From Nitrospirota bacterium (GTDB taxonomy: Bacteria > Nitrospirota > Nitrospiria > Nitrospirales > Nitrospiraceae), in assembly GCA_040755395.1 (NCBI GenBank), contig JBFMAX010000001.1:611186-675185 (forward strand): DNA of 64,000 nucleotides, in the 5' to 3' direction. The notes under the pieces are model-generated. The model made no database searches, was not told where the DNA came from, and saw only the letters and a list, made by a program, of their open reading frames with translations. Below are positions 1 to 64,000 of the stretch, one piece after another. A program made the position numbers and the translations under genes. Position 1 is the stretch's first letter. Every line of letters begins with the position of its first letter.

Positions 1-7
1 AGGAGAA

Positions 8-164
8 GGAAAAGGGGTCGGGAGTCTTTTGTTGTTGTGGGGTCAGAGGCTGGCTTCGGCTACCGCCTGGAAAGATTGTCGTTTTGGGGCTGTGAAGTAG
101 AGGGGGTTGCGACCGACGCCACCGTCTTCTGCTGAGCCGAGGAGAAAGACTCCCGACCCCTTTT
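8..164. repeat. Inverted pair of a 20-base REP-like word
   Basis: The word AAAGGGGTCGGGAGTCTTTT lies at 11-30 and its inverse AAAGACTCCCGACCCCTTTT at 145-164, enclosing 114 bases with no convincing gene. The same word recurs at 1938, 2065 and, inverted, at 2206. Short GC-rich words of this kind commonly accompany REP-associated transposases of the IS200/Y1 type. No such transposase gene is in the window, so that link is an inference. Confidence 0.6.
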
Positions 165-182
165 GTTCAGACCATGTTCTGA

Positions 183-665
183 TCAGGACGCCTTCAGTTC
201 GCCCAGCAGCCCAGCGATGGCCGCGCCGAGCGCAAGGTCGGTGGGTGTGCCGAACACCTGGCCCCGGCGTCTCCCCAATCCATCGATCAGAATGGTCGTA
301 GGGGTCCCGCGCATCTGATAGGCTCGCATCGTCATCGGGATCGGGTGGCCGTCCGTTGTCGGCTCATCAACCCCGATTGGGAACTTGATACGATACTCAT
401 GTAGGAATGCCTCCAGCGCCTCCGGGCCCATGACGCTATGATGCTCGAACACCGTATGCAGTCCCACCACCGCTACGGGCTCCTCATCGAACGCCTCGGC
501 CACGCGTTGGGCTTGGGGCAATCCGTGCGCCACACAGCCCGGACAGAGCATTTGAAAGGCATGTAGTACCACCACCCGACCACGAAAGTCGGCCAGGGTC
601 AGGGGTTCCTTCGCGTTGAACCAACGAATCGTGCGCCACTCCGGCGCTGGTCCTGACACGTTCAT
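183..665 (-). CDS. Redoxin / thioredoxin-fold protein with CPGC motif
   Basis: This is a 160-residue thioredoxin-fold protein of the AhpC/TSA-TlpA redoxin type. The dithiol motif is C41-P-G-C44, preceded by a beta strand (VVVLHAF). A cis-proline-like segment, RGTPTTILID, lies near residue 125, as expected for a thioredoxin active site. There is no signal peptide, so it probably acts in the cytoplasm as a thiol-disulfide reductase or peroxidase partner. I took the ATG at 665 because the nine extra residues from an ATG at 692 add nothing recognisable. It runs in the same direction as the protoglobin gene upstream, so the pair may form a small redox unit. The substrate cannot be read from the sequence. 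Confidence 0.75.
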   Translation of the reverse strand: MNVSGPAPEWRTIRWFNAKEPLTLADFRGRVVVLHAFQMLCPGCVAHGLPQAQRVAEAFDEEPVAVVGLHTVFEHHSVMGPEALEAFLHEYRIKFPIGVDEPTTDGHPIPMTMRAYQMRGTPTTILIDGLGRRRGQVFGTPTDLALGAAIAGLLGELKAS

Positions 666-839
666 CTGCCAGCCGGCTTGCCGTAGGAACATTCCGCGAC
701 CTCTCCGTCAATTCTGCGGTGGAGCTTCTGCCGCCGTGCGTGCGCTCGAGGTTGTCCCGGACTCGTCGACGGAACAGGGCCTCCAAATCTCGCTCCGGCT
801 GCGGCCGGGAGTAGCTCGCCCGCAGCCGGAGCGTTTCGA

Positions 840-1436
840 TCAGAAATCACCGGCTTTCACATACGGATGGCTCCACAGAATCGCCTGGAGCAGGCAGGAT
901 TTGAGCCACGCTTGATACATCTTCTCGACCTCCTCCGGCGAATGCCCCTTCTTCGCAAGAAACGGTTTCAGCGTGAAAGTGACAGGATAGATGAGCGCAA
1001 GGAGGTACCGGAACGGCACGTGGTCCGCCGCTGCAACATGGTCCGTCTGATTTTTCTTGGCCCGATGATGCCGGAGCCCGATTTCGTGCTGGTAGTCGAG
1101 CCATTTCTGGTCATACTCCGCCCGAGCCGTGTCCAAGATCCATTGGCCGAACCGCTTGCGCACGGCTGCCAGGTAGTCGTTGAGGGGCTTGCCATCATTC
1201 CGTCCCGTGAAGGCCGCCAACAGGTGCGGATGGTTCCCCACGAAGCCGTACCAAACATCGAGGATGGCCTCGACTTGGTCCTTGACGATGTCGTAGGATT
1301 GCCGCAGCGCCTTTGCATCGTCGTCGGTGAACAGCACGCTCTGCTTCATCAACTCGAAGTCCGCGTGACTCACCGGTGAACGCGGCACAGCCGCGGTGCC
1401 ATAGGTGTACCCGGGAATTGATGGTGTGTATGTCAT
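840..1436 (-). CDS. Protoglobin-family haem protein
   Basis: The 198-residue product looks like a single-domain protoglobin, the fold shared with globin-coupled sensors. It binds haem and may sense or detoxify O2, CO or NO. A helical core runs from about residue 25 to 195. The stretch HEIGLRHH (117-124) matches the F-helix region carrying the proximal histidine, and FRYLLALIYPVT lies near residue 145. No signalling domain is attached. The ATG at 1436 is chosen because AAAGGAGTG sits just upstream, although the frame stays open to 1850. An HxlR-type regulator is transcribed divergently about 130 bp away and is the likely controller. Protoglobins of about this length are common in Nitrospira-like genomes. 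Confidence 0.85.
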   Translation of the reverse strand: MTYTPSIPGYTYGTAAVPRSPVSHADFELMKQSVLFTDDDAKALRQSYDIVKDQVEAILDVWYGFVGNHPHLLAAFTGRNDGKPLNDYLAAVRKRFGQWILDTARAEYDQKWLDYQHEIGLRHHRAKKNQTDHVAAADHVPFRYLLALIYPVTFTLKPFLAKKGHSPEEVEKMYQAWLKSCLLQAILWSHPYVKAGDF

Positions 1437-1518
1437 AGCTTCACTCCTTTCATGAATGGATCGATCGCTGATGCCTGCTAGCGTGCACAACATCCCCTCT
1501 CTGCCGCAAGATCGCACC

Positions 1519-1550
1519 AATCGGTACCGAGGGCACCAAAAAGTACCGTG
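1519..1550. promoter_or_regulatory. Candidate operator between protoglobin and HxlR genes
   Basis: The divergent intergenic region contains the perfect 10-base palindrome TCGGTACCGA (1521-1530) and a second GTACCG half at 1543-1548. HxlR-type winged-helix regulators often bind GTAC-containing dyads in front of divergent genes. The location between such a regulator and its neighbour makes this the best operator candidate. No binding data are implied. Confidence 0.4.
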
Positions 1551-1563
1551 GGCCCGATCTGGC

Positions 1564-1899
1564 ATGGCTGGGCTTTCCGCCTCTGCGGAGGCACGCCCAA
1601 GCGTCGCCGCTATGGTCGAAGACGTGATCGGCTGCAAATGGACCGTTCGGCTCCTGTGGCTGTTGTCCGACAGGCTGGCCCGACCCAGTCGGTTGCTCAA
1701 GGCCTGTCCTGGCCTTTCGACCAAGGTGATGAACGAGCGCCTGCGGAAACTCACGCGCTTTGGGCTGCTCGACCGCCGGGTCCGCGGCGAGAAGCCGCCT
1801 GTTGTGGTCGAGTATCGCCTCACGCCGTTGGGGAGACGGTTTATGCGCATTTTGGCCGAGGTGAAGAAGCTTCAAGAGGAGTTGGATGCGCTTCTCTGA
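1564..1899 (+). CDS. HxlR-family transcriptional regulator
   Basis: This is a winged helix-turn-helix protein of the HxlR (MarR-like) family, about 111 residues from ATG 1564. The family signature is present: the IGCKWTVRLLWLL segment, the LSTKVMNERLRKL recognition region, and the wing VEYRLTPLGRRF. These proteins bind DNA as dimers and commonly answer redox, formaldehyde or quinone stress. The start is uncertain. ATG 1564 has a weak ribosome-binding site, an upstream ATG at 1456 would add 36 low-complexity residues, and ATG 1612 would still keep the core. It is divergent from the protoglobin gene and probably autoregulates from the shared region. The 3' end abuts a duplicated repeat block. 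Confidence 0.8.
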   Translation: MAGLSASAEARPSVAAMVEDVIGCKWTVRLLWLLSDRLARPSRLLKACPGLSTKVMNERLRKLTRFGLLDRRVRGEKPPVVVEYRLTPLGRRFMRILAEVKKLQEELDALL

Positions 1900-1930
1900 A
1901 GCCCTCGATCGTGGCGATGCGTGGCGCCTC

Positions 1931-2184
1931 GAGCTGGAAAAGGGGTCGGGAGTCTTTGTTCGGCACCGCAAGTCCCCGCACACAAGGAATGCGGCGGAGG
2001 AGCGCAGTAGTTGGAATCGAGGTGCGTATGTTCTTTGGTGCGTCTCCTGTTTCCTTGGAGCTGGAAAAGGGGTCGGGAGTCTTTGTTCGGCACCGCAAGT
2101 CCCCGCACACAAGGAATGCGGCGGAGGAGCGCAGTAGTTGGAATCGAGGTGCGTATGTTCTTTGGTGCGTCTCCTGTTTCCTTG
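1931..2184. repeat. Perfect 127-bp tandem duplication carrying the REP-like word
   Basis: Bases 1931-2057 and 2058-2184 read as identical 127-bp copies in direct orientation. Each contains the 20-base word (at 1938 and 2065). An inverted copy of the word follows at 2206-2225, so the unit resembles a BIME-type REP cluster. The 498 bases between the HxlR gene and the CARF-HEPN gene hold only this block and the latter gene's leader. The open frame running through it is not credible as a protein because it reads the same repeated peptide twice. The copies are not a CRISPR array: there are no spacers and the unit is far too long. Confidence 0.85.
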
Positions 2185-2205
2185 AGTCAGTACCTGAGGC
2201 TCAAG

Positions 2206-2225
2206 AAAGACTCCCGACCCCTTTT
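2206..2225. repeat. Inverted copy of the REP-like word
   Basis: AAAGACTCCCGACCCCTTTT is the reverse complement of the words at 1938 and 2065. With them it can form a long stem about 170 bp upstream of the cas operon's first gene. It could act as a transcript boundary or as a mobile-element footprint. Confidence 0.6.
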
Positions 2226-2397
2226 CTGCCCCCTCTGCCCCCATCGCGGCAACGTTTCCGGAGTTGCATCCGCTTGCTCGCTGCGATATGACACCCTCGC
2301 GCGATGGTCTGGCACAAGGCGGTTTAGGGCTCCTGCCGCGGTGCGAGTTCCGGCAGGACCATCGCAGCACTCTCGCTCACACCACCAGGAGGACACG

Positions 2398-3684
2398 ATG
2401 GCGAAGGCGTTCGTCCAATCCGTGGGCACTGGTACGCGACCGGACCAGGATATCACCCAGCCGCTCCTCTGGCATTGGAGGAAAAGCGGCGCCGGGTTTA
2501 CCGTGTGGATTGCGAGCGAGCAAAGCCGACCGTACGCCGAACGGATGGCACGGGACCTGGGGCTGCCACCCGACGCGCACACGATCCGGATTGTGAGCGA
2601 CCCAGACGACGTGGAAACTGTCTATCGCGAGTGTCTGACGCTGTTCCGTGACTTGAACCGACGCGGATTCGGGCCCGACACCATCGAGGTGGACTATACG
2701 AGTGGGACCAAAGCCATAACCGCCGGCTTGGTCTTGGCGGCCGTGACCCATCGGTGCGGGACGATAAGCTACATCAGTGGACAGCGCTTCGCCGGAACGG
2801 TCATCAGCGGGACCGAGCGCCTGGTGCTCATCGAACCCCGGCGGATCTGGGCTGACGAACAGTTGCGACTCGCGGGTGAATTCTGCCGGGTGCAGCGGTT
2901 CGATGCAGCCCTTCAACTCCTGGGCGACTTGAACCCGGCTTGGCTGGGCGACCACGAGCGGCGCCTTATGGAGGCGCTGACGGCGGTCGCCAACGGCTAC
3001 GGGGCCTGGGATCGGTTCGATTACGCGAGAGCCGCCGGTGAGTTGAACAAACTCTTCCATGCCGATGTGGAAGAAGCGAGGCCGTTTCGTCCAAACGCCG
3101 AGACTCCTGCGCGCTTGCTCGGCTTGAAGCCGGACACCGGCTACTCAGCCGACCGGCTGGCCGATCTTCTGAACAACGCCGGACGCCGGTTGGAGGAAGG
3201 GCGTTACGATGACGCGCTCGCTCGGCTGTATCGGCTCGCAGAGATGCTGGCGCAATGGATTTTACAGAAAGACTTTGGAATCGATACGGCTGCCGTGGAT
3301 CTCAGCAAGATCCCCGATCAGCTCCGCTCGGAGTTTGCCGCCACGGCCGCGTCCACGCGCGAAATTCAGATCGGCCTCGAGCGGGATTATCGGCTCCTGA
3401 AGGAACTGGGTCATCGGATCGGACACAAGTTCGACGAAGCGGAGTTTCGCGGGATCGGGGTGCTCCTCAAGAAGCGAAATGTCTCGCTCCTGGCGCACGG
3501 CCTCACTCCGATTTCCAAGGGCGATGTGGCGTCGCTGTACCAAAAACTGCGCGGCTTGGTCGCGTCCGAAGTGACGGATTTCGATGACCGGTGCGCCGAG
3601 CTGGAATTTCCATGGCGGCGCACGAGTCAACCTGGGAATTCCCCTCATCCTTGCCCTCTCCCCCCCGGGGAGAGGGAGAAGTAA
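2398..3684 (+). CDS. CARF-HEPN CRISPR ancillary ribonuclease (Cas02710/Csm6-like)
   Basis: The 428-residue protein resembles the Cas02710 (TIGR02710) family. The N-terminal CARF Rossmann domain starts SVGTGTRPDQDI, with the ligand-loop signature DYTSGTKAITAG near residues 100-112. The helical C-terminal half carries the HEPN RNase motif R360-N-V-S-L-L-A-H367 (R-x6-H). In characterised relatives, CARF binds cyclic oligoadenylate made by Cas10 and switches on HEPN RNA cleavage. ATG 2398 is fixed by AGGAGG at 2387-2392. The last roughly 15 residues are encoded by a GC-rich palindromic repeat and are probably not functional. The gene heads the cas operon 19 bases before cas2. No Cas10 is in the window, so any activating signal must come from elsewhere. 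Confidence 0.8.
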   Translation: MAKAFVQSVGTGTRPDQDITQPLLWHWRKSGAGFTVWIASEQSRPYAERMARDLGLPPDAHTIRIVSDPDDVETVYRECLTLFRDLNRRGFGPDTIEVDYTSGTKAITAGLVLAAVTHRCGTISYISGQRFAGTVISGTERLVLIEPRRIWADEQLRLAGEFCRVQRFDAALQLLGDLNPAWLGDHERRLMEALTAVANGYGAWDRFDYARAAGELNKLFHADVEEARPFRPNAETPARLLGLKPDTGYSADRLADLLNNAGRRLEEGRYDDALARLYRLAEMLAQWILQKDFGIDTAAVDLSKIPDQLRSEFAATAASTREIQIGLERDYRLLKELGHRIGHKFDEAEFRGIGVLLKKRNVSLLAHGLTPISKGDVASLYQKLRGLVASEVTDFDDRCAELEFPWRRTSQPGNSPHPCPLPPGEREK

Positions 3685-3690
3685 GGGGTA
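3641..3690. repeat. GC-rich palindromic repeat at the end of the CARF-HEPN gene
   Basis: CCCTCTCCCC (3654-3663) pairs with GGGGAGAGGG (3667-3676) across a three-base loop. Weaker flanking pairing (CCTCATCCTT against AAGTAAGG) extends the dyad. Versions of this element are widely dispersed in bacterial genomes, and a looser copy occurs at 8541. Here it supplies the gene's stop codon and separates it from cas2. Confidence 0.7.
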
Positions 3691-3703
3691 GCAGGAGCGA
3701 GGC

Positions 3704-3982
3704 ATGCGGCGCTTGTATCTTGTCGCCTATGACGTCTGTGAGCCGAGCCGCCTGAACCGCGTGCGCGAGTTCCTCAAAGGCTACAGCACCGGCGGGCAGA
3801 AGTCGGTGTACGAGTGTTGGCTGTCGGGGACCGAATTCACCGAAGTGCTGGAGACGCTGCGCCGACTCATCGCGCCTGACGAGGACCGCATCCACGTCTT
3901 CGCGCTGGACGGCCGGAGCCGGCCCCAAACCCTGGGGATTGCGGTTCCGCCGTCGGACCCCGCATTCTTTTATTTCGGATAA
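3704..3982 (+). CDS. cas2: CRISPR-associated Cas2, first copy
   Basis: The 92-residue ferredoxin-like protein has the usual Cas2 length. The N-terminal strand LYLVAYDV carries the conserved aspartate near residue 10, and helix SRLNRVREFLKG follows. In known systems a Cas2 dimer holds two Cas1 dimers together during spacer capture. A ribosome-binding site (AGGAGCGAGG) precedes ATG 3704. The gene lies 19 bases after the CARF-HEPN gene and 15-18 bases before cas1. It differs clearly from the second Cas2 encoded at 5718, so the two are not a recent duplication. Confidence 0.9.
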   Translation: MRRLYLVAYDVCEPSRLNRVREFLKGYSTGGQKSVYECWLSGTEFTEVLETLRRLIAPDEDRIHVFALDGRSRPQTLGIAVPPSDPAFFYFG

Positions 3983-4000
3983 ACGTCATGGGAGTCTGTG

Positions 4001-4963
4001 ATGGGTGGAACGGTCTATCTGGATCGCAAGGATGCCGAACTCCGGCTCGACGGCGGGGCGCTGGCGGTCTACGCGAACGGCGAGCGCGAGGGAATGGTGC
4101 CGCTGGCGCCTGTGGACCGGGTCGTGCTGATCGGCAATCAGACCGTCCACACGTCCGTGCTGCATCGCCTGGCGGAGCAGGGCGTCGCGGTGTTGTTCCT
4201 CTCGGGACGCACGCAGGCCTTTCGCGGCCGCCTGGTCGGCCGCCTGCACAATCATGCGCGGCTGCGCTTGGCTCAGTACGCCGCACACCGTGGCCACCTG
4301 GCTTTCCTGCTGGCGAAGGAATGGGTGACGGCCAAGCTCGACGGGCAGGCGGGGCTGTTGCGCGAGGCCGCCGATGCGCGGCCGGATCAGCGAGCTCTCC
4401 TTCTGCGCACCGCCGAGAGCATCGACGACACCCGCGCCAAGGCCGCCGAGGCCGGCAACGTCGAGCGGCTGCGCGGGTTGGAAGGCGGAGCCGCCGCGGC
4501 CTACTTCGCCGCGCTGCCGGCCGTGTTTCCCCCGAGCCTCGGGTTTGAAGGACGGGAGCGGCGGCCTCCGCGCGATCCCGTGAACGCCCTCTTGTCGCTC
4601 ACGTATACGCTGGTGCACTGGGAGTGGGTGCGCGAATGCGAGCTGATCGGACTGGATCCGCTGGTCGGCTTCTATCACGAGCTCGAATACGGCCGCGAAT
4701 CGTTGGCCTGCGACCTCCTCGAGCCCTTTCGACCGGCCGTGGATCGATGGGTGTGGGAACTGTTCCGCACCCGGCGGTTCGAGCGTCGCGACTTTGCCTC
4801 GGACCAGGATCGGCCGGGCTGCTCGTTGAAGAAAAGCGCGCGCAGCCGATTCTATGCCGCCTACGAAGACTGGATCGCTCCGCACCGCTCGCGCATGCGG
4901 GAGACGGTCGAAACCTTGGCGCGGCGCATCCTGAGCCATGGAGAGAACGCTGTATCTGAATGA
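4001..4963 (+). CDS. cas1: CRISPR-associated integrase Cas1, catalytically complete
   Basis: The 320-residue Cas1 inserts new spacers into CRISPR arrays as part of Cas1-Cas2. It has the N-terminal beta-rich dimerisation domain (TVYLDRKDAELRL) and a C-terminal helical catalytic domain. The metal ligands are in place: E161 in RGLEGGAA, H226 in GFYHELEYGR, and D238/E241 in CDLLEPFRP. ATG 4001 is preferred to GTG 3998 because GGGAG lies six bases upstream. The 3' end overlaps the second Cas1-like gene by 26 bases, which implies coupled translation. Base composition matches the neighbourhood. There is no reverse-transcriptase or Cas4 fusion. Confidence 0.95.
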   Translation: MGGTVYLDRKDAELRLDGGALAVYANGEREGMVPLAPVDRVVLIGNQTVHTSVLHRLAEQGVAVLFLSGRTQAFRGRLVGRLHNHARLRLAQYAAHRGHLAFLLAKEWVTAKLDGQAGLLREAADARPDQRALLLRTAESIDDTRAKAAEAGNVERLRGLEGGAAAAYFAALPAVFPPSLGFEGRERRPPRDPVNALLSLTYTLVHWEWVRECELIGLDPLVGFYHELEYGRESLACDLLEPFRPAVDRWVWELFRTRRFERRDFASDQDRPGCSLKKSARSRFYAAYEDWIAPHRSRMRETVETLARRILSHGENAVSE

Positions 4964-5714
4964 GTCGCCCGGGCTGCGGGTCCGCCGTGACGGTCCGTCG
5001 TTGTGGATCGAGCGACGCCGGACCGCTGGGCAGCGGGTGCCGGTCCGCCTGATTCGCCGCGTGCTCATCGCGGGCAATGTCGCGTTGGACACTGAGAGCC
5101 TGACAGCCTTCGCCGAGCGCGGGGTCCCAATCACCCTGCTGAATCGGGCGGGCGAGCCCGTGGCGGTGGTCCTGGGGTGCGCAGCGGGGCTGTTCGCCCG
5201 GCGGGGCCGACAGGCGGCGGCCCTCGAAGATCCCCGGCAACGGGACCGCCTGTGCGCATGGCTGCGGGCATGGGAACGCGGGCGCCGGTTGGTCCTGGCC
5301 TCCCGCCTCGATCCCGTCACGGCGGCGCGGTGGCGGCGTGAAGGCATGCGGCCGGCGGACTATGACACCTGGATCGAGCGGCAAGCCCGGCTGCGCGGCG
5401 TGTCCCTTCGGCGGCGCGGATTTTTCCGGGCGGCGCTGCAGACTTTGGCCTTGGAGGCGATCTTGGAGGCGGGGTGGGACCCTCACCTGGGCTGGCTGCA
5501 CCGAGCCCAGCCGTTGGGATTCGTGCGAGATTGCGTCGCGGCGCTGCAGGCCGACGCCGATCTCGCCTGGTTGGACAGCGGAGCGGCGGCCGGTGACGGC
5601 ATCGGGGCGCTGCCGCGGGCGTTGGCCGGGCATTTCGAATCCCGTCGCCCGCGCTTGGCGACGCTGCTGCGCCGGCTGCTCGACCAGTTCGCCGTCATGA
5701 TCTGGGAACCGTGA
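4938..5714 (+). CDS. Degenerate second Cas1 (Cas1'), probably catalytically inactive
   Basis: This 258-residue protein reads as a shortened Cas1. The N terminus ERTLYLNESPGLRVRRDG repeats the Cas1 opening, followed by the expected strands (VPVRLIRRVLIAGN, GVPITLLNRAGEPV). The helical domain has GWLH188 aligned with the Cas1 metal histidine and RD198CVA201 aligned with the D-x-x-E motif. By my alignment the last glutamate is alanine, and the first catalytic glutamate is missing: the RGLEGGAA region reads RGVSLRRRG. It therefore appears unable to bind both metals. It is arginine-rich. Position between cas1 and a second cas2, with overlapping or near-touching ends, suggests that it is maintained as a structural partner in the integrase rather than being debris. 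Confidence 0.75.
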   Translation: MERTLYLNESPGLRVRRDGPSLWIERRRTAGQRVPVRLIRRVLIAGNVALDTESLTAFAERGVPITLLNRAGEPVAVVLGCAAGLFARRGRQAAALEDPRQRDRLCAWLRAWERGRRLVLASRLDPVTAARWRREGMRPADYDTWIERQARLRGVSLRRRGFFRAALQTLALEAILEAGWDPHLGWLHRAQPLGFVRDCVAALQADADLAWLDSGAAAGDGIGALPRALAGHFESRRPRLATLLRRLLDQFAVMIWEP

Positions 5715-5717
5715 CCG

Positions 5718-5996
5718 ATGCGGACACGCTATCTCGTGTGCTACGACATCGCCGACGAGGGCCGGCTGACCCGCGTGTATCGGTACATGAAGGGCGTCGG
5801 GGTGCATGTGCAATATTCCGTCTTCCTGTGCTCGTTCACCTGGCCGGAGCTGCAGGGAGTCGTGTCTCGGTTGAACGACTTGATCGACGCGAAGGCGGAC
5901 GATGTACGCATCTATCCCCTTCCATCGGGCGACACGATCACCGCGCTGGGCTGCGGGGACCGGTTGCCTAAGGGCGCAACCGTGGTGCTCCCGTGA
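5718..5996 (+). CDS. cas2: CRISPR-associated Cas2, second copy
   Basis: This is a second complete 92-residue Cas2 with the core strand RYLVCYDI and its conserved aspartate at residue 10. The helix GRLTRVYRYMKGVG and the strand HVQYSVFLCSF follow. It starts three bases after cas1' ends and its stop overlaps the cas6 start by four bases, so it is embedded in the operon. Its sequence diverges strongly from the first Cas2. A plausible arrangement is that each Cas2 serves a different Cas1, or that the two form a heterodimer. That is inference. Confidence 0.9.
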   Translation: MRTRYLVCYDIADEGRLTRVYRYMKGVGVHVQYSVFLCSFTWPELQGVVSRLNDLIDAKADDVRIYPLPSGDTITALGCGDRLPKGATVVLP

Positions 5997-7003
5997 GCGA
6001 GATGCCTGACAACGCGGATCCGGGCCGGACCTCCCTGCCGCTTTCGTTCGGCCGGTTCACGATTGCGCTCAAGCCGGACGCGGCGCTCCCGCTCCCGCCT
6101 TACGCCGGCTCCATGTTCCGCGGCGCCTTCGGTCTCGCGCTCCAACGGGTCGTCTGCGCGACCCGTACGTACGAATGCTCCCCTTGTCCGCTGAGGGATC
6201 GCTGTGTGTATCCGTACGTGTTCGAGACTCCGCCGCCCCCGGACACACGGGTGATGCGCAAGTACCCGGCCGCTCCTCATCCCTTCGTGCTCGAGCCGCC
6301 GGCGGGCGGGCGAACACTGGGGCCGGGCGAAGCCTTCGAGCTCGGCCTCACCCTATTCGGCCGCGCGGTGCGCTGGCTCCCGCATTTCATTTTTACCTTC
6401 GAACGCATGGGCCGGGTCGGTTTCGGCTTCCGCCGGGTAACCGCGATGGTCATCGGAGCCAACGGGTGGGTGGATGGGCGATTTTGCCGAATCTATTCCG
6501 CGGAGGAAGGCACGCTCGCTGGAACCGAGTCGTGTACTCGGACCGTCTACCTGCCGCTCCACCCGCCGGCCGGCGTGGCCAACGGCCACACCAACGAGCG
6601 GGCGGAGATCGAATTCCTCACTCCGGTGCGGGTGAAGTACGGCGAGCGCTTGGCCGCATCCCTGGAGTTTCATGTCCTGGTCCGCGCGTTGCTCCGGCGG
6701 ATCGCCCATCTCTCGTATTTCCATTGCGGCGGCGATCCGTCGGTGGTCGCGTTTCGCGAGTGGATCGACCTGGCGCGTTCGGTGCGGACCGTCTCATCCA
6801 CGCTCGTCTGGTACGACTGGACCCGCTACTCGCAGCGCCGGCAGGAGACGATGCAGCTCGGCGGGTTGTTCGGTCGGGTGACCTTCGAGGGCTCTCTCGG
6901 CCCGTTCATGCCTCTCTTACGGTTGGGCGAAGTGACCCATGTCGGGAAGGCGACGAGTTTCGGTCTGGGACAGTATCGCCTACTCGACGCAACTCCGCGC
7001 TGA
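5993..7003 (+). CDS. cas6: Cas6-family pre-crRNA endoribonuclease
   Basis: The 336-residue protein matches the RAMP-type Cas6 family whose C-terminal domain is seen in many type I and III loci. It cuts CRISPR transcripts inside repeats. Features include SFGRFTIAL at the start, YAGSMFRGAFGLAL, a cysteine cluster (CSPCPLRDRC, about residues 62-71), and the C-terminal RAMP glycine-rich segment VTHVGKATSFGLGQYRL. A single catalytic residue cannot be assigned by eye because Cas6 active sites vary. It overlaps cas2' by four bases and ends the operon, converging on htrA. No repeat array for it to process is visible in this window. Confidence 0.85.
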   Translation: MSEMPDNADPGRTSLPLSFGRFTIALKPDAALPLPPYAGSMFRGAFGLALQRVVCATRTYECSPCPLRDRCVYPYVFETPPPPDTRVMRKYPAAPHPFVLEPPAGGRTLGPGEAFELGLTLFGRAVRWLPHFIFTFERMGRVGFGFRRVTAMVIGANGWVDGRFCRIYSAEEGTLAGTESCTRTVYLPLHPPAGVANGHTNERAEIEFLTPVRVKYGERLAASLEFHVLVRALLRRIAHLSYFHCGGDPSVVAFREWIDLARSVRTVSSTLVWYDWTRYSQRRQETMQLGGLFGRVTFEGSLGPFMPLLRLGEVTHVGKATSFGLGQYRLLDATPR

Positions 7004-7024
7004 CCGTGTCCGGCGTGCGCCCGT

Positions 7025-8467
<1,443 letters not shown>

Positions 8468-8824
8468 ACCACCCTCCTTTGAATCACTGAACAGTATTCT
8501 CGAGTCTGCGGCTCACCCTGCAGATGAACATACCTCCTTCCTCCCCCAGTATTGGGGAGAGGATAAAGGTGAGGGGGCCGGATAGGGCATCTTCGGGGTG
8601 CCCGTTGCCCCGGGTACCCGTTGCTCTTCTCGTTGCAACGGGTACAAGCAACGGGTCAAACAGGGTGAGCCGAAGGTTCATGACAACCATTTGCTGTTTG
8701 CTACCCGCTATTCGCTATTCCCAGAGCCGGTTGTGCCGGTGATGCAAGAGCCGGCCATGCCGGACTCACGGCATCACCCTACCAACACCCGATGAGAGAA
8801 GGATTAGGAGAGAATTAAAAGTTG
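8468..8824. repeat. Repeat-rich leader between the sensor kinase and htrA
   Basis: This gene-free stretch holds three elements. A palindrome CTCCCC/GGGGAG (8541-8559) lies in a copy of the cctc...gagg element. An 11-bp perfect stem follows, GTACCCGTTGC (8614-8624) with GCAACGGGTAC (8635-8645). A heptamer array TTTGCTG TTTGCTA (8690-8703) then CCCGCTA TTCGCTA (8704-8717) comes last. I see no coding region. On the minus strand the hairpins could shape the htrA leader transcript or end the upstream one. Confidence 0.7.
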
Positions 8825-10228
8825 TTAACCGGCGGAAGGAGCCAGCGGCAGCACGACGGTGAACGTCGACCCTTCGCCCGGCGCGCTCCTGACTTCGATG
8901 CGGCCCTGGTGGGCCTCCGCGATCCAGGCGGAGATCGAGAGACCCAATCCGGTGCCTTTCTTCGTGTGGGCCCGCGCTTCGTCGGTCCGGTAGAAGCGGT
9001 CGAAGATCAGTTTCTGCGCCTCGGGGGCGATGCCGATGCCCTGATCGAGGATCGACAGGCGGGCCTCGCCGCCCTCGGTCAGGAGGGTGATCTCCACCTT
9101 GCCGCCGGGCTTGGAGTACTTGACCGCGTTGTCTACGAGGTTCAGCAGCAGCTCGCGCAGACGCAACTCGTCGCCCAGCACGGCGGCGGGCTGGACCGTG
9201 CCGAGCACGACCTCCACGTGGTGTTCCTGTCCCAGCAGGCAGGCCTGTCGCTGGATGTCTTCGACCAGCGCTTCCAGCCGGACAGGCGCGCTTTCCATCT
9301 TGACCTCGCCCAGGTCGGCCCGCGAGAGAAACAGCAGTTCCTCGACGATGCGGCTCATCCGGTCGATCTCCTCCAGGTTGCTCTCGAGGACCATCTTGTA
9401 GTCCTCCGTCGCGCGCGGCCGGCGGAGCACCAGTTCCGTTTCTCCCTTCATGACCGTCAGCGGCGTCCGCAGCTCATGGGAGGCGTCGCTGCTGAATTGG
9501 CGGATCTGGCGGAACGACGCGTCGAGACGGGCGATCATGTCGTTGAACGTGGCGGCGAGGCGCCCGATCTCGTCCGAGGAGGACGGCACGGTGAGTCGTT
9601 GGGTCAGGTCGCCGGCCGCGATCCGCTGCGCGGCCAACGTGATCGTGTCCACCGGCTTGAGGGCCCGTCCCGCGAGGAACCACCCGCCGGCCAGCGACAC
9701 CGCCAGCGCGACCGGCATCGTGACCAGCAGCATGATCAGCAAGCGGTGCAGCGACGCTTCGACGGATTCCAGCGAGGTGCCGACCTGGACGATATAGACG
9801 AGGCTGCCGCGATAGAGAATCGGCACGGACACCAGACGGAGCGGCGGCTCCCCGGGGTACTTGGCGGATTCGAACGTCGTCTTGCCGGTGAAGGCAACCT
9901 CGAGCGCGGTCCGGCTGAGCGGGACGTCGTGACGCTGAATGTTGGGGGATCGGATGGTGATTTTGCCGGTCGGGCTGAAGATCTGGAAGAATTTGTCGAT
10001 GCGCGCCAGCTCCGGGAACTGAGTGAGCAGCTCTTCCTCGTCGAGCAGCGTGAGGAACCCGCGCTGCTCCAGCGAGCGCACGGCGACCGTGGCCGTCTCC
10101 TCCAGGGACTGATCGACCTGGTCCTTGAGGCTCCGGGCCATGACCGTGTACAGCACGACGGCGAAGATCGTCAGGAACAGCGCCATCGCGGTTCCGTACC
10201 AGAGCGTGAGCCGGACCCGAAGCGGCAT
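8825..10228 (-). CDS. Membrane sensor histidine kinase
   Basis: The 467-residue kinase has an N-terminal transmembrane helix (about 10-32), a periplasmic region of roughly 130 residues, and a second helix (about 163-190). A HAMP segment follows, then the phospho-acceptor box SSDASHELRTPLTV near residue 250. The HATPase domain has the N box (LVDNAVKYS), DQGIGIAPE and GTGLGLSI. It phosphorylates the response regulator encoded just upstream, with which it overlaps by one base. The architecture resembles CusS/heavy-metal-type sensors, but the ligand cannot be told. Proximity to htrA suggests an envelope-stress or metal signal. Confidence 0.92.
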   Translation of the reverse strand: MPLRVRLTLWYGTAMALFLTIFAVVLYTVMARSLKDQVDQSLEETATVAVRSLEQRGFLTLLDEEELLTQFPELARIDKFFQIFSPTGKITIRSPNIQRHDVPLSRTALEVAFTGKTTFESAKYPGEPPLRLVSVPILYRGSLVYIVQVGTSLESVEASLHRLLIMLLVTMPVALAVSLAGGWFLAGRALKPVDTITLAAQRIAAGDLTQRLTVPSSSDEIGRLAATFNDMIARLDASFRQIRQFSSDASHELRTPLTVMKGETELVLRRPRATEDYKMVLESNLEEIDRMSRIVEELLFLSRADLGEVKMESAPVRLEALVEDIQRQACLLGQEHHVEVVLGTVQPAAVLGDELRLRELLLNLVDNAVKYSKPGGKVEITLLTEGGEARLSILDQGIGIAPEAQKLIFDRFYRTDEARAHTKKGTGLGLSISAWIAEAHQGRIEVRSAPGEGSTFTVVLPLAPSAG

Positions 10229-10899
10229 CAGTCGGCCTTCAGCATGTATCCGCTGCCGCGGACGGTGTGGATGAGCTTGCGTCCCCGCCCCCGGTCGATT
10301 TTGTTCCGGAGGTAATTCACGTAGACGTCGATGACGTTGGTGAACGTGTCGAAGTCCTGATTCCAGACGTGCTCGGAAATCATCGGCCTGGTCAGCACGC
10401 GACCGGCGTGACGCATGAAGTATTCGAGCAAGGCATATTCCTTGAGCGTGAGGTCGATGCGCTGGCCTGCGCGGGTCACTTCGCGCGTGGCCGGATTGAG
10501 CGCGAGGTCGTCGATCTGCAGCACGCCCGGTGCTTCGGCGGCTCCGCGGCGGAACAGCGCGCGGACGCGCGCGAGCAGTTCATCGATCGCGAAGGGTTTC
10601 GTCAGGTAATCGTCGGCGCCCGCGTCCAGCCCCTTCACCTTTTGATCCACCTGCGACTGGGCCGTGAGAATCAGCACCGGCGCCTGGATCTTCTCTTCGC
10701 GCAGTCGCTTGAGCACTTCCAGGCCCGGCAGGCCGGGCAGCATGAGATCGATGACGATGAGGTCGTAGCTGCCGCTCAAGGCCAGGTCGAGGCCCTGTGC
10801 CCCGTCGGCACAGAGATCCACCGCGTAGCTCTCCTCCTCCAGCGCCCGTTTGATGAAGGAGGCGACCTTCGCTTCGTCTTCGATCACCAGGATACGCAT
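10228..10899 (-). CDS. OmpR/PhoB-family response regulator
   Basis: The 223-residue regulator has an N-terminal receiver domain with acidic pocket E7/D8, phospho-acceptor D51 (IVIDLMLPG) and the conserved lysine in LTKPFAIDELL near 101. A winged-helix OmpR-type DNA-binding domain follows (LTLKEYALLEYFMRH ... VRGSGYML). It is the first gene of a two-gene unit with the histidine kinase. The pair points toward htrA, which is a likely target, although no operator could be identified. Confidence 0.95.
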   Translation of the reverse strand: MRILVIEDEAKVASFIKRALEEESYAVDLCADGAQGLDLALSGSYDLIVIDLMLPGLPGLEVLKRLREEKIQAPVLILTAQSQVDQKVKGLDAGADDYLTKPFAIDELLARVRALFRRGAAEAPGVLQIDDLALNPATREVTRAGQRIDLTLKEYALLEYFMRHAGRVLTRPMISEHVWNQDFDTFTNVIDVYVNYLRNKIDRGRGRKLIHTVRGSGYMLKAD

Positions 10900-10907
10900 A
10901 ACATGCA

Positions 10908-10992
10908 GCGCGACAGGCGCGAGGCGCGGGAGACGCGCGACTGGTGCCTCAGGCCCGAGCTGGGCGATTCGCGCCAGTCCCGCACGTCTCGC
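10908..10992. repeat. Imperfect inverted repeat with heptamer periodicity between sdhA-like gene and response regulator
   Basis: The left arm (GGGAGACGCGCGACTGG, 10928-10944) and the right arm (CCAGTCCCGCACGTCTC, 10974-10990) are imperfect reverse complements. Both contain 7-base phased words such as GCGACAG GCGCGAG at 10910-10923. The dyad lies just beyond the flavoprotein stop codon, where a terminator would be expected, but no T tract follows. Confidence 0.45.
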
Positions 10993-10995
10993 GAG

Positions 10996-12657
10996 TCACG
11001 CCGGCTTCGGCGGAAAGCGGGTGATCGTCACCGGCGCGTATTTCAGCGACGGCCCGTCGGGGGTCCGGTACGCCAGCGTGTGTTTCAACCAGTTGACGTC
11101 GTCCCGCTTGGGAAAATCCGAACGATAATGGGCCCCGCGGCTTTCTTCGCGGGCCAGCGCCCCGGCCACGATGGTCTCGGCAATTTCCACCAGCGACTCC
11201 AGCTCGAGCGCCTGGATCAGATCGGTGTTGAAAATCCGGCCCTTATCTTGAACGTACACCCGGGATGCTCGGACCTTCAACTCGCGGACCTTGTCCCAGG
11301 CTTCCCGCATGGATTTCTGCGTCCTGAAAATGCCGAGGTTCTGGCTCATCACCCTGCCCAGCTCCTCGCGGACCTGCCAGGCGCGCTCCGCGCCGTGTTG
11401 CAACAACAGGCGGCGAATGCGGGCCTCTTCGGTCCTGAGCGTCGCGTCCGACAGCGCGCGGGGCTTGACCTGCCGAACGTACTCCGCCGCCTTGGCGCCG
11501 GCGCGACGGCCGAACACGATCGTCTCCAGGAGGGAATTCCCGCCCAGCCGGTTGGCCCCGTGGACGCTGACGCAGGCGCACTCGCCGGCGGCGTAGAGCC
11601 CGGGAATCTCGGTCTCGGCCCATTGATTCGTGCGGACGCCGCCCATCTGGTAGTGCGCGCCCGGCCGGACCGGGATCGGCGTTTCGATCGGATCGATCCC
11701 CGCAAACTCGATGGAGAGCTCCCGAATCTGCGGCAACCGCTCGAGAATCCGCTCGCGGCCGAGGTGCCGCAGGTCCAGCAGCACGCAGCCGTCCACGCCT
11801 CGCCCTTCGAGGATTTCCCGGCCGATCGCCAGGGAGACGGTGGAGCGGGTCGCCAGCTCCATCTGCTCGGGCGCGTATTTTTTCATGAACCGTTCGCCGA
11901 GCGTGTTCAGGAGATAGCCTCCTTCGCCGCGCGCGCCTTCGGTGATCAGGATGCCGGTGTCCTTGAGCGTCGTCGGGTGGAACTGCACGAACTCCATGTC
12001 TTCGAGCGGCGCGCCGGCCTTGTACGCGAGCGCCATCCCGTCGCCGGTGTTGATGACCGCGTTGGTGCTGGTGAGAAAGACCCGGCCGCTCCCCCCGGTG
12101 GCGAGGATCACCGCCTTGGCGCCGATCGCGTGCAGTCCGCCGTGAATCAGGTCCCAGGCCACCACGCCGCGGCACATGCCGTCTTCGACGATCAACGACG
12201 TGACGTACCATTCTTCATAGACGACAATCTGTCGCTTCAGCAGTTGCTCGTACATCGCATGCAGGATGGCGTGTCCCGTGCGATCGGCGGCGTAGCAGGT
12301 GCGCGGAAATCCGGCTCCGCCGAACGGGCGCTGCGCGATCTCGCCCTGTTCGTTGCGGCTGAAGATGACACCCATCCGTTCCAATTCCAGGATGTCGCCG
12401 GGCGCTTCCCGGCACATGGCTTCGATCGCGTCCTGATCGCCGAGATAGAGCCCGCCCTTCGCCGTGTCGAAGGCGTGGGCCTCCCAGGAGTCGTTCTCGC
12501 CGATCGCCGCGTTGATGCCGCCCTGAGCGGCGACGGAGTGGCTGCGGACCGGATGGACTTTCGAGAGGACCGCGACATCGAGGTGGGAGGGCGCCGCGAT
12601 GGCCGCCCGCATGCCGGCCAGACCGGCGCCGACGATCAGGATGTCGTGAACTTTCAT
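10996..12657 (-). CDS. Succinate dehydrogenase/fumarate reductase-type flavoprotein subunit
   Basis: The 553-residue flavoprotein belongs to the SdhA/FrdA family, which interconverts succinate and fumarate. An FAD-binding GxGxxG ([15 protein letters not shown]) opens it. The covalent-flavin motif [16 protein letters not shown] follows at about 43-58, then [30 protein letters not shown] and [11 protein letters not shown], with the C-terminal helical domain last. ATG 12657 gives a native start; the open frame beyond it is antisense to gcvP and not real. No iron-sulfur (SdhB) or membrane-anchor gene is adjacent, so partner subunits must be encoded elsewhere or it works as an unusual soluble enzyme. 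It could also be an aspartate-oxidase relative, but the sequence fits SdhA better. Confidence 0.88.
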
Positions 12658-12855
12658 GCGTCGCCGACGGGACCTTTCTCCTCTACCCACTAATACCCGA
12701 CCCTTATCCCGAAGGCAAGCGCGGCGGCCGCTTGGAAAACGCACCACGCCATGGTACTCTTCGCCTATCCTCGTCGGAGGACCGCTGCTTGACCATCGGC
12801 TTACGAACAACGACGTTCCTGCCGGTCGACATAACCCTGAGGCGCCGCACAGCCC

Positions 12856-15738
12856 ATGACGCACCCGGACTTTCTTAAGCCGACCGACACCTTTGTCCAC
12901 CGCCACCTCGGGCCGACGGAGGCCGACATCCAGGAGATGTTGGCGACGCTCGGGCTGCAGTCGCTCGATGCGCTGATCGACCAGACCGTGCCGGACGACA
13001 TCCGATTGCGCCGGCCGCTGGCGTTGCCCGGGCACCGCGGCGAGCAGGACGTGCTGAACGAATTGCGCGACATCGCGGCGCAGAACCGGGTGTACCGCTC
13101 GCTGATCGGCATGGGCTATTACGACTGCATCACCCCTCCGGTCATCCAACGGAACATTTTGGAGAACCCGGGTTGGTACACCCAATACACGCCGTATCAG
13201 GCGGAGATCGCGCAAGGCCGATTGGAGGCGCTGGTGAACTTTCAGACGATGGTCGCCGACCTGACCGGGCTGCCGCTCGCCAACGCCTCCCTGCTGGATG
13301 AAGCGACGGCGGCGGCCGAAGCGATGGCCATGTGCCTGGCGATCTCGCGCGCCGCCGGCGCCGACAAAAAAGAATTCTTCGTGTCGCAGGACTGCCACCC
13401 GCAGACGATCGCCGTGCTGCAGACGCGCGCCGAACCGCTCGGCATCACCCTGCGCGTCGGCAGGACTTCGCGCATCGACTTCTCCGGGAAGCGACTCTGC
13501 GGCATCCTGCTGCAGGTCCCGGCCACGGACGGCTACGTCGGCGACTACAGCGACCTCGTCGCGCAGGCCCATGCCGCCGGCGCGTTGGTCGTCGTCGCGA
13601 CGGACCTGCTGGCCCTCACACTCCTGCGTCCGCCGGGTGAATTCGGAGCCGATATCGCCGTCGGGTCCAGCCAGCGCTTCGGCGTGCCGCTGGGGTTCGG
13701 CGGGCCGCACGCGGCCTTCCTCGCCACTAAGGAAGACTATAAGCGGCAACTGCCGGGACGCCTGGTCGGTGTCTCGCGGGACGCCCATGGGAAGACCGCC
13801 TATCGGCTCGCGCTCCAGACACGCGAACAGCACATCCGCCGCGAGAAGGCCACCAGCAACATCTGCACGGCGCAAGTGCTGCTGGCCGTGATGGCCGGCA
13901 TGTACGCCGTGTATCACGGGCCGGACGGGTTGCGGCGGATCGCCGAACGCGTGCACGGCCTGGCCGTGGTGTTGGCCGAGGGGCTCCGCCGGCTCGGCTT
14001 CGACGTCGGCACGGAGCCCTTCTTCGACACCATCCGGGTTCGACTCAACCGCGAGCAAGCGGGACACGTTCTGGCCCGCGCCAACGCCGCGGGGTTCAAT
14101 CTGCGCCGCTATGACGACGATTCCGTCGGCGTGGCGCTGGATGAAGTGAGCACGCCGCAGGAGATCAGAACGCTGATCGGCCTCTTCCTCGGACACGAGG
14201 ACGTGATCTTCACGGTCGAGGAACTGGCCCGGTCGGTGGATGTGCGCTTCCCGAAGATGTTGACACGGACCACCAAGTACCTGACTCACGCGGTGTTCAA
14301 CCGCTACCACTCGGAACACGAGATGCTGCGCTATCTGCATCGTCTGCAGGCGCGGGACCTGTCCTTGGTCCACTCCATGATTCCGCTCGGGTCCTGCACC
14401 ATGAAGCTCAACGCGACGGTCGAGATGCTGCCGGTCACCTGGCCGGAGTTCGCCCGCCTCCATCCGTTCGCGCCGGCGGAGCAGAGCCGGGGCTACCAGG
14501 AACTGTTCCACCAACTCGAAACCTGGCTGGCGGAGATCACGGGCTTTGCGGCCGTGTCGTTGCAGCCCAACGCCGGTTCGCAGGGCGAGTACGCGGGGCT
14601 GATGATCATCCGGGCTTATCACCGCTCGCAGGGAGAAGGGCATCGCGATGTCTGCCTCATTCCCACATCGGCGCACGGCACTAACCCGGCGAGCGCGGCC
14701 ATGGCCGGGATGACGGTGGTCCCCGTCGTCTGCGACCGGCACGGCAATGTGGACCTGGCGGATCTGGAAACCAAGGCGGCGCAGCACCGGGAACGGCTGG
14801 CGGCCCTCATGATCACCTATCCGTCGACCCACGGGGTGTTCGAACCCGAGGTGCGCCGCATGTGCCGGATCGTCCACACGCACGGCGGGCAGGTCTATAT
14901 GGACGGCGCGAACATGAACGCCCAGGTCGGCCTCTGCCGGCCGGGGGATATCGGGGCGGATGTCTGCCACCTGAACCTGCACAAGACGTTCTGCATCCCG
15001 CACGGCGGCGGGGGGCCGGGTATGGGGCCCATCGGCGTCGCGCGCCACCTCGCTCCGTTCCTGCCGGGGCATCCGGTGACCGGACTCGGCGGTCCGGCGC
15101 CGATCGGACCGGTTTCGGCGGCGCCCTACGGCAGCCCGAGCATCCTGACGATCTCCTGGGTGTACATCGCGCTCATGGGCCATGACGGGCTGACCAAGGC
15201 GACGCAGGTCGCTATCCTGAACGCCAACTACATGGCCAAACGCCTGGAGAAACATTACCCGGTGCTGTACACCGGACGGCGCGGCTTCGTGGCCCACGAG
15301 TTCATCCTGGATCTGCGGCAATTCAAGGAGAGCGCCGGCGTGGACGTGATGGACGTGGCCAAGCGTCTCATGGACTACGGATTCCACGCGCCGACCGTGT
15401 CCTTCCCCGTGCCCGGCACCCTCATGATCGAGCCGACCGAGAGCGAGTCCAAAGCTGAACTGGATCGGTTCTGCGATGCGCTGATCGCGATCCGCGGAGA
15501 AATTCAGGAGATCGTGGAAGGCCGGGTGCCCCGCGACAATAACGTGCTCAAGCGCGCGCCGCACACGGCCCCGGCCGTGACGGCGTCGGACTGGGACCGG
15601 CCGTACAGCCGCGAGCAAGCGGCGTTTCCGGCGCCCTGGGTGCGGGATCACAAGTTCTGGCCCAGCGTCGGCCGCATCGACGAAGCCTACGGCGACCGGA
15701 ATCTGCTGTGTACGTGCCCTCCGATGGAGCAGAATTAG
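12856..15738 (+). CDS. gcvP: Glycine dehydrogenase (decarboxylating), single-chain P-protein
   Basis: This 960-residue PLP enzyme is the P-protein of the glycine cleavage system. It decarboxylates glycine and passes the aminomethyl group to lipoylated GcvH. Full single-chain length is present, with the N-terminal half ([19 protein letters not shown]) and the C-terminal half fused. The PLP lysine is K710 in [16 protein letters not shown]. It is divergent from the SdhA-like gene. The T-protein gene gcvT is in the window at 28.0-29.1 kb, lipB at 50 kb could supply lipoate, and GcvH is not seen. I looked for a glycine riboswitch in the 198-base leader and saw none. Confidence 0.97.
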
Positions 15739-16349
15739 TCAGGGTGCCGCCGACACTCGTGTCACCTCCTTTCCTCGCGGCCGGCGCGGCCGTCTTTCTC
15801 TTCCTCGCTTCCGGCGTGTCCCTTGGCGCCGAGCCCCAAGGTTCTCCGCCGGGCGATTCGATTCGGTCCTCAAGCGCCGTCGAAGTCCAGGCCGGTGAAG
15901 AGTATGGGTCCGGCACGCGCATCCGAGTCGGGGCGGCCGGCGTGTCCTTCGTCATCCCTCAGGATTGGTCGGGCGGGTTGCCGCCGGACTCTCCGGTGTT
16001 TATCCTTGGTTCGCTGGGGAAGCCGGGGTTCGGCTTGGTGTTCTTTCTGCGCGACGTCTCGACGGAAGACATCGCGGCGCGCATGAGCGCCGTCCAGCCC
16101 ATCGCTCACGACTTGATTTTCGAGCCGACCGGTCCGGTGAAAACAATCGGCGCTCGCCTGGAAGCCGCCTATACGGGCGGCGACATGATCGGCCGGGCCC
16201 TGGCGCTGATGGGGCCGTCACGCAACGGCGTCCTGTACTTCTTCGGGAGCTTGCCCGATGAAGCCGCCGCGCTCGATCGGCTGCTGGAGGAGCTGGCCGC
16301 TACCACGGTGTTCGATGGGGAGGGAAGCTCTGAAGCCCCTGCGCCCTAA
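15708..16349 (+). CDS. Secreted protein of unknown function, paralogue of the 20.6-kb protein
   Basis: This is a protein of up to 213 residues with a hydrophobic signal segment ([20 protein letters not shown]). I do not recognise its family. It is clearly related to the protein at 20572-21513: both have a RVG/RSPFAGVSFV(I/V)P opening and the pair [31 protein letters not shown] / GSVKTDGHRLTAVYAGGDYIGRAVAMLGPARN (shown with a gap at position 6 of the first). The GTG at 15708 overlaps gcvP by 31 bases. A GTG at 15744 is an alternative, and neither has a strong ribosome-binding site. The conserved block suggests a small envelope-exported module. No catalytic motif is evident. Confidence 0.6.
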
Positions 16350-16356
16350 CCGGAAT

Positions 16357-17226
16357 ATGGCATCTTGGATGCTGACCGGCTTGCTCCTGGCTGTGGCGGT
16401 CACCATCCAGGCCGGCGAATTCGTCGGCGCCGACGGCGCACCGATGGTGCTGATCGAGGAAGGGCCGTTTATCCGCGGCGGCGCGGCGGGCCGGGGCGAT
16501 CCCGACGAGGAGCCGCAAAGGACTGTCACACTGAACGCCTTTTATATCGACAAGTATGAAGTCACCAACCGGCGCTACCAGGCCTTTCTGAAGGCCACCG
16601 GACACCGCATTCCCGAACATTGCTGCGATCCGTCCTACAATGTCTGGAAAGGTCCCGAGATCGATCCGGTCCTGCTGGACCATCCGGTGGTCAACGTGGA
16701 CTGGTTCGACGCGCAGGCCTACTGCAAGTGGGCCGGGAAACGGTTGCCCACCGAGGCTGAGTGGGAAAAAGCGGCGCGGGGACCCGGCGGCCGCATCTAC
16801 CCGTGGGGGAATGAGTGGGACCCCAAGCGGGCGAACGGCGCGTCGTATTGGGCGGGAAAAGACTTCGCCTCGCCGGACGAGGCTAAGGCCTGGTGGGCCG
16901 ACGCCGGAGCGGAACTCCTTGCGGAGAAAGGCGTGGCCGGCATGCTGACCCTGCCGGTCACGGCCTTGGAGTCAGGCGCGACGCCGGACGGAGTGATGCA
17001 CCTGGCGGGTAATCTCTGGGAATGGGTCGCCGATTGGTACGATCCACAGTATTTCGCTGCGGCTCCAGAACGCGATCCACAAGGGCCGGAGACCGGAGAA
17101 TACAAGGTCCTCCGCGGCGGGTCGTGGCTGAACCATCGCCATCTGCTTCGCACGACCGCGCGCGACGGCTCGCGGCCGACCATGCGGAACCACGGCACGG
17201 GCTTTCGCTGCGCCCGAAGCCCGTGA
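16357..17226 (+). CDS. SUMF1/formylglycine-generating-enzyme-fold protein, exported
   Basis: The 289-residue protein has a short hydrophobic leader (MLTGLLLAVAVTIQAG) and the full FGE-sulfatase fold: FIRGG, YIDKYEVTNRRYQAFL, HPVVNVDWFDAQAYCKWAGKRLPTEAEWEKAARG (given here as family landmarks in pieces), NLWEWVADWYD and GFRCARSP. True FGE enzymes carry a cysteine pair in the region before the last glycine-rich strand. Here that region (LRGGSWLNHRHLLRTTARDG) has no cysteine, so sulfatase activation is unlikely. Other members of the fold bind ligands or act in nonhaem-iron or peptide chemistry. ATG 16357 is chosen over an upstream frame start that would overlap the previous gene. Confidence 0.85.
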   Translation: MASWMLTGLLLAVAVTIQAGEFVGADGAPMVLIEEGPFIRGGAAGRGDPDEEPQRTVTLNAFYIDKYEVTNRRYQAFLKATGHRIPEHCCDPSYNVWKGPEIDPVLLDHPVVNVDWFDAQAYCKWAGKRLPTEAEWEKAARGPGGRIYPWGNEWDPKRANGASYWAGKDFASPDEAKAWWADAGAELLAEKGVAGMLTLPVTALESGATPDGVMHLAGNLWEWVADWYDPQYFAAAPERDPQGPETGEYKVLRGGSWLNHRHLLRTTARDGSRPTMRNHGTGFRCARSP

Positions 17227-17322
17227 AGCGTGAGACGTGACGCGTGACAGGTGACACGTATCGTTGGACGCGAGTTAAATAGGTTCATCGTGTTCCCCTT
17301 ACGCCTTACCCCTTACCCCTCA
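17223..17322. repeat. Heptamer arrays GTGANNN and NNCCTTA
   Basis: Five exact 7-base units (GTGAAGC GTGAGAC then GTGACGC GTGACAG GTGACAC) run from 17223 to 17257. The first contains the stop codon of the preceding gene. A second array, CCCCTTA CGCCTTA then CCCCTTA CCCCTCA (17295-17322), lies in front of the nucleoside hydrolase. The first array is the reverse complement of the CGNNTCA form seen near 28014, so they belong to one family. Confidence 0.85.
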
Positions 17323-17333
17323 CGAGGCTAACC

Positions 17334-18299
17334 ATGCCCGCCCGCAAACAACGCGTGATCATCGACACCGATCCCGGCGTCGATGACGCCCTGGCCATCT
17401 TGCTGGCCTTGCGCTCGCCCGAGCTGGAGGTGGTGGCGATCACCACCGTGTGCGGGAACGTGCGGGTCGAGCAGGCGACCAAAAACCTGTTCAGGGTGCT
17501 GGAGCTGGTTCCGTTTCCGTCCGGCCTGTTGGTCGGGCAGGGAGCCGTCCAGCCGCTCCAGCAACCGCTGGAGCCCGCCACCCACGTTCACGGGGCCGAC
17601 GGCCTGGGGGAGCTGGACCGGATTCGCAATCCGGACGGCAAGCCCCGGTACGTCGATTCGGGGACGCCGCGCTCGCTCCCCAACGCGTTGACGGTCTGGA
17701 GAGAGTGCCTTCGCCGCTATCCGGGCGAGGTGACCCTCATTACGCTGGGCCCGCTCACCAATCTCGCGCAGGCGCTTGAGGCGGACCCGGCGATGGTGCG
17801 CGCGTTCCGCTCGGTGATCTGCATGGGCGGCGCGATCGGCGTTCCCGGCAACGTCACGCCGGCCGCCGAGTACAATATCTACGTCGATCCGCATGCGGCG
17901 GAGCGCGTGATGCGCTCCGGTCTGCCCGTCACGTTGGTTCCGCTGGACGTCACGATGCGGGTCTCATTGACCCGCGAGGCCATCGCGAAGCTGACCGCGA
18001 ACACGACGGATCCGGTTTGCCGATTCGTCGGCGACGTCACGGGCCCCGCGTTGGAATTCGCCCAACGAACCGAGGGCCGCGGAGTGTTCTACTTGCACGA
18101 CCCGCTGGCGGTCGGCGTGGCCCTCGATCCGGGCTTGGTGAAACGGGTGCCCTTGCGCGTCACCGTGGAAACCGAGGAACGGGCGCCAAGAGGGAGGACC
18201 GCGGCGGACCGGAAAACCCCGCCGACGGTCCAGGCGGCGATGGAAGTGGATGTCGCAAGGTTTTTGAACCTCTTTCGGAATCGATTATGCGGAAGGTGA
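17334..18299 (+). CDS. Inosine-uridine-type nucleoside hydrolase
   Basis: The 321-residue enzyme splits ribonucleosides into base and ribose. The calcium-binding family signature IIDTDPGVDDALA spans residues 9-21 (D11, D13, D17, D18). Other landmarks are TTVCGNV, THVHGADGLGEL, ITLGPLTNLAQAL, the MGG motif in VICMGGAIGVPGNVTPAAEYNIY, and a late HDPLAV histidine-aspartate pair. No signal peptide is present, so it is cytoplasmic. Its 3' end overlaps the ribokinase gene by 13 bases, linking ribose release with phosphorylation. Confidence 0.93.
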   Translation: MPARKQRVIIDTDPGVDDALAILLALRSPELEVVAITTVCGNVRVEQATKNLFRVLELVPFPSGLLVGQGAVQPLQQPLEPATHVHGADGLGELDRIRNPDGKPRYVDSGTPRSLPNALTVWRECLRRYPGEVTLITLGPLTNLAQALEADPAMVRAFRSVICMGGAIGVPGNVTPAAEYNIYVDPHAAERVMRSGLPVTLVPLDVTMRVSLTREAIAKLTANTTDPVCRFVGDVTGPALEFAQRTEGRGVFYLHDPLAVGVALDPGLVKRVPLRVTVETEERAPRGRTAADRKTPPTVQAAMEVDVARFLNLFRNRLCGR

Positions 18300-19201
18300 T
18301 CGTCGTCGGCTCCGCGAACGTGGACTATACGGTTGCGGTCGACCGTCTGCCCGCGGCCGGAGAAACGGTCTTGGGGCGGGAATTTTATCAATCCTTCGGC
18401 GGCAAGGGAGCGAACCAAGCCGTCGCCGCCAGGAAAGCGGGGGCGGACGTCTTTTTTCTCACCAAACTGGGGAACGACGCCAACGGCAAGCTGCTGGAGC
18501 GCCACCTGACCGGGTTGGGAATCCCCGGTGCGGGGTTGTTGCGTGATCCCTCGACGCCGACCGGCGTGGCGTTGATCGTGGTCGATCGCTCGGGCATGAA
18601 CCAGATCGCCGTCGCGCCCGGCAGCAACCGGATGCTGACGGTCGAGGAGGTCGATCGCGCCTCGACGCTCGTGGCGGGCGGCCGCGCGCTGCTGGTTCAG
18701 CTCGAATTGCCGTTGGCCGCCGTGGCGGAAGCCCTGACGCTGGCCAAACGTCACCGCCTGACGACGATTCTGAATCCCGCGCCGGCCGTTCCCCTTTCGT
18801 CGGACGTGCTCAAGTTGGTGGACGTGTTGACCCCGAACGAAGGGGAAGCCCGGGCCTTGACCGGTCAGGATGATCCGGCCGAAGCGGCGCAGATTCTATT
18901 GGCGCGCGGCGCGCGGCGCGTCATCATCACGCTCGGCTCACGCGGCGCGTGGTTGAGGGACGCGAAGACCGACAAGGCGTTTCCCTCCTTTCCGGTGGAG
19001 GCGGTGGATTCGACCGGAGCCGGCGACGCGTTCAACGGCGCGTTGGCCTGCGCCTTGGCCGAAGGGCGACCCTTGGAAGAGGCGATCGTCTTCGCCAATG
19101 CCGCCGGCGCGCTGACCGCGACCCGGCGCGGCGCCCAGGACGCCCTTCCTGCGCGGCGCGAAATCGACGAACTCTGCCGCACCTCGATCCCAGGGGCGTG
19201 A
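18287..19201 (+). CDS. rbsK: Ribokinase (PfkB family)
   Basis: The 304-residue sugar kinase converts ribose plus ATP to ribose 5-phosphate. PfkB landmarks are GSANVDYTVAVDRLP, the di-glycine FGGKGANQAVAARKAGADV, NPAPA, LTPNEGEA, and the catalytic loop DSTGAGDAFNGAL near residue 245. ATG 18287 overlaps the nucleoside hydrolase end by 13 bases, so translation is probably coupled. Together they salvage nucleosides. PfkB kinases have varied substrates, so ribose is inferred from family fit and from the neighbour. Confidence 0.9.
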   Translation: MRKVIVVGSANVDYTVAVDRLPAAGETVLGREFYQSFGGKGANQAVAARKAGADVFFLTKLGNDANGKLLERHLTGLGIPGAGLLRDPSTPTGVALIVVDRSGMNQIAVAPGSNRMLTVEEVDRASTLVAGGRALLVQLELPLAAVAEALTLAKRHRLTTILNPAPAVPLSSDVLKLVDVLTPNEGEARALTGQDDPAEAAQILLARGARRVIITLGSRGAWLRDAKTDKAFPSFPVEAVDSTGAGDAFNGALACALAEGRPLEEAIVFANAAGALTATRRGAQDALPARREIDELCRTSIPGA

Positions 19202-19244
19202 GCGACGGCTTGCGCTCGGGGAAGCGATTTCCTACCATCGAAGC

Positions 19245-20579
19245 ATGGACGCCGACCGGCTCAGTCTCCTGTATCGACGGGACTTCTTGGTTCGCACGGG
19301 GTGCGCGCTCGGCGCCGCCGTGCTGGGCGCGCACCTGCCCCGGGCCCGCAGTCTCGGCGCCTCTTCACTTCCGTTCACGTTCGCCGGGTGGGATGCGGTT
19401 CGCGATCAGTTCTCCCTGTCGCGCGATGTCATCCACATGGCCTGCTTTTTTCTGGCCTCGCACCCCAGGCCGGTGCGCGAGGCGATCGAGGCGCACCGGC
19501 GCGGGCTCGACGCGAACCCGATCGGCTATTGGCTGGAAAACGAGGAGCGCTGCGAAGGGGACGTGCTGCGGGCCGCAGCGGACTACTTGGGCGTCAATGC
19601 GACCGATATCGCGCTGACGGACAGCACCACCATGGGATTAGGGCTGCTCTACGGCGGTCTGACTCTGCGGCCCGGCCAGGAGGTGCTCACCACCGTCCAC
19701 GACCATTACTCCACGGAAATGTCCCTGCGACTGCGGGCCCGGCGCACCGGCGCATCGGTCCGGCAGATTCCGCTGTACCGGAAGCTCAGCGAGGTTACCA
19801 AGGACGAGATCGTGGACGCGCTCATTCGGGCCGTGCGCCCGGAAACGAGGGTCGTGGCGGTCACGTGGGTCCATTCGAGCACCGGCCTCAAACTGCCCAT
19901 CCGGAATATGGCCGACGCCCTGGCCCGGCTCAATGCCGAGCGGGCGGAACGGGATCGTGTTCTGTTGTGCGTGGACGGCGTCCACGGGCTCGGCGTCGAA
20001 GACGTTCGCCTCGATGGCTTGGGCTGCGATTTTTTCATCGCCGGCACGCACAAATGGCTGTTCGGTCCTCGGGGCACCGGCCTAGTCTGGGGCCATCCCC
20101 GTGCCTGGCCAGCCGCCAACGCGATCATCCCGACGTTCAACTTCGATGCGTACCGCATCTGGATGAAGGATATCCCTCCGCGGGAGATCCCGTACGGCGC
20201 GATGATGACCCCGGGCGGGTTCCACTCGTTCGAGCATCGGTGGGCGCTCAACGAGGCGTTTCGTTTTCATCAGGCGATCGGCAAGGCACGGGTCGCGGAA
20301 CGAATTCACGCGCTCAACGATCAACTCAAGGACGGCTTATCGACGATGCGGCATGTGACGCTTCACACACCGCGTTCGCGCGACCTGTCGGCGGGGATCG
20401 TCTGTTTCGAGATCGCCGGCTGGAAGCCGTCACAGGCTGTGGAGCGGCTCCGGCAACGGAAGATCATGGCCAGTGTGACGCCTTATGCCACGCAGTACGT
20501 GCGTCTCGCTCCGAGCCTGCTCACGTCATCGGAAGAGGTCGAGCGGACGCTCCAAGAAATTCGGAGATTCGGTGGGTAG
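19245..20579 (+). CDS. Tat-exported class V aminotransferase-fold PLP enzyme
   Basis: The 444-residue protein begins with a twin-arginine signal (YRRDFLVRTGCALGAAVLGA, residues 10-29), so it should be exported folded. The mature part is a fold-type I PLP enzyme like isopenicillin-N epimerase or cysteine desulfurase: CVDGVHGLG carries the PLP aspartate and AGTHKWLFGPRGTGL the Schiff-base lysine. The substrate is unknown. It is followed immediately, with overlapping ends, by a secreted protein that is a paralogue of the one at 15.7 kb. Confidence 0.85.
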   Translation: MDADRLSLLYRRDFLVRTGCALGAAVLGAHLPRARSLGASSLPFTFAGWDAVRDQFSLSRDVIHMACFFLASHPRPVREAIEAHRRGLDANPIGYWLENEERCEGDVLRAAADYLGVNATDIALTDSTTMGLGLLYGGLTLRPGQEVLTTVHDHYSTEMSLRLRARRTGASVRQIPLYRKLSEVTKDEIVDALIRAVRPETRVVAVTWVHSSTGLKLPIRNMADALARLNAERAERDRVLLCVDGVHGLGVEDVRLDGLGCDFFIAGTHKWLFGPRGTGLVWGHPRAWPAANAIIPTFNFDAYRIWMKDIPPREIPYGAMMTPGGFHSFEHRWALNEAFRFHQAIGKARVAERIHALNDQLKDGLSTMRHVTLHTPRSRDLSAGIVCFEIAGWKPSQAVERLRQRKIMASVTPYATQYVRLAPSLLTSSEEVERTLQEIRRFGG

Positions 20580-21513
20580 CGGCCTGCGCACCAAGACCGC
20601 GCCGACGGCGTTCCTGCTGCTGGGCTTCATTCTCTCGGCCGTGGCTTCGCTTGGCTACGCGGCTCCTCCCACATCGGCTCGAGAGGCGGCGGGGCTCCGG
20701 GAGCCTGCGGTTGAAGATTTGCGGATCGGGCAATTCTATCGAGGCGGGACCCGCGTCCGGTCTCCTTTCGCGGGCGTCTCGTTCGTCGTTCCACCGGAAT
20801 GGCGGGCCGCCCTGCCGGCCGGAGCCTCGGTCTTCCTGGACTCCGGCACCAAGGCGGGCTTAGGCATCGTCCATATCTTGAGCGAGGTCACCCGGGACGA
20901 ATTGATCGCCCGCCTGGATGAACCCCAAACGTTCGACGTCGGGCTGGTCCTGCATCCGGTCGGATCGGTGAAAACGGACGGTCACCGTCTGACGGCAGTC
21001 TATGCCGGCGGCGACTACATCGGGCGCGCCGTCGCTATGCTCGGACCGGCCCGCAATGCGATCGTGTACCAGATGGCCGGTCCGAAAGAGGAGGCGCGCT
21101 ACTTCGAGAACCTGCTCGACGAAGTGGCCGCTTCGACGGAGTTCATCAGCGAGGAGACGGCCCAGGCGCTGAAAGAATGGTACGCACGTCTCTCCGGCAT
21201 GATGCTGACGCGGAAGCTCCACGCCGCGGGCGCCGACGCCTATGCGGCGCAGACCTGGCACCTCTGCCAGGACGGCCGCTACTACGTTCGGTTTTTGCGC
21301 GGGCGCCCGCGGGACCCGGGCGCTCCCGACCCGGGCGAAGGAGGCGAGCAGGATACCGGCACCTGGCGCATCGACATGCAGGACTCACAGGCCGCATTAG
21401 TCCTCGCGGCGACTAACGATCTGCCGAGGCGCTATCCGATCCAGTTCGATGGAGCGCACGCGAGGTTGAACGGCGAGCCGGTCACCCGCGAACGCAGCAA
21501 CGAATGTCCCTGA
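20572..21513 (+). CDS. Secreted protein of unknown function, paralogue of the 15.7-kb protein
   Basis: This is a 313-residue protein with an N-terminal signal (TAFLLLGFILSAVASLGYAA). Start GTG 20572 has GGAG six bases upstream and overlaps the aminotransferase stop. Residues about 50-190 match the shorter secreted protein at 15.7 kb (FVVPPEW, GSVKT, YAGGDYIGRAVAMLGPARN). A C-terminal extension of roughly 100 residues (TWHLCQDGRYYVRFL) looks like a beta-rich domain ending in an acidic loop. No known catalytic motif is visible. Repetition of the same module around this gene set suggests a shared envelope task. Confidence 0.65.
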   Translation: MGSGLRTKTAPTAFLLLGFILSAVASLGYAAPPTSAREAAGLREPAVEDLRIGQFYRGGTRVRSPFAGVSFVVPPEWRAALPAGASVFLDSGTKAGLGIVHILSEVTRDELIARLDEPQTFDVGLVLHPVGSVKTDGHRLTAVYAGGDYIGRAVAMLGPARNAIVYQMAGPKEEARYFENLLDEVAASTEFISEETAQALKEWYARLSGMMLTRKLHAAGADAYAAQTWHLCQDGRYYVRFLRGRPRDPGAPDPGEGGEQDTGTWRIDMQDSQAALVLAATNDLPRRYPIQFDGAHARLNGEPVTRERSNECP

Positions 21514-21549
21514 CGCCGGCTGGCTTCGGGGCGCTGGACAAGCGAAGCC

Positions 21550-22320
21550 TCAATCTGATTTGGCGGCGGTCTTCTCGACCTTGAGGCACTCTCCTTCGCG
21601 TACGGGGCCTTTGCTTTCGATCACTTTCCCTTCCAGCTTCGCCAGTCGCTTGTAATCCTTCTCCGGAAGGACCACCCGGTATTTAAATGAAAGCGACCCG
21701 TTGCGTGCGGCGACAAATCCATAGTCGTTCCGGTCGAAGGCTGGGGAAAGGCCCAGCATCGGGATCGACGCCTTGTCTCCGAGCATATAGATTTGGCCGA
21801 CCGTGGTGATGGGTATTCGCCACGGATCACCTGTGGAACAGACATAGGACTCCCCGTTCTCCAGCTTCAGTTCGGCCCTGAAGGCAAGGGATGCGACCCG
21901 GCGCTGGAAATATTCGAGAATTTTCGGATCGTTGCTGATCCGCACGGCGTGCGCCTGCAACGACACCAACCCGACGTCGAGTTCCAGCGTCGCATCCATG
22001 CTTTGCCCGCCTAACTGGCGGGCCGCCGCGTCCAAGGCTTCGCGCGCCGCCGGCGAGGTGTTCAGCGTCACGTCGATCGTCAGACGGTATTCACCGGACG
22101 CCAGGAGCTCCGCTCGCTTCTTGGCTTCGTCCAGTGGGGTCAGCGTGACGACGAATCCTTGGTTGAGAATCTTTTCGAACAGGCGGTCCACGACCACCTG
22201 CTGATTCTCTTGGGTGTTTGCCGGGGCGGCCAGGATCGGGGATGTGCCTCCCGGCGATAGGACGGAGCAGAGGACGCTTGCGAGCACGAGCAGCGGTCCG
22301 AAAGCGTGTATGGTGGACAT
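21550..22320 (-). CDS. Secreted protein of unknown function
   Basis: This is a 256-residue exported protein with a signal peptide (LLVLASVLCSVLSPGG, cleavage near ILAAPA). The mature region is of mixed alpha-beta character. Two cysteines (C161 in YVCSTGD and one near the C terminus in GECLKVEK) might pair. I do not recognise a family or an active site. It converges on the previous gene with a 36-base gap, and it stands apart from the TenA-fold gene upstream. Confidence 0.65.
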   Translation of the reverse strand: MSTIHAFGPLLVLASVLCSVLSPGGTSPILAAPANTQENQQVVVDRLFEKILNQGFVVTLTPLDEAKKRAELLASGEYRLTIDVTLNTSPAAREALDAAARQLGGQSMDATLELDVGLVSLQAHAVRISNDPKILEYFQRRVASLAFRAELKLENGESYVCSTGDPWRIPITTVGQIYMLGDKASIPMLGLSPAFDRNDYGFVAARNGSLSFKYRVVLPEKDYKRLAKLEGKVIESKGPVREGECLKVEKTAAKSD

Positions 22321-22417
22321 GGGTGGGTCCCTCGCTTGTCAGGTTACAGAAAGACGCCCCTCTCCGGGGGCATGCGGCGCAGGCATGGTCTCGACTCTGC
22401 GACGGTGTTGGCGGCCG

Positions 22418-23131
22418 CTACGCAGGACAAGGTTCACCGAAGACTTCCCGATACACGCCCTTCCAAAACTCGTCCCACGCCGCGACGGTCGATCGGGCCC
22501 CGGCGGCGACGCGGGCGATGGCCTCCGGAGTCGTCGCGGTTTTGCGCACGGCGGCCAGGAGCCAATCGCTGTGGTTCTGCTCTTCCGTCACGTGCAGCTC
22601 GAAGAACGCGAGGTCTTGGGCCGTGAACTCCGGATATCGTTTCAGACCCGGGTAGAAGTAGCGAAACTCCGACGCGGCCGTTGTTTCCACCGCCAACTCA
22701 GACCCCAGGGCGGCCAGATAATCCGACCCTGCGAACAGGCCATCGAGGAGTCGGAGATAGGCCGCCACTTCAGAAGCCGGTTCCGTGGCGCGGAGGTCGG
22801 ATGGGAGCATGCCCAGCGCCTCGCCGAGCCGTTCGAGTTGCCGCACGTGTGCGCGCTCGGTCGAGCCGGAGCCCAGTTCGGAGTACAGCGTCTTGACCAG
22901 CTCCACCCGCATCTCGAGTTCATCGATCGGCGTGGCACACAGCAGCCCTTCCAGCACTTTGACGAACCGTTTGCAGAAGTAGTGGTATTGGCGGAACCAA
23001 CGCCGCAGTTGCTCGCGGCTCAGACGCTCGTCCCTGAACCGCCGGAAAAACGGGTGGTCGTTTACCGGATGGTGAACCAGTTCCGCCATCAATCCGTCAA
23101 CGGACCAGTGGGACGTCTGCACGGCAGGCAT
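22418..23131 (-). CDS. TenA/PqqC haem-oxygenase-fold protein
   Basis: The 237-residue all-helical protein belongs to the TenA/PqqC/CADD-like group of the haem-oxygenase fold, often annotated as an iron-containing redox enzyme. Supporting motifs are HPFFRRFRDERLSREQLRRWFRQYHYF and a late metal-ligand-like segment FFELHVTEEQNHSDWLL with E, H and E/H spaced as in CADD diiron proteins. Family members act in PQQ, thiamine or p-aminobenzoate synthesis, and no partner gene narrows this down. ATG 23131 is preferred; upstream residues from 23245 look non-native. Confidence 0.75.
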   Translation of the reverse strand: MPAVQTSHWSVDGLMAELVHHPVNDHPFFRRFRDERLSREQLRRWFRQYHYFCKRFVKVLEGLLCATPIDELEMRVELVKTLYSELGSGSTERAHVRQLERLGEALGMLPSDLRATEPASEVAAYLRLLDGLFAGSDYLAALGSELAVETTAASEFRYFYPGLKRYPEFTAQDLAFFELHVTEEQNHSDWLLAAVRKTATTPEAIARVAAGARSTVAAWDEFWKGVYREVFGEPCPA

Positions 23132-23241
23132 GACCGGTCTCTCGCTCCCGGGTGAGTCGTCTGCAATTTGACCATGCCGGGCGGGGTATAGGCAAGCCCG
23201 TGTTGGTCTGGGACAGACCACACCGATCCGCGGCTCGGCGG

Positions 23242-23910
23242 TCACTGGATTCGGGCAGGATTGAACACTGAGTTTATGCCGCCGGCTTTGGCGCGCACCT
23301 GAGAGATGAGGGCTCGGGCTTCCGGGAGAAAGTCCGCGCGCTGGTGGGCTTGGGCCAATTCGAGCGCCTGCAAAGCCAGGGTCATCGCCTCATCGTGACG
23401 GCCCCGGGCGCAGTAACTTTTGGCCAGGCTCAGGCGCGCATTCACCGCTCGGGGCTCTCGCTGAATGACTTGGCGGAGCAGGTCCTCGCCCTTCTCGACA
23501 TTTCCCCCGAACAGGGCCGGAAGCCTGACGAGGAAGGTGCCTTTGGCGGAGAGGGCGTCGAGATGATTCGGGGCGAGTTCCAGGGTGCGATCCAGTTCTT
23601 TCATCACGCGCCGGAACCCGAAGACCGACGTGATCCGCTCGCCGTCGATGCGAACCTGTTCGCCGAGGCTGCAGAAGAGGGCAAAATGCGCGTCGGCGTG
23701 TCGCTCGTCGAGCGCCACCGCTCGCTCGGCCAGGGCCTGACCTCGAACGAAATGGGCGAGGCGCTTGTCCCGCTCCCGGGCCAGACGACCGAGTTCGCAT
23801 TCGCGCTGAGCTTGGACCGTCAACTCGGTCGCGGATTCCATTGCGGAGGCAACGGCAGGCAACAAGGCGGCAAGGGCAAACGCGAGCACCGGCGGCGGAA
23901 TCATTGGCAT
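23242..23910 (-). CDS. Exported TPR-repeat protein
   Basis: The 222-residue protein has a signal peptide (PPPVLAFALAALLPAVASA). Helical tetratricopeptide-like pairs follow, for example ALAERAVALDERHADAHFALF, ELDRTLELAPNHLDALSAKG and LLRQVIQREPRAVNARLSLAKSYCARG. TPR arrays bind partner proteins, and no enzymatic domain is attached. It probably serves as a periplasmic scaffold. The gene ends 111 bases upstream of the TenA-fold gene start in the same direction. Confidence 0.75.
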   Translation of the reverse strand: MPMIPPPVLAFALAALLPAVASAMESATELTVQAQRECELGRLARERDKRLAHFVRGQALAERAVALDERHADAHFALFCSLGEQVRIDGERITSVFGFRRVMKELDRTLELAPNHLDALSAKGTFLVRLPALFGGNVEKGEDLLRQVIQREPRAVNARLSLAKSYCARGRHDEAMTLALQALELAQAHQRADFLPEARALISQVRAKAGGINSVFNPARIQ

Positions 23911-24192
23911 GGTGGGTCGCCTCTCCCTTTTTTCTTTCCTCGCGACAAGACGGGCTCGCTGCAGTACCGCAAAGAGGATGCCATGAACACCCCGTTTTGC
24001 CGTGTCCAGAAAACCGAAGGTACACTGCGGGTTGGGTTCCGTCGGCGCCTGTCCTGGTCAGCGCCGACTGTGGGCGGGATGAGACAGTTGAGTCCGGCCG
24101 TGTGTCGAAACGTTACAGTCCGGTCGTCCCAACGGGCAGGAATCCGTCCGCAGACGACCCGACACGATCGGCCTGCGGCTTTCGCGCTTCGC

Positions 24193-24684
24193 TCAACGTT
24201 GCTCCAAGAATTGTTGCAACTGCCGAAGCAGGTCTCTGGCTTGCTCCCTGGATTCCCCGGGTCCCGTTTGAAACCTGGCTGACGGGTCGGCGCTCGGTTG
24301 CAGGGAAGCCGGTTCGTTTTCCACGACGATGCCGATTTTCCCTTCCTTGTCCCGCTCCCGTTGGCGCTCCAGCTCACGGGCAATCCTGAGCCTGGTGAGT
24401 TCTTCCTGCAACTCGCTCCAGTTCTTGGTCATCCCATCGAGTTTCTCGACCGCGGCGCCGAGTTTGCCCACCCATTCGTCCATTTCTTTCTTGCGCTCCG
24501 TGTGCATCTTTTCGATAGCCTGCACCTTGAGCCGTTGCTGGTGGAGTTCCCGTTGCGCGGTTTCCGCCTCTCTTTTGACGGCTTCGTAGGTGCCGCTGCT
24601 CACGCACCCCGCGCCGACCACGATCGCCAGCCCGACTACCGCCATTGCCGCGCTCTCGTACCGTCCACGCGCTGTTCCGTTCAT
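24193..24684 (-). CDS. Coiled-coil lipoprotein of unknown function
   Basis: This 163-residue protein has a lipobox, VVGAGC (C27), after a hydrophobic segment, so it should be a membrane-anchored lipoprotein. Residues about 30-115 are charged and heptad-like (KREAETAQRELHQQRLKVQAIEKM), predicting a long coiled coil, and the C-terminal part is glutamine-rich (LLRQLQQFLEQR). Similar small coiled-coil lipoproteins sit in the envelope of many Gram-negative bacteria. I cannot assign a role. Confidence 0.7.
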   Translation of the reverse strand: MNGTARGRYESAAMAVVGLAIVVGAGCVSSGTYEAVKREAETAQRELHQQRLKVQAIEKMHTERKKEMDEWVGKLGAAVEKLDGMTKNWSELQEELTRLRIARELERQRERDKEGKIGIVVENEPASLQPSADPSARFQTGPGESREQARDLLRQLQQFLEQR

Positions 24685-24848
24685 GGCTCGCCCTCCATAC
24701 CAAGCTTCGCTCGGTCCGCTCGCTCTTTACCGCTTTATCGTAACTGAGCGAGCGGATAGAGTCTTCAACCCACAAGTGTTTCCCGGGAATTGTCTTACGA
24801 AAAGTGGACAGCCGCCAAAGCCCCGGTATCTTCGCTCTGCCACGGTCT

Positions 24849-25451
24849 TTATTTACCATCCGCACGGGAAGCGTTTCCACGGGCGGCGCCGGCCCGGACT
24901 TCGAGCGCCGTCTTCAATTCACCGAACAGCGCGAGCATCTGCCGGTGGGAGTAATGGGCGTTGCGTCCGCTCGGATTGGGCAGGACGAAGACCTTGGCGC
25001 CGGCCAGATGATCCGGCTGCCAGCCGACCCGCGGGCGATTCCTCCGGGCTTGCTCCGCGCGGCGGGCGCCTGATTGATCCGGGAACAAGACCCTGGAGAG
25101 CGTGACGCCGAGGAGCGCCACCACCGGGGGACGGTATCGTCGAATCTTCGCCAACAGGGTCTTGCGTCCGGCGACGTATTCGAGCGGTCTCAGCGCGTCG
25201 ATGCCGCGACTGGGTCTGGCGATGAGATTGGTCAAGCCGAAGCCCCAATCCGGCAGCCGACCGTCGTCCTCGTAGGTCACCGGCTCCGGCACGAGCCGCG
25301 ATTCGTAGAGCAATTTCCAGAAACGGTTGGAATGGCCGGCGAAGTGGTGGCCTACGGCAGCCGATCGCGCCCCTGGATTGATGCCGACGAACAGGACGCG
25401 GACCCCAGGTCTGATATGGTCCGGCAGCGTGTTCGATCTTCGCGTCACCAT
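24849..25451 (-). CDS. mug: Mug-type mismatch-specific uracil/thymine-DNA glycosylase
   Basis: The 200-residue protein matches the Mug/TDG family of uracil-DNA glycosylases, which excise uracil or ethenocytosine from G mispairs. Motif 1 reads FVGINPGARSAAVGHHFAG, then NRFWKLLYES, LTNLIARPSRG and the late NPSGRNAHYSHRQML intercalation loop. GINPG is the family catalytic motif. ATG 25451 gives the usual length. It lies just downstream of, and in the same direction as, endonuclease V, so two enzymes for deaminated bases are neighbours. Confidence 0.85.
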   Translation of the reverse strand: MVTRRSNTLPDHIRPGVRVLFVGINPGARSAAVGHHFAGHSNRFWKLLYESRLVPEPVTYEDDGRLPDWGFGLTNLIARPSRGIDALRPLEYVAGRKTLLAKIRRYRPPVVALLGVTLSRVLFPDQSGARRAEQARRNRPRVGWQPDHLAGAKVFVLPNPSGRNAHYSHRQMLALFGELKTALEVRAGAARGNASRADGK

Positions 25452-25543
25452 GACGCCCGCAAGTTCCGTTGCTCCGCGATGAGCCGGCGGCCGATTCGCA
25501 GAATGAGCGCGGCTAGGTCGAACCCGGGCGGTTAAGCCTGGGC

Positions 25544-26245
25544 TCATCGAACAGGCAGCTCGTCCTGCCATTGTGTCTGGTTCGCCCGTTCGGCCAGGAG
25601 ATCGGCTTGCCGTGTCGGTTCCGGTACCCGATAGCCTTTGCCGCAGGCCAAGGTGAATCGAACGGCCTGCTCCAGATCGATGTTGTGCCCCACGGAGACG
25701 AACACCGGCCGAACACGGTCTTTGGTCCGGACCGCCGCGCCGATGACTCGGCCGGCCTTGTCGTGCAGATAGGAGAAGGAGGACCGGGATGGCTTCGGCT
25801 CGACATATGAGCCGAACAGCAGCGACTTCGCGCAGCCGATCACCGGCTTCTCCAACAACAAGCCGATATGGCATGCGATGCCCAGTCCGCGCGGGTGGGC
25901 CATCCCTTGACCGTCGATGAAGATCAAGTCCGGCTCATACGCGAGCCGCTCGAAAGCCCGGAGCAAGGCCGGGGCCTCGCGGAACGACAAGAGTCCGGGA
26001 ACATAGGGAAACGAAACCCGATCCTGCAGGGTCACCGTTTCCACCGGCTCCAAGTCGGGAAAGGAGAGCACAACGACCGCGACAGACATGGAATCGGACC
26101 GCTTGTCGTACGCGACATCCGCGCCGGCGACAGCGGAAGGTCTCAACACCCCGCCCGTGGTCTTGACCTGTCGGCGGAGTTGGACCTGGACTTGTATGGC
26201 TTCCTTGGGTGTGATATCCCACCGATGAAGGGTCTTGACCTGCAT
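25544..26245 (-). CDS. nfi: Endonuclease V (deoxyinosine repair)
   Basis: The 233-residue enzyme nicks DNA one base 3' of deoxyinosine. Family landmarks are AVAGADVAYDKRSDSMSVAVVV (catalytic aspartate region), YVPGLLSFREAPALLRAF, LIFIDGQGMAHPRGLGIACHIGL and IGCAKSLLFG. The acidic residues at D44-like and D111-like positions are present. ATG 26245 is used because GAGGG precedes it and the frame beyond is unlike the family. It precedes the Mug gene by 92 bases. Confidence 0.93.
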   Translation of the reverse strand: MQVKTLHRWDITPKEAIQVQVQLRRQVKTTGGVLRPSAVAGADVAYDKRSDSMSVAVVVLSFPDLEPVETVTLQDRVSFPYVPGLLSFREAPALLRAFERLAYEPDLIFIDGQGMAHPRGLGIACHIGLLLEKPVIGCAKSLLFGSYVEPKPSRSSFSYLHDKAGRVIGAAVRTKDRVRPVFVSVGHNIDLEQAVRFTLACGKGYRVPEPTRQADLLAERANQTQWQDELPVR

Positions 26246-26970
26246 GGCTTCGCCCTCACTGAGGGACCAAGGTGATATGCCGAGAGTGTAGCCTCGCCTG
26301 AGCCATTTTGCTACAGGCCGTATGGTAGAGCAGACAGGGTCTTCGCGGACCGCTCTCCCAACAACATGAGATACTAAGGGTTCTCTACTCGTGCAGGCCA
26401 GGCACTGGATTTGCTCATTTCCCGATCGGGTCCGTTGTGAAGAGCTTCCGGAGAACGGGCCTGGGCATTCGTAGAACGGATTCATGCGACGAGCCATCGA
26501 AGGCTTGTAAGCAGCGCGGCGGCTGTGCCACGCCGCGCAGAGGTCCCATCTTCCTCCTGGATGGGACCTCCCCCTTCAGCATACAAACGTCCACGCCGGA
26601 CGCGCGGATGCTCGGGAAGAGGACAGGTCGCTTTTCTCGCTTCTCCTTGCGCGGTTGATGCCAGTCTCAAGCCCGAATACCCGCAAGGCAAGAGATGAAA
26701 ACCGGCCTGTCCTCCCTTTTTTGCACCTCCAGAAGCCTGCCTGCTTCATCGACCTTTCGTCTGGCGAAGAGGGCGTGAGGCAATTTAGTCTTCTCCACAC
26801 CATTCCGCCACAGTCGGAAGCAGTCGTTCCTTCAGTCCTCTGGGCGTCGCGCGTCGAACTCATTGAGCTCCAACGATTTCCTTGCCGGCTGTCGCACGGC
26901 ACCGGCTTTGCTCACGCCAGGAGCGCCTTCCGGAAGGCATAGTTCAGAGACCGAAAGGAGGTGAGGTCGA
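26246..26970. other. 725-base gene-free region with ordered hairpins
   Basis: No convincing coding region was found; short open frames here have poor codon character. The first half (26246-26510) shows no clear structure beyond the nfi promoter area. Three strong hairpins follow at 26514-26538, 26541-26569 and 26614-26716, and the last is followed by TTTTTT. They are described as a candidate small RNA. The strong ribosome-binding site of the next small gene closes the region. Confidence 0.6.
26511..26722 (+). ncRNA. Candidate small RNA with three hairpins and a T-tract end
   Basis: Hairpin 1 is GCGCGGCG/CGCCGCGC (26514-26521 with 26531-26538). Hairpin 2 is AGGTCCCATC/GATGGGACCT (26541-26550 with 26560-26569) with loop TTCCTCCTG, which contains TCCTCC, complementary to Shine-Dalgarno sequences. 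Hairpin 3 is a long rod whose closing stem pairs AGGACAGG (26620-26627) with CCTGTCCT and ends at TTTTTT (26717-26722), like an intrinsic terminator. All three suit a plus-strand transcript of about 200 bases. The 5' end is unknown. It does not match tmRNA, RNase P, SRP or 6S consensus by eye. Confidence 0.35.
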
Positions 26971-27147
26971 ATGAAGCGCTTCCTGATGAGTTTCCTGGCG
27001 GTCGCGATCCTGGTGGCCTTTACGGCTCCGTCGTTTGCGGGCGAAGAAAAGAAGGAAGAGAAGAAGAAAGGCGGCAAGCTCATCGAGCAGATCTACGCCG
27101 ACGACATGAAGAAGGGCGAGAAGAAGGACGAGAAGAAGGGCAAGTAA
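26971..27147 (+). CDS. Small exported lysine/glutamate-rich protein
   Basis: This is a 58-residue product starting MKRFLMSFLAVAILVAFTAP. The signal peptide is cleaved near SFAG, and the mature tail is about 35 residues, mostly lysine and glutamate (EEKKEEKKKGGKL, KKGEKKDEKKGK) with one short IEQIYADDM segment. AAAGGAGGTGAGG just before ATG 26971 is the strongest ribosome-binding site in the region, which supports a real, well-translated gene. Charged micro-proteins like this recur in Nitrospira-like genomes. Function is unknown. Confidence 0.7.
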   Translation: MKRFLMSFLAVAILVAFTAPSFAGEEKKEEKKKGGKLIEQIYADDMKKGEKKDEKKGK

Positions 27148-27218
27148 TTGAACGTGTGAGGCGAGGCTGGTTCGCTCGAGGGGTCTTCGCGCTGCGGAGA
27201 ACTTCTCGAGCGACCGGC

Positions 27219-27734
27219 TCACATTCCCGCCGAATCGAGAAACACCGTCTGCAGCCCGACGATCGTTTTCCCGTCCCGAATCGTTCCATCCCGAATCTTC
27301 GCGATCGCCTGCGCGAGCGGCATCTCCACCACCTCCAGCACTTCGTCGCGGTCCAGTTGCTGTCTGCCGCAGGTGAGTCCCGTAGCTTTGTAGATGTGGA
27401 TGACTTCATCCGCGAAGCCCGGGGCGGTCCAGATGCTCAGCAGCAGTTCGAGCGACGACGCGCGATAGCCGATCTCTTCTTCCAACTCGCGCGCGGCGCA
27501 GTCGCGCGGGTCCTCGGCTGGATGCAGCTTACCGGCGGGAATCTCGTAAACAAATCCTCCGGCCGCATGCCGGAACTGGCGGATGAGCACCACCGTCCCG
27601 TCCTCTTTCAGCGGGACGACCGCGGCGGCGCCGGGATGGCGGATGATCTCCAAGTCCACCGTCACGCCGTTGGGCAGTCGCACGGTTTCGATATTCAAGG
27701 TCACAACACGACCCATATAAACCGTGTTCTTCAT
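27219..27734 (-). CDS. Nudix hydrolase, ADP-ribose-pyrophosphatase type
   Basis: The 171-residue protein carries an intact Nudix box from G-K-L-H to E-E-E-I-G-Y (pattern G-x5-E-x7-R-E-L-x-E-E-x-G) around residues 68-90. VVLIRQFRHAAGGFVYEIPAG before it is typical of ADP-ribose pyrophosphatases. It hydrolyses nucleoside diphosphate-X compounds, most likely ADP-ribose, in the cytoplasm. ATG 27734 is used; a frame start at 27800 adds no family sequence. There is no obvious operon partner. Confidence 0.9.
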   Translation of the reverse strand: MKNTVYMGRVVTLNIETVRLPNGVTVDLEIIRHPGAAAVVPLKEDGTVVLIRQFRHAAGGFVYEIPAGKLHPAEDPRDCAARELEEEIGYRASSLELLLSIWTAPGFADEVIHIYKATGLTCGRQQLDRDEVLEVVEMPLAQAIAKIRDGTIRDGKTIVGLQTVFLDSAGM

Positions 27735-27999
27735 CAAACAGCACTTGCCTGTTACCGGAAGCACTTGAGGAGCGTCCGCTCTGCCTGCATGATGATCCAA
27801 GTGTTGTTATCGCGTTGCCTCTTGGTCAACTTCGTCCCAGTGCCATGCATAATCGTGGTCACGATTCAGTGACTCACACCTTCAATGAGGTCCTTGCGTC
27901 TCTTATCGGACAGACCTCTCCGAGAAGCAATGCGTTCGAGCCCTCGGTAAAGTTGGTTGATTGATTCGGACCGGTTCTTCATCTTGGCCCATCCCTTCC

Positions 28000-28027
28000 T
28001 CTGCTCACCCCTTACGCTTCACGCCTC
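28000..28027. repeat. Heptamer array NNNNTYA
   Basis: Four phased 7-base units, CTGCTCA CCCCTTA then CGCTTCA CGCCTCA, run from 28000 and end inside the last codons of gcvT. It is the same family as the array at 17295. The 284 bases between the Nudix and gcvT genes hold nothing else I can identify. Confidence 0.75.
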
Positions 28028-29125
28028 ACGAGTTTTGCGCTTGTAGAACGGCGGCCGGACGACCACGGCGGGCACGGCTTTGCCCCGGATGTCGATCAGG
28101 AAGGTCGAGCCGGGAGTCGCGTAGGTCGGCGGCACGTAGCCCAGTCCGATGCCCTTCTGCAGCAGGGGAGAAAAATTGCCGCTGGTGACCTCGCCGATCG
28201 GAGCGCCTCCGGACCGGCCGAGCATCTTGCAGCCATGCCTCGGCACCGCCTTTTCCAACAGCTCGAAGGCCACAAGCCGGCGTGTCGGTCCCTCGGCGTG
28301 TTGCTTCGCCAGTCTTGCCCGTCCCACAAAGTCGCCTTTATCGAGACTCACCACCCACTGGGCTCCCGCCTCGATCGGCGTCGTCTCCTCGTCGATATCA
28401 TTTCCGTAAAGCAGATAGGCCATCTCCAGCCGCAGCAGATCTCGCGCACCCAGGCCCGCAGGCTTCAGACCTTCGGGACGTCCTGTCTCCAACAGTTCGT
28501 TCCAGACCCGGGCGGCGGCATGAGCCGGCATATGCAACTCGTACCCCAGCTCTCCCGTGTAGCCGGTCCTGGTGATCAGGCAGGATATCCCGTTCAAGAC
28601 GGCGTCCAGACACTGCCGGGGGTTGAGATTCGCCACACCCGCGGCTCCCAGCTTCTCCAAAATGGTCCGTGAAGCCGGTCCCTGGATGGCGAGTTGAGCC
28701 AGTTCGCTGGATTGATCCCGCACCGTACACTGTGACGCAGGCGTCAGATGGTCGCGCAACCAGGCCGCGATTTTTTCCCGATTGGACGCGTTCACGCAAA
28801 GCAGGAACTCGTCCTCTTTCAACCGGTACACGAAAATGTCGTCTTTGATTCCGCCCTCCGGATTGCAGACCATCGAATAGTGAGCGTGCCCGACCGGCAG
28901 CCGGGTCATGTCGTTCGTGGTCATCCGCTGAAGGAAGGCGAGTGAACCGGCCCCCGAGACCTGGAGCCGCCCCATGTGGCTGACGTCGAACAGGCCGGCT
29001 CTGCTGCGGACCGAGTGGTATTCGTCCACCACGCCGGTGTACTGGATCGGCATTTCCCAGCCGGCGAACTCCACGAGCTTCCCGCCGCAGGCCCGATGCG
29101 CGTCATAGAGCGGAGTGCGATTCAT
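28019..29125 (-). CDS. gcvT: Aminomethyltransferase, glycine cleavage T-protein
   Basis: The 368-residue T-protein moves the methylene group from aminomethyl-lipoyl GcvH to tetrahydrofolate. Landmarks are TPLYDAHRACGGKLVEFAGWEMPIQY, LFDVSHMGRLQVSG, the catalytic-region aspartate in MTNDMTRLP-like text, TRTGYTGELGYELHMP and the C-terminal barrel with GEVTSGNFSPLLQKGIGLGYV. ATG 29125 is preferred to GTG 29146. It is the last gene of a minus-strand run (small protein, FIST, FKBP, gcvT) and is 15 kb from gcvP. Confidence 0.96.
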   Translation of the reverse strand: MNRTPLYDAHRACGGKLVEFAGWEMPIQYTGVVDEYHSVRSRAGLFDVSHMGRLQVSGAGSLAFLQRMTTNDMTRLPVGHAHYSMVCNPEGGIKDDIFVYRLKEDEFLLCVNASNREKIAAWLRDHLTPASQCTVRDQSSELAQLAIQGPASRTILEKLGAAGVANLNPRQCLDAVLNGISCLITRTGYTGELGYELHMPAHAAARVWNELLETGRPEGLKPAGLGARDLLRLEMAYLLYGNDIDEETTPIEAGAQWVVSLDKGDFVGRARLAKQHAEGPTRRLVAFELLEKAVPRHGCKMLGRSGGAPIGEVTSGNFSPLLQKGIGLGYVPPTYATPGSTFLIDIRGKAVPAVVVRPPFYKRKTREA

Positions 29126-29180
29126 GCTTCGATCCGTGCTCACCACCGGACGGAGGAACCTGCGACATCATCGACGTCGG

Positions 29181-29600
29181 CTAGCGCAGTCCCAACTGTT
29201 CCACTTCGAACGTCAGGGTCGCGTTCGGCGGGATGACGTGGCCGGCCCCGCATGCGCCGTAGCCCAGGTCCGGGGGGACGATCAGTTTGCGCTTGCCGCC
29301 CACCTTCATGCCTTGCACTCCTTCATCCCATCCCTTGATCACACGCCCCGCGCCGACGCGGAACGAAAAGGGCTCGTTGCGGTCGCGCGAGCTGTCGAAT
29401 TGTTTCCCGTTTTCCAGCCACCCGGTGTAATGCACCGTCGCGGTATCGCCGAGTTCCGCCGGGCGGCCGGTGCCGACGACCAGATCCACGTACTTCAGGC
29501 CGGATTCGGTTGTGACTTCTTCCCCGACCTCCTCGGCTCCGGCGGCCGGCGTCGGGACGAGCGTCAGCAACAGAATGAGCAGAGATCCGAACGCGCTCAC
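29181..29600 (-). CDS. FKBP-type peptidyl-prolyl cis-trans isomerase, exported
   Basis: The 139-residue protein has a signal peptide ([17 protein letters not shown]) and one FKBP domain: [69 protein letters not shown]. Tyr, Phe, Asp and Trp of the FKBP pocket are present. It folds proline-containing proteins in the periplasm. GTG 29600 is chosen because GGGAG lies seven bases upstream and the signal peptide starts there; a longer frame overlaps the FIST gene. Confidence 0.92.
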
Positions 29601-29652
29601 GGTTTCTCTCCCTGTGGGCGGGACGACAGGCAGGACAGGGGGAGCGGCATGG

Positions 29653-30852
29653 TCACGAATCAGGCTCGGAAAACAGCGCGACGCTAGCCGTGTAGCCGTG
29701 CAGGAAGTTGCGGCCGCCGACCGGTCCGATCTCCCCCTGAGCGAAGAACCCGGCGATCGGGATGTCCCCCAGCCGTTCGCGCAACACGGAGACATCGTGG
29801 TGCGGCCGGCCGAACAGCCCTTCTCCCCGCCCGCAGCAACTGAAGAGCAACGCCCCCAGCGGGGCTTTCCGACGCTGCGTCCGATAGGCGGCCAGCAAGA
29901 GATGGAGGTCTTCATGCGCCGACTTGGCGTCCCGCAGATGGAACTGGACGGTTTGGCCCTCCTGAACGATATCGCCGACGGCGACGGCTCCCGTGCTCTG
30001 ATCCGCGCCGATGAGATTCCGAACGAGAAAGTCCCCGCGCTCGAAGCGATTCCTGTGTTCGTCGATCACGATGCCCAGGTGCAGCGCCCGTTGCGCGATC
30101 CGGCGCTCCTCGCCGGAGATCGACTCGAACAGCGCTTGCAGGCGCTCCAGCGCGGGAGCACCGCCCAGTTCGTGGATGACGTTGTGTTCCGCCTTGGTGA
30201 CCACGTACCGGTCGCCGATCGGACGGCATCCCTGCGAAATCACCGTCCCGATGGACACGGGTCCGGAGAGGGCGACGCCCACAAGCCCGCTGTCATACAC
30301 CTCGTCGTCGAGGACCATCCGATTCTCTCCGACGTCGTGTCCGCCCCCCGCCAGGCCGCCGATAGCGACCGCCCCCGGATACCGCTCCTCCAGCATGGCC
30401 AACACCTCTTTCATCGGAATCGAGAAGGGATCGGCCAGGAGCATGAACACCGGGCCGGCGCCGATCGCCCGAGCGTCCGGCCATCCACCGACCGAGAAGC
30501 GGTCGAGTTCCCGGGAGAAGGACAGCCGCAGGGGATTCACGCGGACGCCTGGGAGGCGGGCAGCCCACAGCGTCACCGCCGGGTCGGTTTCAATCTCCTC
30601 TCCGCCCGCGATCACTCCTTCCCCCGAGCATCCGAGCAACACACGCGGCCCCGCTTCTTTGCGCACCGCCGCGCCCAGCGACTCGGCCCGCGCCGAGTAG
30701 TGGTTGGAGAAAAACAGCAACGCCAGATCGATCGGGTCTTCGCCGATTTGCCGGCGCACCGCCTGCGCGACAGCCCGGCCGGCGGCCGCAGCGTCGGTCA
30801 GGCGGGACAGGGCGGAGGCGAACCGGAGTGTCGAAGTCGTGGTCGGGATCAT
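29653..30852 (-). CDS. FIST sensory domain protein
   Basis: The 399-residue protein consists of a FIST N domain ([48 protein letters not shown]) and a FIST C domain ([65 protein letters not shown]). The family is predicted to bind small ligands such as amino acids. Here no kinase or methyl-acceptor domain is attached, so it may signal through a separate partner. The upstream 75-residue gene is only 18 bases away. Confidence 0.88.
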
Positions 30853-30870
30853 CGTGCCGATGCGGGCCGG

Positions 30871-31098
30871 CTAGACGTCGGGATTGACGCGGTCTCCCCG
30901 CTCTTTCATGAGCTTCTTGTAGTACCGCCACATGTAGGAATAGTAGTCATCGAGTTGCGCCAGCAGATAGTGGAGCTCGGTCGGGTCTTCAGTTTCCAGG
31001 GCGCGGATCATCCTGGTCTTGAGGAATTCGGCGAAGCCCTCCGTTTTCTCCAGGGCCGTCAACAGCCTGAGCCCTCCGCCGATCTGATAGTCGCCCAT
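30871..31098 (-). CDS. Small protein upstream of FIST, unknown function
   Basis: This 75-residue, helical protein (RMIRALETEDPTELHYLLAQLDDYYSYMWRYYKK) is rich in tyrosine. GGAG precedes ATG 31098. It has no signal or membrane segment. Its 18-base spacing to the FIST gene suggests co-translation and perhaps partnership. I do not recognise a named family. Confidence 0.65.
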   Translation of the reverse strand: MGDYQIGGGLRLLTALEKTEGFAEFLKTRMIRALETEDPTELHYLLAQLDDYYSYMWRYYKKLMKERGDRVNPDV

Positions 31099-31187
31099 AC
31101 GATTGCTCCTGCTTGCCGACACCGCGGCAGCAGCATAGCGACGCCGCTCCTCAAAATGCAAGCTACCCGATCGAGGGGAGGCGCGTC

Positions 31188-32450
31188 TTATTGCGGGAGC
31201 GACAGCAGCGTCCGCAGTCGCGCCAAAGAAATGGCTTCGATTCGGCGATGGTCCCGCCCGACGACGGTTCGCGCCGTCGTCAGCGCGTTCACAATGGCCT
31301 CCTCCGTGGCCTCCACCGTGGCCGTCAGCAATGGGTTCAGGTGGGTGTCCGCCAGGTGCGTCATGGAGAACGTGCGCTCTTTCGGATAGTGCGGGATACT
31401 ATTCGCGGTCGAGAACGCGAGCATGAAGTCGCCGCTGCCGTGCCGCGCCGTGGAGCCGGTTCTGGCCAGCCCCAACGCGGCCCGTTTGGCGAGCCGGGAG
31501 AGTTGGCGGCTGTCCAGCGGCGCATCGGTCGCGATGATCACGATGATCGAGCCTTCGCCGCCGCCCGGCTGTCCCTCGTGCGCGACGGCATCCGACCCCT
31601 CCAGCGCACTCGACTTCCCGCTGAACGGCTCGCCTCGATCGTATAACCGGCCCACGGGGACACCGGCGATGATCAACTCCGGGCGCCGCCCGTGGTTGGC
31701 GTTGACCAGCACGCCGACCGTGTACCCTCCCTCCTCATCCGGCAACCGTCTCGAGGATGTGCCGATCCCTCCCTTGAACCCATACGACACCATGCCGGTG
31801 CCGGCTCCGACCGTGCCCTCCGCGACCGGACCGGCGGAGGCGTGGTCCAGCGCTTCAATCACGTCCTGCTCGGACACGTGTCGCCCCTGAATGTCGTTGA
31901 GGCGGCCGTCGTCGCATTCGGCGACGACCGGGGTCAGGGTGTCATCGGTGATGCCGATATCGGGATAACGGGTGATCATCCAACTGATCACCCCGTTGGC
32001 CACGCGCGGCACGTTCAGCGTATTGGTCAGCGCAATCGGATATTCGAGAAAACCGGATTCCGCCACCCAGGCCAACCCCGTCATCTCGCCCGTGCCATTG
32101 AGGACAAAGGCTCCGGCCGGCGCCTTCTTCCGCCAGACATCATCGCGCGGGATGACGACCGTGACGCCGGTCCGCACAGGACCTTCGCCCGGCTTGAGCG
32201 GGCCCTCTCCTTTGATCAGGGTCACATGCCCGACTTTCACGCCCGCCACGTCGGTGATCGCGTTGAGCGGCCCGGGCGGGTAGCGGCCGATCACGATCTT
32301 CAGATCTCTCGCCCGCGCGCGGGGCTCCTCCGTGCCGGTCCCTGAAGAAGGCTCGGCGGTCCGACCTGTGCCGGAGAGCGAACAGGACGCCAGTATCGCG
32401 GCGACGATCACCGTCGCCATGCGGGCGAACACCATACAGCGGTGACGCAT
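31188..32450 (-). CDS. P1-family (DmpA-like) aminopeptidase, lipoprotein
   Basis: The 420-residue protein belongs to peptidase family S58/P1, whose best-known member DmpA is an L-aminopeptidase/D-Ala-esterase that self-cleaves. Landmarks are ITDVAGVKVGHVTL, RTGVTVVIP, VFVLNGTGEMTGL-like text, VAEGTVGAGTGMVSYGFKGGIGTSS, and the cleavage/nucleophile site GEGSIIVIIATDAPL. ILASC with C22 is a lipobox, so it is probably anchored in the envelope. The substrate cannot be predicted. Confidence 0.88.
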   Translation of the reverse strand: MRHRCMVFARMATVIVAAILASCSLSGTGRTAEPSSGTGTEEPRARARDLKIVIGRYPPGPLNAITDVAGVKVGHVTLIKGEGPLKPGEGPVRTGVTVVIPRDDVWRKKAPAGAFVLNGTGEMTGLAWVAESGFLEYPIALTNTLNVPRVANGVISWMITRYPDIGITDDTLTPVVAECDDGRLNDIQGRHVSEQDVIEALDHASAGPVAEGTVGAGTGMVSYGFKGGIGTSSRRLPDEEGGYTVGVLVNANHGRRPELIIAGVPVGRLYDRGEPFSGKSSALEGSDAVAHEGQPGGGEGSIIVIIATDAPLDSRQLSRLAKRAALGLARTGSTARHGSGDFMLAFSTANSIPHYPKERTFSMTHLADTHLNPLLTATVEATEEAIVNALTTARTVVGRDHRRIEAISLARLRTLLSLPQ

Positions 32451-32471
32451 TACAATCTTCCCGTCGGTCGG

Positions 32472-32837
32472 TCAGCCACGACGGTCCTTTCCGTCCGTCA
32501 AACGGGCCCGACACTGCGGACATCGTTCCAGCGCAGCCAGATCGATGACCCAGGAACTGTGCGGACGGGTCGTGGCCATGGTCCAGACCAGCTTGGCCAG
32601 GCAATGGGGGCAACGGAGCGCCGCGGTGAACCACGCGAATGTGGCCACGCCCAGGAACAGGCCACAGGCGACCAGGGCCATAAACTGGCCATCTCTCCCC
32701 GCGAGCGAAAAGAGGGCCAGGGTGAACGACCCTAAGGAAGCGCCGAACCCCCCGACGGCGACATAGAGCTTCCAGCCTTGCCCCGTCTCGATGATCCAGT
32801 TCATCTCTTCAGCAGTCTTTCTGAGCCTCCCGCTCAC
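32472..32837 (-). CDS. Two-helix membrane protein with C-terminal zinc ribbon
   Basis: The protein is up to 121 residues, or 110 from the internal ATG at 32804. Two hydrophobic helices (about 28-47 and 53-72) are followed by CPHC (75-78) and CPQC (about 108-111), the four cysteines of a zinc ribbon. The family is not recognised. Cytoplasmic zinc ribbons behind membrane helices often mediate protein contacts. It sits 21 bases upstream of the P1 peptidase start in the same direction. Confidence 0.6.
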   Translation of the reverse strand: MSGRLRKTAEEMNWIIETGQGWKLYVAVGGFGASLGSFTLALFSLAGRDGQFMALVACGLFLGVATFAWFTAALRCPHCLAKLVWTMATTRPHSSWVIDLAALERCPQCRARLTDGKDRRG

Positions 32838-32861
32838 CCACGTATGATGAAAATCATGGCT

Positions 32862-32957
32862 GGGCGAGGGGCAAAGGGCAGGGGGTTCAATTCCCCGCTA
32901 CTGGCCCTCTGGCCTCGGGCCTCTCGCCTCAAGTCTTTAACCTCGCGCCTCATATCT
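32862..32957. repeat. Two long heptamer arrays beside the beta-CASP gene
   Basis: GGGCGAG GGGCAAA then GGGCAGG GGGTTCA occupies 32862-32889. After a short gap, eight units ending in CCT or TCT run exactly every 7 bases from 32902 to 32957 (CTGGCCT... CGGGCCT CTCGCCT ... CGCGCCT CATATCT). The second array overlaps the last codons of the metallo-beta-lactamase gene. This is the clearest example of the window-wide 7-base pattern. Confidence 0.85.
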
Positions 32958-34347
32958 CGTGTGACGATCCGCGCTCCGGCACGATCACGTCCATGCGCGG
33001 ATGCTCGGCTTTGATGGCCGCCGCCAGCGAGAGCGCTTGTTTTTCTTCGCCGTGCACGACAAACGTCTTGGCCGGCGCCGGCTTGATCGATCGGACATAG
33101 GCCAACAGGCCCTTGCGGTCCGCATGGGCCGACAGGCCGTTGAGGCGGACCACCTGCGCGCGGCGCGGCGTCGGCACGCCGAAGATCGGCACCACGTCCC
33201 AGCCCTCGATCAACTTGCGCCCCAACGTGTGTTCGGCCTGAAAGCCGACGATCACGACGATGTTGGCTTCGTCCTGGACGGCGTGCTTCAGATGATGCAG
33301 CACCCGTCCGCCCTCGCACATACCCGACGAGGCGATGATGACGCAGGGTCCCTTCATCGCGTTCAGCCGCTTGCTCTCGTCGACGGACGACACGTAGCGG
33401 ATGTAGCGCGCGGCGAAGGGGTCGCCCTCCGAGGCGAACGTGCGGAGCGTCTCCTCGTCGAAACATTCCGGATGCCGGCGGAAGATCTCCGTCGCCTTGG
33501 CGGCCAACGGCGAGTCGATGTAAATGGGTAACGGATCGATTCGCCCTTCGCGGACCAGTTCCTTGATCCGCATCACCAGTTCCTGAGTCCTCCCAATCGC
33601 GAACGCCGGCACGATGATTTTGCCGCGGTTCAACTTGGCCTGGGCGAACACCCGCGCCACTTTGGCGTTGAGCGAGGCCCCGGCGTCCTCGTGGAGCCGG
33701 TCTCCATAGGTCGATTCGATGATCAGCACATCGCAGGCCGGCGGCGCCGCGGGATCCCGGAGGATCGGCATGCGCGGCCGTCCCAGATCACCGGTGAAGA
33801 GGACGGTCGCCGTATTTCCGCGCGCCGTATGCATGAGCCGTATGGCGGCCGAGCCGAGGATATGGCCGGCATCGTGGAACGAGGCGCTCATTCGCGGGCC
33901 GACCTTGATCACATCGCCATAGCGGGCGCCCGCGAAACGCCGCGCGATCGCCCGGACATCGTCGGCATCGTAGAAGGGTCGGAGACACCGCCGCCCCTTG
34001 CGCCCTTCCTGTCTGTTGACGTACTCGCAGTCGCTCTCCTGGATGCGGGCCGAATCCTCCAGCATGACCCTGGTCAGGTCGCCGGTGGCGGGCGTCACGT
34101 GCACCCTGCCGGCAAACCCGTGCTTGGTCAAGACGGGCAGGGCGCCGGAATGGTCGATGTGGGCGTGCGAGAGGAGCACCGCGTCCACCGCCTTCGGATC
34201 GAAGCCCAGAAAGCGGTTTTGTCGGTCCGCTTCCTGGCGGCGGCCTTGGAACAGACCACAGTCCAACAGGACGCGGCAACCGGGGGTCTGGATCAGGTGC
34301 CGGCTGCCCGTCACCGATCGCGCGGCGCCGTGAAAAGAAATGATCAT
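32950..34347 (-). CDS. Metallo-beta-lactamase/beta-CASP ribonuclease-type protein
   Basis: The 465-residue protein has the MBL motif HAHIDHSG (about 62-69), later zinc ligands in FHDAGHILGS and FTGDLGR, and a beta-CASP insert (IIESTYGDRLH, VPAFAIGRTQELVMRI, IYIDSPLAAKATEIF). The C-terminal histidine lies in LNGLSAHADR. Relatives are RNA-processing exo/endonucleases of the CPSF73/YSH1-like and RNase J-like group. Cytoplasmic. The start overlaps the LOG gene stop by four bases (ATGA), indicating coupling. Confidence 0.92.
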   Translation of the reverse strand: MIISFHGAARSVTGSRHLIQTPGCRVLLDCGLFQGRRQEADRQNRFLGFDPKAVDAVLLSHAHIDHSGALPVLTKHGFAGRVHVTPATGDLTRVMLEDSARIQESDCEYVNRQEGRKGRRCLRPFYDADDVRAIARRFAGARYGDVIKVGPRMSASFHDAGHILGSAAIRLMHTARGNTATVLFTGDLGRPRMPILRDPAAPPACDVLIIESTYGDRLHEDAGASLNAKVARVFAQAKLNRGKIIVPAFAIGRTQELVMRIKELVREGRIDPLPIYIDSPLAAKATEIFRRHPECFDEETLRTFASEGDPFAARYIRYVSSVDESKRLNAMKGPCVIIASSGMCEGGRVLHHLKHAVQDEANIVVIVGFQAEHTLGRKLIEGWDVVPIFGVPTPRRAQVVRLNGLSAHADRKGLLAYVRSIKPAPAKTFVVHGEEKQALSLAAAIKAEHPRMDVIVPERGSSHEI

Positions 34348-35201
34348 GCAGTTCGGTCGATCCGGTGGCGAGCGGCGATCAAATCCCAGGCCTCCCGGGC
34401 CGTCTCGGCGTAGTGAAAGAGCGTGAGGTCTTCCGGACTGACCAAACCTTCCTCGACCAGCATCGACCAGTTGATGAGCCGTTCCCAGAACGCGCGCCCC
34501 ACCAGCACGACGGTGACGCCGGTCACCTTGCCGGTCTGGAGCAACGTCAAGGTCTCGAACAGCTCATCCAGCGTGCCGAACCCGCCGGGAAAGGCCACCA
34601 AGGCCTTCGCGCGAAGCAGGAAGTGCATCTTGCGCAGCGCGAAGTAGCGGAACTGAAAGCACAGCGACGGCGTAATATACGGGTTGGGCCGTTGTTCATG
34701 CGGCAGGGTGATGTTCAAGCCGACGGACTTCCCTCCCGCGTCGGCCGCGCCGCGGTTGGCCGCCTCCATAATGCCGGGGCCCCCACCGGTGACGACCACA
34801 AAGTCGCACACGCCGTTGACCTGGCAGGTGGAGGATACCAGTCTGCCGAACTCGCGCGCTTCGTCGTAATAGCGGGCGAGGGCCAGGTGCCGGAGCCCGA
34901 TTTCGACCGCCCGCCGTCTTTCCGGGTCGTTCGGCTGCGCAGCCAGCTCGGCTTCTGCGCGGGCCAGGATGTCCTTCGCCCGGGCCGAGTCGACGAGTCG
35001 CGCGCTGCCGAAGACCACGATGGTGGAACGAATGCCCGCTTCTCGCTGAATCAGCTCGGGCTTGAGGAGTTCGAGCTGCAGCCGCAAGGGGCGCAGTTCG
35101 TCGCGTTGCAGGAATTGCACATCCCGGTCGGCGGGAATGTAGGAAGGAGAGCGCAACAGCGCGTCGGTCGTCCGGTCGTTATCGGAATCGCGGGCGCTCA
35201 T
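34344..35201 (-). CDS. LOG-family Rossmann protein
   Basis: The 285-residue protein belongs to the LOG/TIGR00730 family of nucleoside-5'-monophosphate phosphoribohydrolases. Motifs are VVTGGGPGIMEAANRGA and the signature PGGFGTLDELFE. An N-terminal extension of about 60 residues (LQRDELRPLRLQLELLKPE) precedes the fold, as in the longer LOG subgroup. It overlaps the beta-CASP gene by four bases. In bacteria the role may be nucleotide clean-up. Confidence 0.88.
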   Translation of the reverse strand: MSARDSDNDRTTDALLRSPSYIPADRDVQFLQRDELRPLRLQLELLKPELIQREAGIRSTIVVFGSARLVDSARAKDILARAEAELAAQPNDPERRRAVEIGLRHLALARYYDEAREFGRLVSSTCQVNGVCDFVVVTGGGPGIMEAANRGAADAGGKSVGLNITLPHEQRPNPYITPSLCFQFRYFALRKMHFLLRAKALVAFPGGFGTLDELFETLTLLQTGKVTGVTVVLVGRAFWERLINWSMLVEEGLVSPEDLTLFHYAETAREAWDLIAARHRIDRTA

Positions 35202-35264
35202 CCGGACGGCATTATAGCGGGACGCCTCTCATGCGGCAATGTGAGGGACCTGGCGCCTGACAGA

Positions 35265-35774
35265 TCAGAAAGGCCACGGATTGAAGCTGGAGTTGCTGGT
35301 ATGTTTCGCGAACGCATGCTCGCGAACAACCCACCGGGAGTCGAACACAACCTCAAACACATCCGTCCCAAGGCCACCTGCGGAGAGGATCAAATCAGGG
35401 GAAACCGTCAACCAAAACCGGGCCGGCCAACCGAAGTTGACCCGTGAATACTTGGCGTCTCGAAAGTGATACAGAACGGCCGCGCCTCCGTCCAAGCCGG
35501 CCAGTTCGTCGGGAGCCCCGAGATGCTTCACGACATCGGCGAGCGTGGTTTGCCCCGGGACAATGAAGGCGATGTCCTCCTGGCGTATCGGGTCGTTGAT
35601 CGAGAGTCGAGCGACGGTCGCGAACCCGCAGCCTGATAGCCCCAACGGCACGAGGCACGCGGCAAGGGGCAAGAGATGGAGGCCAAGGGCCAAAAGCCGA
35701 CGAGCAAGGCCGATCGCTTTAACGCTTGCACGTCGTTCTCCCATCGCCGCTTGCCTCTCGTCCTCTTTAGTCAC
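35265..35774 (-). CDS. BamE-like lipoprotein, second of a tandem pair
   Basis: The 169-residue protein has a lipobox, LGLSGC (C49), after the hydrophobic LLALGLHLLPLAACLVPLG. The core matches the SmpA/BamE/OmlA-like fold of the upstream gene product: DIAFIVPGQTTLADVVKHLGAPDEL against DVEKIKKGATTRSEVVSVLGAPDRI. Both end in a ...WPF motif. It probably sits in the outer membrane or periplasm. The signal-peptide region is encoded by a run of phased 7-base units (35644-35706), which is unusual. The start overlaps the end of the first pair member by eight bases. No specific partner is known. Confidence 0.7.
   Translation of the reverse strand: MTKEDERQAAMGERRASVKAIGLARRLLALGLHLLPLAACLVPLGLSGCGFATVARLSINDPIRQEDIAFIVPGQTTLADVVKHLGAPDELAGLDGGAAVLYHFRDAKYSRVNFGWPARFWLTVSPDLILSAGGLGTDVFEVVFDSRWVVREHAFAKHTSNSSFNPWPF
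35644..35706. repeat. Heptamer array inside a lipoprotein signal-peptide region
   Basis: Nine phased units begin AACGGCA CGAGGCA, continue CGCGGCA AGGGGCA, and later read GGCCAAG-type words with CCA or GCA every 7 bases. The array lies wholly within the coding sequence for the lipoprotein signal peptide, on the opposite sense. It is a member of the degenerate heptamer family seen between other genes. Confidence 0.75.
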
Positions 35775-36183
35775 CGAACGGCCAGAACTGGAATTTCAGC
35801 CGATCCGTACGCCTGCCGAACACCACGTCTTCGACGACCCCGTCGCGATTGAACAGGATATACAGGTCGTCGCTCTTGATGTTGACCCGTGAAAAGTTCA
35901 CCAGGAGGAGCAGAAGGCTCCCTGACTTCAGATCGTAACGGTAATATTGGAAGATGTCGTGACCATTGGCTTGAACGATCCGATCGGGCGCTCCCAGAAC
36001 CGAAACCACTTCCGATCGGGTGGTGGCCCCCTTTTTGATCTTCTCCACGTCCTCCGGCTTGAACTCGTCGCCCAGGTTGCCCCTGCTGAAGGCGCAACCG
36101 CTCGCAAAGAGCAGGCAGAGGCAGAACCATAGACTGATCGTTCGAAGATTGATGCCCCTGGGAACTGCGCGTCTCGGGAACAC
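35767..36183 (-). CDS. BamE-like lipoprotein, first of a tandem pair
   Basis: The 138-residue protein has a lipobox, LLFASGC, after FCLCLL. Its core, EDVEKIKKGATTRSEVVSVLGAPDR, is the BamE/SmpA signature region of small outer-membrane lipoproteins, followed by YYRYDLKSGSLLLLLVNF and a C-terminal WPFGD. GTG 36183 is chosen because AGGAGG lies eight bases upstream; the longer frame is antisense noise. It is paralogous to the next gene. Confidence 0.72.
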   Translation of the reverse strand: MFPRRAVPRGINLRTISLWFCLCLLFASGCAFSRGNLGDEFKPEDVEKIKKGATTRSEVVSVLGAPDRIVQANGHDIFQYYRYDLKSGSLLLLLVNFSRVNIKSDDLYILFNRDGVVEDVVFGRRTDRLKFQFWPFGD

Positions 36184-36223
36184 GGAACAGACCTCCTCTC
36201 CTGAACGGCGTTGCAAACGTCCG

Positions 36224-36745
36224 TCACGGCGCGGGAGTCGCTTGGACTCCCTTCGACAGCACAAAATCTTCCTCGAACACGGCATAGGCGGTGCGCGAGA
36301 GACCGACCCGTTGGTAGACGGTCTGCGCCACGCGATTACCGTCTTCGACGTAGAGACGAACTCCGCACACATCCCTTTGCGCGCGGGCCTGGCTGACGAT
36401 CGTCTCGTGCATGCGCCGATAGACGCCCTGCCGGCGCCACGCGGGGTCGACGTAGACGCTTTGAATCCACCAGAACTGGGCGTTGCGCCAGTCGCTCCAT
36501 TCATAGGTCACCAGGAGCTGGCCGACGATCACCGGCGGAGTCCCTTCCTGATGCACTTCCGCCACATTGAAAAAACCTCGTTCCGTCGACTGCAAGACGG
36601 CCAGCGTGCCGAGCCGCAGTCGATCCCGGTCCAAGGTCCGGCCTTCCGTTTCGAGCGCCATGGCCGCGCTGAACGACGCGATGACGTCCGCGTCTTCCAG
36701 CCGGGCGCGTCGGACGATCAGCCGATCGATTAGCGGCTTGGTCAT
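36224..36745 (-). CDS. GNAT-family N-acetyltransferase
   Basis: The 173-residue protein shows the GNAT fold: strand LIVRRARLEDADVIASF, FFNVAEVHQEGTPPVIVGQLLVTYEW, and the acetyl-CoA loop VDPAWRRQGVYRRMHETIV (Q/R-x-x-G-x-G/A-like), then VRLYVEDGNRVAQTVYQRVGL. The acceptor is unknown. ATG 36745 overlaps the DUF502 stop by four bases, so the two are translationally coupled. Confidence 0.88.
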   Translation of the reverse strand: MTKPLIDRLIVRRARLEDADVIASFSAAMALETEGRTLDRDRLRLGTLAVLQSTERGFFNVAEVHQEGTPPVIVGQLLVTYEWSDWRNAQFWWIQSVYVDPAWRRQGVYRRMHETIVSQARAQRDVCGVRLYVEDGNRVAQTVYQRVGLSRTAYAVFEEDFVLSKGVQATPAP

Positions 36746-37365
36746 ACGCTTCCCCTCGGATCGGCAAGCCAGCCCCGAGCCGGTTTGTAGAAGCCGGCCG
36801 AGAACTCCATCTTCATGGCATCCTCCGGCAGCAGATTGATCGGACGGACGTGGTGACGCGGGACAAACGCCAGATATCCGGTGAACGGATGGATCGCCGT
36901 CGGGACGAACACCATCACCAGCTCGGCCCCCGGAGCGACTTGCAGCGGCGCAGGAGCCGATCCCATCACGAACCCCAATGCCCAGAGTCCGTCGCGCGGA
37001 AACGGAAAGGCCACCACGGTGCTGCGGCCGAATCGGGATCGGAAGTTGAACAGGTCCGTCATGCCCTTGAGCGTCAGATACACGCTGCGCACGACCGGGA
37101 TGCGTTCCAACCAGTCTTCGGCGCGACGAAACAACCGCTGTCCCAGAACATGGGTTGCGATCACGCCGCCGAGGAGAATGAGCGCGAACAACGTCAGCAC
37201 GCCCAATCCGGGAACGCCGGATGCGATGCGGGTGCCCAGCAGGTCCACGATCAGCTCGTCAAGCGCCGCGAACAGCGTGGAAAGGATCAGGAACGTGGCC
37301 CAGGCCGGCACCAACAGCAGCAAGCCGGTCAGCCAGTGACGCCACAGTTTCCGAGGTCCGGTCAT
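36742..37365 (-). CDS. DUF502 family membrane protein
   Basis: The 207-residue protein matches the DUF502 family: W...TGLLLLVPAWATFLILSTLFAALDE, the second helix LTLFALILLGGVIATHVLGQRLF, then the conserved IPVVRSVYLTLKGMTDLF and the cytoplasmic PHHVRPINLLPEDAMK segment. Two transmembrane helices are predicted (about 12-32 and 58-78). The function is uncharacterised. It is the first gene of a coupled pair with the GNAT gene. Confidence 0.88.
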   Translation of the reverse strand: MTGPRKLWRHWLTGLLLLVPAWATFLILSTLFAALDELIVDLLGTRIASGVPGLGVLTLFALILLGGVIATHVLGQRLFRRAEDWLERIPVVRSVYLTLKGMTDLFNFRSRFGRSTVVAFPFPRDGLWALGFVMGSAPAPLQVAPGAELVMVFVPTAIHPFTGYLAFVPRHHVRPINLLPEDAMKMEFSAGFYKPARGWLADPRGSV

Positions 37366-37538
37366 GACACTCCTCCAGAACGAGCGCCCCCCAGTGTAGC
37401 AGATTTCGCCCGACCGGATGAAACCTCTGGAAGTCCGACCGGCGCCTTGATCTTTCGATGGGGTTGCACTATCCTCTCCTTCGCGTTTCGGTTTTCGGCC
37501 GAGATGTCGACAATCTCAACGCGGGGGGGGAGGCTGGT

Positions 37539-37823
37539 ATGGGAGAGGCGACGGGTAAACGGGTCAACATCGCTCCGGATCTGCTGGCCATTCTCTGCTG
37601 TCCGGAAACCAAACAGGAGGTCAGCTTGGCCGACGAAACCCTGGTCGAGAAGCTGAACGCCGCCGTTGAGAGAGGCGAACTGAAGAATAAGGCCAAGAAG
37701 CCGGTAACTGAAAAGTTGGACGGCGGCTTGGTCCGGGCCGACCGAAAAATCGTCTATCCCGTCCGGGAGGATATCCCGGTGATGCTGATCGAAGAAGGTA
37801 TTCCGCTCGACCAAATCGCCTGA
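37539..37823 (+). CDS. Trm112-like zinc-binding protein with insertion
   Basis: This 94-residue protein belongs to the Trm112/YcaR family: APDLLAILCCPETKQEV at the N terminus and YPVREDIPVMLIEEGIPLD at the C terminus. The usual bacterial member is about 60 residues; here a lysine-rich insert (KLNAAVERGELKNKAKKPVTEKL) lengthens it. Only the CC pair is obvious, so metal binding may be reduced. Family members activate methyltransferases or other enzymes. GGGGAGG precedes ATG 37539. Confidence 0.8.
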   Translation: MGEATGKRVNIAPDLLAILCCPETKQEVSLADETLVEKLNAAVERGELKNKAKKPVTEKLDGGLVRADRKIVYPVREDIPVMLIEEGIPLDQIA

Positions 37824-38170
37824 CCACATCTCGCTCCCCTGGATTGCGTTCCGCTTGTCCGTCCGCGCTCTTCCGCACGGCCCTTCTTGGAAATCTTCGA
37901 GCGTTCATGGACGGGCTGTTTGCTTCCAACATAGCCATCAGGTATCAGCCGCCAGCTATCAGTTTCACCCTCGCCGATCCCTCCCCCTCGTGAAGGAGAA
38001 TAAACGAGTGGGGGATTTTCGCGGCACCTGTTGCTCCCGGTACCCGTTGCTCTGCCCGTTGCCACTGATCGATCAGGGTGAGCCCATGATGGCTGTTTCA
38101 TGACTCCAGGGATTCGTAGATGGCGAAAGGGGTACCGACCAGCACGTGCTGGGATCGGTCGAAGCGGAGG
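37824..38170. repeat. Repeat-rich gene-free region
   Basis: No gene was seen here. It contains phased heptamers CATCAGG TATCAGC then CGCCAGC TATCAGT (37936-37963). A hairpin CCCCCTCGT/ACGAGTGGGGG lies at 37983-38014. The word GGTACCCGTTGCTC is at 38039, followed by a second CCCGTTGCC. The same word occurs at 8613 and 48725. Confidence 0.7.
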
Positions 38171-38461
38171 TCACGGGCGGAAGAGCTCTGTCTCGACGCG
38201 CTGGTTGTCGGTTTTCGACCCGGTCGACGTGCCGCACCGGGTGCAGAGATACTCGTAGAGGTTTCCGGACGGCAACACCAGCAGCAGGCGCTCGCGCGTA
38301 GGAGTCGCCTGATGGCAATGGGGGCAGTAAAGCAGCGAAGCTTGAAAGGACCCGTATTGGTCGATCGGGCCAGTTGCGCCCTTCGTTCCGTACGGCGCTC
38401 CCGCCCGTCCGGCCGGCGCGGCAGGCCGGCCAGTCCCGGGTCTGCTGTGCGTGCTCGACAT
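38171..38461 (-). CDS. Small zinc-ribbon protein of unknown function
   Basis: This 96-residue protein has two cysteine pairs, YCPHC (about 46-49) and LCTRC (about 71-75), separated by a hydrophobic strand (ERLLLVLPSGNLYEY). It is probably a single zinc ribbon. The first 40 residues are low-complexity proline/glycine-rich and may not be translated. There is no strong ribosome-binding site and the start is unsure. No partner is evident. Confidence 0.55.
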   Translation of the reverse strand: MSSTHSRPGTGRPAAPAGRAGAPYGTKGATGPIDQYGSFQASLLYCPHCHQATPTRERLLLVLPSGNLYEYLCTRCGTSTGSKTDNQRVETELFRP

Positions 38462-38527
38462 AGCCGAATCTTATGCGGCGCGTTGGATCAAGGTCAATAT
38501 GTGAAGCGCCCTTGCCCGCCGAGCGTG

Positions 38528-38791
38528 TTATTGGGCGGGCCAAGGCGGCCGGCCTTTTTCCGAGACTTTCTGGCGGCCTCGATAGAGCCACCAAACGGAA
38601 CGGCTGAACTGGACCACGACGTACACGGCAAGGCCCATGAGCAGACCATAGAATCCGGCATGGCTCCATGGCCAGAGTTCCGGCGCATGCAGCACCACAC
38701 CCAACGCGATGTGCCCTCCAAGGCCCAGACAAATCGCGAAGATGATCCACTCTCGCGTCATGGGATTCTTGGCCAAGAATCCTGAACCCAT
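38528..38791 (-). CDS. Small two-helix membrane protein
   Basis: This 87-residue protein has hydrophobic helices at about 16-37 (IIFAICLGLGGHIALGVVL) and 46-66 (AGFYGLLMGLAVYVVVQF), with a basic C terminus. The start could be ATG 38791 or 38761. I do not recognise a family. It probably spans the inner membrane twice. Confidence 0.55.
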   Translation of the reverse strand: MGSGFLAKNPMTREWIIFAICLGLGGHIALGVVLHAPELWPWSHAGFYGLLMGLAVYVVVQFSRSVWWLYRGRQKVSEKGRPPWPAQ

Positions 38792-38998
38792 ACCGTACCC
38801 TCCGCGTCGACTTGTCGGTATGCCGCGGCCAGGACTCTCCTGGGTGACGGTTGAACAACACGTCCGTCACCGCTTCGAAGTCCTGCAGATTGCCGCTCGA
38901 CAGGCACGACCTTCCGCCGATCGGCCGACGACACCTCTACCCCACCGCCCCTGAAAAATAAGGCGCGGTCAAGGAACCGAGCGGCACGTTGGCGAAGG

Positions 38999-39367
38999 TT
39001 ACACCGAACTCTTGGCGGATTCGATCTCGGTCGCGGTAATGAGGCTGGACAGATAATCTGCCACGAAGGTGAGCGCCTCCTCACGTCCGTCCGCCCGTCG
39101 GCCTTTCTCGCGGCGCTGCACCGACAGTTCATGATCCAGGTCGGATTTGACGTCGGTCAGTACCCGTTGCAGGGAAGAGGGCGTCAGGTTGGCGTCCATG
39201 TCCTCGAGTTCCTGGCACCGGTCAAGAACCCAGTTCAGGCCTTCGATCCGGCCCGCATAGTGTTCCTGTTCGGCGGTGTCGATTCTCGCCATGGTGGTGG
39301 CAAAGGTCTGCGCCTCATATACCAGATTGTAAAAACTGGTCACAGCTCGTTGAAGCGTCGGATTCAT
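38999..39367 (-). CDS. Small helical protein of unknown function
   Basis: This 122-residue, charged helical protein (RAVTSFYNLVYEAQTFATTMARIDTAEQEHY) has no signal or membrane segment. GAGGAG precedes ATG 39367. A sigma-70-like promoter stands directly upstream, one of the clearest in the window. The family is not recognised. Confidence 0.65.
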   Translation of the reverse strand: MNPTLQRAVTSFYNLVYEAQTFATTMARIDTAEQEHYAGRIEGLNWVLDRCQELEDMDANLTPSSLQRVLTDVKSDLDHELSVQRREKGRRADGREEALTFVADYLSSLITATEIESAKSSV

Positions 39368-39395
39368 ACTTCTCCTCGTGTCAAAAATATACCTC

Positions 39396-39423
39396 ATTAT
39401 ACATGAGAACGGAGCGACGACAA
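39396..39423 (-). promoter_or_regulatory. Sigma-70-type promoter
   Basis: Read on the minus strand, TTGTCG and TATAAT are separated by 16 bases, with the -10 box at 39401-39396 about 29 bases before ATG 39367. The -10 box is an exact consensus. It drives the small helical protein gene. Confidence 0.6.
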
Positions 39424-39439
39424 GCGGTATTTTGCGCGG

Positions 39440-39793
39440 TTACGTGAACAGCAAGGAGTGGAATTCGTTCATAAATCCGTAGTAGAGGGGAGCGAAATCC
39501 TTCAGGCTGTCGGGGCTGGTCTCCTTCAGACGCTTGAAAAAGAAGACTTGGTACCGGGGATCTAATTGTTCCAACAACTTCCCCAGTTGGGCCATGGTGT
39601 AGCTGCCGGCAGGAACGCTGAGGACATAATGCACCAGCCGCTCGACGAACTGCTGCGCCACGTATTCGCTCGTGATCAGGCCCTCGGGAAGCTTTCCGGT
39701 CGCGAGAAATTCATCAAACGGCACGGCCTGTGCCGCGAAGGGCACAGACGGTCGAGGCGGGGTCACTCTGAGTTCCTCCGAAGCGACAACCAA
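39440..39793 (-). CDS. Hypothetical protein
   Basis: The 117-residue protein has an alpha-helical middle (EYVAQQFVERLVHYVLSVPAG) and a C-terminal FFFKRLKETSPDSLKDFAPLYYGFMNEF. No transmembrane segment or known motif is visible. It is plausible as a gene by length and residue composition, but I cannot name a family. Confidence 0.5.
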   Translation of the reverse strand: MVVASEELRVTPPRPSVPFAAQAVPFDEFLATGKLPEGLITSEYVAQQFVERLVHYVLSVPAGSYTMAQLGKLLEQLDPRYQVFFFKRLKETSPDSLKDFAPLYYGFMNEFHSLLFT

Positions 39794-40216
39794 TTCCTAC
39801 GGCTCGGTCCATCACTGTACTGAAGCCCTCCGTCATCGTCAAGCCTTCACCTGAAGCCTTCAATTGAGGGCGGAACGCAGCGAGTCCGTTGCAATCGGCG
39901 GAAGAGGCGCGTACCTTCTCGGATACGCCGCTCCATCCGAAACTGGCAGCCGCAGGTTTCATGAAGAAGGGACTGAGCTATGCGAAGATGGGCGAGCGCG
40001 CACGATTTGGACAAACCGCTGGAACTCGTCGTCGCTCAGTTCCCCGAGACCCAGGAAGCCGGGGTGCGCGAGAGAGCTTGAGGCTTCCGAGCCCTTAGCG
40101 CTCACCCAGGCCGACCTTGTCCTCATCAGCTTAAGCCCTGGAATGCGCGAGAGACTGGACTCTCCTGGACGGGGTGCGCGTAACGGATAGACGGCTCATC
40201 AGTCCGGAACGTGACA
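39794..40216. other. Gene-free region, possible degraded coding remnants
   Basis: No full gene is supported in these 423 bases. A short in-frame stretch beginning at an ATG near 39979 reads like a protein end (LDKPLELVVAQFPETQEAGV) and stops after about 33 codons. Words such as TGCGCGAGAGA recur near 40070 and 40147. This may be the relic of a decayed gene, but there is not enough to name it. Confidence 0.35.
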
Positions 40217-40561
40217 TCACATCGGAAGGGGGGAACTGTCCGCATACGCGCCGGACGGAGGCCGCTCAGGACCGATCGCCGCCTCACAGGCATAGCCCGG
40301 ATCGAAAGGCCAGAGGAGCGTTTGGCCGGGCCATGAGCCCTTGACATGGACATAACGGAAGGTCACCCCCAAGCGGGCGGCTTCCGCCCGCATGGTCTCA
40401 ATGCAGCCGCCATAGGTATACGCGCGCTTGATCAGCAGGATCGGGAGACCGGTCTGACTGTGGAAGACGGTATACTGGTCGCTACACGCGCTCAGGAAGA
40501 GCGCAAAGCCGAGAAGGAGTCGCACGATGGTCGGCGGGACGGCTCGAGCCACAGCAAACAC
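40217..40561 (-). CDS. Small lipoprotein of unknown function
   Basis: This 114-residue protein has a lipobox (LFLSAC, C26) after a hydrophobic helix. The mature part contains two cysteines (GGCIETM, GYACEAA) that may form a disulfide. No family is recognised. It lies just downstream of the tRNA-Arg gene in the same direction. Confidence 0.55.
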   Translation of the reverse strand: MFAVARAVPPTIVRLLLGFALFLSACSDQYTVFHSQTGLPILLIKRAYTYGGCIETMRAEAARLGVTFRYVHVKGSWPGQTLLWPFDPGYACEAAIGPERPPSGAYADSSPLPM

Positions 40562-40578
40562 TCCCCCGGCTCTTGTGA

Positions 40579-40655
40579 TGGTGCGCCCGGCAGGACTTGA
40601 ACCTGCGACCTGCGGGTTCGAAGCCCGACGCTCTATCCAACTGAGCTACGGGCGC
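40579..40655 (-). tRNA. tRNA-Arg (anticodon TCG)
   Basis: The reverse strand folds as a tRNA. The acceptor GCGCCCG pairs with CGGGCGC, the D arm is GCTC...GAGC, and the anticodon loop CTTCGAA has TCG at the centre. The T arm is GCAGG-TTCAAGT-CCTGC and CCA is encoded at the 3' end. Position 27-43 appears mismatched (T-C). It reads CGA-type arginine codons. Length is 77 bases including CCA. Confidence 0.95.
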
Positions 40656-40738
40656 ACGAAGCGTGAGTGAATCACTTCGGCCCGACCTTGTCAAGGCGCG
40701 GGGTTCCGCCGCGATAGGGCTGCGATCAGTGCCCAATA

Positions 40739-40771
40739 AAAAAGGGCCGCCGATTCCGGCAGGCCCTTTTT
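40739..40771 (-). terminator. Intrinsic terminator after the RRM gene
   Basis: AAAAAGGGCC and GCCG (40739-40752) pair with CGGC and GGCCCTTTTT (40757-40771), with one bulged A and loop ATTC. On the minus strand the stem is followed by a T run after the RRM stop codon. The flanking A run also makes it bidirectional-looking. Confidence 0.85.
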
Positions 40772-40809
40772 ACTCCGTCGCGGGCTTGCAGCCTTCAAAG
40801 AGCCGATCT

Positions 40810-41118
40810 TTACCAACGATCCCGGTCTCCGCCCCCGCCGCCGGGATTGCCGCCGCCGTAGGGGCGCTTCTCCTGCGGTCTGGCTTCGTTCACGACGAGC
40901 GTCCGACCGCCCAATTGGCTTCCATTCAGCGCCGCAATGGCTTTCTGGGCCTCTTCCGGCGTGGACATTTCCACGAACCCGAATCCTCGGGACTGTCCGG
41001 TGTATCGATCCGTGATCACTTTCGCGGATTGGACGGTTCCATGCTGGGAGAACAACTCCGCCAGCTGTTGCTCAGTCGTCGAGTAGGGTAAACTTCCGAC
41101 ATACAATTTGTTCCCCAT
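40810..41118 (-). CDS. RRM RNA-binding protein
   Basis: The 102-residue protein is a single RNA-recognition motif with RNP2 KLYVGSLPY (3-11) and RNP1 RGFGFVEM (about 43-50), followed by a glycine-rich tail (YGGGNPGGGGGDRDRW). It is the type of small RRM protein found in cyanobacteria and Nitrospirota, thought to bind RNA, often under cold or stress. GGAGG precedes ATG 41118. An intrinsic terminator follows. Confidence 0.93.
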   Translation of the reverse strand: MGNKLYVGSLPYSTTEQQLAELFSQHGTVQSAKVITDRYTGQSRGFGFVEMSTPEEAQKAIAALNGSQLGGRTLVVNEARPQEKRPYGGGNPGGGGGDRDRW

Positions 41119-41370
41119 AGCGACCTCCGTCACTACTGTTGACATTGTCTTGGGAAGAATGGAGGAGGGAGGGAGAGACTTCCTGGCGCCAATGCAACTG
41201 CACCGTCCGGTCACTCACGCTGTCCGGCCAACTTCCTCTCGCAAGGCAACATCGAATCAGGGCCACTCCGCTTCGCTCTCCATCACTCGGCCCCGCAGCG
41301 ATGAATTGCAGCAAAAAGCATAGCACGGGCCTACAAACAGATCAACAAGCCGGCCTCTCCCGGCGGGGCC

Positions 41371-41871
41371 TTACACCCTGGCGAGGATGCTGGCGACGAC
41401 CTCTTCGACCGTTCGTCCTTCCGTCGCGATCACATGGTCTGCGGCGGCTTGGTACTTCGGCAGGCGCTGTTCCAGCACCTCCTGTATTTCCTCCGTAAAG
41501 GACTTGGTGCCGGTCAGGGAGGGACGTTGTGGATCCCCGCCTATGCGCCGGGCGATGGTCGGCACCTCCGCGGTCAGCCAGAACAGCGTCCCGTTCTTTT
41601 TGAGGACATCCACGTTCTGTTGACGGAGGATGGCGCCGCCGCCGGTGTCGATGATCAAGTCGTCCTTCCCCCACAGGTCCCGGCAGACCTCCGACTCCAG
41701 GTCTCGAAAATGTTCCCAGCCGAACCGTTGCACGATCTCGGGGATCGCCAGCTTGACCCGCTTGACGACCTCGGCGTCCGTCGAGACCAACTCCCGTCCC
41801 AGCCTTGTCGCCAGAATTTTCCCCACCGTGCTCTTGCCGGTGCCGCGATATCCAATGAGAACGATATTCAT
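41371..41871 (-). CDS. aroK: Shikimate kinase
   Basis: The 166-residue P-loop kinase (GYRGTGKST, 8-16) phosphorylates shikimate at the 3-hydroxyl in the aromatic pathway. STDAEV and the Walker B-like FRDLESEV, IIDTGGGAIL and RPSLTG follow. It has the usual length. Its start overlaps aroE's end by four bases (ATGA). Confidence 0.95.
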   Translation of the reverse strand: MNIVLIGYRGTGKSTVGKILATRLGRELVSTDAEVVKRVKLAIPEIVQRFGWEHFRDLESEVCRDLWGKDDLIIDTGGGAILRQQNVDVLKKNGTLFWLTAEVPTIARRIGGDPQRPSLTGTKSFTEEIQEVLEQRLPKYQAAADHVIATEGRTVEEVVASILARV

Positions 41872-42722
41872 GAGAAGCGGGATTCCAGCACGGCCCGCAT
41901 CACGTCGATCGGGGCTGGTTGGTTCGTCCAGAGTTCGAATTGCGCGGCGGCTTGGTTGAGGAACATCTCCAGACCGCGGATCGTTCGACAGCCGGCTGCC
42001 TTGGCGTCCTTGAGCAGACGCGTCTCCTGGGGGTTGTACACGATGTCCATGACGGCGAGACGGGCATGAAGTAGCCCGGCCGGAACACAGGTTTCCCGAA
42101 TCTTGGGATGCATCCCGACCGGTGTGCAGTGAATCAGGACCTGCGCGTCCGGCAAGAGGCGACGGAGGGCGTCTTCGCTCAAGACCGCCTGGTGTACGCG
42201 GAGCGAGGTCTTGGCCTGGAGGTCGCGAACGAGACCCTGTCGCTCGACTTCATCGATTCCCAGGATGAACAGTTCCGCAACGGCTGAGTCCGCTGCCAGC
42301 GCAAAGGCGATAGCGCGCGCAGCGCCGCCCGACCCCAGCATCGCCACCCGCCGTCCTTTCAGTTCGATACCATTGTCCCGCAGTGCTCGCAGGGCTCCAG
42401 AAGCGTCCGTGTTGTAGCCGGTCAGTTTCCCGTCATCCACCACGATGGTGTTGATGGCGCCGATGTGGCGGGCCGTCGGCTCCACCTCGTCGAGAAACCG
42501 GATGGCGGAGACTTTGTGCGGGATGGTCACGCTGAAGCCGCGCGCATTTCCCAGCGCCCGGATACCGCGAACGGCGTCAGCGATATTCTCCACTGGAAAG
42601 GCCAGATACACGAAGTTCAAGCCGAGCTTTTGAAAAGCCGCGTTATGGATGGCGGGGGACAAGGAATGCTCGACCGGGTTTCCGATGACCCCGCAGAGCT
42701 TGGTCTGAGCGTTGATTTCCAT
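41868..42722 (-). CDS. aroE: Shikimate dehydrogenase
   Basis: The 284-residue NADP-dependent dehydrogenase reduces 3-dehydroshikimate. Landmarks are GVIGNPVEHSLSPAIHNAAF, FSVTIPHKVSA, NTDASGALRAL, and the Rossmann GSGGAARAIAFAL. It is upstream of aroK with a four-base overlap, forming a shikimate pair in the same order as in many operons. Confidence 0.95.
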   Translation of the reverse strand: MEINAQTKLCGVIGNPVEHSLSPAIHNAAFQKLGLNFVYLAFPVENIADAVRGIRALGNARGFSVTIPHKVSAIRFLDEVEPTARHIGAINTIVVDDGKLTGYNTDASGALRALRDNGIELKGRRVAMLGSGGAARAIAFALAADSAVAELFILGIDEVERQGLVRDLQAKTSLRVHQAVLSEDALRRLLPDAQVLIHCTPVGMHPKIRETCVPAGLLHARLAVMDIVYNPQETRLLKDAKAAGCRTIRGLEMFLNQAAAQFELWTNQPAPIDVMRAVLESRFS

Positions 42723-42740
42723 ACCAAGGACTTTCTCGGC

Positions 42741-42782
42741 GGGCAGCCGTCAGCTCTCGCCTTGCGGCTTGCGGCTTACCGA
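42741..42782. repeat. Heptamer array near aroE start
   Basis: Phased units GGGCAGC CGTCAGC then TCTCGCC TTGCGGC TTGCGGC run at 42741-42775 between the upstream gene's stop and aroE. Two neighbouring units are identical. It belongs to the same 7-base family seen at other junctions. Confidence 0.7.
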
Positions 42783-42794
42783 CCGGTGACCACT

Positions 42795-43133
42795 TCATTT
42801 TTCCTTCGCCACCACCTTCAGAGCGATGTACTGGCTCCCCGCAACCTGATACGTCACGGTGACCTGGTCGCTTTTCTTTAAGTCCTTCAGGCCCTTGAGG
42901 TTTCCGCCTTCGAACACGGTCTTGTCGTTGACGACAAAGGTGAACCGGGTCCCGCTATCCGCCTTCTTCACCGCAAACTTCCCCGCTCCGGGATCGACCG
43001 ACAGTACGGTACCGACGAAGTCGGTTCCCCCCTGAACCGGAACCGGGATCGTGACTGCGGTCACGACGACGATCCACAAGGCGCAGGTGAGCCACGCGGT
43101 CATAGCTGCACCCTTCTTTCCGGTTGTGTTCAT
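42795..43133 (-). CDS. Exported small protein of unknown function
   Basis: The 112-residue protein has a signal segment (AAMTAWLTCALWIVVVTAVT) and a mature beta-rich part (GTVLSVDPGAGKFAVKKADSGTRFTFVVNDKTVF). The latter resembles a small OB-like or DUF5666-type fold, but this is not certain. ATG 43133 has AAGG upstream. It precedes aroE in the same direction. Confidence 0.6.
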   Translation of the reverse strand: MNTTGKKGAAMTAWLTCALWIVVVTAVTIPVPVQGGTDFVGTVLSVDPGAGKFAVKKADSGTRFTFVVNDKTVFEGGNLKGLKDLKKSDQVTVTYQVAGSQYIALKVVAKEK

Positions 43134-43144
43134 GAGCCTTTCTT

Positions 43145-43900
43145 TCAATGCGCGGTCATGCCGCCGTCGATCGTGAACGTGCTGCCGGTGACCCAGGAAG
43201 CGTCATCGGACGCGAGATAGAGCACCATCTTCGCGACTTCCTCGGGTTTGCCGGGACGCGCGATGGGGTAATGACTCAGCACTTCGGCCGTCTGCGCCGG
43301 ATTGCTCAGCAGGCTCTCGGCCATCGGCGTCTCAATGAGTCCGGGATTGACCACGTTGCAGCGAATCCCTTGCGCGGCGTAATCCACGGCGATCGCGCGG
43401 GTGAGGGCATCCAGCGCTCCCTTGGAGGCCGCGTATGCGGGCAGCAGGGGAATGCCGACCAGACTGGCGATCGAAGAAATATTGATGACCACGCCGCCGC
43501 CGGCTTTCAGCATTTCGGGGATCGCCGCCCGGGTCATGCGGAAGACGCCGGTGATGTTGACGTCGAGCACCCGCAGCCAGGTGGCGTCGTCCATCTCGTG
43601 AATCTTCTTCCCGAAGTCCCCGGTGCCGGCGTTGTTGATCAGGATGTCCAGCCTGCCGAACGTCCGGACCGTTTGTGCGACCGCTTCCCGCACGTGCGTT
43701 TCATCGGTCACCGATCCGGCCATCGTCAGCGCCCGGCCTCCTTGGCGCTTGATCTCGCCGGCCACCCGCTCCAACTGATCCTTGCGCCGGCCCGTGATGA
43801 CGACCGCGGCGCTTTCCCGGGCGAACAACTTCGCGATCGCTTCGCCGATGCCGGCGTTCCCGCCCGTGATCAGCGCCACCTTTCCGTTCAGTCTGCTCAC
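43145..43900 (-). CDS. Short-chain dehydrogenase/reductase
   Basis: The 251-residue SDR has TGGNAGIGEAIA (nucleotide-binding glycine motif), NNAGTGDFG, the catalytic Ser in ISSIASLVGIPLLPAYAASKGAL with Y-x-x-x-K, and the C-terminal PMAESLL. It is close to 3-oxoacyl-ACP reductases, but the substrate is not defined by sequence. GTG 43900 has GAGGA seven bases upstream and overlaps the trmI stop by four bases. Confidence 0.9.
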   Translation of the reverse strand: MSRLNGKVALITGGNAGIGEAIAKLFARESAAVVITGRRKDQLERVAGEIKRQGGRALTMAGSVTDETHVREAVAQTVRTFGRLDILINNAGTGDFGKKIHEMDDATWLRVLDVNITGVFRMTRAAIPEMLKAGGGVVINISSIASLVGIPLLPAYAASKGALDALTRAIAVDYAAQGIRCNVVNPGLIETPMAESLLSNPAQTAEVLSHYPIARPGKPEEVAKMVLYLASDDASWVTGSTFTIDGGMTAH

Positions 43901-44775
43901 CGATTTTCCTCGTCCACGTCCGTTCGGTCGGCCCCGCTCCGGTCGCCGAGCGAATCGGCAGTTCCGCACGGTCGATCCGTCCAGAGCCCCGGCTCGACCC
44001 TGCGCGCGACCGTGATGAACCCCGAATGGGCCACCATCCGATGATCTGGGCGGACGCTTCGCCCTTGAACGGACCACGTCCGCAGCAACGTTTCAAACGT
44101 CTGGATCAAGCCGAAGCCGCCGGCTCGTTCCAGGGCATCGACGGTCTGCATGACCTGCGGCACAGTGGGGACGAAACTCAGATAGATGCCGCCCGAGCGT
44201 AAGACCCTCGCGGCGTGGGGGACGACCCGCCAGGGTTCAGGCAGATCGAGCACGACCCGATCGAAGAGGTCGCCTCCGGCCGGAAGCTCGATGCCGTCGT
44301 AGGCGTTGGCTCGGGCGATCGCGAGATTCGGGGTCGCGCCGAGATACCGTTCGATGTTCCCGACGGCGGTGCGGGCGAAATCCTCGCGGGCCTCGTAACT
44401 CACCACCGACCCTCGCGGGCCCACGGCGCGCAGCAGCGCCATCGTCAACGCGCCGGAACCGGTTCCGGCTTCGAAGACCTTCGCGCCCGGATGGATGTCG
44501 GCCCACATCGTGATGATCGCGAGATCTTTGGGATAGATGACCTGGGCGCCCCGCGGCATCTTCAAGACATATTCGCCGATCGTGGGACGCAGGGCGATCA
44601 TGCGTGTGCCGCGGGAGAGCATGACGAGACTGCCGTCCGGCCTCCCGATCAGAACGTCGTGCGGGATCGTCTCGCCGCTGTGCTGAAAGGTGGCCCCCGC
44701 CTTCAGCGTCAGCGTGTAATGCCGGCCCTTCTTGTCGACGAGATGAATGCGCTCGCCGTCTTGCAACCGTGTCAT
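43897..44775 (-). CDS. tRNA (adenine-N1)-methyltransferase, TrmI family
   Basis: The 292-residue SAM enzyme methylates A58 of tRNA. The Rossmann motif GTGSGALTMALL (about 104-115) and the late catalytic LDLPEPWRVV are present. N-terminal IHLVDKKGRHYTLTL is the usual TrmI beta domain. The C-terminal 30 residues are extra and charged. It overlaps the SDR gene by four bases, so coupled translation is likely. Confidence 0.88.
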   Translation of the reverse strand: MTRLQDGERIHLVDKKGRHYTLTLKAGATFQHSGETIPHDVLIGRPDGSLVMLSRGTRMIALRPTIGEYVLKMPRGAQVIYPKDLAIITMWADIHPGAKVFEAGTGSGALTMALLRAVGPRGSVVSYEAREDFARTAVGNIERYLGATPNLAIARANAYDGIELPAGGDLFDRVVLDLPEPWRVVPHAARVLRSGGIYLSFVPTVPQVMQTVDALERAGGFGLIQTFETLLRTWSVQGRSVRPDHRMVAHSGFITVARRVEPGLWTDRPCGTADSLGDRSGADRTDVDEENR

Positions 44776-44946
44776 GGCGGGCTCATTCTAGGAGACTGGT
44801 CGGGGCTTTGCAACCGAACCGCCGCCAGCGTCGTTCCTTGACAGGGTATCGGGTGGGCCGTATCATCCAGCTACATTCGTGCTCATTCCTACTGAATGGT
44901 CGGGAACCGAATCGCCTGTCCTCCGCATCGTGCGAGGGATTTCTCG

Positions 44947-46290
44947 ATGAACCGTGCGGGATGCCATCCTCGGACTTCTCCCGCTCTCTGTGCACGCTCG
45001 TTCAGTCGAGCGGCTCTCGTTCTGTGCGCCCTGGTTTTATGGACCTCCGCAGCCCGGGCCGAGACGACGGTGGTCCTGGCGACGTACGAAGGCGTGATCA
45101 ATCCGGTCGCCGCCGAATACGTGCATGACGCCATCGCCTTCGCGCAGGCGCAGAGCGCCTCGGCGCTGGTCGTGCGACTGGACACGCCGGGCGGGCTCGA
45201 CACCTCGATGCGCGTCATCATCAAGGACTTCACCGGGTCGCCGGTTCCCATCATCGTCTATGTGGCTCCGTCCGGCGGCCGGGCGGCGTCGGCCGGCGTC
45301 TTCATCACGATGGCGGCCCATATCGCGGCGATGGCGCCCGGCACCAATATCGGGGCGGCCCATCCGGTGGCGATGGGCGGCGGCGAAATGGACAAGACAA
45401 TGAAGGAGAAAGTCGAGAACGACTCGGTCGCGTACATCAAGTCCATCGCTGAACAGCGCGGCCGGAATGCCGCGTGGGCCGAGGATGCGGTGCGCAAGAG
45501 CGTGTCGGTAACCGAAAAGGAAGCGGTGAAGCTCAAGATCGTCGACCTGATCGCGGACGATGTGCCGACCCTGCTCAGGGAGTTGGACGGCAGACCGGTG
45601 AATCTCGGAAGCGGGACCGTCGTTCTGCGGACGAAGGATGCGGCGGTCGTTGAGTTTCCCATGGGATGGCGACTGGAGATGCTGAAGGCCCTCAGCGATC
45701 CCAACATCGCCTATCTGTTGATGACCATCGGCACCATCGGCCTCCTGGCCGAACTGTACAATCCGGGGGCGATCTTGCCGGGGATTGTCGGCGCGATCAG
45801 TCTCATCCTGGCGTTTTACTCGTTCCAATCATTACCGGTGAACTATGCCGGCGTGTTATTGATCCTGCTGGGCATCGTGTTTTTCATTTTGGAGGCGACC
45901 GTCACCAGCTTCGGCCTGCTGGCTATCGGCGGCGTGATCTCCATGATTCTCGGATCCCTCATGCTGGTGAAGGCCGAAGCGCCGTTCCTCCAGATCTCCT
46001 GGTCCGTGATTCTTCCGGTCGTCGCCATGGCGGCCTTCTTCACGTTGTTCATCGTCGGGATGGGGCTCAGGGCCTTGAAGCCGCGGCCGCTGACCGGCCG
46101 CGAAGGCATGGTCGGCTTGATCGGGGTGGCCAAGACGGCGCTCGCGCCGCGAGGGCAATTGTCCGTCCACGGGGAACTCTGGGAAGCGGTCAGTGAACAG
46201 CCGCTTCAGCCCGGCGACCAGGCGGAAGTCACGCGCGTAGAGGGCTTGAAGCTGTACGTCAAACCGGTTAGCCCAAAGAAAGAGGCATGA
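44947..46290 (+). CDS. NfeD-family membrane serine protease
   Basis: The 447-residue protein has a signal peptide ([16 protein letters not shown]), a ClpP-like N-terminal domain ([32 protein letters not shown] with the catalytic Ser, [13 protein letters not shown]), four transmembrane helices (about 265-390), and a C-terminal OB-fold NfeD domain ([10 protein letters not shown]). Members pair with a slipin, here the next gene. ATG 44947 is chosen over 44896. Confidence 0.93.
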
Positions 46291-46291
46291 G

Positions 46292-47062
46292 ATGAATCTG
46301 CTGTTCAGTCCGTTCGGCCTACTGGTGCTCGTCGTGATCCTCGTCCTGATGGGCTTCAACGTCCTCCGGGAATACGAGCGGGCGGTGATTTTTCGATGGG
46401 GACGCTTGGCGCGCGGGATCGTCGGCGGCAACGGACCCGGAGTCGTCATCATCATTCCCTTCATCGATAAGTTGGTCCGCGTGAGCCTGCGGACCGTGGC
46501 GATGGATGTGCCCCCTCAGGACGTGATCACCAGAGACAACGTCACGGTGAAAGTGAACGCGGTGATCTATTTTCGCGTTGTGGATCAGCAGCGGGCCATC
46601 GTCGAAGTGGAGGATTATCTGTATGCCACTTCCATGATGGCCCAAACGACGCTCCGCAGCGTGCTCGGGCAAAGCCAGTTGGACGATCTATTGGCCAAAC
46701 GAGAAGAGATCAACGCGGAACTGCAGCGGATCATCGATCAGCAGACCGAGCCGTGGGGCGTGAAGGTCACAGCCGTCGAGGTCAAGAACGTGGATCTGCC
46801 CCAGGAAATGCAGCGGGCCATCGCCCGTCAAGCCGAAGCCGAGCGCGAACGACGCGCCAAGGTGATCCACGCCGAAGGCGAATTTCAAGCGGCCCAGCGG
46901 TTGGCCGAAGCGGCCAACGTCATCAGCCAGAACCCGGCGGCCCTTCAGCTCCGTTATCTGCAGACGCTGGTTGAGGTGGGCGCCGAGAAGAATTCGACCA
47001 CCATTTTTCCGATTCCTATCGACATTCTGGCTCCCTTCATCAAGAGATTGGAAAACCGGTAA
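46292..47062 (+). CDS. Slipin (SPFH/band-7 membrane protein)
   Basis: The 256-residue protein has one N-terminal membrane helix and an SPFH domain: [43 protein letters not shown], and the helical tail [19 protein letters not shown]. Slipins form membrane scaffolds and are cleaved or regulated by their NfeD neighbour, one base away. The usual length is kept. Confidence 0.95.
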
Positions 47063-47353
47063 GTGACCGTACCGCTATAAAAAGCAATGGCTTACGGCCT
47101 TCCGTCGGCCATTCGTCCTATTCTCCTGCCCCGTTCGGTCTCCCTGCGCGCTAGGCCCATGCATCCGACGCGCCCTTTCACCCGTAGTTTCAATCAAGAG
47201 AGGGAGGTGAAACCGGGAACAGCAGGGGCGTTTTAGACCGAATCCTTTCCAACCCCCTCGCCTCTAATAGAGTAGAGCGCTGAGTGACTATTCTGTTCGA
47301 GCATTCGCCTCACACAATCCGTCACTCATTTCATGTGCACTCATAGGTGACCT
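47063..47353. other. Leader region of the sigma-factor gene
   Basis: These 291 bases hold no gene. They are comparatively AT-rich near 47255-47350. GGGAGGTGA-like words near 47200 are not followed by a sensible start. A sigma-factor promoter is expected here, but I could not place boxes with confidence. Confidence 0.4.
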
Positions 47354-48619
47354 ATGAAGGACGAACGAGACGAGACAGTTTTCGAAGATGATCGGCCCGC
47401 TTCCACCGCCTCGAACTTGGAGCTTGAGACGGACGATTCGGAAGCCAGCGACCTGTTGGAAATGATCGAGCAGGATACTGGCGGCGCGGCGAAGTCTCCG
47501 GAAGTTTCCGGGGAACCCGAATCGAACGTCCGTCTTGAAGGACCGATGGTGTTGGAGTCCCTGTACTTCCGTTCGTTTGGCGAGCGTCCACTGCTGACCC
47601 GTGAAGAAGAGATTGCCCTCGCGAAACGGATCGACCAGGGAACCAGGGTCGTTCGGACGGCGCTCCGCACCGCGGTGAAGGTGGCTTCCCGCATGCGTAA
47701 GGCGGAGAAGATCGTGCAGGCGACGCGGACGCTGCAGGTCGTGCGTCGGTTGAGCGGTCTTTCTGCGACTGCGCTCGACCGGGCTGAGGCAAGCTTGACG
47801 ATCCTATGCGAGTACGCCAAGGGTCCGGGCAGACAGGCAGCGTCGAACTTTCGGCGCTTGAAAGATCTTCGGTTGCAGGTCCGCGAAGCGCGGGCCGTCC
47901 TCGAGAGCGCGAAAGACGAGCTGGTCCGCTGCAACCTACGCCTCGTCGTCGACGTGGCCAAGCATTATACGGGGCGCGGCTTGAGCCTCCTTGACTTGGT
48001 GCAGGAAGGCAACATCGGCCTCATGAAAGCGGCCGAACGGTACGAATATCGCAAGGGGTTCAAGTTCAGCACCTACGCAACGTGGTGGATCAGGCAGGGG
48101 ATCACCAGAGCCCTGGCGGACCAATCGCGGACGATTCGGATTCCGGTCCATCAGACCGAAGCATCGAACCGCATGTTGCGGGTGTCGAGACGGCTCGTTC
48201 AGCAACTGGGGCGTCCGCCTCGGATTGAAGAGTTGGCCCAGGCGCTCGGCGCTCGCCCGGATAAGCTGCATGAGACGATGCAGGCGTTCCAGGAACCCAT
48301 TGCCCTGGAGAACCCGGTGGGGGACGGTGAGACCCAGTTCGGCGAACTCTTGCCCGATCTTCAGGCCGTGCCGCCCGATGCCCATGTTCATCGGACGGAG
48401 CTGACCCGAGAATTGGACCGAATCCTGGGCACCCTGACACCGAGAGAACAAACCGTCATTCGGTTGCGTTTCGGGATCGGTCAGGATGAACCCCGGACAT
48501 TGGAACAGGTAGGCCAGAGTCTCTCCGTCACTCGCGAACGGATCCGGCAGATTGAGGCCAAGGCGCTGAAGAAACTGAAGGCGCCAGAGATCAAGCAGAT
48601 GTTCGCGGCAATTCGCTGA
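47354..48619 (+). CDS. RNA polymerase sigma-70 family factor (group 1/2)
   Basis: The 421-residue sigma factor has region 1.2 (LTREEEIALAKRIDQG), region 2 (LVRCNLRLVVDVAKHYTGRGLSLLDLVQEGNIGLMKAAERYEY and the FSTYATWWIRQGITRALA -10-binding helix), region 3 and region 4 with LTPREQTVIRLRFGIGQD and LSVTRERIRQIEAKAL. The acidic N terminus (about 1-75) replaces the long region 1.1, so it may be a stress or alternative group 2 factor (RpoS/RpoD-like). An intrinsic terminator follows. Confidence 0.92.
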   Translation: MKDERDETVFEDDRPASTASNLELETDDSEASDLLEMIEQDTGGAAKSPEVSGEPESNVRLEGPMVLESLYFRSFGERPLLTREEEIALAKRIDQGTRVVRTALRTAVKVASRMRKAEKIVQATRTLQVVRRLSGLSATALDRAEASLTILCEYAKGPGRQAASNFRRLKDLRLQVREARAVLESAKDELVRCNLRLVVDVAKHYTGRGLSLLDLVQEGNIGLMKAAERYEYRKGFKFSTYATWWIRQGITRALADQSRTIRIPVHQTEASNRMLRVSRRLVQQLGRPPRIEELAQALGARPDKLHETMQAFQEPIALENPVGDGETQFGELLPDLQAVPPDAHVHRTELTRELDRILGTLTPREQTVIRLRFGIGQDEPRTLEQVGQSLSVTRERIRQIEAKALKKLKAPEIKQMFAAIR

Positions 48620-48644
48620 CGGTCATAATCGAAACGGCATTGAT

Positions 48645-48677
48645 GCGGGCGAGGCTCAAGCCTCGCCCGCTTTGTTT
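48645..48677 (+). terminator. Intrinsic terminator after the sigma-factor gene
   Basis: GCGGGCGAGGCT (48645-48656) pairs with AGCCTCGCCCGC (48659-48670) and is followed by TTTGTTTT. It is a perfect 12-bp stem with a tiny loop, 26 bases after the stop codon. Confidence 0.92.
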
Positions 48678-48724
48678 TGGGCAGGGCCTGTCCGGAAAAT
48701 GCGGGTCCTATCACTGACCAGCCC

Positions 48725-48738
48725 GGTACCCGTTGCTC
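48725..48738. repeat. GGTACCCGTTGCTC interspersed word, third copy
   Basis: The word matches those at 8613 and 38039 and is followed within 65 bases by the phrase GGTGAGCCGAAGG, as at 8664. It is a degenerate intergenic element upstream of the second HtrA-like gene. Confidence 0.6.
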
Positions 48739-48868
48739 GTAGCACCCAGATCGCCGCCACCCGAATGTTCATCCTGCATGGTGAGCCGAAGGCTCCTGGA
48801 GACTGCTTTCGACTTCGCTCGACTTATGAGAGAATAGAGATCGGTTTTCCCTGCGGGCGAGGCTGAAG

Positions 48869-49915
48869 ATGGCCGTGAGAGCCTCAGGACTTCCGTTCAT
48901 GGCGTGTTGTCTCAGTCTTCTCGTGGCGACATCCGGTCAGGTTCTAGCGCAGCAGGGAACGGACCTGCCGAGCGCAAAAAAGACCTTTCCCGTGCCGGTC
49001 GTCGTGGCAAAGGTTCGACCTTCGGTCGTCACGATTCTCACACGGGGGGTCCCGCCGAATCCGTCGCAACATTCTCCCTCCTCCGGCTCGGGTTCGGGCA
49101 TCATCATCGATGCCGGGGGATATATCCTGACCAACAACCATCTGGTCGAAGGCGTCAAGAGTCTCGTGGTCGGGTTGCCGACCGGGCGACTCACGCCAGG
49201 CCGCGTCGTAGCGCGAGATTTTCTGCTGGATTTGGCTTTAGTCAAAATCGCCGCCGCGGATCTGGTCCCGGCGCAGTTAAGCCAATCCTTGTCGCTGGAG
49301 ATCGGCGAGACGGTGGTGGCGATCGGCAACCCCCTGGCCTTGAAAGGCGGGTCATCGGTCACTGTGGGCGTGGTCAGCGCTCTGGACCGATCGGTGTTGG
49401 CGCCCAACGGCGAGACTCTCTACGACCTGATCCAAACCGATGCGGCGATCAATCCGGGCAACAGCGGCGGCCCGCTGGTCGACCTCTCCGGCCAGGTCGT
49501 CGGGATCAATGTCGCGGTTGCGCCTTCGGCCCAAGCCATCAGCTATGCCATTTCGATGGAAGCCGCCTACCCGCACATTCAATCGATGCTGGTCCGCGGC
49601 TCCGTCTTTCGCCCGGACCTCGGATTCGTTCCCGTCACGATCACGCCCAGCATCGCGGCCAGCTTCAATTTGGACGTCGACCGAGGCATTCTGGCGGTGC
49701 AGGTCGATCCGTCCAAGGCCGGCGGCCAAGCCGGATTGCACTCGGGCGATGTGATCACCGCTGTGGACAATCATCAGATCTACAACATGGGCGATTTCTG
49801 GCACGTGTTCCTCCGTCCCGGCGAGCGGGAACCGGCTCAGCTGACGGTCTATGGGAAAAACGGTCAGTTTGTCGCCACATTGCCCCGTGCGCCGTTTTTG
49901 AAGGCGGCCCAGTAA
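48869..49915 (+). CDS. Trypsin-like periplasmic protease with one PDZ domain
   Basis: The 348-residue protein has an N-terminal signal (MACCLSLLVATSGQVLA) and the DegS-like trypsin domain with H91 (LTNNHLVEG), D121 (LLDLALVKI) and S199 (NPGNSGGPLV). A single PDZ domain follows at about residues 245-330. It is smaller than the 7-kb HtrA, which has two PDZ domains. It probably serves envelope protein quality control or regulated proteolysis. Confidence 0.92.
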   Translation: MAVRASGLPFMACCLSLLVATSGQVLAQQGTDLPSAKKTFPVPVVVAKVRPSVVTILTRGVPPNPSQHSPSSGSGSGIIIDAGGYILTNNHLVEGVKSLVVGLPTGRLTPGRVVARDFLLDLALVKIAAADLVPAQLSQSLSLEIGETVVAIGNPLALKGGSSVTVGVVSALDRSVLAPNGETLYDLIQTDAAINPGNSGGPLVDLSGQVVGINVAVAPSAQAISYAISMEAAYPHIQSMLVRGSVFRPDLGFVPVTITPSIAASFNLDVDRGILAVQVDPSKAGGQAGLHSGDVITAVDNHQIYNMGDFWHVFLRPGEREPAQLTVYGKNGQFVATLPRAPFLKAAQ

Positions 49916-49979
49916 CGAGCGGATTCTCACTCTGGCGAGACCCGCCCGCCACAGTTGTGGATCGAGAGAGGCGACGACG

Positions 49980-50696
49980 ATGAAACGCTCCGGCGTCCTG
50001 ATCCAACACGATGTGCTCGCCTACGAAACGGCGTGGGAACTCCAGAAGACGTTGGTCGAGGAGCTGGCGCGGAATCTCCGCCCCGACACGCTGCTCCTGC
50101 TGGAGCACCAACCGGTCTTTACGCTCGGACGCAGCACAAAGCTCGAGCACTGGGGTGGCGATGAGATGGTCCTGCGCGCCCTCGGTTGCTCCGTGCATCA
50201 GGTCGAGCGGGGCGGATCGGTGACCTATCATGGACCGGGACAACTCGTCGGCTATCCCATTCTGCGACTTACTCGCTACTGTCCGGGGCCCAGAGCCTAC
50301 ATGAGACTTTTAGAGGAGGTGGTCATCAGGACTTTGGCAGAATGGGGTATTCAAGGGCGGCGCTTCGAGAAATTGCCAGGGGTCTGGGTCGGACACGACC
50401 AGCCCGCAAAGATTGCGGCGATGGGTGTCCGGATCGCCCGGGGCGTGACCATGCACGGGTTCTCGCTCAATGTGACAGTGGATACGACCCCGTTCAAATG
50501 GATTGTCCCTTGCGGCATCGAGGACTGCGCCGTCACTTCGATGGCCGCATGGCTCGGGTGTCCGGTGAACATGGTGGACGTCAGGCGCCGGATCAGCGCC
50601 TTCTTCGCCGAGGTGTTCGATATCCAATGGGACGAGGTCCTCATCGGCGTCGATGCGCATGGGACGCCAGATCCGCGCGTGTCGGACTTGGACTGA
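49980..50696 (+). CDS. lipB: Octanoyl-[ACP]-protein N-octanoyltransferase
   Basis: The 238-residue enzyme transfers octanoate from ACP to lipoyl domains, the first step of lipoate attachment. Motifs are RGGSVTYHGPGQLVGYPIL, PAKIAAMGVRI with the conserved lysine, and a late cysteine in VPCGIEDCAVTSM. It serves glycine cleavage and other lipoate enzymes. The longer C-terminal extension is within family variation. Confidence 0.93.
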   Translation: MKRSGVLIQHDVLAYETAWELQKTLVEELARNLRPDTLLLLEHQPVFTLGRSTKLEHWGGDEMVLRALGCSVHQVERGGSVTYHGPGQLVGYPILRLTRYCPGPRAYMRLLEEVVIRTLAEWGIQGRRFEKLPGVWVGHDQPAKIAAMGVRIARGVTMHGFSLNVTVDTTPFKWIVPCGIEDCAVTSMAAWLGCPVNMVDVRRRISAFFAEVFDIQWDEVLIGVDAHGTPDPRVSDLD

Positions 50697-50750
50697 ACTC
50701 TGGTGGTAAAGTCGAGCAGCCCGGAGGGCGCTTAGCAAAGGAGGTCCCGG

Positions 50751-52040
50751 GTGAGTGATGCCATGAAGGCGATTAGGCCATCTATGAATGAGCTTGATAC
50801 CCCAACCTATCGTTTAGCCGTCGCCCAGTTCGACCAGGCCGCCGAAGCGCTGAATCTGGACCCCAATCTGCGACAACGGTTGAAACTGCCGCAACGGTCC
50901 CTAATCGTCAGCATCCCCGTCCGGATGGATAACGGGACTGTGGAAGTGTTCACCGGCTATCGCGTGCAACATGATTCCTCGCGAGGCCCCTCGAAGGGCG
51001 GAATTCGCTATCACCCCGATGTGAACCTCGGCGAGGTCGCGGCGTTAGCCATGTGGATGACCTGGAAATGTGCCCTGGCCGGGCTTCCCTACGGCGGCGC
51101 GAAGGGCGGCGTCAAGGTAGCGCCCAAAAAGCTGTCGCGCTCCGAGCTGCAGCGATTGACCCGGCGGTATGCCGCGGAGATCTTTCCCTTGATCGGTCCT
51201 GACAAAGACGTGCCGGCTCCCGATGTCGGTACCGACGCCCAGGTGATGGCTTGGATTATGGACACGTACAGCCAACAGGTCGGCTACGCCGTGCAGGGCG
51301 TCGTGACAGGGAAGCCGCTTTCGATCGGCGGTAGTCTGGGCCGCGAGGAAGCCACCGGTCGCGGCGTCGTGTACGTAACCATGGAGGCTCTCCGCCATCT
51401 GAAGATGGATATTGAGAAGACGACCGTCGCCATCCAAGGATTCGGCAATGTCGGCTCCAACACGGCGCTGATTATGCAGGAGGCCGGCGCCAAAGTCGTT
51501 GCGGTAAGCGACGTTTCGGGAGGTCTCTACAACGCGAAGGGGCTGGATGTCCCTGAGTTGCTCAGGCGCTATCGGACCAACGGGCAGACCCTTCGGGACA
51601 CCAAGATGGGCGACTTTCTCACCAACGAAGAGCTGCTGCAGTTGGATTGCACGGTGCTGGTGCCGGCCGCCCTGTCCGAGCAAATCACCGAAAAGAACGC
51701 GTCCAAGCTCCGCTGCCGCATTCTGGCCGAGGGAGCCAACGGGCCCACCACGCTTGAAGCCGATCGCATTCTCATCGACAAGGGGATATTCATTATCCCC
51801 GACATCCTGGCCAATTCCGGGGGTGTCATCGTATCCTATTTCGAGTGGGTGCAGGACGCCCAACGGTTCTTCTGGAAAGCCAAGGATATCCAGGAGCGCC
51901 TGCACGAGATCATTACCAACGCGTTCCATCGCACGTTGCATTTTGCATCGGCAAAGAAAACCACGATGCGGATGGCGGCGTTGATGAGCGGAATCGACAA
52001 GGTGGCCCAGGCGCATTTGCAACGCGGGCTTTATCCGTAA
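50751..52040 (+). CDS. Glutamate/Leu/Phe/Val dehydrogenase
   Basis: The 429-residue dehydrogenase links amino-acid deamination and ammonia assimilation (glutamate to 2-oxoglutarate). Landmarks are PSKGGIRYHPDVNLGEVAALAMWMTWKCALAGLPYGGAKGGV (given as landmarks), PAPDVGTDAQVMAW and the Rossmann IQGFGNVGSNTAL. The nucleotide cofactor cannot be fixed by eye. Start GTG 50751 follows AAAGGAGGT. Confidence 0.92.
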   Translation: MSDAMKAIRPSMNELDTPTYRLAVAQFDQAAEALNLDPNLRQRLKLPQRSLIVSIPVRMDNGTVEVFTGYRVQHDSSRGPSKGGIRYHPDVNLGEVAALAMWMTWKCALAGLPYGGAKGGVKVAPKKLSRSELQRLTRRYAAEIFPLIGPDKDVPAPDVGTDAQVMAWIMDTYSQQVGYAVQGVVTGKPLSIGGSLGREEATGRGVVYVTMEALRHLKMDIEKTTVAIQGFGNVGSNTALIMQEAGAKVVAVSDVSGGLYNAKGLDVPELLRRYRTNGQTLRDTKMGDFLTNEELLQLDCTVLVPAALSEQITEKNASKLRCRILAEGANGPTTLEADRILIDKGIFIIPDILANSGGVIVSYFEWVQDAQRFFWKAKDIQERLHEIITNAFHRTLHFASAKKTTMRMAALMSGIDKVAQAHLQRGLYP

Positions 52041-52111
52041 AGGAACGAGAAGCGTGACAGGGGGATACGGCGCACGCTTCAGATGACACGTCTCACGGAC
52101 GATAGGGCACG
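52040..52111. repeat. Heptamer-phased ACG words after glutamate dehydrogenase
   Basis: ACG triplets fall every 7 or 14 bases at 52067, 52074, 52088, 52095 and 52109. This reproduces the heptamer pattern between glutamate dehydrogenase and the next gene. Confidence 0.5.
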
Positions 52112-52113
52112 TG

Positions 52114-52503
52114 ATGAAGTACGTTTTAGCAGCAATCGCCGGAGTCTGGGCGGCGGACGGTCTTTCTCTGCTGCTCGCTCCACGCCATGTCATCACCAGG
52201 GTCCGGGCAGTGTTGGCCATTTCTCCCGCCGTCCTGCGGTGGGAAGCTCTGGCAACCTGTCTCGGGATCGTGCTGATCGTCTCGACGAAGGAGTTGCGGT
52301 ATCAGCCGCTCTGGGTCATTACCGGGATCGCCATGATCGCCAAAGGCCTGTTCCTCGCGACGGGTCCGGAGCCTTGGCGTCGCCGGATTCTGGAATGGTG
52401 CCTCACTCGAGAAGATATCGACTATCGATTCTGGGGCTTGGGCCTCTGCGCGCTGGCGCTCCTGCTGCTCGATGCGTTGGGCTGGCTGGGAGACGCGAAT
52501 TGA
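52114..52503 (+). CDS. Small integral membrane protein
   Basis: The 129-residue protein has four hydrophobic segments (VLAAIAGVWAADGLSLLLAP, WEALATCLGIVLIVS, LWVITGIAMIAKGLFLATG, FWGLGLCALALLLLDALGWL). It resembles small DUF-type inner-membrane proteins, but the exact family is unsure. A GTG at 52111 could be the start. The function is unknown. Confidence 0.6.
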   Translation: MKYVLAAIAGVWAADGLSLLLAPRHVITRVRAVLAISPAVLRWEALATCLGIVLIVSTKELRYQPLWVITGIAMIAKGLFLATGPEPWRRRILEWCLTREDIDYRFWGLGLCALALLLLDALGWLGDAN

Positions 52504-52545
52504 GGCGAGGTGGCTGTCGGCCGGCAAGGCGAGTGCGAGGACTCT

Positions 52546-52839
52546 ATGAAGCATGACGAGATCGCCTCTTTATGGGAGATGCACCGGTCAGCCGGGTGGC
52601 CTCGTTTGTCGAGTCCCAACGAGGGCGAGCTCATGACGTTGGATACGGTGATCAGCGGCTGCGTCATCTACTATTTGGATAGTGAGGAGGGGCTGGATAA
52701 GCCGCGGGTGAACATCTTGCAGGATTGCCTCGCGGACCTCAACGGGCTTTTACCGGACCTCACTGAAGAAGTCAGCCCCTATTTCGAACGCCTCCGGCGG
52801 CTGGCTGAACTGCTGCTTCGCCCCCATGCGCCCGGCTAA
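52546..52839 (+). CDS. Small hypothetical protein
   Basis: This 97-residue, acidic helical protein (SLWEMHRSAGWPRLSSPNEGELM, NILQDCLADLNGLLPDL) starts at ATG 52546 with GAGGAC upstream. No recognised domain. It runs toward the truncated-haemoglobin gene, leaving 54 bases. Confidence 0.55.
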   Translation: MKHDEIASLWEMHRSAGWPRLSSPNEGELMTLDTVISGCVIYYLDSEEGLDKPRVNILQDCLADLNGLLPDLTEEVSPYFERLRRLAELLLRPHAPG

Positions 52840-52893
52840 CCTTCACCCGGCGGGAGGGGGGCAGAGCCGGACGCCCTGCCCCGACGGTGACTC

Positions 52894-53349
52894 TTACGGC
52901 ACCTCGACGATATCTTTCTTCATCGGTCCGAGCAGAGCCAGCAGCTCCTTCTGCTCCCGTTCCGGCACATTGAATTTATCCAAGGCGCCGACCAGATCCT
53001 CGACCAATGCGTCGAAGTCGGCGTTGGTGATCTTCATGCCGGCGTGCGTGGTTTTCATGTCCCGCCCTGTATAGGTGCAGGGCCCACCGGTGGCCATGCA
53101 GACTTGGTCGACGAGATGCCGCTTGAGCTTCGGAATGTCGGTCGTGGCAAACCGCCCGTTGATCCGGGCGTCTGCCGCCACGTTCGCGACGAACTGGTCC
53201 ACCACGGCCGTAATGGCTTCCTTGCCGCCGAGCCGATCATAAAGCGACTTGGCCGGTCTTGAACTCCCCGTTCCCTCCGCGCATCCCGCCATCACGACAA
53301 CGATTCCGCTGACTAGGACCCCTGTGAACCACGACCGTCTATGCATCAT
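52894..53349 (-). CDS. Lipoprotein truncated haemoglobin (group 1)
   Basis: The 151-residue protein is a group 1 truncated globin (SLYDRLGGKEAITAVVDQFV, then the proximal-histidine helix DMKTTHAGMKITNADFDALVEDL). It carries a hydrophobic leader and lipobox VVMAGC (C22), so the globin appears anchored in the periplasm rather than free in the cytoplasm. Role could be NO, O2 or nitrite chemistry. A LysR gene is divergent. A second globin lies at 0.8 kb. Confidence 0.88.
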   Translation of the reverse strand: MMHRRSWFTGVLVSGIVVVMAGCAEGTGSSRPAKSLYDRLGGKEAITAVVDQFVANVAADARINGRFATTDIPKLKRHLVDQVCMATGGPCTYTGRDMKTTHAGMKITNADFDALVEDLVGALDKFNVPEREQKELLALLGPMKKDIVEVP

Positions 53350-53543
53350 CCCCTCCCCTCCACAGATGAACGCCCGACGCTGCTACGGCGACCGGGCCTT
53401 GTTTGGTCCGACGAGTCCGCCGTCCCGCGGGCGGCGGCATCGGGTCGACGGATCAATCTAGGCGATCCGGAAGCTATAAATCCAATATATGTTTGTAATA
53501 AAATGAATAACAACGATCTATACCTCGATCTGGCGAACTTTCT
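53350..53543. promoter_or_regulatory. Divergent AT-rich control region
   Basis: The region between the truncated haemoglobin and LysR genes becomes AT-rich near 53470-53530 (CTATAAATCCAATATAT, AATAAAATGAATAAC). LysR regulators usually bind T-N11-A dyads in such divergent regions and often control the neighbour. An exact site was not assigned. Confidence 0.45.
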
Positions 53544-54485
53544 ATGGAGCTCAGGCACCTGCGATATTTTCTTGCCGTCGCCGATGCTCAGAACTTTTCA
53601 CGAGCCGCGGAAACCGTGCATGTCTCCCAGCCGTCTCTTTCGGTTCAGATCCGTGCGTTGGAAGAGGAGTTGGGAGCCCGACTATTCGACCGCCTCGGGA
53701 GGAAGGTCGTGCTGACGCGGGCGGGAGAAATCTTCCGCGAGCACGCCGAACGAGTGATGAGGGAACTGGAGCAGGCGTCGCAGTCGGTTCAGGAGCTGCA
53801 AGGCGCCAGGCGAGGGCGACTGGTCGTGGGCGCGCTGTCCACGGTAAACTCCTACCTCATTCCTCCGCTCGTGGCTCGCTTCAAGCGCCGGTTTCCCGGT
53901 ATTCACCTTCAGGTCCACGCCCAACCGTCGTCGGACATCGTGGCCGCACTGTTGGCCAATCGCCTGGATATGGGGATTTGCCTGCTTCCCGCCGCCGGCG
54001 ATCGCTTGACAGCGACGCATTTGTTCGATGAACGGCTTGCATTAGTCGCTCCTGCGAGCTTTCCGCTCCGGAAACCTCGCCTGAGAATGCGGGAGTTGGC
54101 CGGTCTCCCGCTCGTCCTGATGCCTGTGGACTACTGTTTACGCAAAATGATCGAAGCCGAGTGCGGCAAGGCTGGCATCGAACCGCAGGTCGTTCTTGAG
54201 ATGACGTCCCCGGAGGGCATTCTCGAAGCGGTGGCGGAGGGGACGGGCTTGACGATCCTGCCGGAGCTCTACGTGCGTCTTCACCTGCGCAGACGGCGAC
54301 TCCGCACTCTCGATCTTATCGACCCGACACCGCGGCATTCGGTGGGGCTGGTTCATCCCACCAATCGGTATCAGAGTCTTGCGGCAAGAGAGTTCGCCCG
54401 TCTTTGCCAAGCGACCGTGAATGAATTGTTGTCCGCATCAAGGGACGTGGCGTCTCGACGGACCGGCTCGGGCACTAGCGGCTGA
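53544..54485 (+). CDS. LysR-family transcriptional regulator
   Basis: The 313-residue regulator has an N-terminal winged HTH (MELRHLRYFLAVADAQNFSRAAE ... SQPSLSVQIRALEEELG) and a C-terminal effector domain of the periplasmic-binding-protein fold (RGRLVVGALSTVNSYLIPPLVARF, GRLDMGICLLP-like text). It resembles the CynR/CbbR/OxyR group. Effector unknown. Transcribed divergently from the exported globin. Confidence 0.93.
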   Translation: MELRHLRYFLAVADAQNFSRAAETVHVSQPSLSVQIRALEEELGARLFDRLGRKVVLTRAGEIFREHAERVMRELEQASQSVQELQGARRGRLVVGALSTVNSYLIPPLVARFKRRFPGIHLQVHAQPSSDIVAALLANRLDMGICLLPAAGDRLTATHLFDERLALVAPASFPLRKPRLRMRELAGLPLVLMPVDYCLRKMIEAECGKAGIEPQVVLEMTSPEGILEAVAEGTGLTILPELYVRLHLRRRRLRTLDLIDPTPRHSVGLVHPTNRYQSLAAREFARLCQATVNELLSASRDVASRRTGSGTSG

Positions 54486-54673
54486 GAGACGGATTGCGCA
54501 GGGGAGGCGCGTTCGACAACACAGCCGGTTACGATGCGAGGAACGCCTGTGAACCTCGGTTCTTGCAAGTTGTAGGGCCGTTCGTTAAAATGTTTGTGGT
54601 ATTCTCTGAGCGCCCTTCCGTACAGATCAGCCCTACCTTTACAGCGTGATCCTGGTGACTCAAGGAGGACCCG

Positions 54674-55201
54674 ATGAATGAGAGACAGTGTGTGTTGCTC
54701 GGTTTTCTCGTTGCCTTCACCGTCGCGTGGAATCCGGCTCTCCAAGCCGAGCCGTATGAGCTGAGCAAGAACGACGTCATGGATCCGAAGGCCGTGATCA
54801 GCACCGACATTTCCCTGTTCGGAGTCAAGCTGGGCGATCCGGAAAGCAAGGCCGTGGACATTCTAGTCAACGAGAAGATCCCCGGTGTTGTGGCGGAGCA
54901 AGAAGCGACATTTATTCTCCTGCGCGATCAGCGCAAACCGACAGGCCCGATGGCGGGTGTGCGGGTGCTCGACGGGAAGGTCGATCTCATTTTCATCAAC
55001 AACCGCTTTGCCTACAAGACGCGGGGTATCCTTCGAAACGTTCTCAACAGCGAAAGCCCGGACGACATCCGCAAGCTGCTCGGCAAGGAAGACTACGGCG
55101 ATGAAAACGTGATGGGAGCAGTCCTGACCTACGAAAAACAAGGGGTTTTGGTGAATTATCTTGGGAAGGACGTCAATATCGAGTTTACACTTCCGCGGTA
55201 A
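54674..55201 (+). CDS. Secreted protein of unknown function
   Basis: The 175-residue protein has a signal peptide (VLLGFLVAFTVAWNPALQA). Its mature part has the segment SLFGVKLGDPESKAVDILVN and a late beta part (LTYEKQGVLVNYLGKDVNIEFTL). It may belong to the small BamE/PepSY-like alpha-beta folds, but I cannot name one. GGAGG precedes ATG 54674. The next exported gene starts 22 bases after its stop. Confidence 0.65.
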   Translation: MNERQCVLLGFLVAFTVAWNPALQAEPYELSKNDVMDPKAVISTDISLFGVKLGDPESKAVDILVNEKIPGVVAEQEATFILLRDQRKPTGPMAGVRVLDGKVDLIFINNRFAYKTRGILRNVLNSESPDDIRKLLGKEDYGDENVMGAVLTYEKQGVLVNYLGKDVNIEFTLPR

Positions 55202-55223
55202 CGTCTCTCCTCCGGAGATCTGG

Positions 55224-55658
55224 TTGTCCGCGTCGTCACTTTGGACGTACTTTGTTCTGGCCGGCTTCCTCCTCGCTCAATCTCCGGTCGCCGCGCAAGA
55301 AAGGATGCCTGTTCCTCCTGCCGAGGGGTCACCGTTCGACGAGCGACTCAAGCTCCTTGACTTTCGCGAACCAACCACCATTCAAGGACGGGTCCGGCTG
55401 ATCGACGAGGCTGAGCAGGCGCTCTGGCTCGACTGGGAAATGCGTCTGGATGTTTCCGCACCGGGCCGGAAGGAATGGCGGAAAATCGAAGGGGAGTTTC
55501 TGTTGCTCCTCTACGCGTTCGATTCGGAGCAGTTCGTGCGGCTTAGGGCCGTTGAGGTTGGGACCCCGCTGCTGCTGGTCGTACAATCTGACGAGGACGG
55601 ACACCGTCGCATCCTGGCTTACCAGGATGCAAGGCTGCCTCCGCAATTTCCCCTGTGA
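55224..55658 (+). CDS. Secreted protein of unknown function
   Basis: The 144-residue protein starts at TTG 55224. GGAG lies six bases upstream and a signal peptide (LWTYFVLAGFLLAQSPVAAQ) begins there. The mature part is beta-rich (TTIQGRVRLIDEAEQALWLDW, FLLLLYAFDSEQFVRL). The family is not recognised. It converges on the carboxypeptidase gene with two bases between stops. Confidence 0.6.
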   Translation: MSASSLWTYFVLAGFLLAQSPVAAQERMPVPPAEGSPFDERLKLLDFREPTTIQGRVRLIDEAEQALWLDWEMRLDVSAPGRKEWRKIEGEFLLLLYAFDSEQFVRLRAVEVGTPLLLVVQSDEDGHRRILAYQDARLPPQFPL

Positions 55659-55660
55659 CG

Positions 55661-56593
55661 CTACCGGAGTGCATCTGGTCCGCCATCGAGCGCGTCAAGC
55701 CCAAAACGGATCAGGCGTGACGCGGTATTCCAACGGCGCTTGGCGTTGAGCAGCACCAGCAAGAGATCTCTCCCGTCTCGAGAGACCTTCGCGATCAAGC
55801 ACCGACCAGCTTTCGACGTGAATCCGGTCTTCACTCCCTCGACGCCGGGCACGGTTCCGAGAAGACGGTTGGTATTTCGAAGCAGGTAAGGCCGGTTCCC
55901 GTTGATGGGTGTAATGATCTCCCGTTCCACCCGCACCAACTGTCTGAAGACCGGATGCCGAAGGGCGATCTCGCTCAGCTTGGCCAGGTCTTCCGCAGTG
56001 GAGTAATGATCAGGCGCATCGAATCCGCACCCGTTACTGAAATGACTGTCGGTCAGGCCCAACGCGCCCGCCTTGGCGTTCATCAGCAGCACGAACTTTT
56101 CTTCATCTCCACCCACGTGCTCCACGGCCGCCAGGCACGCGTCGTTGGCCGACACGATCAACATGGCTTTGAGCAGATCTTCCAGTCGAAACACCTGCCC
56201 TGCCTTCAGCCGCAAACGGATCTTGTGGGCGCGCGCGGCCCGAGGGCTGACGACGACTTGATCATCCAGATTGCCGTATTCCAGGATGACCAGCGCCGAC
56301 ATGATCTTGGTCAAACTCGCCGGCGACAGACGCTTCGAGGCTCCGAATTCGTACAGCGTCCGTCCCGTTTTGAGGTCCTTGAGCAAGACGCCGTGCGCAG
56401 GAATCCGACGCCAAGGCAATAGGCGCGGCGTTTTCACCGTCTGAACGAACTGCTCCTGTTGCGGGGGCACGGGATACGATTCGGCGCCGGCCACCGAAGC
56501 GGACTGGGCGAAACACCACGCGACGAGCAACAAGACCAGCCCGCTCGTTCTCCACCAGCGGTGGCGGTCGTCTTTTCCGCTCTCCATGGTCAC
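55661..56593 (-). CDS. D-alanyl-D-alanine carboxypeptidase (PBP5/6 type)
   Basis: The 310-residue protein has a signal peptide and the serine-type motifs SxxK (S93-L-T-K96), SxN (S148-A-N150) and KTG in GVKTGFTSKAGRC. It trims peptidoglycan stem peptides. The length is shorter than PBP5 because the C-terminal beta domain and amphipathic anchor are missing, so it resembles DacF-like short members. Confidence 0.92.
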   Translation of the reverse strand: MTMESGKDDRHRWWRTSGLVLLLVAWCFAQSASVAGAESYPVPPQQEQFVQTVKTPRLLPWRRIPAHGVLLKDLKTGRTLYEFGASKRLSPASLTKIMSALVILEYGNLDDQVVVSPRAARAHKIRLRLKAGQVFRLEDLLKAMLIVSANDACLAAVEHVGGDEEKFVLLMNAKAGALGLTDSHFSNGCGFDAPDHYSTAEDLAKLSEIALRHPVFRQLVRVEREIITPINGNRPYLLRNTNRLLGTVPGVEGVKTGFTSKAGRCLIAKVSRDGRDLLLVLLNAKRRWNTASRLIRFGLDALDGGPDALR

Positions 56594-56634
56594 AACGGCC
56601 TGCGGATATTCTTGCCGGCGATGATCAGTGAATG

Positions 56635-56823
56635 CTACAGCGAGTAGTATTCCCGCACTTTGGAGCCGCGGAACCCGCTCTCAAGAACTTTATGAAAAAA
56701 CCGCAGCAGGTCGGCCAGATCGAGCCAAAAGCCGCAGTTCAGACAACGGGCATACAACCGTCGGTTGATAAGCGTGTAATGCCGCTCGATCATCATGAAA
56801 CCGTTGCATTTCAAACAGTGCAT
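56635..56823 (-). CDS. Small zinc-ribbon protein
   Basis: This 62-residue protein has two CxxC knuckles (MHCLKC and ARCLNC) and an aromatic helix (DLADLLRFFHKVLE). It is a compact zinc ribbon of unknown function. Similar short knuckle proteins recur in this genome. Confidence 0.55.
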   Translation of the reverse strand: MHCLKCNGFMMIERHYTLINRRLYARCLNCGFWLDLADLLRFFHKVLESGFRGSKVREYYSL

Positions 56824-56857
56824 GGGACCTGACCGCTGACGAATGGCAGCGCGCGTG

Positions 56858-57058
56858 TCAACGGAGCCGGTTCATGATCAGCGCAATGCAGCCGGCCAAC
56901 AACCCGCCGCCCAAGATGGTGACTCCGAATGAAAGGTACGCGCTCGGGCCGTTTGCGGGATGCGTGCCGTAGAGGAGGTCTCGCACTCCCCCTTGCACCA
57001 TCAGGACCGACAAGGTCGTCAGCGATCCCATGCTGAACCACCAGATAAACGTTCTCAC
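56858..57058 (-). CDS. Small two-helix membrane protein
   Basis: The 66-residue protein has hydrophobic segments at residues 3-22 and 43-63 (YLSFGVTILGGGLLAGCIALIMN). No family is known. It lies 34 bases upstream of the zinc-ribbon gene in the same direction. Confidence 0.5.
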   Translation of the reverse strand: MRTFIWWFSMGSLTTLSVLMVQGGVRDLLYGTHPANGPSAYLSFGVTILGGGLLAGCIALIMNRLR

Positions 57059-57210
57059 CGGAGATCGATGTTGGATCGGCGTGATGGAAACCGGTCGCCG
57101 GTCGAAAAGCCAGACTGCGCGCGGAGGCCACTCTAACGTAGGCTCTCCACCCTGTCAAGAATCGGCCGGGATTTTCCGGTGCTGGTCATGAGGCTATCCC
57201 GATATCCGTT

Positions 57211-58461
57211 TCATCCTTGACGGTGGTCCGGCGACGCCAGCGCCTTCAGGCCCCGATGGAGAAAGATCGAGACGGTGCCGGCGCCGTTGTCGGCTGTCAC
57301 CAGACCCGGTTCCTCTTCGTCCTTGGTTGTCACGTGAAACTCCGCAAGGGCGAACGGCCCGGCTTTCGTACGATAGTTTCTTGGCGGGTATTCAAAGGTC
57401 CCGTCGCCTTTGCCGAAAAGAATCGACAGATTGCTCGACTGGAGATTCACGATGGCCACGTCGGGGATATGGTCGCCGTTGAAGTCCTTCGCGAGACCGA
57501 AATTCGGACCGGCGTCGGCTCCGGAGTCCTTCCCGTTCTGGAATGTCGCGTTGCCGTTTCCGAGAAAGATCGTAAACGTGTCCTTGTCGCCGTTGATCAC
57601 GAGGAGGTCCCGGATGCGGTCATTATTGAAGTCGGCGAAGCTGACGCCCAACGGGCGTTTGCCGGTTCGATAATCGGTGGGATCCCGAAACGTCCCGTCT
57701 CCATTGCCGATCCAAATAGAGACGGCGCTGGACATCGGCCCTCCGTTGGTGACCGCCAGATCGACATGTCCGTCCCCGTTGAGATCGGCGAGCGCGACCG
57801 CTGTCGGGGTGTCGCCGTACTCGTATTGCTGCCCCTCTTCGAATTGTCCTCCTTCCGTTCCGAGAAAGATCTTGATCTTGTCGTTCCGCAAGGCAACGAC
57901 AAGGTCCGGCTTCTGATCGCCGTTCAGGTCTTCGCTGGCGATGGACACGGGCGTCCGGTGGACCGCATACCGAGGTCCTTCTTGAAAAGCGCCGCCAGCC
58001 CGTCCGTAATAGATTGCCACCTGATCGCTGCCGGAGCAGGCAACCGCAACGTCCAACCTATCGTCCCGATCGAAATCCTTGGCCGCCAACGCGCGCGGCT
58101 CTCTGCACACGCTGATCTGAACCTGATCTTTGAACGTGCCGTCGCCGTTGCCGAACAGCAGGGACAGGGTACTGCCGCCGATGTTGGTGGTCATCAGATC
58201 GGTAAACCCGTCGCCATTGAAATCGGCCGGAGTCACTGAGGTCGGGTTTTTCCCCACCGGATAGCTGGCGAACAGGTAAAACAGATCGGGCGGGACATAG
58301 GAGTCTTTCTTGGAGCAGCCGCTGATTCCCAGGAAAGCGAGGAGAATCAGCAGACCGCCGACAAGCAGAAGCGAGCCGGAACAGCCGAGGAGCTCGGCAT
58401 ATCGCCAAGAGTTCCCGATAGCGTTGATCCGGGCTGCTCCAGGGTACTCTTGACGTGTCAT
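57211..58461 (-). CDS. FG-GAP/VCBS-repeat lipoprotein
   Basis: The 416-residue protein has a lipobox, LGISGC (C50), followed by seven or so FG-GAP repeats of the calcium-binding type (DFNGDGFTDL, DLNGDQKPDLVV, DLNGDGHVDLAV, DFNNDRIRDLLV, DFNGDHIPDVAI). Each carries a D-x-N-x-D-G-like loop. It should fold as a beta-propeller anchored at the cell surface or periplasm. An N-terminal 25-residue extension is probable mis-start sequence; the true start could lie further in. Confidence 0.88.
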   Translation of the reverse strand: MTRQEYPGAARINAIGNSWRYAELLGCSGSLLLVGGLLILLAFLGISGCSKKDSYVPPDLFYLFASYPVGKNPTSVTPADFNGDGFTDLMTTNIGGSTLSLLFGNGDGTFKDQVQISVCREPRALAAKDFDRDDRLDVAVACSGSDQVAIYYGRAGGAFQEGPRYAVHRTPVSIASEDLNGDQKPDLVVALRNDKIKIFLGTEGGQFEEGQQYEYGDTPTAVALADLNGDGHVDLAVTNGGPMSSAVSIWIGNGDGTFRDPTDYRTGKRPLGVSFADFNNDRIRDLLVINGDKDTFTIFLGNGNATFQNGKDSGADAGPNFGLAKDFNGDHIPDVAIVNLQSSNLSILFGKGDGTFEYPPRNYRTKAGPFALAEFHVTTKDEEEPGLVTADNGAGTVSIFLHRGLKALASPDHRQG

Positions 58462-58667
58462 CGGCCAGATGCCCTCGCGTAGAACGACGGGTGGGAGTAT
58501 ACAAAGCGAGCCGCGATGTTCGCAACGGAGATTCCGGCGCAGGTCAGACCAGCGACGCCGCGGTCATGCGGATTGCACCGGCCGGACCGTCGGACCAGTT
58601 GGCCTCCGGGCCCTTTGAAAAATCGAAAACGCCTGCGTTAGAATACGCTCTCACCGAGGAGGTGTCC

Positions 58668-58988
58668 ATGAGTGAAACAGTGCAGATCGAATTAACAATG
58701 TACGGGGTCGCCGAAGTGTTGAAATGGTGCATCGACAGGAATAAGGGGCGGATTCCCGGTGTCGATACGGCCGGCTTCAAGAAGATGCAAGCCCTCCTGG
58801 CCGAAAAACCGCAGGTCAGCGATTACACCGCCTTGGACCAGTTCTGGAAGAAGAAAGTCGTGCTGGAACTGACGAAAGAAGAAGTGGAGACCATCGATCG
58901 GTGTCTGTACGACATCCCGAACATGGAGAACGTCCCGTTGCCGCAGATCCGCCATAAGTTCTGGCCGAAGCAGCCCGTCGCGCATTGA
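58668..58988 (+). CDS. Hypothetical protein
   Basis: The 106-residue protein is helical with a conserved-looking stretch (MYGVAEVLKWCIDRNKGRIPGVDTAGFKKMQ). GAGGAGGTG precedes ATG 58668, a strong ribosome-binding site. The C terminus is basic. No known family. Confidence 0.6.
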   Translation: MSETVQIELTMYGVAEVLKWCIDRNKGRIPGVDTAGFKKMQALLAEKPQVSDYTALDQFWKKKVVLELTKEEVETIDRCLYDIPNMENVPLPQIRHKFWPKQPVAH

Positions 58989-59085
58989 GCCCGCCTGACC
59001 CACGCTGCAGAGTTTTTCCGGTCCCGCACACCCGTGTGAAAGGTTGCACCTGACTTCGCCAGAAAGGTCACGCCGCACAGGGAGC

Positions 59086-59694
59086 CTAACGCTTCCAAGC
59101 CACGGCGTCATCCGCGGCAACATGAGCCTGAGCGGCTAGGCGGACCCGACAGAAGCGGGTAACAGTATCCGTGTCGGCGTCCGGATCGATGCCGTCCCAC
59201 AGGACCGTGCGGATATTCCATCGCACGATGGGATAGAAAATGATAGCGGGATTCGTGAGGAGCACGGCTCGGGTTTCGGACAGAAGCTGATCTTCCTCCA
59301 GCCGCGTGCGAAAGCGGTCGTAGACCCGACCGTACCACGCCATCGTGTCACGGTGGCGAGCTTTCGCTTCCGCTAATTTGGCGTAAGCCCGCTCCTCTCG
59401 TTCCGTCGGGGGAGGCTCATACAATCCGCCGGCGGACCATGCGCCGGAGATTGAGCCCGGGTTGGATTGCATCGAGGATCTCATCCTGTGAAACCATCCC
59501 TCCTGCCTGGCCCGCACCTCCGCTCGCCATTCGTGCTCCAAGCTCCGGATCTCTTGATAGGCCGATAAAAAGTCAGGACTGAGACTGGCCAGGCACCGTC
59601 CCTCTCGCTCCAACGCCGTCGAGCATCCGGCCGCTGAGACCCAACACAACCCAGCCATCAACGCTCTCATCATATGGAATCGATACGCGGGCAT
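59086..59694 (-). CDS. Lipoprotein of unknown function
   Basis: The 202-residue protein has a lipobox, SAAGC (C24). A charged, helical mature domain follows (SAYQEIRSLEHEWRAEVRARQ, REERAYAKLAEAKARHRDTMAWYGRVYDRF). Three start codons within nine residues make the exact start unsure. It is not a recognised family. Confidence 0.6.
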   Translation of the reverse strand: MPAYRFHMMRALMAGLCWVSAAGCSTALEREGRCLASLSPDFLSAYQEIRSLEHEWRAEVRARQEGWFHRMRSSMQSNPGSISGAWSAGGLYEPPPTEREERAYAKLAEAKARHRDTMAWYGRVYDRFRTRLEEDQLLSETRAVLLTNPAIIFYPIVRWNIRTVLWDGIDPDADTDTVTRFCRVRLAAQAHVAADDAVAWKR

Positions 59695-59874
59695 ACCACA
59701 CTTTACTCTACGCTCGCGGGAAGCCCGCCTTCAAGCCGGTATGATGAGGCGGCGCCGCGCAGCCGCCCGGACAGGTGTACACATGACAGTACGGGGAGTG
59801 AGCAAGGAAATTTCCAGGAACGGTCAGGAGCCGGTCGACCGAGGAGAGGGGGGCGGCAGGCGCGACGGGGCCGC

Positions 59875-60885
59875 TTAGACGTCGAGGGGGCCTTCTCCTT
59901 TGAGATACTTTCGGAATCGCTGCATCAGTTCGGCGCCCAAGGTGCCGCCTTCCGGTTTCTTGGTGGCGGGATCGTTGAAGTGCTCGCGGATTTCCTGCAA
60001 GCGCTTCTCCGCCTGTTCGTTGCCCTGCAGGCGCTTGGTCTTCTGGAGCGCCGTCTCGAACGCATCGAAGGTCAGCTCGTTGTAGCCGAACGATCGGATC
60101 CGCTTCACCGCTTTCATCATCGCCTGGTTTCGGAACATCGTGAGATGGGCGGAATCGATCTCCTTGAGTCCCAACTTGCGCGCCCGGCGCTCGGCCGCCT
60201 TGCGGATGCCGCTCCGGACGAAATCCGGAGAGGTCTGAAGCCGCTTCCACGCTTCATCGGTCCAGGCGATCCGTTCCTGTGGAGAATCCCACAATTGGAC
60301 CAGCGTCGTCTCGTCGATGCGGCTGAACCCTTTTTCCCGGGCCAAGTCCTCCGCGTCGCGCTTGAGCATGTCGCTCACAAAATCCAGCGCGATCGGCGGC
60401 GCTTCCCTGATCTTCTGCTGAAGGCGGGCCAACGCTCCCTCCGTCCACTCGATCGGCGGCCCCTCGGTTTCCCGGATGTCGCCCAACGCTTCGACTTTCT
60501 CGAAAAGCTCGACGTTGACCTCGAGATGGCCTCGCTCCTGAGCGATCTCCTCGGCGATCTGCTTGATCATGTGACGCATGAATTCGGGAACGGCCTCCAA
60601 CCGTTCCCGGGCCGCGGCGGTCCAGGGGAGGCGGCCCTTCGCCATCTGATCGGCGGCGGCTGCCATCCCAGACTCGCCGCCCATGCGCCCCATCATCTGG
60701 TTCTTGAACTGCTCCAGAATCTCCGCCGTGATCTCGGCGTAACCCAGTTCGCGCGCCTTTTTCTCCGCCAGGCGCCGGACCATCCCGCGCAGGAACGCCG
60801 GGGCCCGCTCCATGCGTTTGAGTGCGTCCTCAGTCCATCGGATGTCGGAGGCGACGGACGGTTCCCGTGATTCGAATGATCCCAT
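59875..60885 (-). CDS. Protein with four PCP-reductase-like repeats
   Basis: The 336-residue protein contains four related helical units beginning with W at residues 17, 88, 147 and 208. Each unit has the pattern W-T-x-x-A-x-x-R-L, then a P-x-F-(V/M/L)-R segment, then an R/E-rich helix with A-(R/Q)-(E/K)-x-G. This is the PCP_red (PF08369) signature, first known from light-independent protochlorophyllide reductase B. Here there is no BchB domain. The repeats vary (the third has an insert). The gene lies at the end of the rpsA-sppA-HU block. Its role is unknown. Confidence 0.85.
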   Translation of the reverse strand: MGSFESREPSVASDIRWTEDALKRMERAPAFLRGMVRRLAEKKARELGYAEITAEILEQFKNQMMGRMGGESGMAAAADQMAKGRLPWTAAARERLEAVPEFMRHMIKQIAEEIAQERGHLEVNVELFEKVEALGDIRETEGPPIEWTEGALARLQQKIREAPPIALDFVSDMLKRDAEDLAREKGFSRIDETTLVQLWDSPQERIAWTDEAWKRLQTSPDFVRSGIRKAAERRARKLGLKEIDSAHLTMFRNQAMMKAVKRIRSFGYNELTFDAFETALQKTKRLQGNEQAEKRLQEIREHFNDPATKKPEGGTLGAELMQRFRKYLKGEGPLDV

Positions 60886-60913
60886 GGGTTCGCTCCCTTT
60901 CCCGCTCGAACGG

Positions 60914-61192
60914 TTACTTGTTGAGCAGTTCTTTCAATTCTTTCCCGGCCTTGAAGAAGGGGACCTTCTTCGCGGGCACGGCCACCGTGGCGCCGGTTTT
61001 GGGATTGCGTCCCTCTTTCATCCGTCGAGCGCGGAGACGAAAACTGCCGAATCCTCGAATCTCGGTCTTGTCTCCTTTCTTGAGCGAGTCGCGGATGCTG
61101 TTGAAGATCGTATTCACTACGATTTCCGCCTGTCGCTTCGTCAACGTGGTGACCTGCTCAGAAACCCGCTCGATGATCTGTGCTTTCGTCAT
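60914..61192 (-). CDS. HU/IHF-family DNA-bending protein
   Basis: The 92-residue protein (MTKAQIIERVSEQVTTLTKRQAEIVVNTIFNSIRDSL, then GFGSFRLRARRMKEGRNPKTGATVAVPAKKVPFFKAGKELKELL as family landmarks) is an HU/IHF histone-like protein. The R-x-G-R-N-P-x-T DNA-arm motif is intact. It probably bends DNA at promoters or recombination sites, including during CRISPR adaptation in systems that need IHF. Confidence 0.96.
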   Translation of the reverse strand: MTKAQIIERVSEQVTTLTKRQAEIVVNTIFNSIRDSLKKGDKTEIRGFGSFRLRARRMKEGRNPKTGATVAVPAKKVPFFKAGKELKELLNK

Positions 61193-61231
61193 GACGTGCG
61201 CTCCTTCTTGAAGCGTGATGTCTTGTCTTGG

Positions 61232-62131
61232 CTAGAACGCCATCAGATATTTCAGGCTGACCCCGGTCTGCCAATCGATCTTCGGAAGAGCGCCGAACAG
61301 CCGTGATTCGAGCAGCTCCCGGATCGAGAACCGGCGCCGGGGTTCAACCACCCGGGGCTCGCCCTCGATTCCCGCCAGATCGGCGGCAAGCCGGATCGCA
61401 TCATCCAGATCGCCCAACTCGTCGACCAGTTTCGCCTCCTTGGCCTGGCGTCCGGTAAAGATCCGTCCGTCCGCCAAGGGTTGGACCTCCGCGATATCCA
61501 GCGAACGGCCCTCGGCCACCGCTTGAATGAACTGCTGGTGGACGTCGTCCATGACGGCCTGAAGCAGTTGCCGGTCTTCGTCGCTCATTTTCCGGAGCGG
61601 AGACCCGATGTCCTTGAACCGGCCGCTCTTGACCACGACGCCCTCGACCCCGATTTTCTTCAACAGCCCTTCTAAATTGGCCATCTCCATGATCACGCCG
61701 ATGCTGCCGGTCAGCGTACCGGGGTTGGCCATGATCCGATCGGTCGCGGAGGCGATGTAATAGCCGCCGGAGGCCGCGACGGTCCCCATGGAAGCCACGA
61801 CGGCCTTGTTGCTCTTGTTCCGCACCCGTTTAACCGCGTCGTAGATTTCTTGGGAAGGCACGACGCCGCCGCCGGGGCTGTCGATACGCAGGACTATCGC
61901 CTTGACGGACGGGCTGTCCCCGAATTTCTTGAGTTCCCCGACGGTGGGCTGAGCGTCCAGGATCACCCCTTCCACCCGAATCAGAGCGATCCGGTCCTCT
62001 AGGGAGAAATCCAGGTCGGGGAAGAGAAGGCTGCTCAGGACGGTCAACCCCAGACCGATCACGATCACCCAGAAGAGCAGCCGCAAGGGTCGGCGCCGGG
62101 GGGTCGGCTTTTCAGCAGCGTCATCGGTCAT
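61232..62131 (-). CDS. sppA: Signal peptide peptidase SppA
   Basis: The 299-residue membrane protease degrades cleaved signal peptides. An N-terminal membrane helix (about 19-40) precedes the S49 domain. Landmarks are VLRIDSPGGGVVPSQEIYDAVKR, VVASMGTVAASGGYYIAS (catalytic serine), and TGSIGVIMEMAN. The order rpsA-sppA-HU is classic. Confidence 0.95.
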   Translation of the reverse strand: MTDDAAEKPTPRRRPLRLLFWVIVIGLGLTVLSSLLFPDLDFSLEDRIALIRVEGVILDAQPTVGELKKFGDSPSVKAIVLRIDSPGGGVVPSQEIYDAVKRVRNKSNKAVVASMGTVAASGGYYIASATDRIMANPGTLTGSIGVIMEMANLEGLLKKIGVEGVVVKSGRFKDIGSPLRKMSDEDRQLLQAVMDDVHQQFIQAVAEGRSLDIAEVQPLADGRIFTGRQAKEAKLVDELGDLDDAIRLAADLAGIEGEPRVVEPRRRFSIRELLESRLFGALPKIDWQTGVSLKYLMAF

Positions 62132-62215
62132 AGGTCGCGGTCCGTTTCCCGATTACACCGGCGGCCTGGCTGGCCCCTGACGGACAGAGCGTATCACGAC
62201 CGTCGCGACTCGTCG

Positions 62216-63934
62216 TCAACTTTCAGCGGATTCGGCCTGCCCTCGCTTCCGGCTTTGTTTCGCCGTCCGGCCCAGGCTCTGGTCGAGCGAGCCCTGCGTC
62301 GCGTGGAACTCGTCCACCTGTTTCCGTTCGGTGTCCAGTTGGTGATCCCGCAGGCTCAGCGCAATCTTCCGCTCGTCCCGATCCACTTTGATGATCTTGG
62401 CCGTTATCTCATCCTGCAGTTTGAATTTGTCCTCCAACCGCGTCTGCGGCTCGAGCGCCGCCTCGCTGATATGGATGAGCCCTTCCACGCCCCCCTCCAG
62501 CTCGACGAAAATGCCGAAATCGGCGACCTTGGTGACTTTCCCCGTAGCGGAATCGCCGACCCGGTATCGACCGGGAATGTCGAGCTCCCACGGGTCTCGG
62601 GTGAGTTGCTTGTAACCGAGCGAAAGGCGCTCTTTTTCCTTGTCGATCCTCAGCACCACCGCCTCGACTTTCTGGCCTTTCTTGAAGAGCTCGGAGGGAT
62701 GCTTGATGTGCTTGGTCCAGGACATGTCCGAAATGTGGATCAGCCCGTCGATGCCTTCCTCCAGCCCGATGAAGGCCCCGAAGTCGGTCAAGCTCTTCAC
62801 CTTGCCTTCGATCCGGGTGCCCGGAGGATATTTGGCCTCGACCATGTCCCAGGGATTGGGCGCCGTCTGTTTCATCCCCAGAGAGATCTTGCGGTTGGCA
62901 GGATCGACATTGAGCACGGCCGCTTCGACCTGGTCTCCCACCGAGACGACACGCGAGGGATGCCGAACTTCGTGCGTCCAGGACATCTCGGAGACATGCA
63001 CCAAGCCCTCCACGCCCGGTTCCAGCTCCACGAACGCGCCGTAGTCCGTCAGGCTGACGACCTTCCCGCGCACGCGCGAACCGACCGGATACTTCGCCGC
63101 CACGTTGGTCCAGGGATCGGCCGATTTCTGTTTCAGGCCGAGCGAAATGCGTCCGGTCTCACGATCGTATTTCAACACAGTCACTTCGACCTTGTCGCCG
63201 ACGACGAAGAGTTCGGAAGGATGGCCGACCCTTCCCCATGACATATCGGTAATGTGCAGCAACCCATCGATGCCGCCCAGGTCGATGAATGCCCCGTAGT
63301 CGGTGATGTTTTTGACCGTGCCCTGGATCAGTTGTCCTTCCTTCAAGGTGGACAGCGTGGTCTGCCGTTTCTTGTCCCGCGTTTCTTCCAGGAGGACGCG
63401 TCGCGAGACGACCACATTCCCGCGCCGGTGATTGATTTTGATGATCTTCAGGGGGAAGGTCTTCCCGATGAGGGAATCCAAGTCACGCACCGGATGGAGG
63501 TCGATCTGCGAGCCGGGCAGGAACGCCTTGACGCCGATGTCGACCATCATGCCGCCCTTGATCCGCGAAATGATCTTTCCCTCGACGCTCTTTTCTTCCT
63601 TATAGAGCCGTTCCAGTTCTTCCCAAATTTTCATCTTGTCCGCTTTTTCTTTGGAAAGAACCAGATTTCCTTCGGCGTCTTCGCGCTCCTCGATATAGAC
63701 CTGCAGCCGGTCGCCGACTTTCAGGGTCGCCAGTTCCTCGCTGGAAAACTGGTCGGTGGGGATCATGCCTTCCGATTTGTACCCGATGTCGACCACGACC
63801 TTATCTTTGCTGATCGCCACGACCCGCCCTTCGATGATGGTGCCTTCCTCGAAGTTCCGGAACGTCTCCTCGTACAATGCGGCGAGCGCAGTCCGATCCA
63901 ACCGCTCTTCACTGGGCTTCGAAACCGTGTCCAT
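62216..63934 (-). CDS. rpsA: 30S ribosomal protein S1
   Basis: The 572-residue protein consists of six S1/OB repeats, which bind mRNA leaders on the ribosome. Repeat signatures such as GTVKNITDYGAFIDLGGIDGLLHITDMSW, GKVVSLTDYGAFVELEPGVEGLVHVSEMSW and GKVKSLTDFGAFIGLEEGIDGLIHISDMSW recur (given as repeat landmarks). GGAGG and AGGAAG precede ATG 63934. It is the first gene of the block ending with PCP_red repeats. Confidence 0.97.
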   Translation of the reverse strand: MDTVSKPSEERLDRTALAALYEETFRNFEEGTIIEGRVVAISKDKVVVDIGYKSEGMIPTDQFSSEELATLKVGDRLQVYIEEREDAEGNLVLSKEKADKMKIWEELERLYKEEKSVEGKIISRIKGGMMVDIGVKAFLPGSQIDLHPVRDLDSLIGKTFPLKIIKINHRRGNVVVSRRVLLEETRDKKRQTTLSTLKEGQLIQGTVKNITDYGAFIDLGGIDGLLHITDMSWGRVGHPSELFVVGDKVEVTVLKYDRETGRISLGLKQKSADPWTNVAAKYPVGSRVRGKVVSLTDYGAFVELEPGVEGLVHVSEMSWTHEVRHPSRVVSVGDQVEAAVLNVDPANRKISLGMKQTAPNPWDMVEAKYPPGTRIEGKVKSLTDFGAFIGLEEGIDGLIHISDMSWTKHIKHPSELFKKGQKVEAVVLRIDKEKERLSLGYKQLTRDPWELDIPGRYRVGDSATGKVTKVADFGIFVELEGGVEGLIHISEAALEPQTRLEDKFKLQDEITAKIIKVDRDERKIALSLRDHQLDTERKQVDEFHATQGSLDQSLGRTAKQSRKRGQAESAES

Positions 63935-64000
63935 GCGCGCTTCCTAATCCTCCGACCATTGGTCGGGTGCTGATGGTTAACTGCACCGAGCCCTACTCAG

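Follow-up and report, generated by a model that had tools for sequence, protein, structure and literature searches.

The window, a 64,000-nt stretch of the genome of a Nitrospirota bacterium (GCA_040755395.1, contig JBFMAX010000001.1, positions 611,186 to 675,185 of the forward strand), contains a CRISPR adaptation cassette in which cas2, cas1, cas1', cas2' and cas6 follow one another in this order, all on the (+) strand. The first gene of the operon, upstream of cas2, encodes a csx1/csm6-type CARF-HEPN effector (2398..3684, +, with an ATG start at 2398) that matches TIGR02710 with 190 bits and the Pfam Csm6 HEPN model with 107 bits. The first cas2 copy (3704..3982, +, 92 aa; Pfam CRISPR_Cas2, 58.7 bits; TIGR01573, 39.5 bits) is followed by a catalytically complete cas1 (4001..4963, +, 320 aa), which matches the Pfam Cas1 model over its full length with 260 bits. 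The 320 aa are counted from the ATG at 4001; the list of open reading frames has a GTG start at 3998. Next come a catalytically dead Cas1 paralogue, cas1' (4938..5714, +, 258 aa), the second cas2 copy, cas2' (5718..5996, +, 92 aa; Pfam, 63.1 bits), and the gene for the crRNA-processing endoribonuclease Cas6 (5993..7003, +; Pfam CRISPR_Cas6, 74.7 bits; PADLOC Cas6, 330 bits). The genes are tightly packed, with a 26-nt overlap between cas1 and cas1', a 3-nt gap between cas1' and cas2', and a 4-nt overlap between cas2' and cas6. These coordinates and overlaps reproduce those of an earlier note on this DNA, which had also described two strongly different 92-residue Cas2 proteins; the two share 29% identity, and both match the Cas2 Pfam model (59 and 63 bits).

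The cassette belongs to a type III locus. An array of 22 repeats lies just left of the window, as does a cmr operon of type III-B with Cmr2/Cas10, Cmr3, Cmr4 and Cmr6 at about 599.8-607.3 kb of the contig, and the adaptation genes are thus linked to cas10 and to a set of type III RAMP genes. Within the 64-kb window, no CRISPR array was found, the cassette has no RT, and an Rfam search added nothing at the cas2-cas6 locus.

Cas1' is a true paralogue of Cas1 that is catalytically degenerate. Its relationship to Cas1, which the earlier note had proposed to check with HMMs, is borne out by PF01867 (51.3 bits, above the cut-off of 22.3, in the N-terminal part only, residues 10-103), and its match to TIGR00287 is below the cut-off (42 bits against 71.7; Cas1 scores 206 bits). 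Cas1 has all four of the expected active-site residues, E161, H226, D238 and E241, as had been read from its translation. The corresponding reading of Cas1' (H188, D198, A201 and no first glutamate) is right for the window protein, but H188 does not hold for the family. In an alignment of 42 partner Cas1s and 43 Cas1's, the E, H, D, E set is kept in 42/42 partners, whereas among the Cas1's the last glutamate is found in 2/43, the histidine in only 24/43 and the aspartate (D198) in 42/43, and the position of the first glutamate is random. Both glutamates are lost in nearly all of the 43 Cas1's, and the aspartate alone is kept; proper alignment does not restore the catalytic acids. Within-family identity of Cas1' is 0.49 in the N-domain vs 0.28 in the C-domain, compared with 0.56 vs 0.52 for Cas1, and RDGPS, P35, P64, G185 and E234 are invariant in Cas1' across two phyla. 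The conservation of D181, P182, G185, D198 and E234, but not of the catalytic histidine and glutamate, would fit a protein that keeps some other DNA-handling role, such as fork or PAM recognition or prespacer trimming, with the site remodelled around D198. However, Cas1' has no known nuclease motif and these positions may be structural, and we regard such a role as very improbable.

An AlphaFold (AF2) monomer of Cas1' (pLDDT 90.3) shows the Cas1 fold over the full length, with an N-terminal beta domain and a C-terminal helical domain, and superposes on Thermotoga maritima Cas1 (4xtk_B) with a Z of 23.6 and an rmsd of 2.8 over 252 residues. The N-terminal beta domain is the dimerisation domain in known Cas1s. 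Foldseek comparison with the Methanosarcina mazei casposase tetramer (6OPM) gave TM values of 0.69 for chain A, 0.67 for chain C and 0.42 for chain B, and in that structure chains A and C are non-catalytic and chains B and D catalytic (PMC6977970). Likewise, the best-matching chains in the type III Cas6-RT-Cas1/Cas2 structures 7KFT and 7KFU are E and C, the two complete protomers, which according to the text of the paper are the non-catalytic Cas1b (PMC8102632). In an unbound AF2 monomer, the domain orientation of Cas1' thus matches the non-catalytic chains of 6OPM and 7KFT/7KFU, which may hint at a non-catalytic role, but the Cas1 control has no clear conformer. For Cas1, which the same operon encodes, the model (pTM 0.77) is a poor fit to both conformers, at an rmsd of about 10 in every comparison, and the conformer argument is therefore one about Cas1' by itself. 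Both structures are likenesses with limits. The casposase shares functionally asymmetric Cas1 dimers but is a homotetramer of a single active protein, a transposase that has no Cas2, and the Cas6-RT-Cas1/Cas2 complex, also a type III adaptation module, consists of a fused protein with no dead Cas1 paralogue or second Cas2 described.

Among Nitrospirota and Desulfobacterota, about 50 genomes, counted at species level, encode Cas1'. The order cas2-cas1-cas1'-cas2' on one strand, for which the earlier note had suggested searching other genomes, recurs in 35 distinct loci from the two phyla, usually next to type III genes and to an array with 36-nt repeats of a single family; the retention of the same block in dozens of genomes argues that the arrangement is not due to chance. 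In many relatives, the contig that bears the cassette also has Cas10 close by, and one locus (L088) has Csm1, 3, 4 and 5. The 26-nt cas1/cas1' overlap occurs in 27 of 48 loci. In Nitrospira, a 10-13 kb insertion separates cas2 from cas1 and both parts are retained, and what might have been taken for a loss of the first cas2 is a displacement. In two Desulfobacterota, two genes lie between cas1 and cas1', and cas1'-cas2' are still together. Throughout, cas1' and cas2' are adjacent, which together with the loss of the acids across species is the pattern that the earlier note had named as support. Wherever a locus extends far enough to tell, Cas1' is accompanied by a linked, intact Cas1, and the position of Cas1' between cas1 and cas2', near arrays, does not fit a casposase or a Cas1-solo.

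The constant adjacency of cas1' and cas2', their staying paired when cas1 has moved away, and the dead active site of Cas1' could also point to a separate, non-integrating Cas1'-Cas2' complex that regulates adaptation as a decoy, a brake, or a platform from which Cas1-Cas2 or the type III effector receives fragments. We find this improbable, given the full Cas1 fold, the conserved dimerisation domain and the linked intact Cas1 in all loci that extend far enough; the translational overlap of cas1 and cas1', together with that fold and domain, instead suggests stoichiometric assembly with Cas1.

Cas1' is under purifying selection like Cas1, with a similar dN/dS (0.07-0.17 in close pairs). A functionless, decaying duplicate might explain why the catalytic residues are gone, why one cas1' in Desulfobacterota (G496) has an in-frame TAG, why a Thermodesulfovibrio-like locus (L096) has cas1' only as a 170-aa fragment, and why one relative (G054, locus L130) has cas2-cas1-cas2' and an array but no cas1'. 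The last case indicates that Cas1' can be dispensed with. Nevertheless, the dN/dS values and the deep conservation, with invariant motifs in two phyla and full-length frames in about 50 genomes, lead us to reject the pseudogene reading, and decay is hardly credible. Cas1' (support 100), Cas2 (98) and Cas2' (97) each form one clade, and the block has a single origin and has been inherited together. Cas1' distances follow Cas1 distances (r 0.88, 0/5000 permutations), a correlation that is also expected from linkage alone.

The interpretation that we favour, and consider reasonably probable, is that Cas1' serves as a dedicated subunit without catalytic activity in a heteromeric integrase, made up of Cas1, Cas1', Cas2 and Cas2', that belongs to the type III-B CRISPR-Cas system. 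The earlier note had assumed that normal integrases use identical active Cas1 subunits; in fact, one copy in each normal Cas1 dimer is catalytic and the other is already non-catalytic and touches Cas2 (PMC6395717, PMC6977970, PMC12259127, PMC8102632), and in Escherichia coli Cas2 contacts the non-catalytic Cas1b only (PMC6395717). Because ordinary dimers already hold one catalytic and one idle copy, a dead Cas1' need not alter the chemistry, and it can be seen as a division of labour. In such a complex, Cas1 would be the catalytic subunit, and Cas1', having kept the N-terminal beta domain and a rigid C-terminal helical domain while losing the active site, would most likely pair with Cas1 in place of the idle, identical second Cas1 of ordinary integrases, at the position that contacts Cas2. 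Two Cas1:Cas1' heterodimers would then clamp a Cas2/Cas2' dimer, such that a captured DNA fragment would still meet exactly one active site at either end. Heterodimer formation, its stoichiometry, the contact with Cas2' and any effect on orientation are what we infer from the observations above.

An obligate four-subunit integrase would, as a result of duplication, be asymmetric by sequence, and it is possible, if doubtful, that its proteins tell the two fragment ends apart and give type III adaptation a built-in polarity. A fully asymmetric integrase would go further, with an obligate Cas2-Cas2' heterodimer and unlike ends, for example active Cas1 at one and Cas1' at the other, leading to fixed-direction integration or a single enzymatic strand transfer. 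The Cas2 paralogues do form ancient separate clades that are both retained when the block splits, and in two Desulfobacterota cas2-cas1 forms one gene pair and cas1'-cas2' another. Yet the arrays of cas1' loci look ordinary, with 36-nt repeats and spacers of regular length (33-37 nt, sd about 2); such regularity depends on measured spacing and on both strand transfers being made, and an end built of dead Cas1' alone could not perform the second. We therefore consider this version unlikely.

Compared with canonical Cas1-Cas2 (E. coli type I-E and others), the locus shares the Cas1 fold, the Cas2 bridge and a catalytic and a non-catalytic position per dimer (PMC6395717, PMC12259127). The difference is that canonical systems fill both positions with one cas1 gene product and have one Cas2, whereas here there are two diverged genes of each, and one of the two Cas1s lacks the active site. 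Known integrases use one and the same polypeptide as catalytic and as structural Cas1, which makes the two roles inseparable by mutation; here, evolution appears to have placed them in two genes. Such a split would allow the non-catalytic Cas1 to be tested directly for Cas2 clamping, length measuring, fork sensing and orientation choice, and would let the setting of spacer direction in type III systems be tested. It would also represent a one-time evolution from homomer to heteromer in a CRISPR adaptation complex, retained across two phyla.

Our searches of the literature for two-Cas1 or heterodimeric Cas1 systems, full texts included, found nothing relevant (Cas13 papers crowded part of the results), and no paper studying a Cas1/Cas1' pairing was found. 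A second diverged Cas1 is nevertheless a kind that PADLOC has catalogued, if lightly, as PDLC01185 ('Cas1, diverged variant, second in the loci'), for which we found no functional description or paper. The earlier note's statement that it knew of no described example is thus not entirely accurate, as the PADLOC database has this model, the best-scoring one for two cousins of the window protein. The likeness is that of a diverged Cas1 placed second in its locus. The window Cas1' itself scores 19.5 bits against PDLC01185 vs 51.3 for PDLC01608, and we rejected its assignment to that family; PDLC01185 is not the top model for any other member tested individually except two cousins in the Cas1' clade, L172 (60 bits) and L132 (50 bits), which it does fit.

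The operon in the window (G000:C1:611186-675185) lies entirely on the plus strand in the order csx1 (CARF-HEPN; 2398-3684), cas2 (3704-3982), cas1 (4001-4963), cas1' (4938-5714), cas2' (5718-5996), and cas6 (5993-7003), and the gene coordinates, overlaps, and residue numbers of the earlier note were all confirmed. The source is a 4.1 Mb Nitrospirota genome with Nitrospira MAGs as its named close relatives. To the left of the window, at about 609.3-610.85 kb on G000:C1, is an array of 22 36-nt repeats whose 21 spacers measure 31-39 nt; a type III-B effector operon encoding Cmr2/Cas10 (1027 aa), Cmr3, Cmr4, and Cmr6 lies on that side too. The cassette also accompanies III-A effectors (locus L088), and Cas10 is usually on its contig where contigs are long. 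Arrays near the cassette share one common repeat family, with spacer averages mostly of 33-37 nt; their regularity shows only that both strand transfers occur.

Three genes separate array and csx1 (window 183-692 and 840-1850, minus strand; 1456-1899, plus strand) and, by reading of their translations only, resemble a redoxin, a protoglobin, and an HxlR-type regulator; they are missing from the corresponding place in the relative G011 (L016). This interval also holds two identical copies of a tandem 127-nt direct repeat (1931-2184) and a dispersed 'GGAAAAGGGGTCGGGAGTCTTT' element (2-29, 143-164/2204-2225), which recurs immediately after the final CRISPR repeat left of the window. In the window (7025-8467), G011, G007, and Nitrospira G712 (L016 10859-12382, L017, and L176 6448-7968), the gene after cas6 encodes a DegP/HtrA protease, which places the CRISPR locus at one chromosomal site.

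Cas1' is a true Cas1 homolog. It matches Pfam Cas1 at 51 bits (cut-off 22.3), the match being confined to residues 10-103, and its AlphaFold model, built from 17 relatives (pLDDT 90.3, pTM 0.89), superimposes on T. maritima Cas1 over 252 residues (Z 23.6, rmsd 2.8). The partner Cas1s retain the E, H, D, and E positions without change (42/42 distinct proteins). Among 43 distinct Cas1' proteins, by contrast, the first Glu column is random and the last Glu is replaced by residues such as Y, H, or M, E remaining in only two; nearly all of the 43 lack both catalytic glutamates. The reported retention of H188 and D198 is correct for the window protein and, for Asp, in 42 of the 43, but the His is present in only 24. 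Invariant or near-invariant residues specific to Cas1' are the RDGPS turn, P35, P64, Q92, Y142, the DPHxG motif, D198, and E234. Within-family identity is 0.49 in the N-terminal and 0.28 in the C-terminal domain of Cas1', versus 0.56 and 0.52 in Cas1.

We found 16 loci in a genome-collection scan, and whole-genome scans gave about 37 Nitrospirota and about a dozen Desulfobacterota-type genomes, a tally including two strongly diverged members (L127 and L132) recognized by inspection. Cas1' is paired with the second Cas2 elsewhere too: 35 distinct loci that cover all four genes have the order cas2-cas1-cas1'-cas2' on one strand. Of 48 loci, 27 have a cas1/cas1' overlap of exactly 26 nt. Two genes lie between cas2-cas1 and cas1'-cas2' in two Desulfobacterota genomes (L168, L169), and in Nitrospira genomes a 10-13 kb insertion parts csx1-cas2 from cas1-cas1'-cas2'-cas6, every gene being retained. 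In very diverged Cas1' proteins (L127 10131-10961; L132 6788-7561; L172 8589-9371), only the N-terminal domain is recognizable, generic Cas1 models giving just 20-34 bits, and the position is still between cas1 and cas2'.

Selection on cas1' in close pairs (dN/dS 0.07-0.17) is the same as on cas1. In a rapidly built tree, some of whose branches are long, all 29 sampled Cas1' proteins form a single clade (SH-aLRT 100) and partner Cas1s cluster separately from the phylum's other Cas1s; Cas2 and Cas2' are separate clades (support 98 and 97, less sure given few columns). These sequence relationships indicate that the four-gene cassette is old, with a single origin for each paralogue. Cas1 and Cas1' pairwise distances correlate (r 0.88, reached in 0/5000 permutations), as would be expected under co-inheritance. 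Locus L130 of G054 (6446-8190) lacks cas1': cas2-cas1-cas2' stands beside an array whose repeats are of the same kind. This looks like secondary loss, because the Cas1 of L130 falls within the partner clade, and the locus offers a natural deletion of cas1' for comparison.

We interpret the cassette as coding for a CRISPR integrase that includes, besides a second Cas2, a dedicated dead paralogue of Cas1. Structures in the literature show the Cas1 dimers of ordinary integrases to be asymmetric, with one catalytic and one non-catalytic copy (casposase, PMC6977970; P. aeruginosa integrase, PMC12259127; RT-Cas1 integrase, PMC8102632), and in E. coli Cas2 contacts only the non-catalytic Cas1 (PMC6395717). 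Cas1' is most likely a specialized non-catalytic, Cas2-facing subunit within Cas1:Cas1' heterodimers. In Foldseek comparisons with casposase 6OPM, the Cas1' model scored TM 0.69 against chain A, 0.67 against chain C, and 0.42 against chain B; A and C are the non-catalytic chains, B and D the catalytic ones (PMC6977970). Its best-matching chains in the RT-Cas1 entries, 7KFT_E and 7KFU_C, would be Cas1b (non-catalytic) protomers, as deduced from the text of PMC8102632. The two-conformer split is also present in the homodimers 4XTK and 2YZS. This conformer evidence is suggestive, not decisive, because a control model of the window Cas1 settles into neither conformer. The paired Cas2 duplication may render the whole complex asymmetric and thereby bring about the oriented integration that the earlier note proposed.

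That note knew of no described example, and our search of the open-access literature found no paper on such a module. However, PADLOC-DB 2.0.0 holds PDLC01185 ("Cas1, diverged variant, second in the loci"), which is weak on the window Cas1' and the best-scoring model for L172 and L132; curators had therefore noticed a cousin. The source genome carries two more cas1 genes (G000:C5:98777-99625, L001 and L018; G000:C1:225601-226458, L003 and L019), neither with a Cas1'. Their frames, of 570 and 445 aa, each have their own arrays of other repeats, and the 570-aa length is within the range of Cas4-Cas1 fusions.
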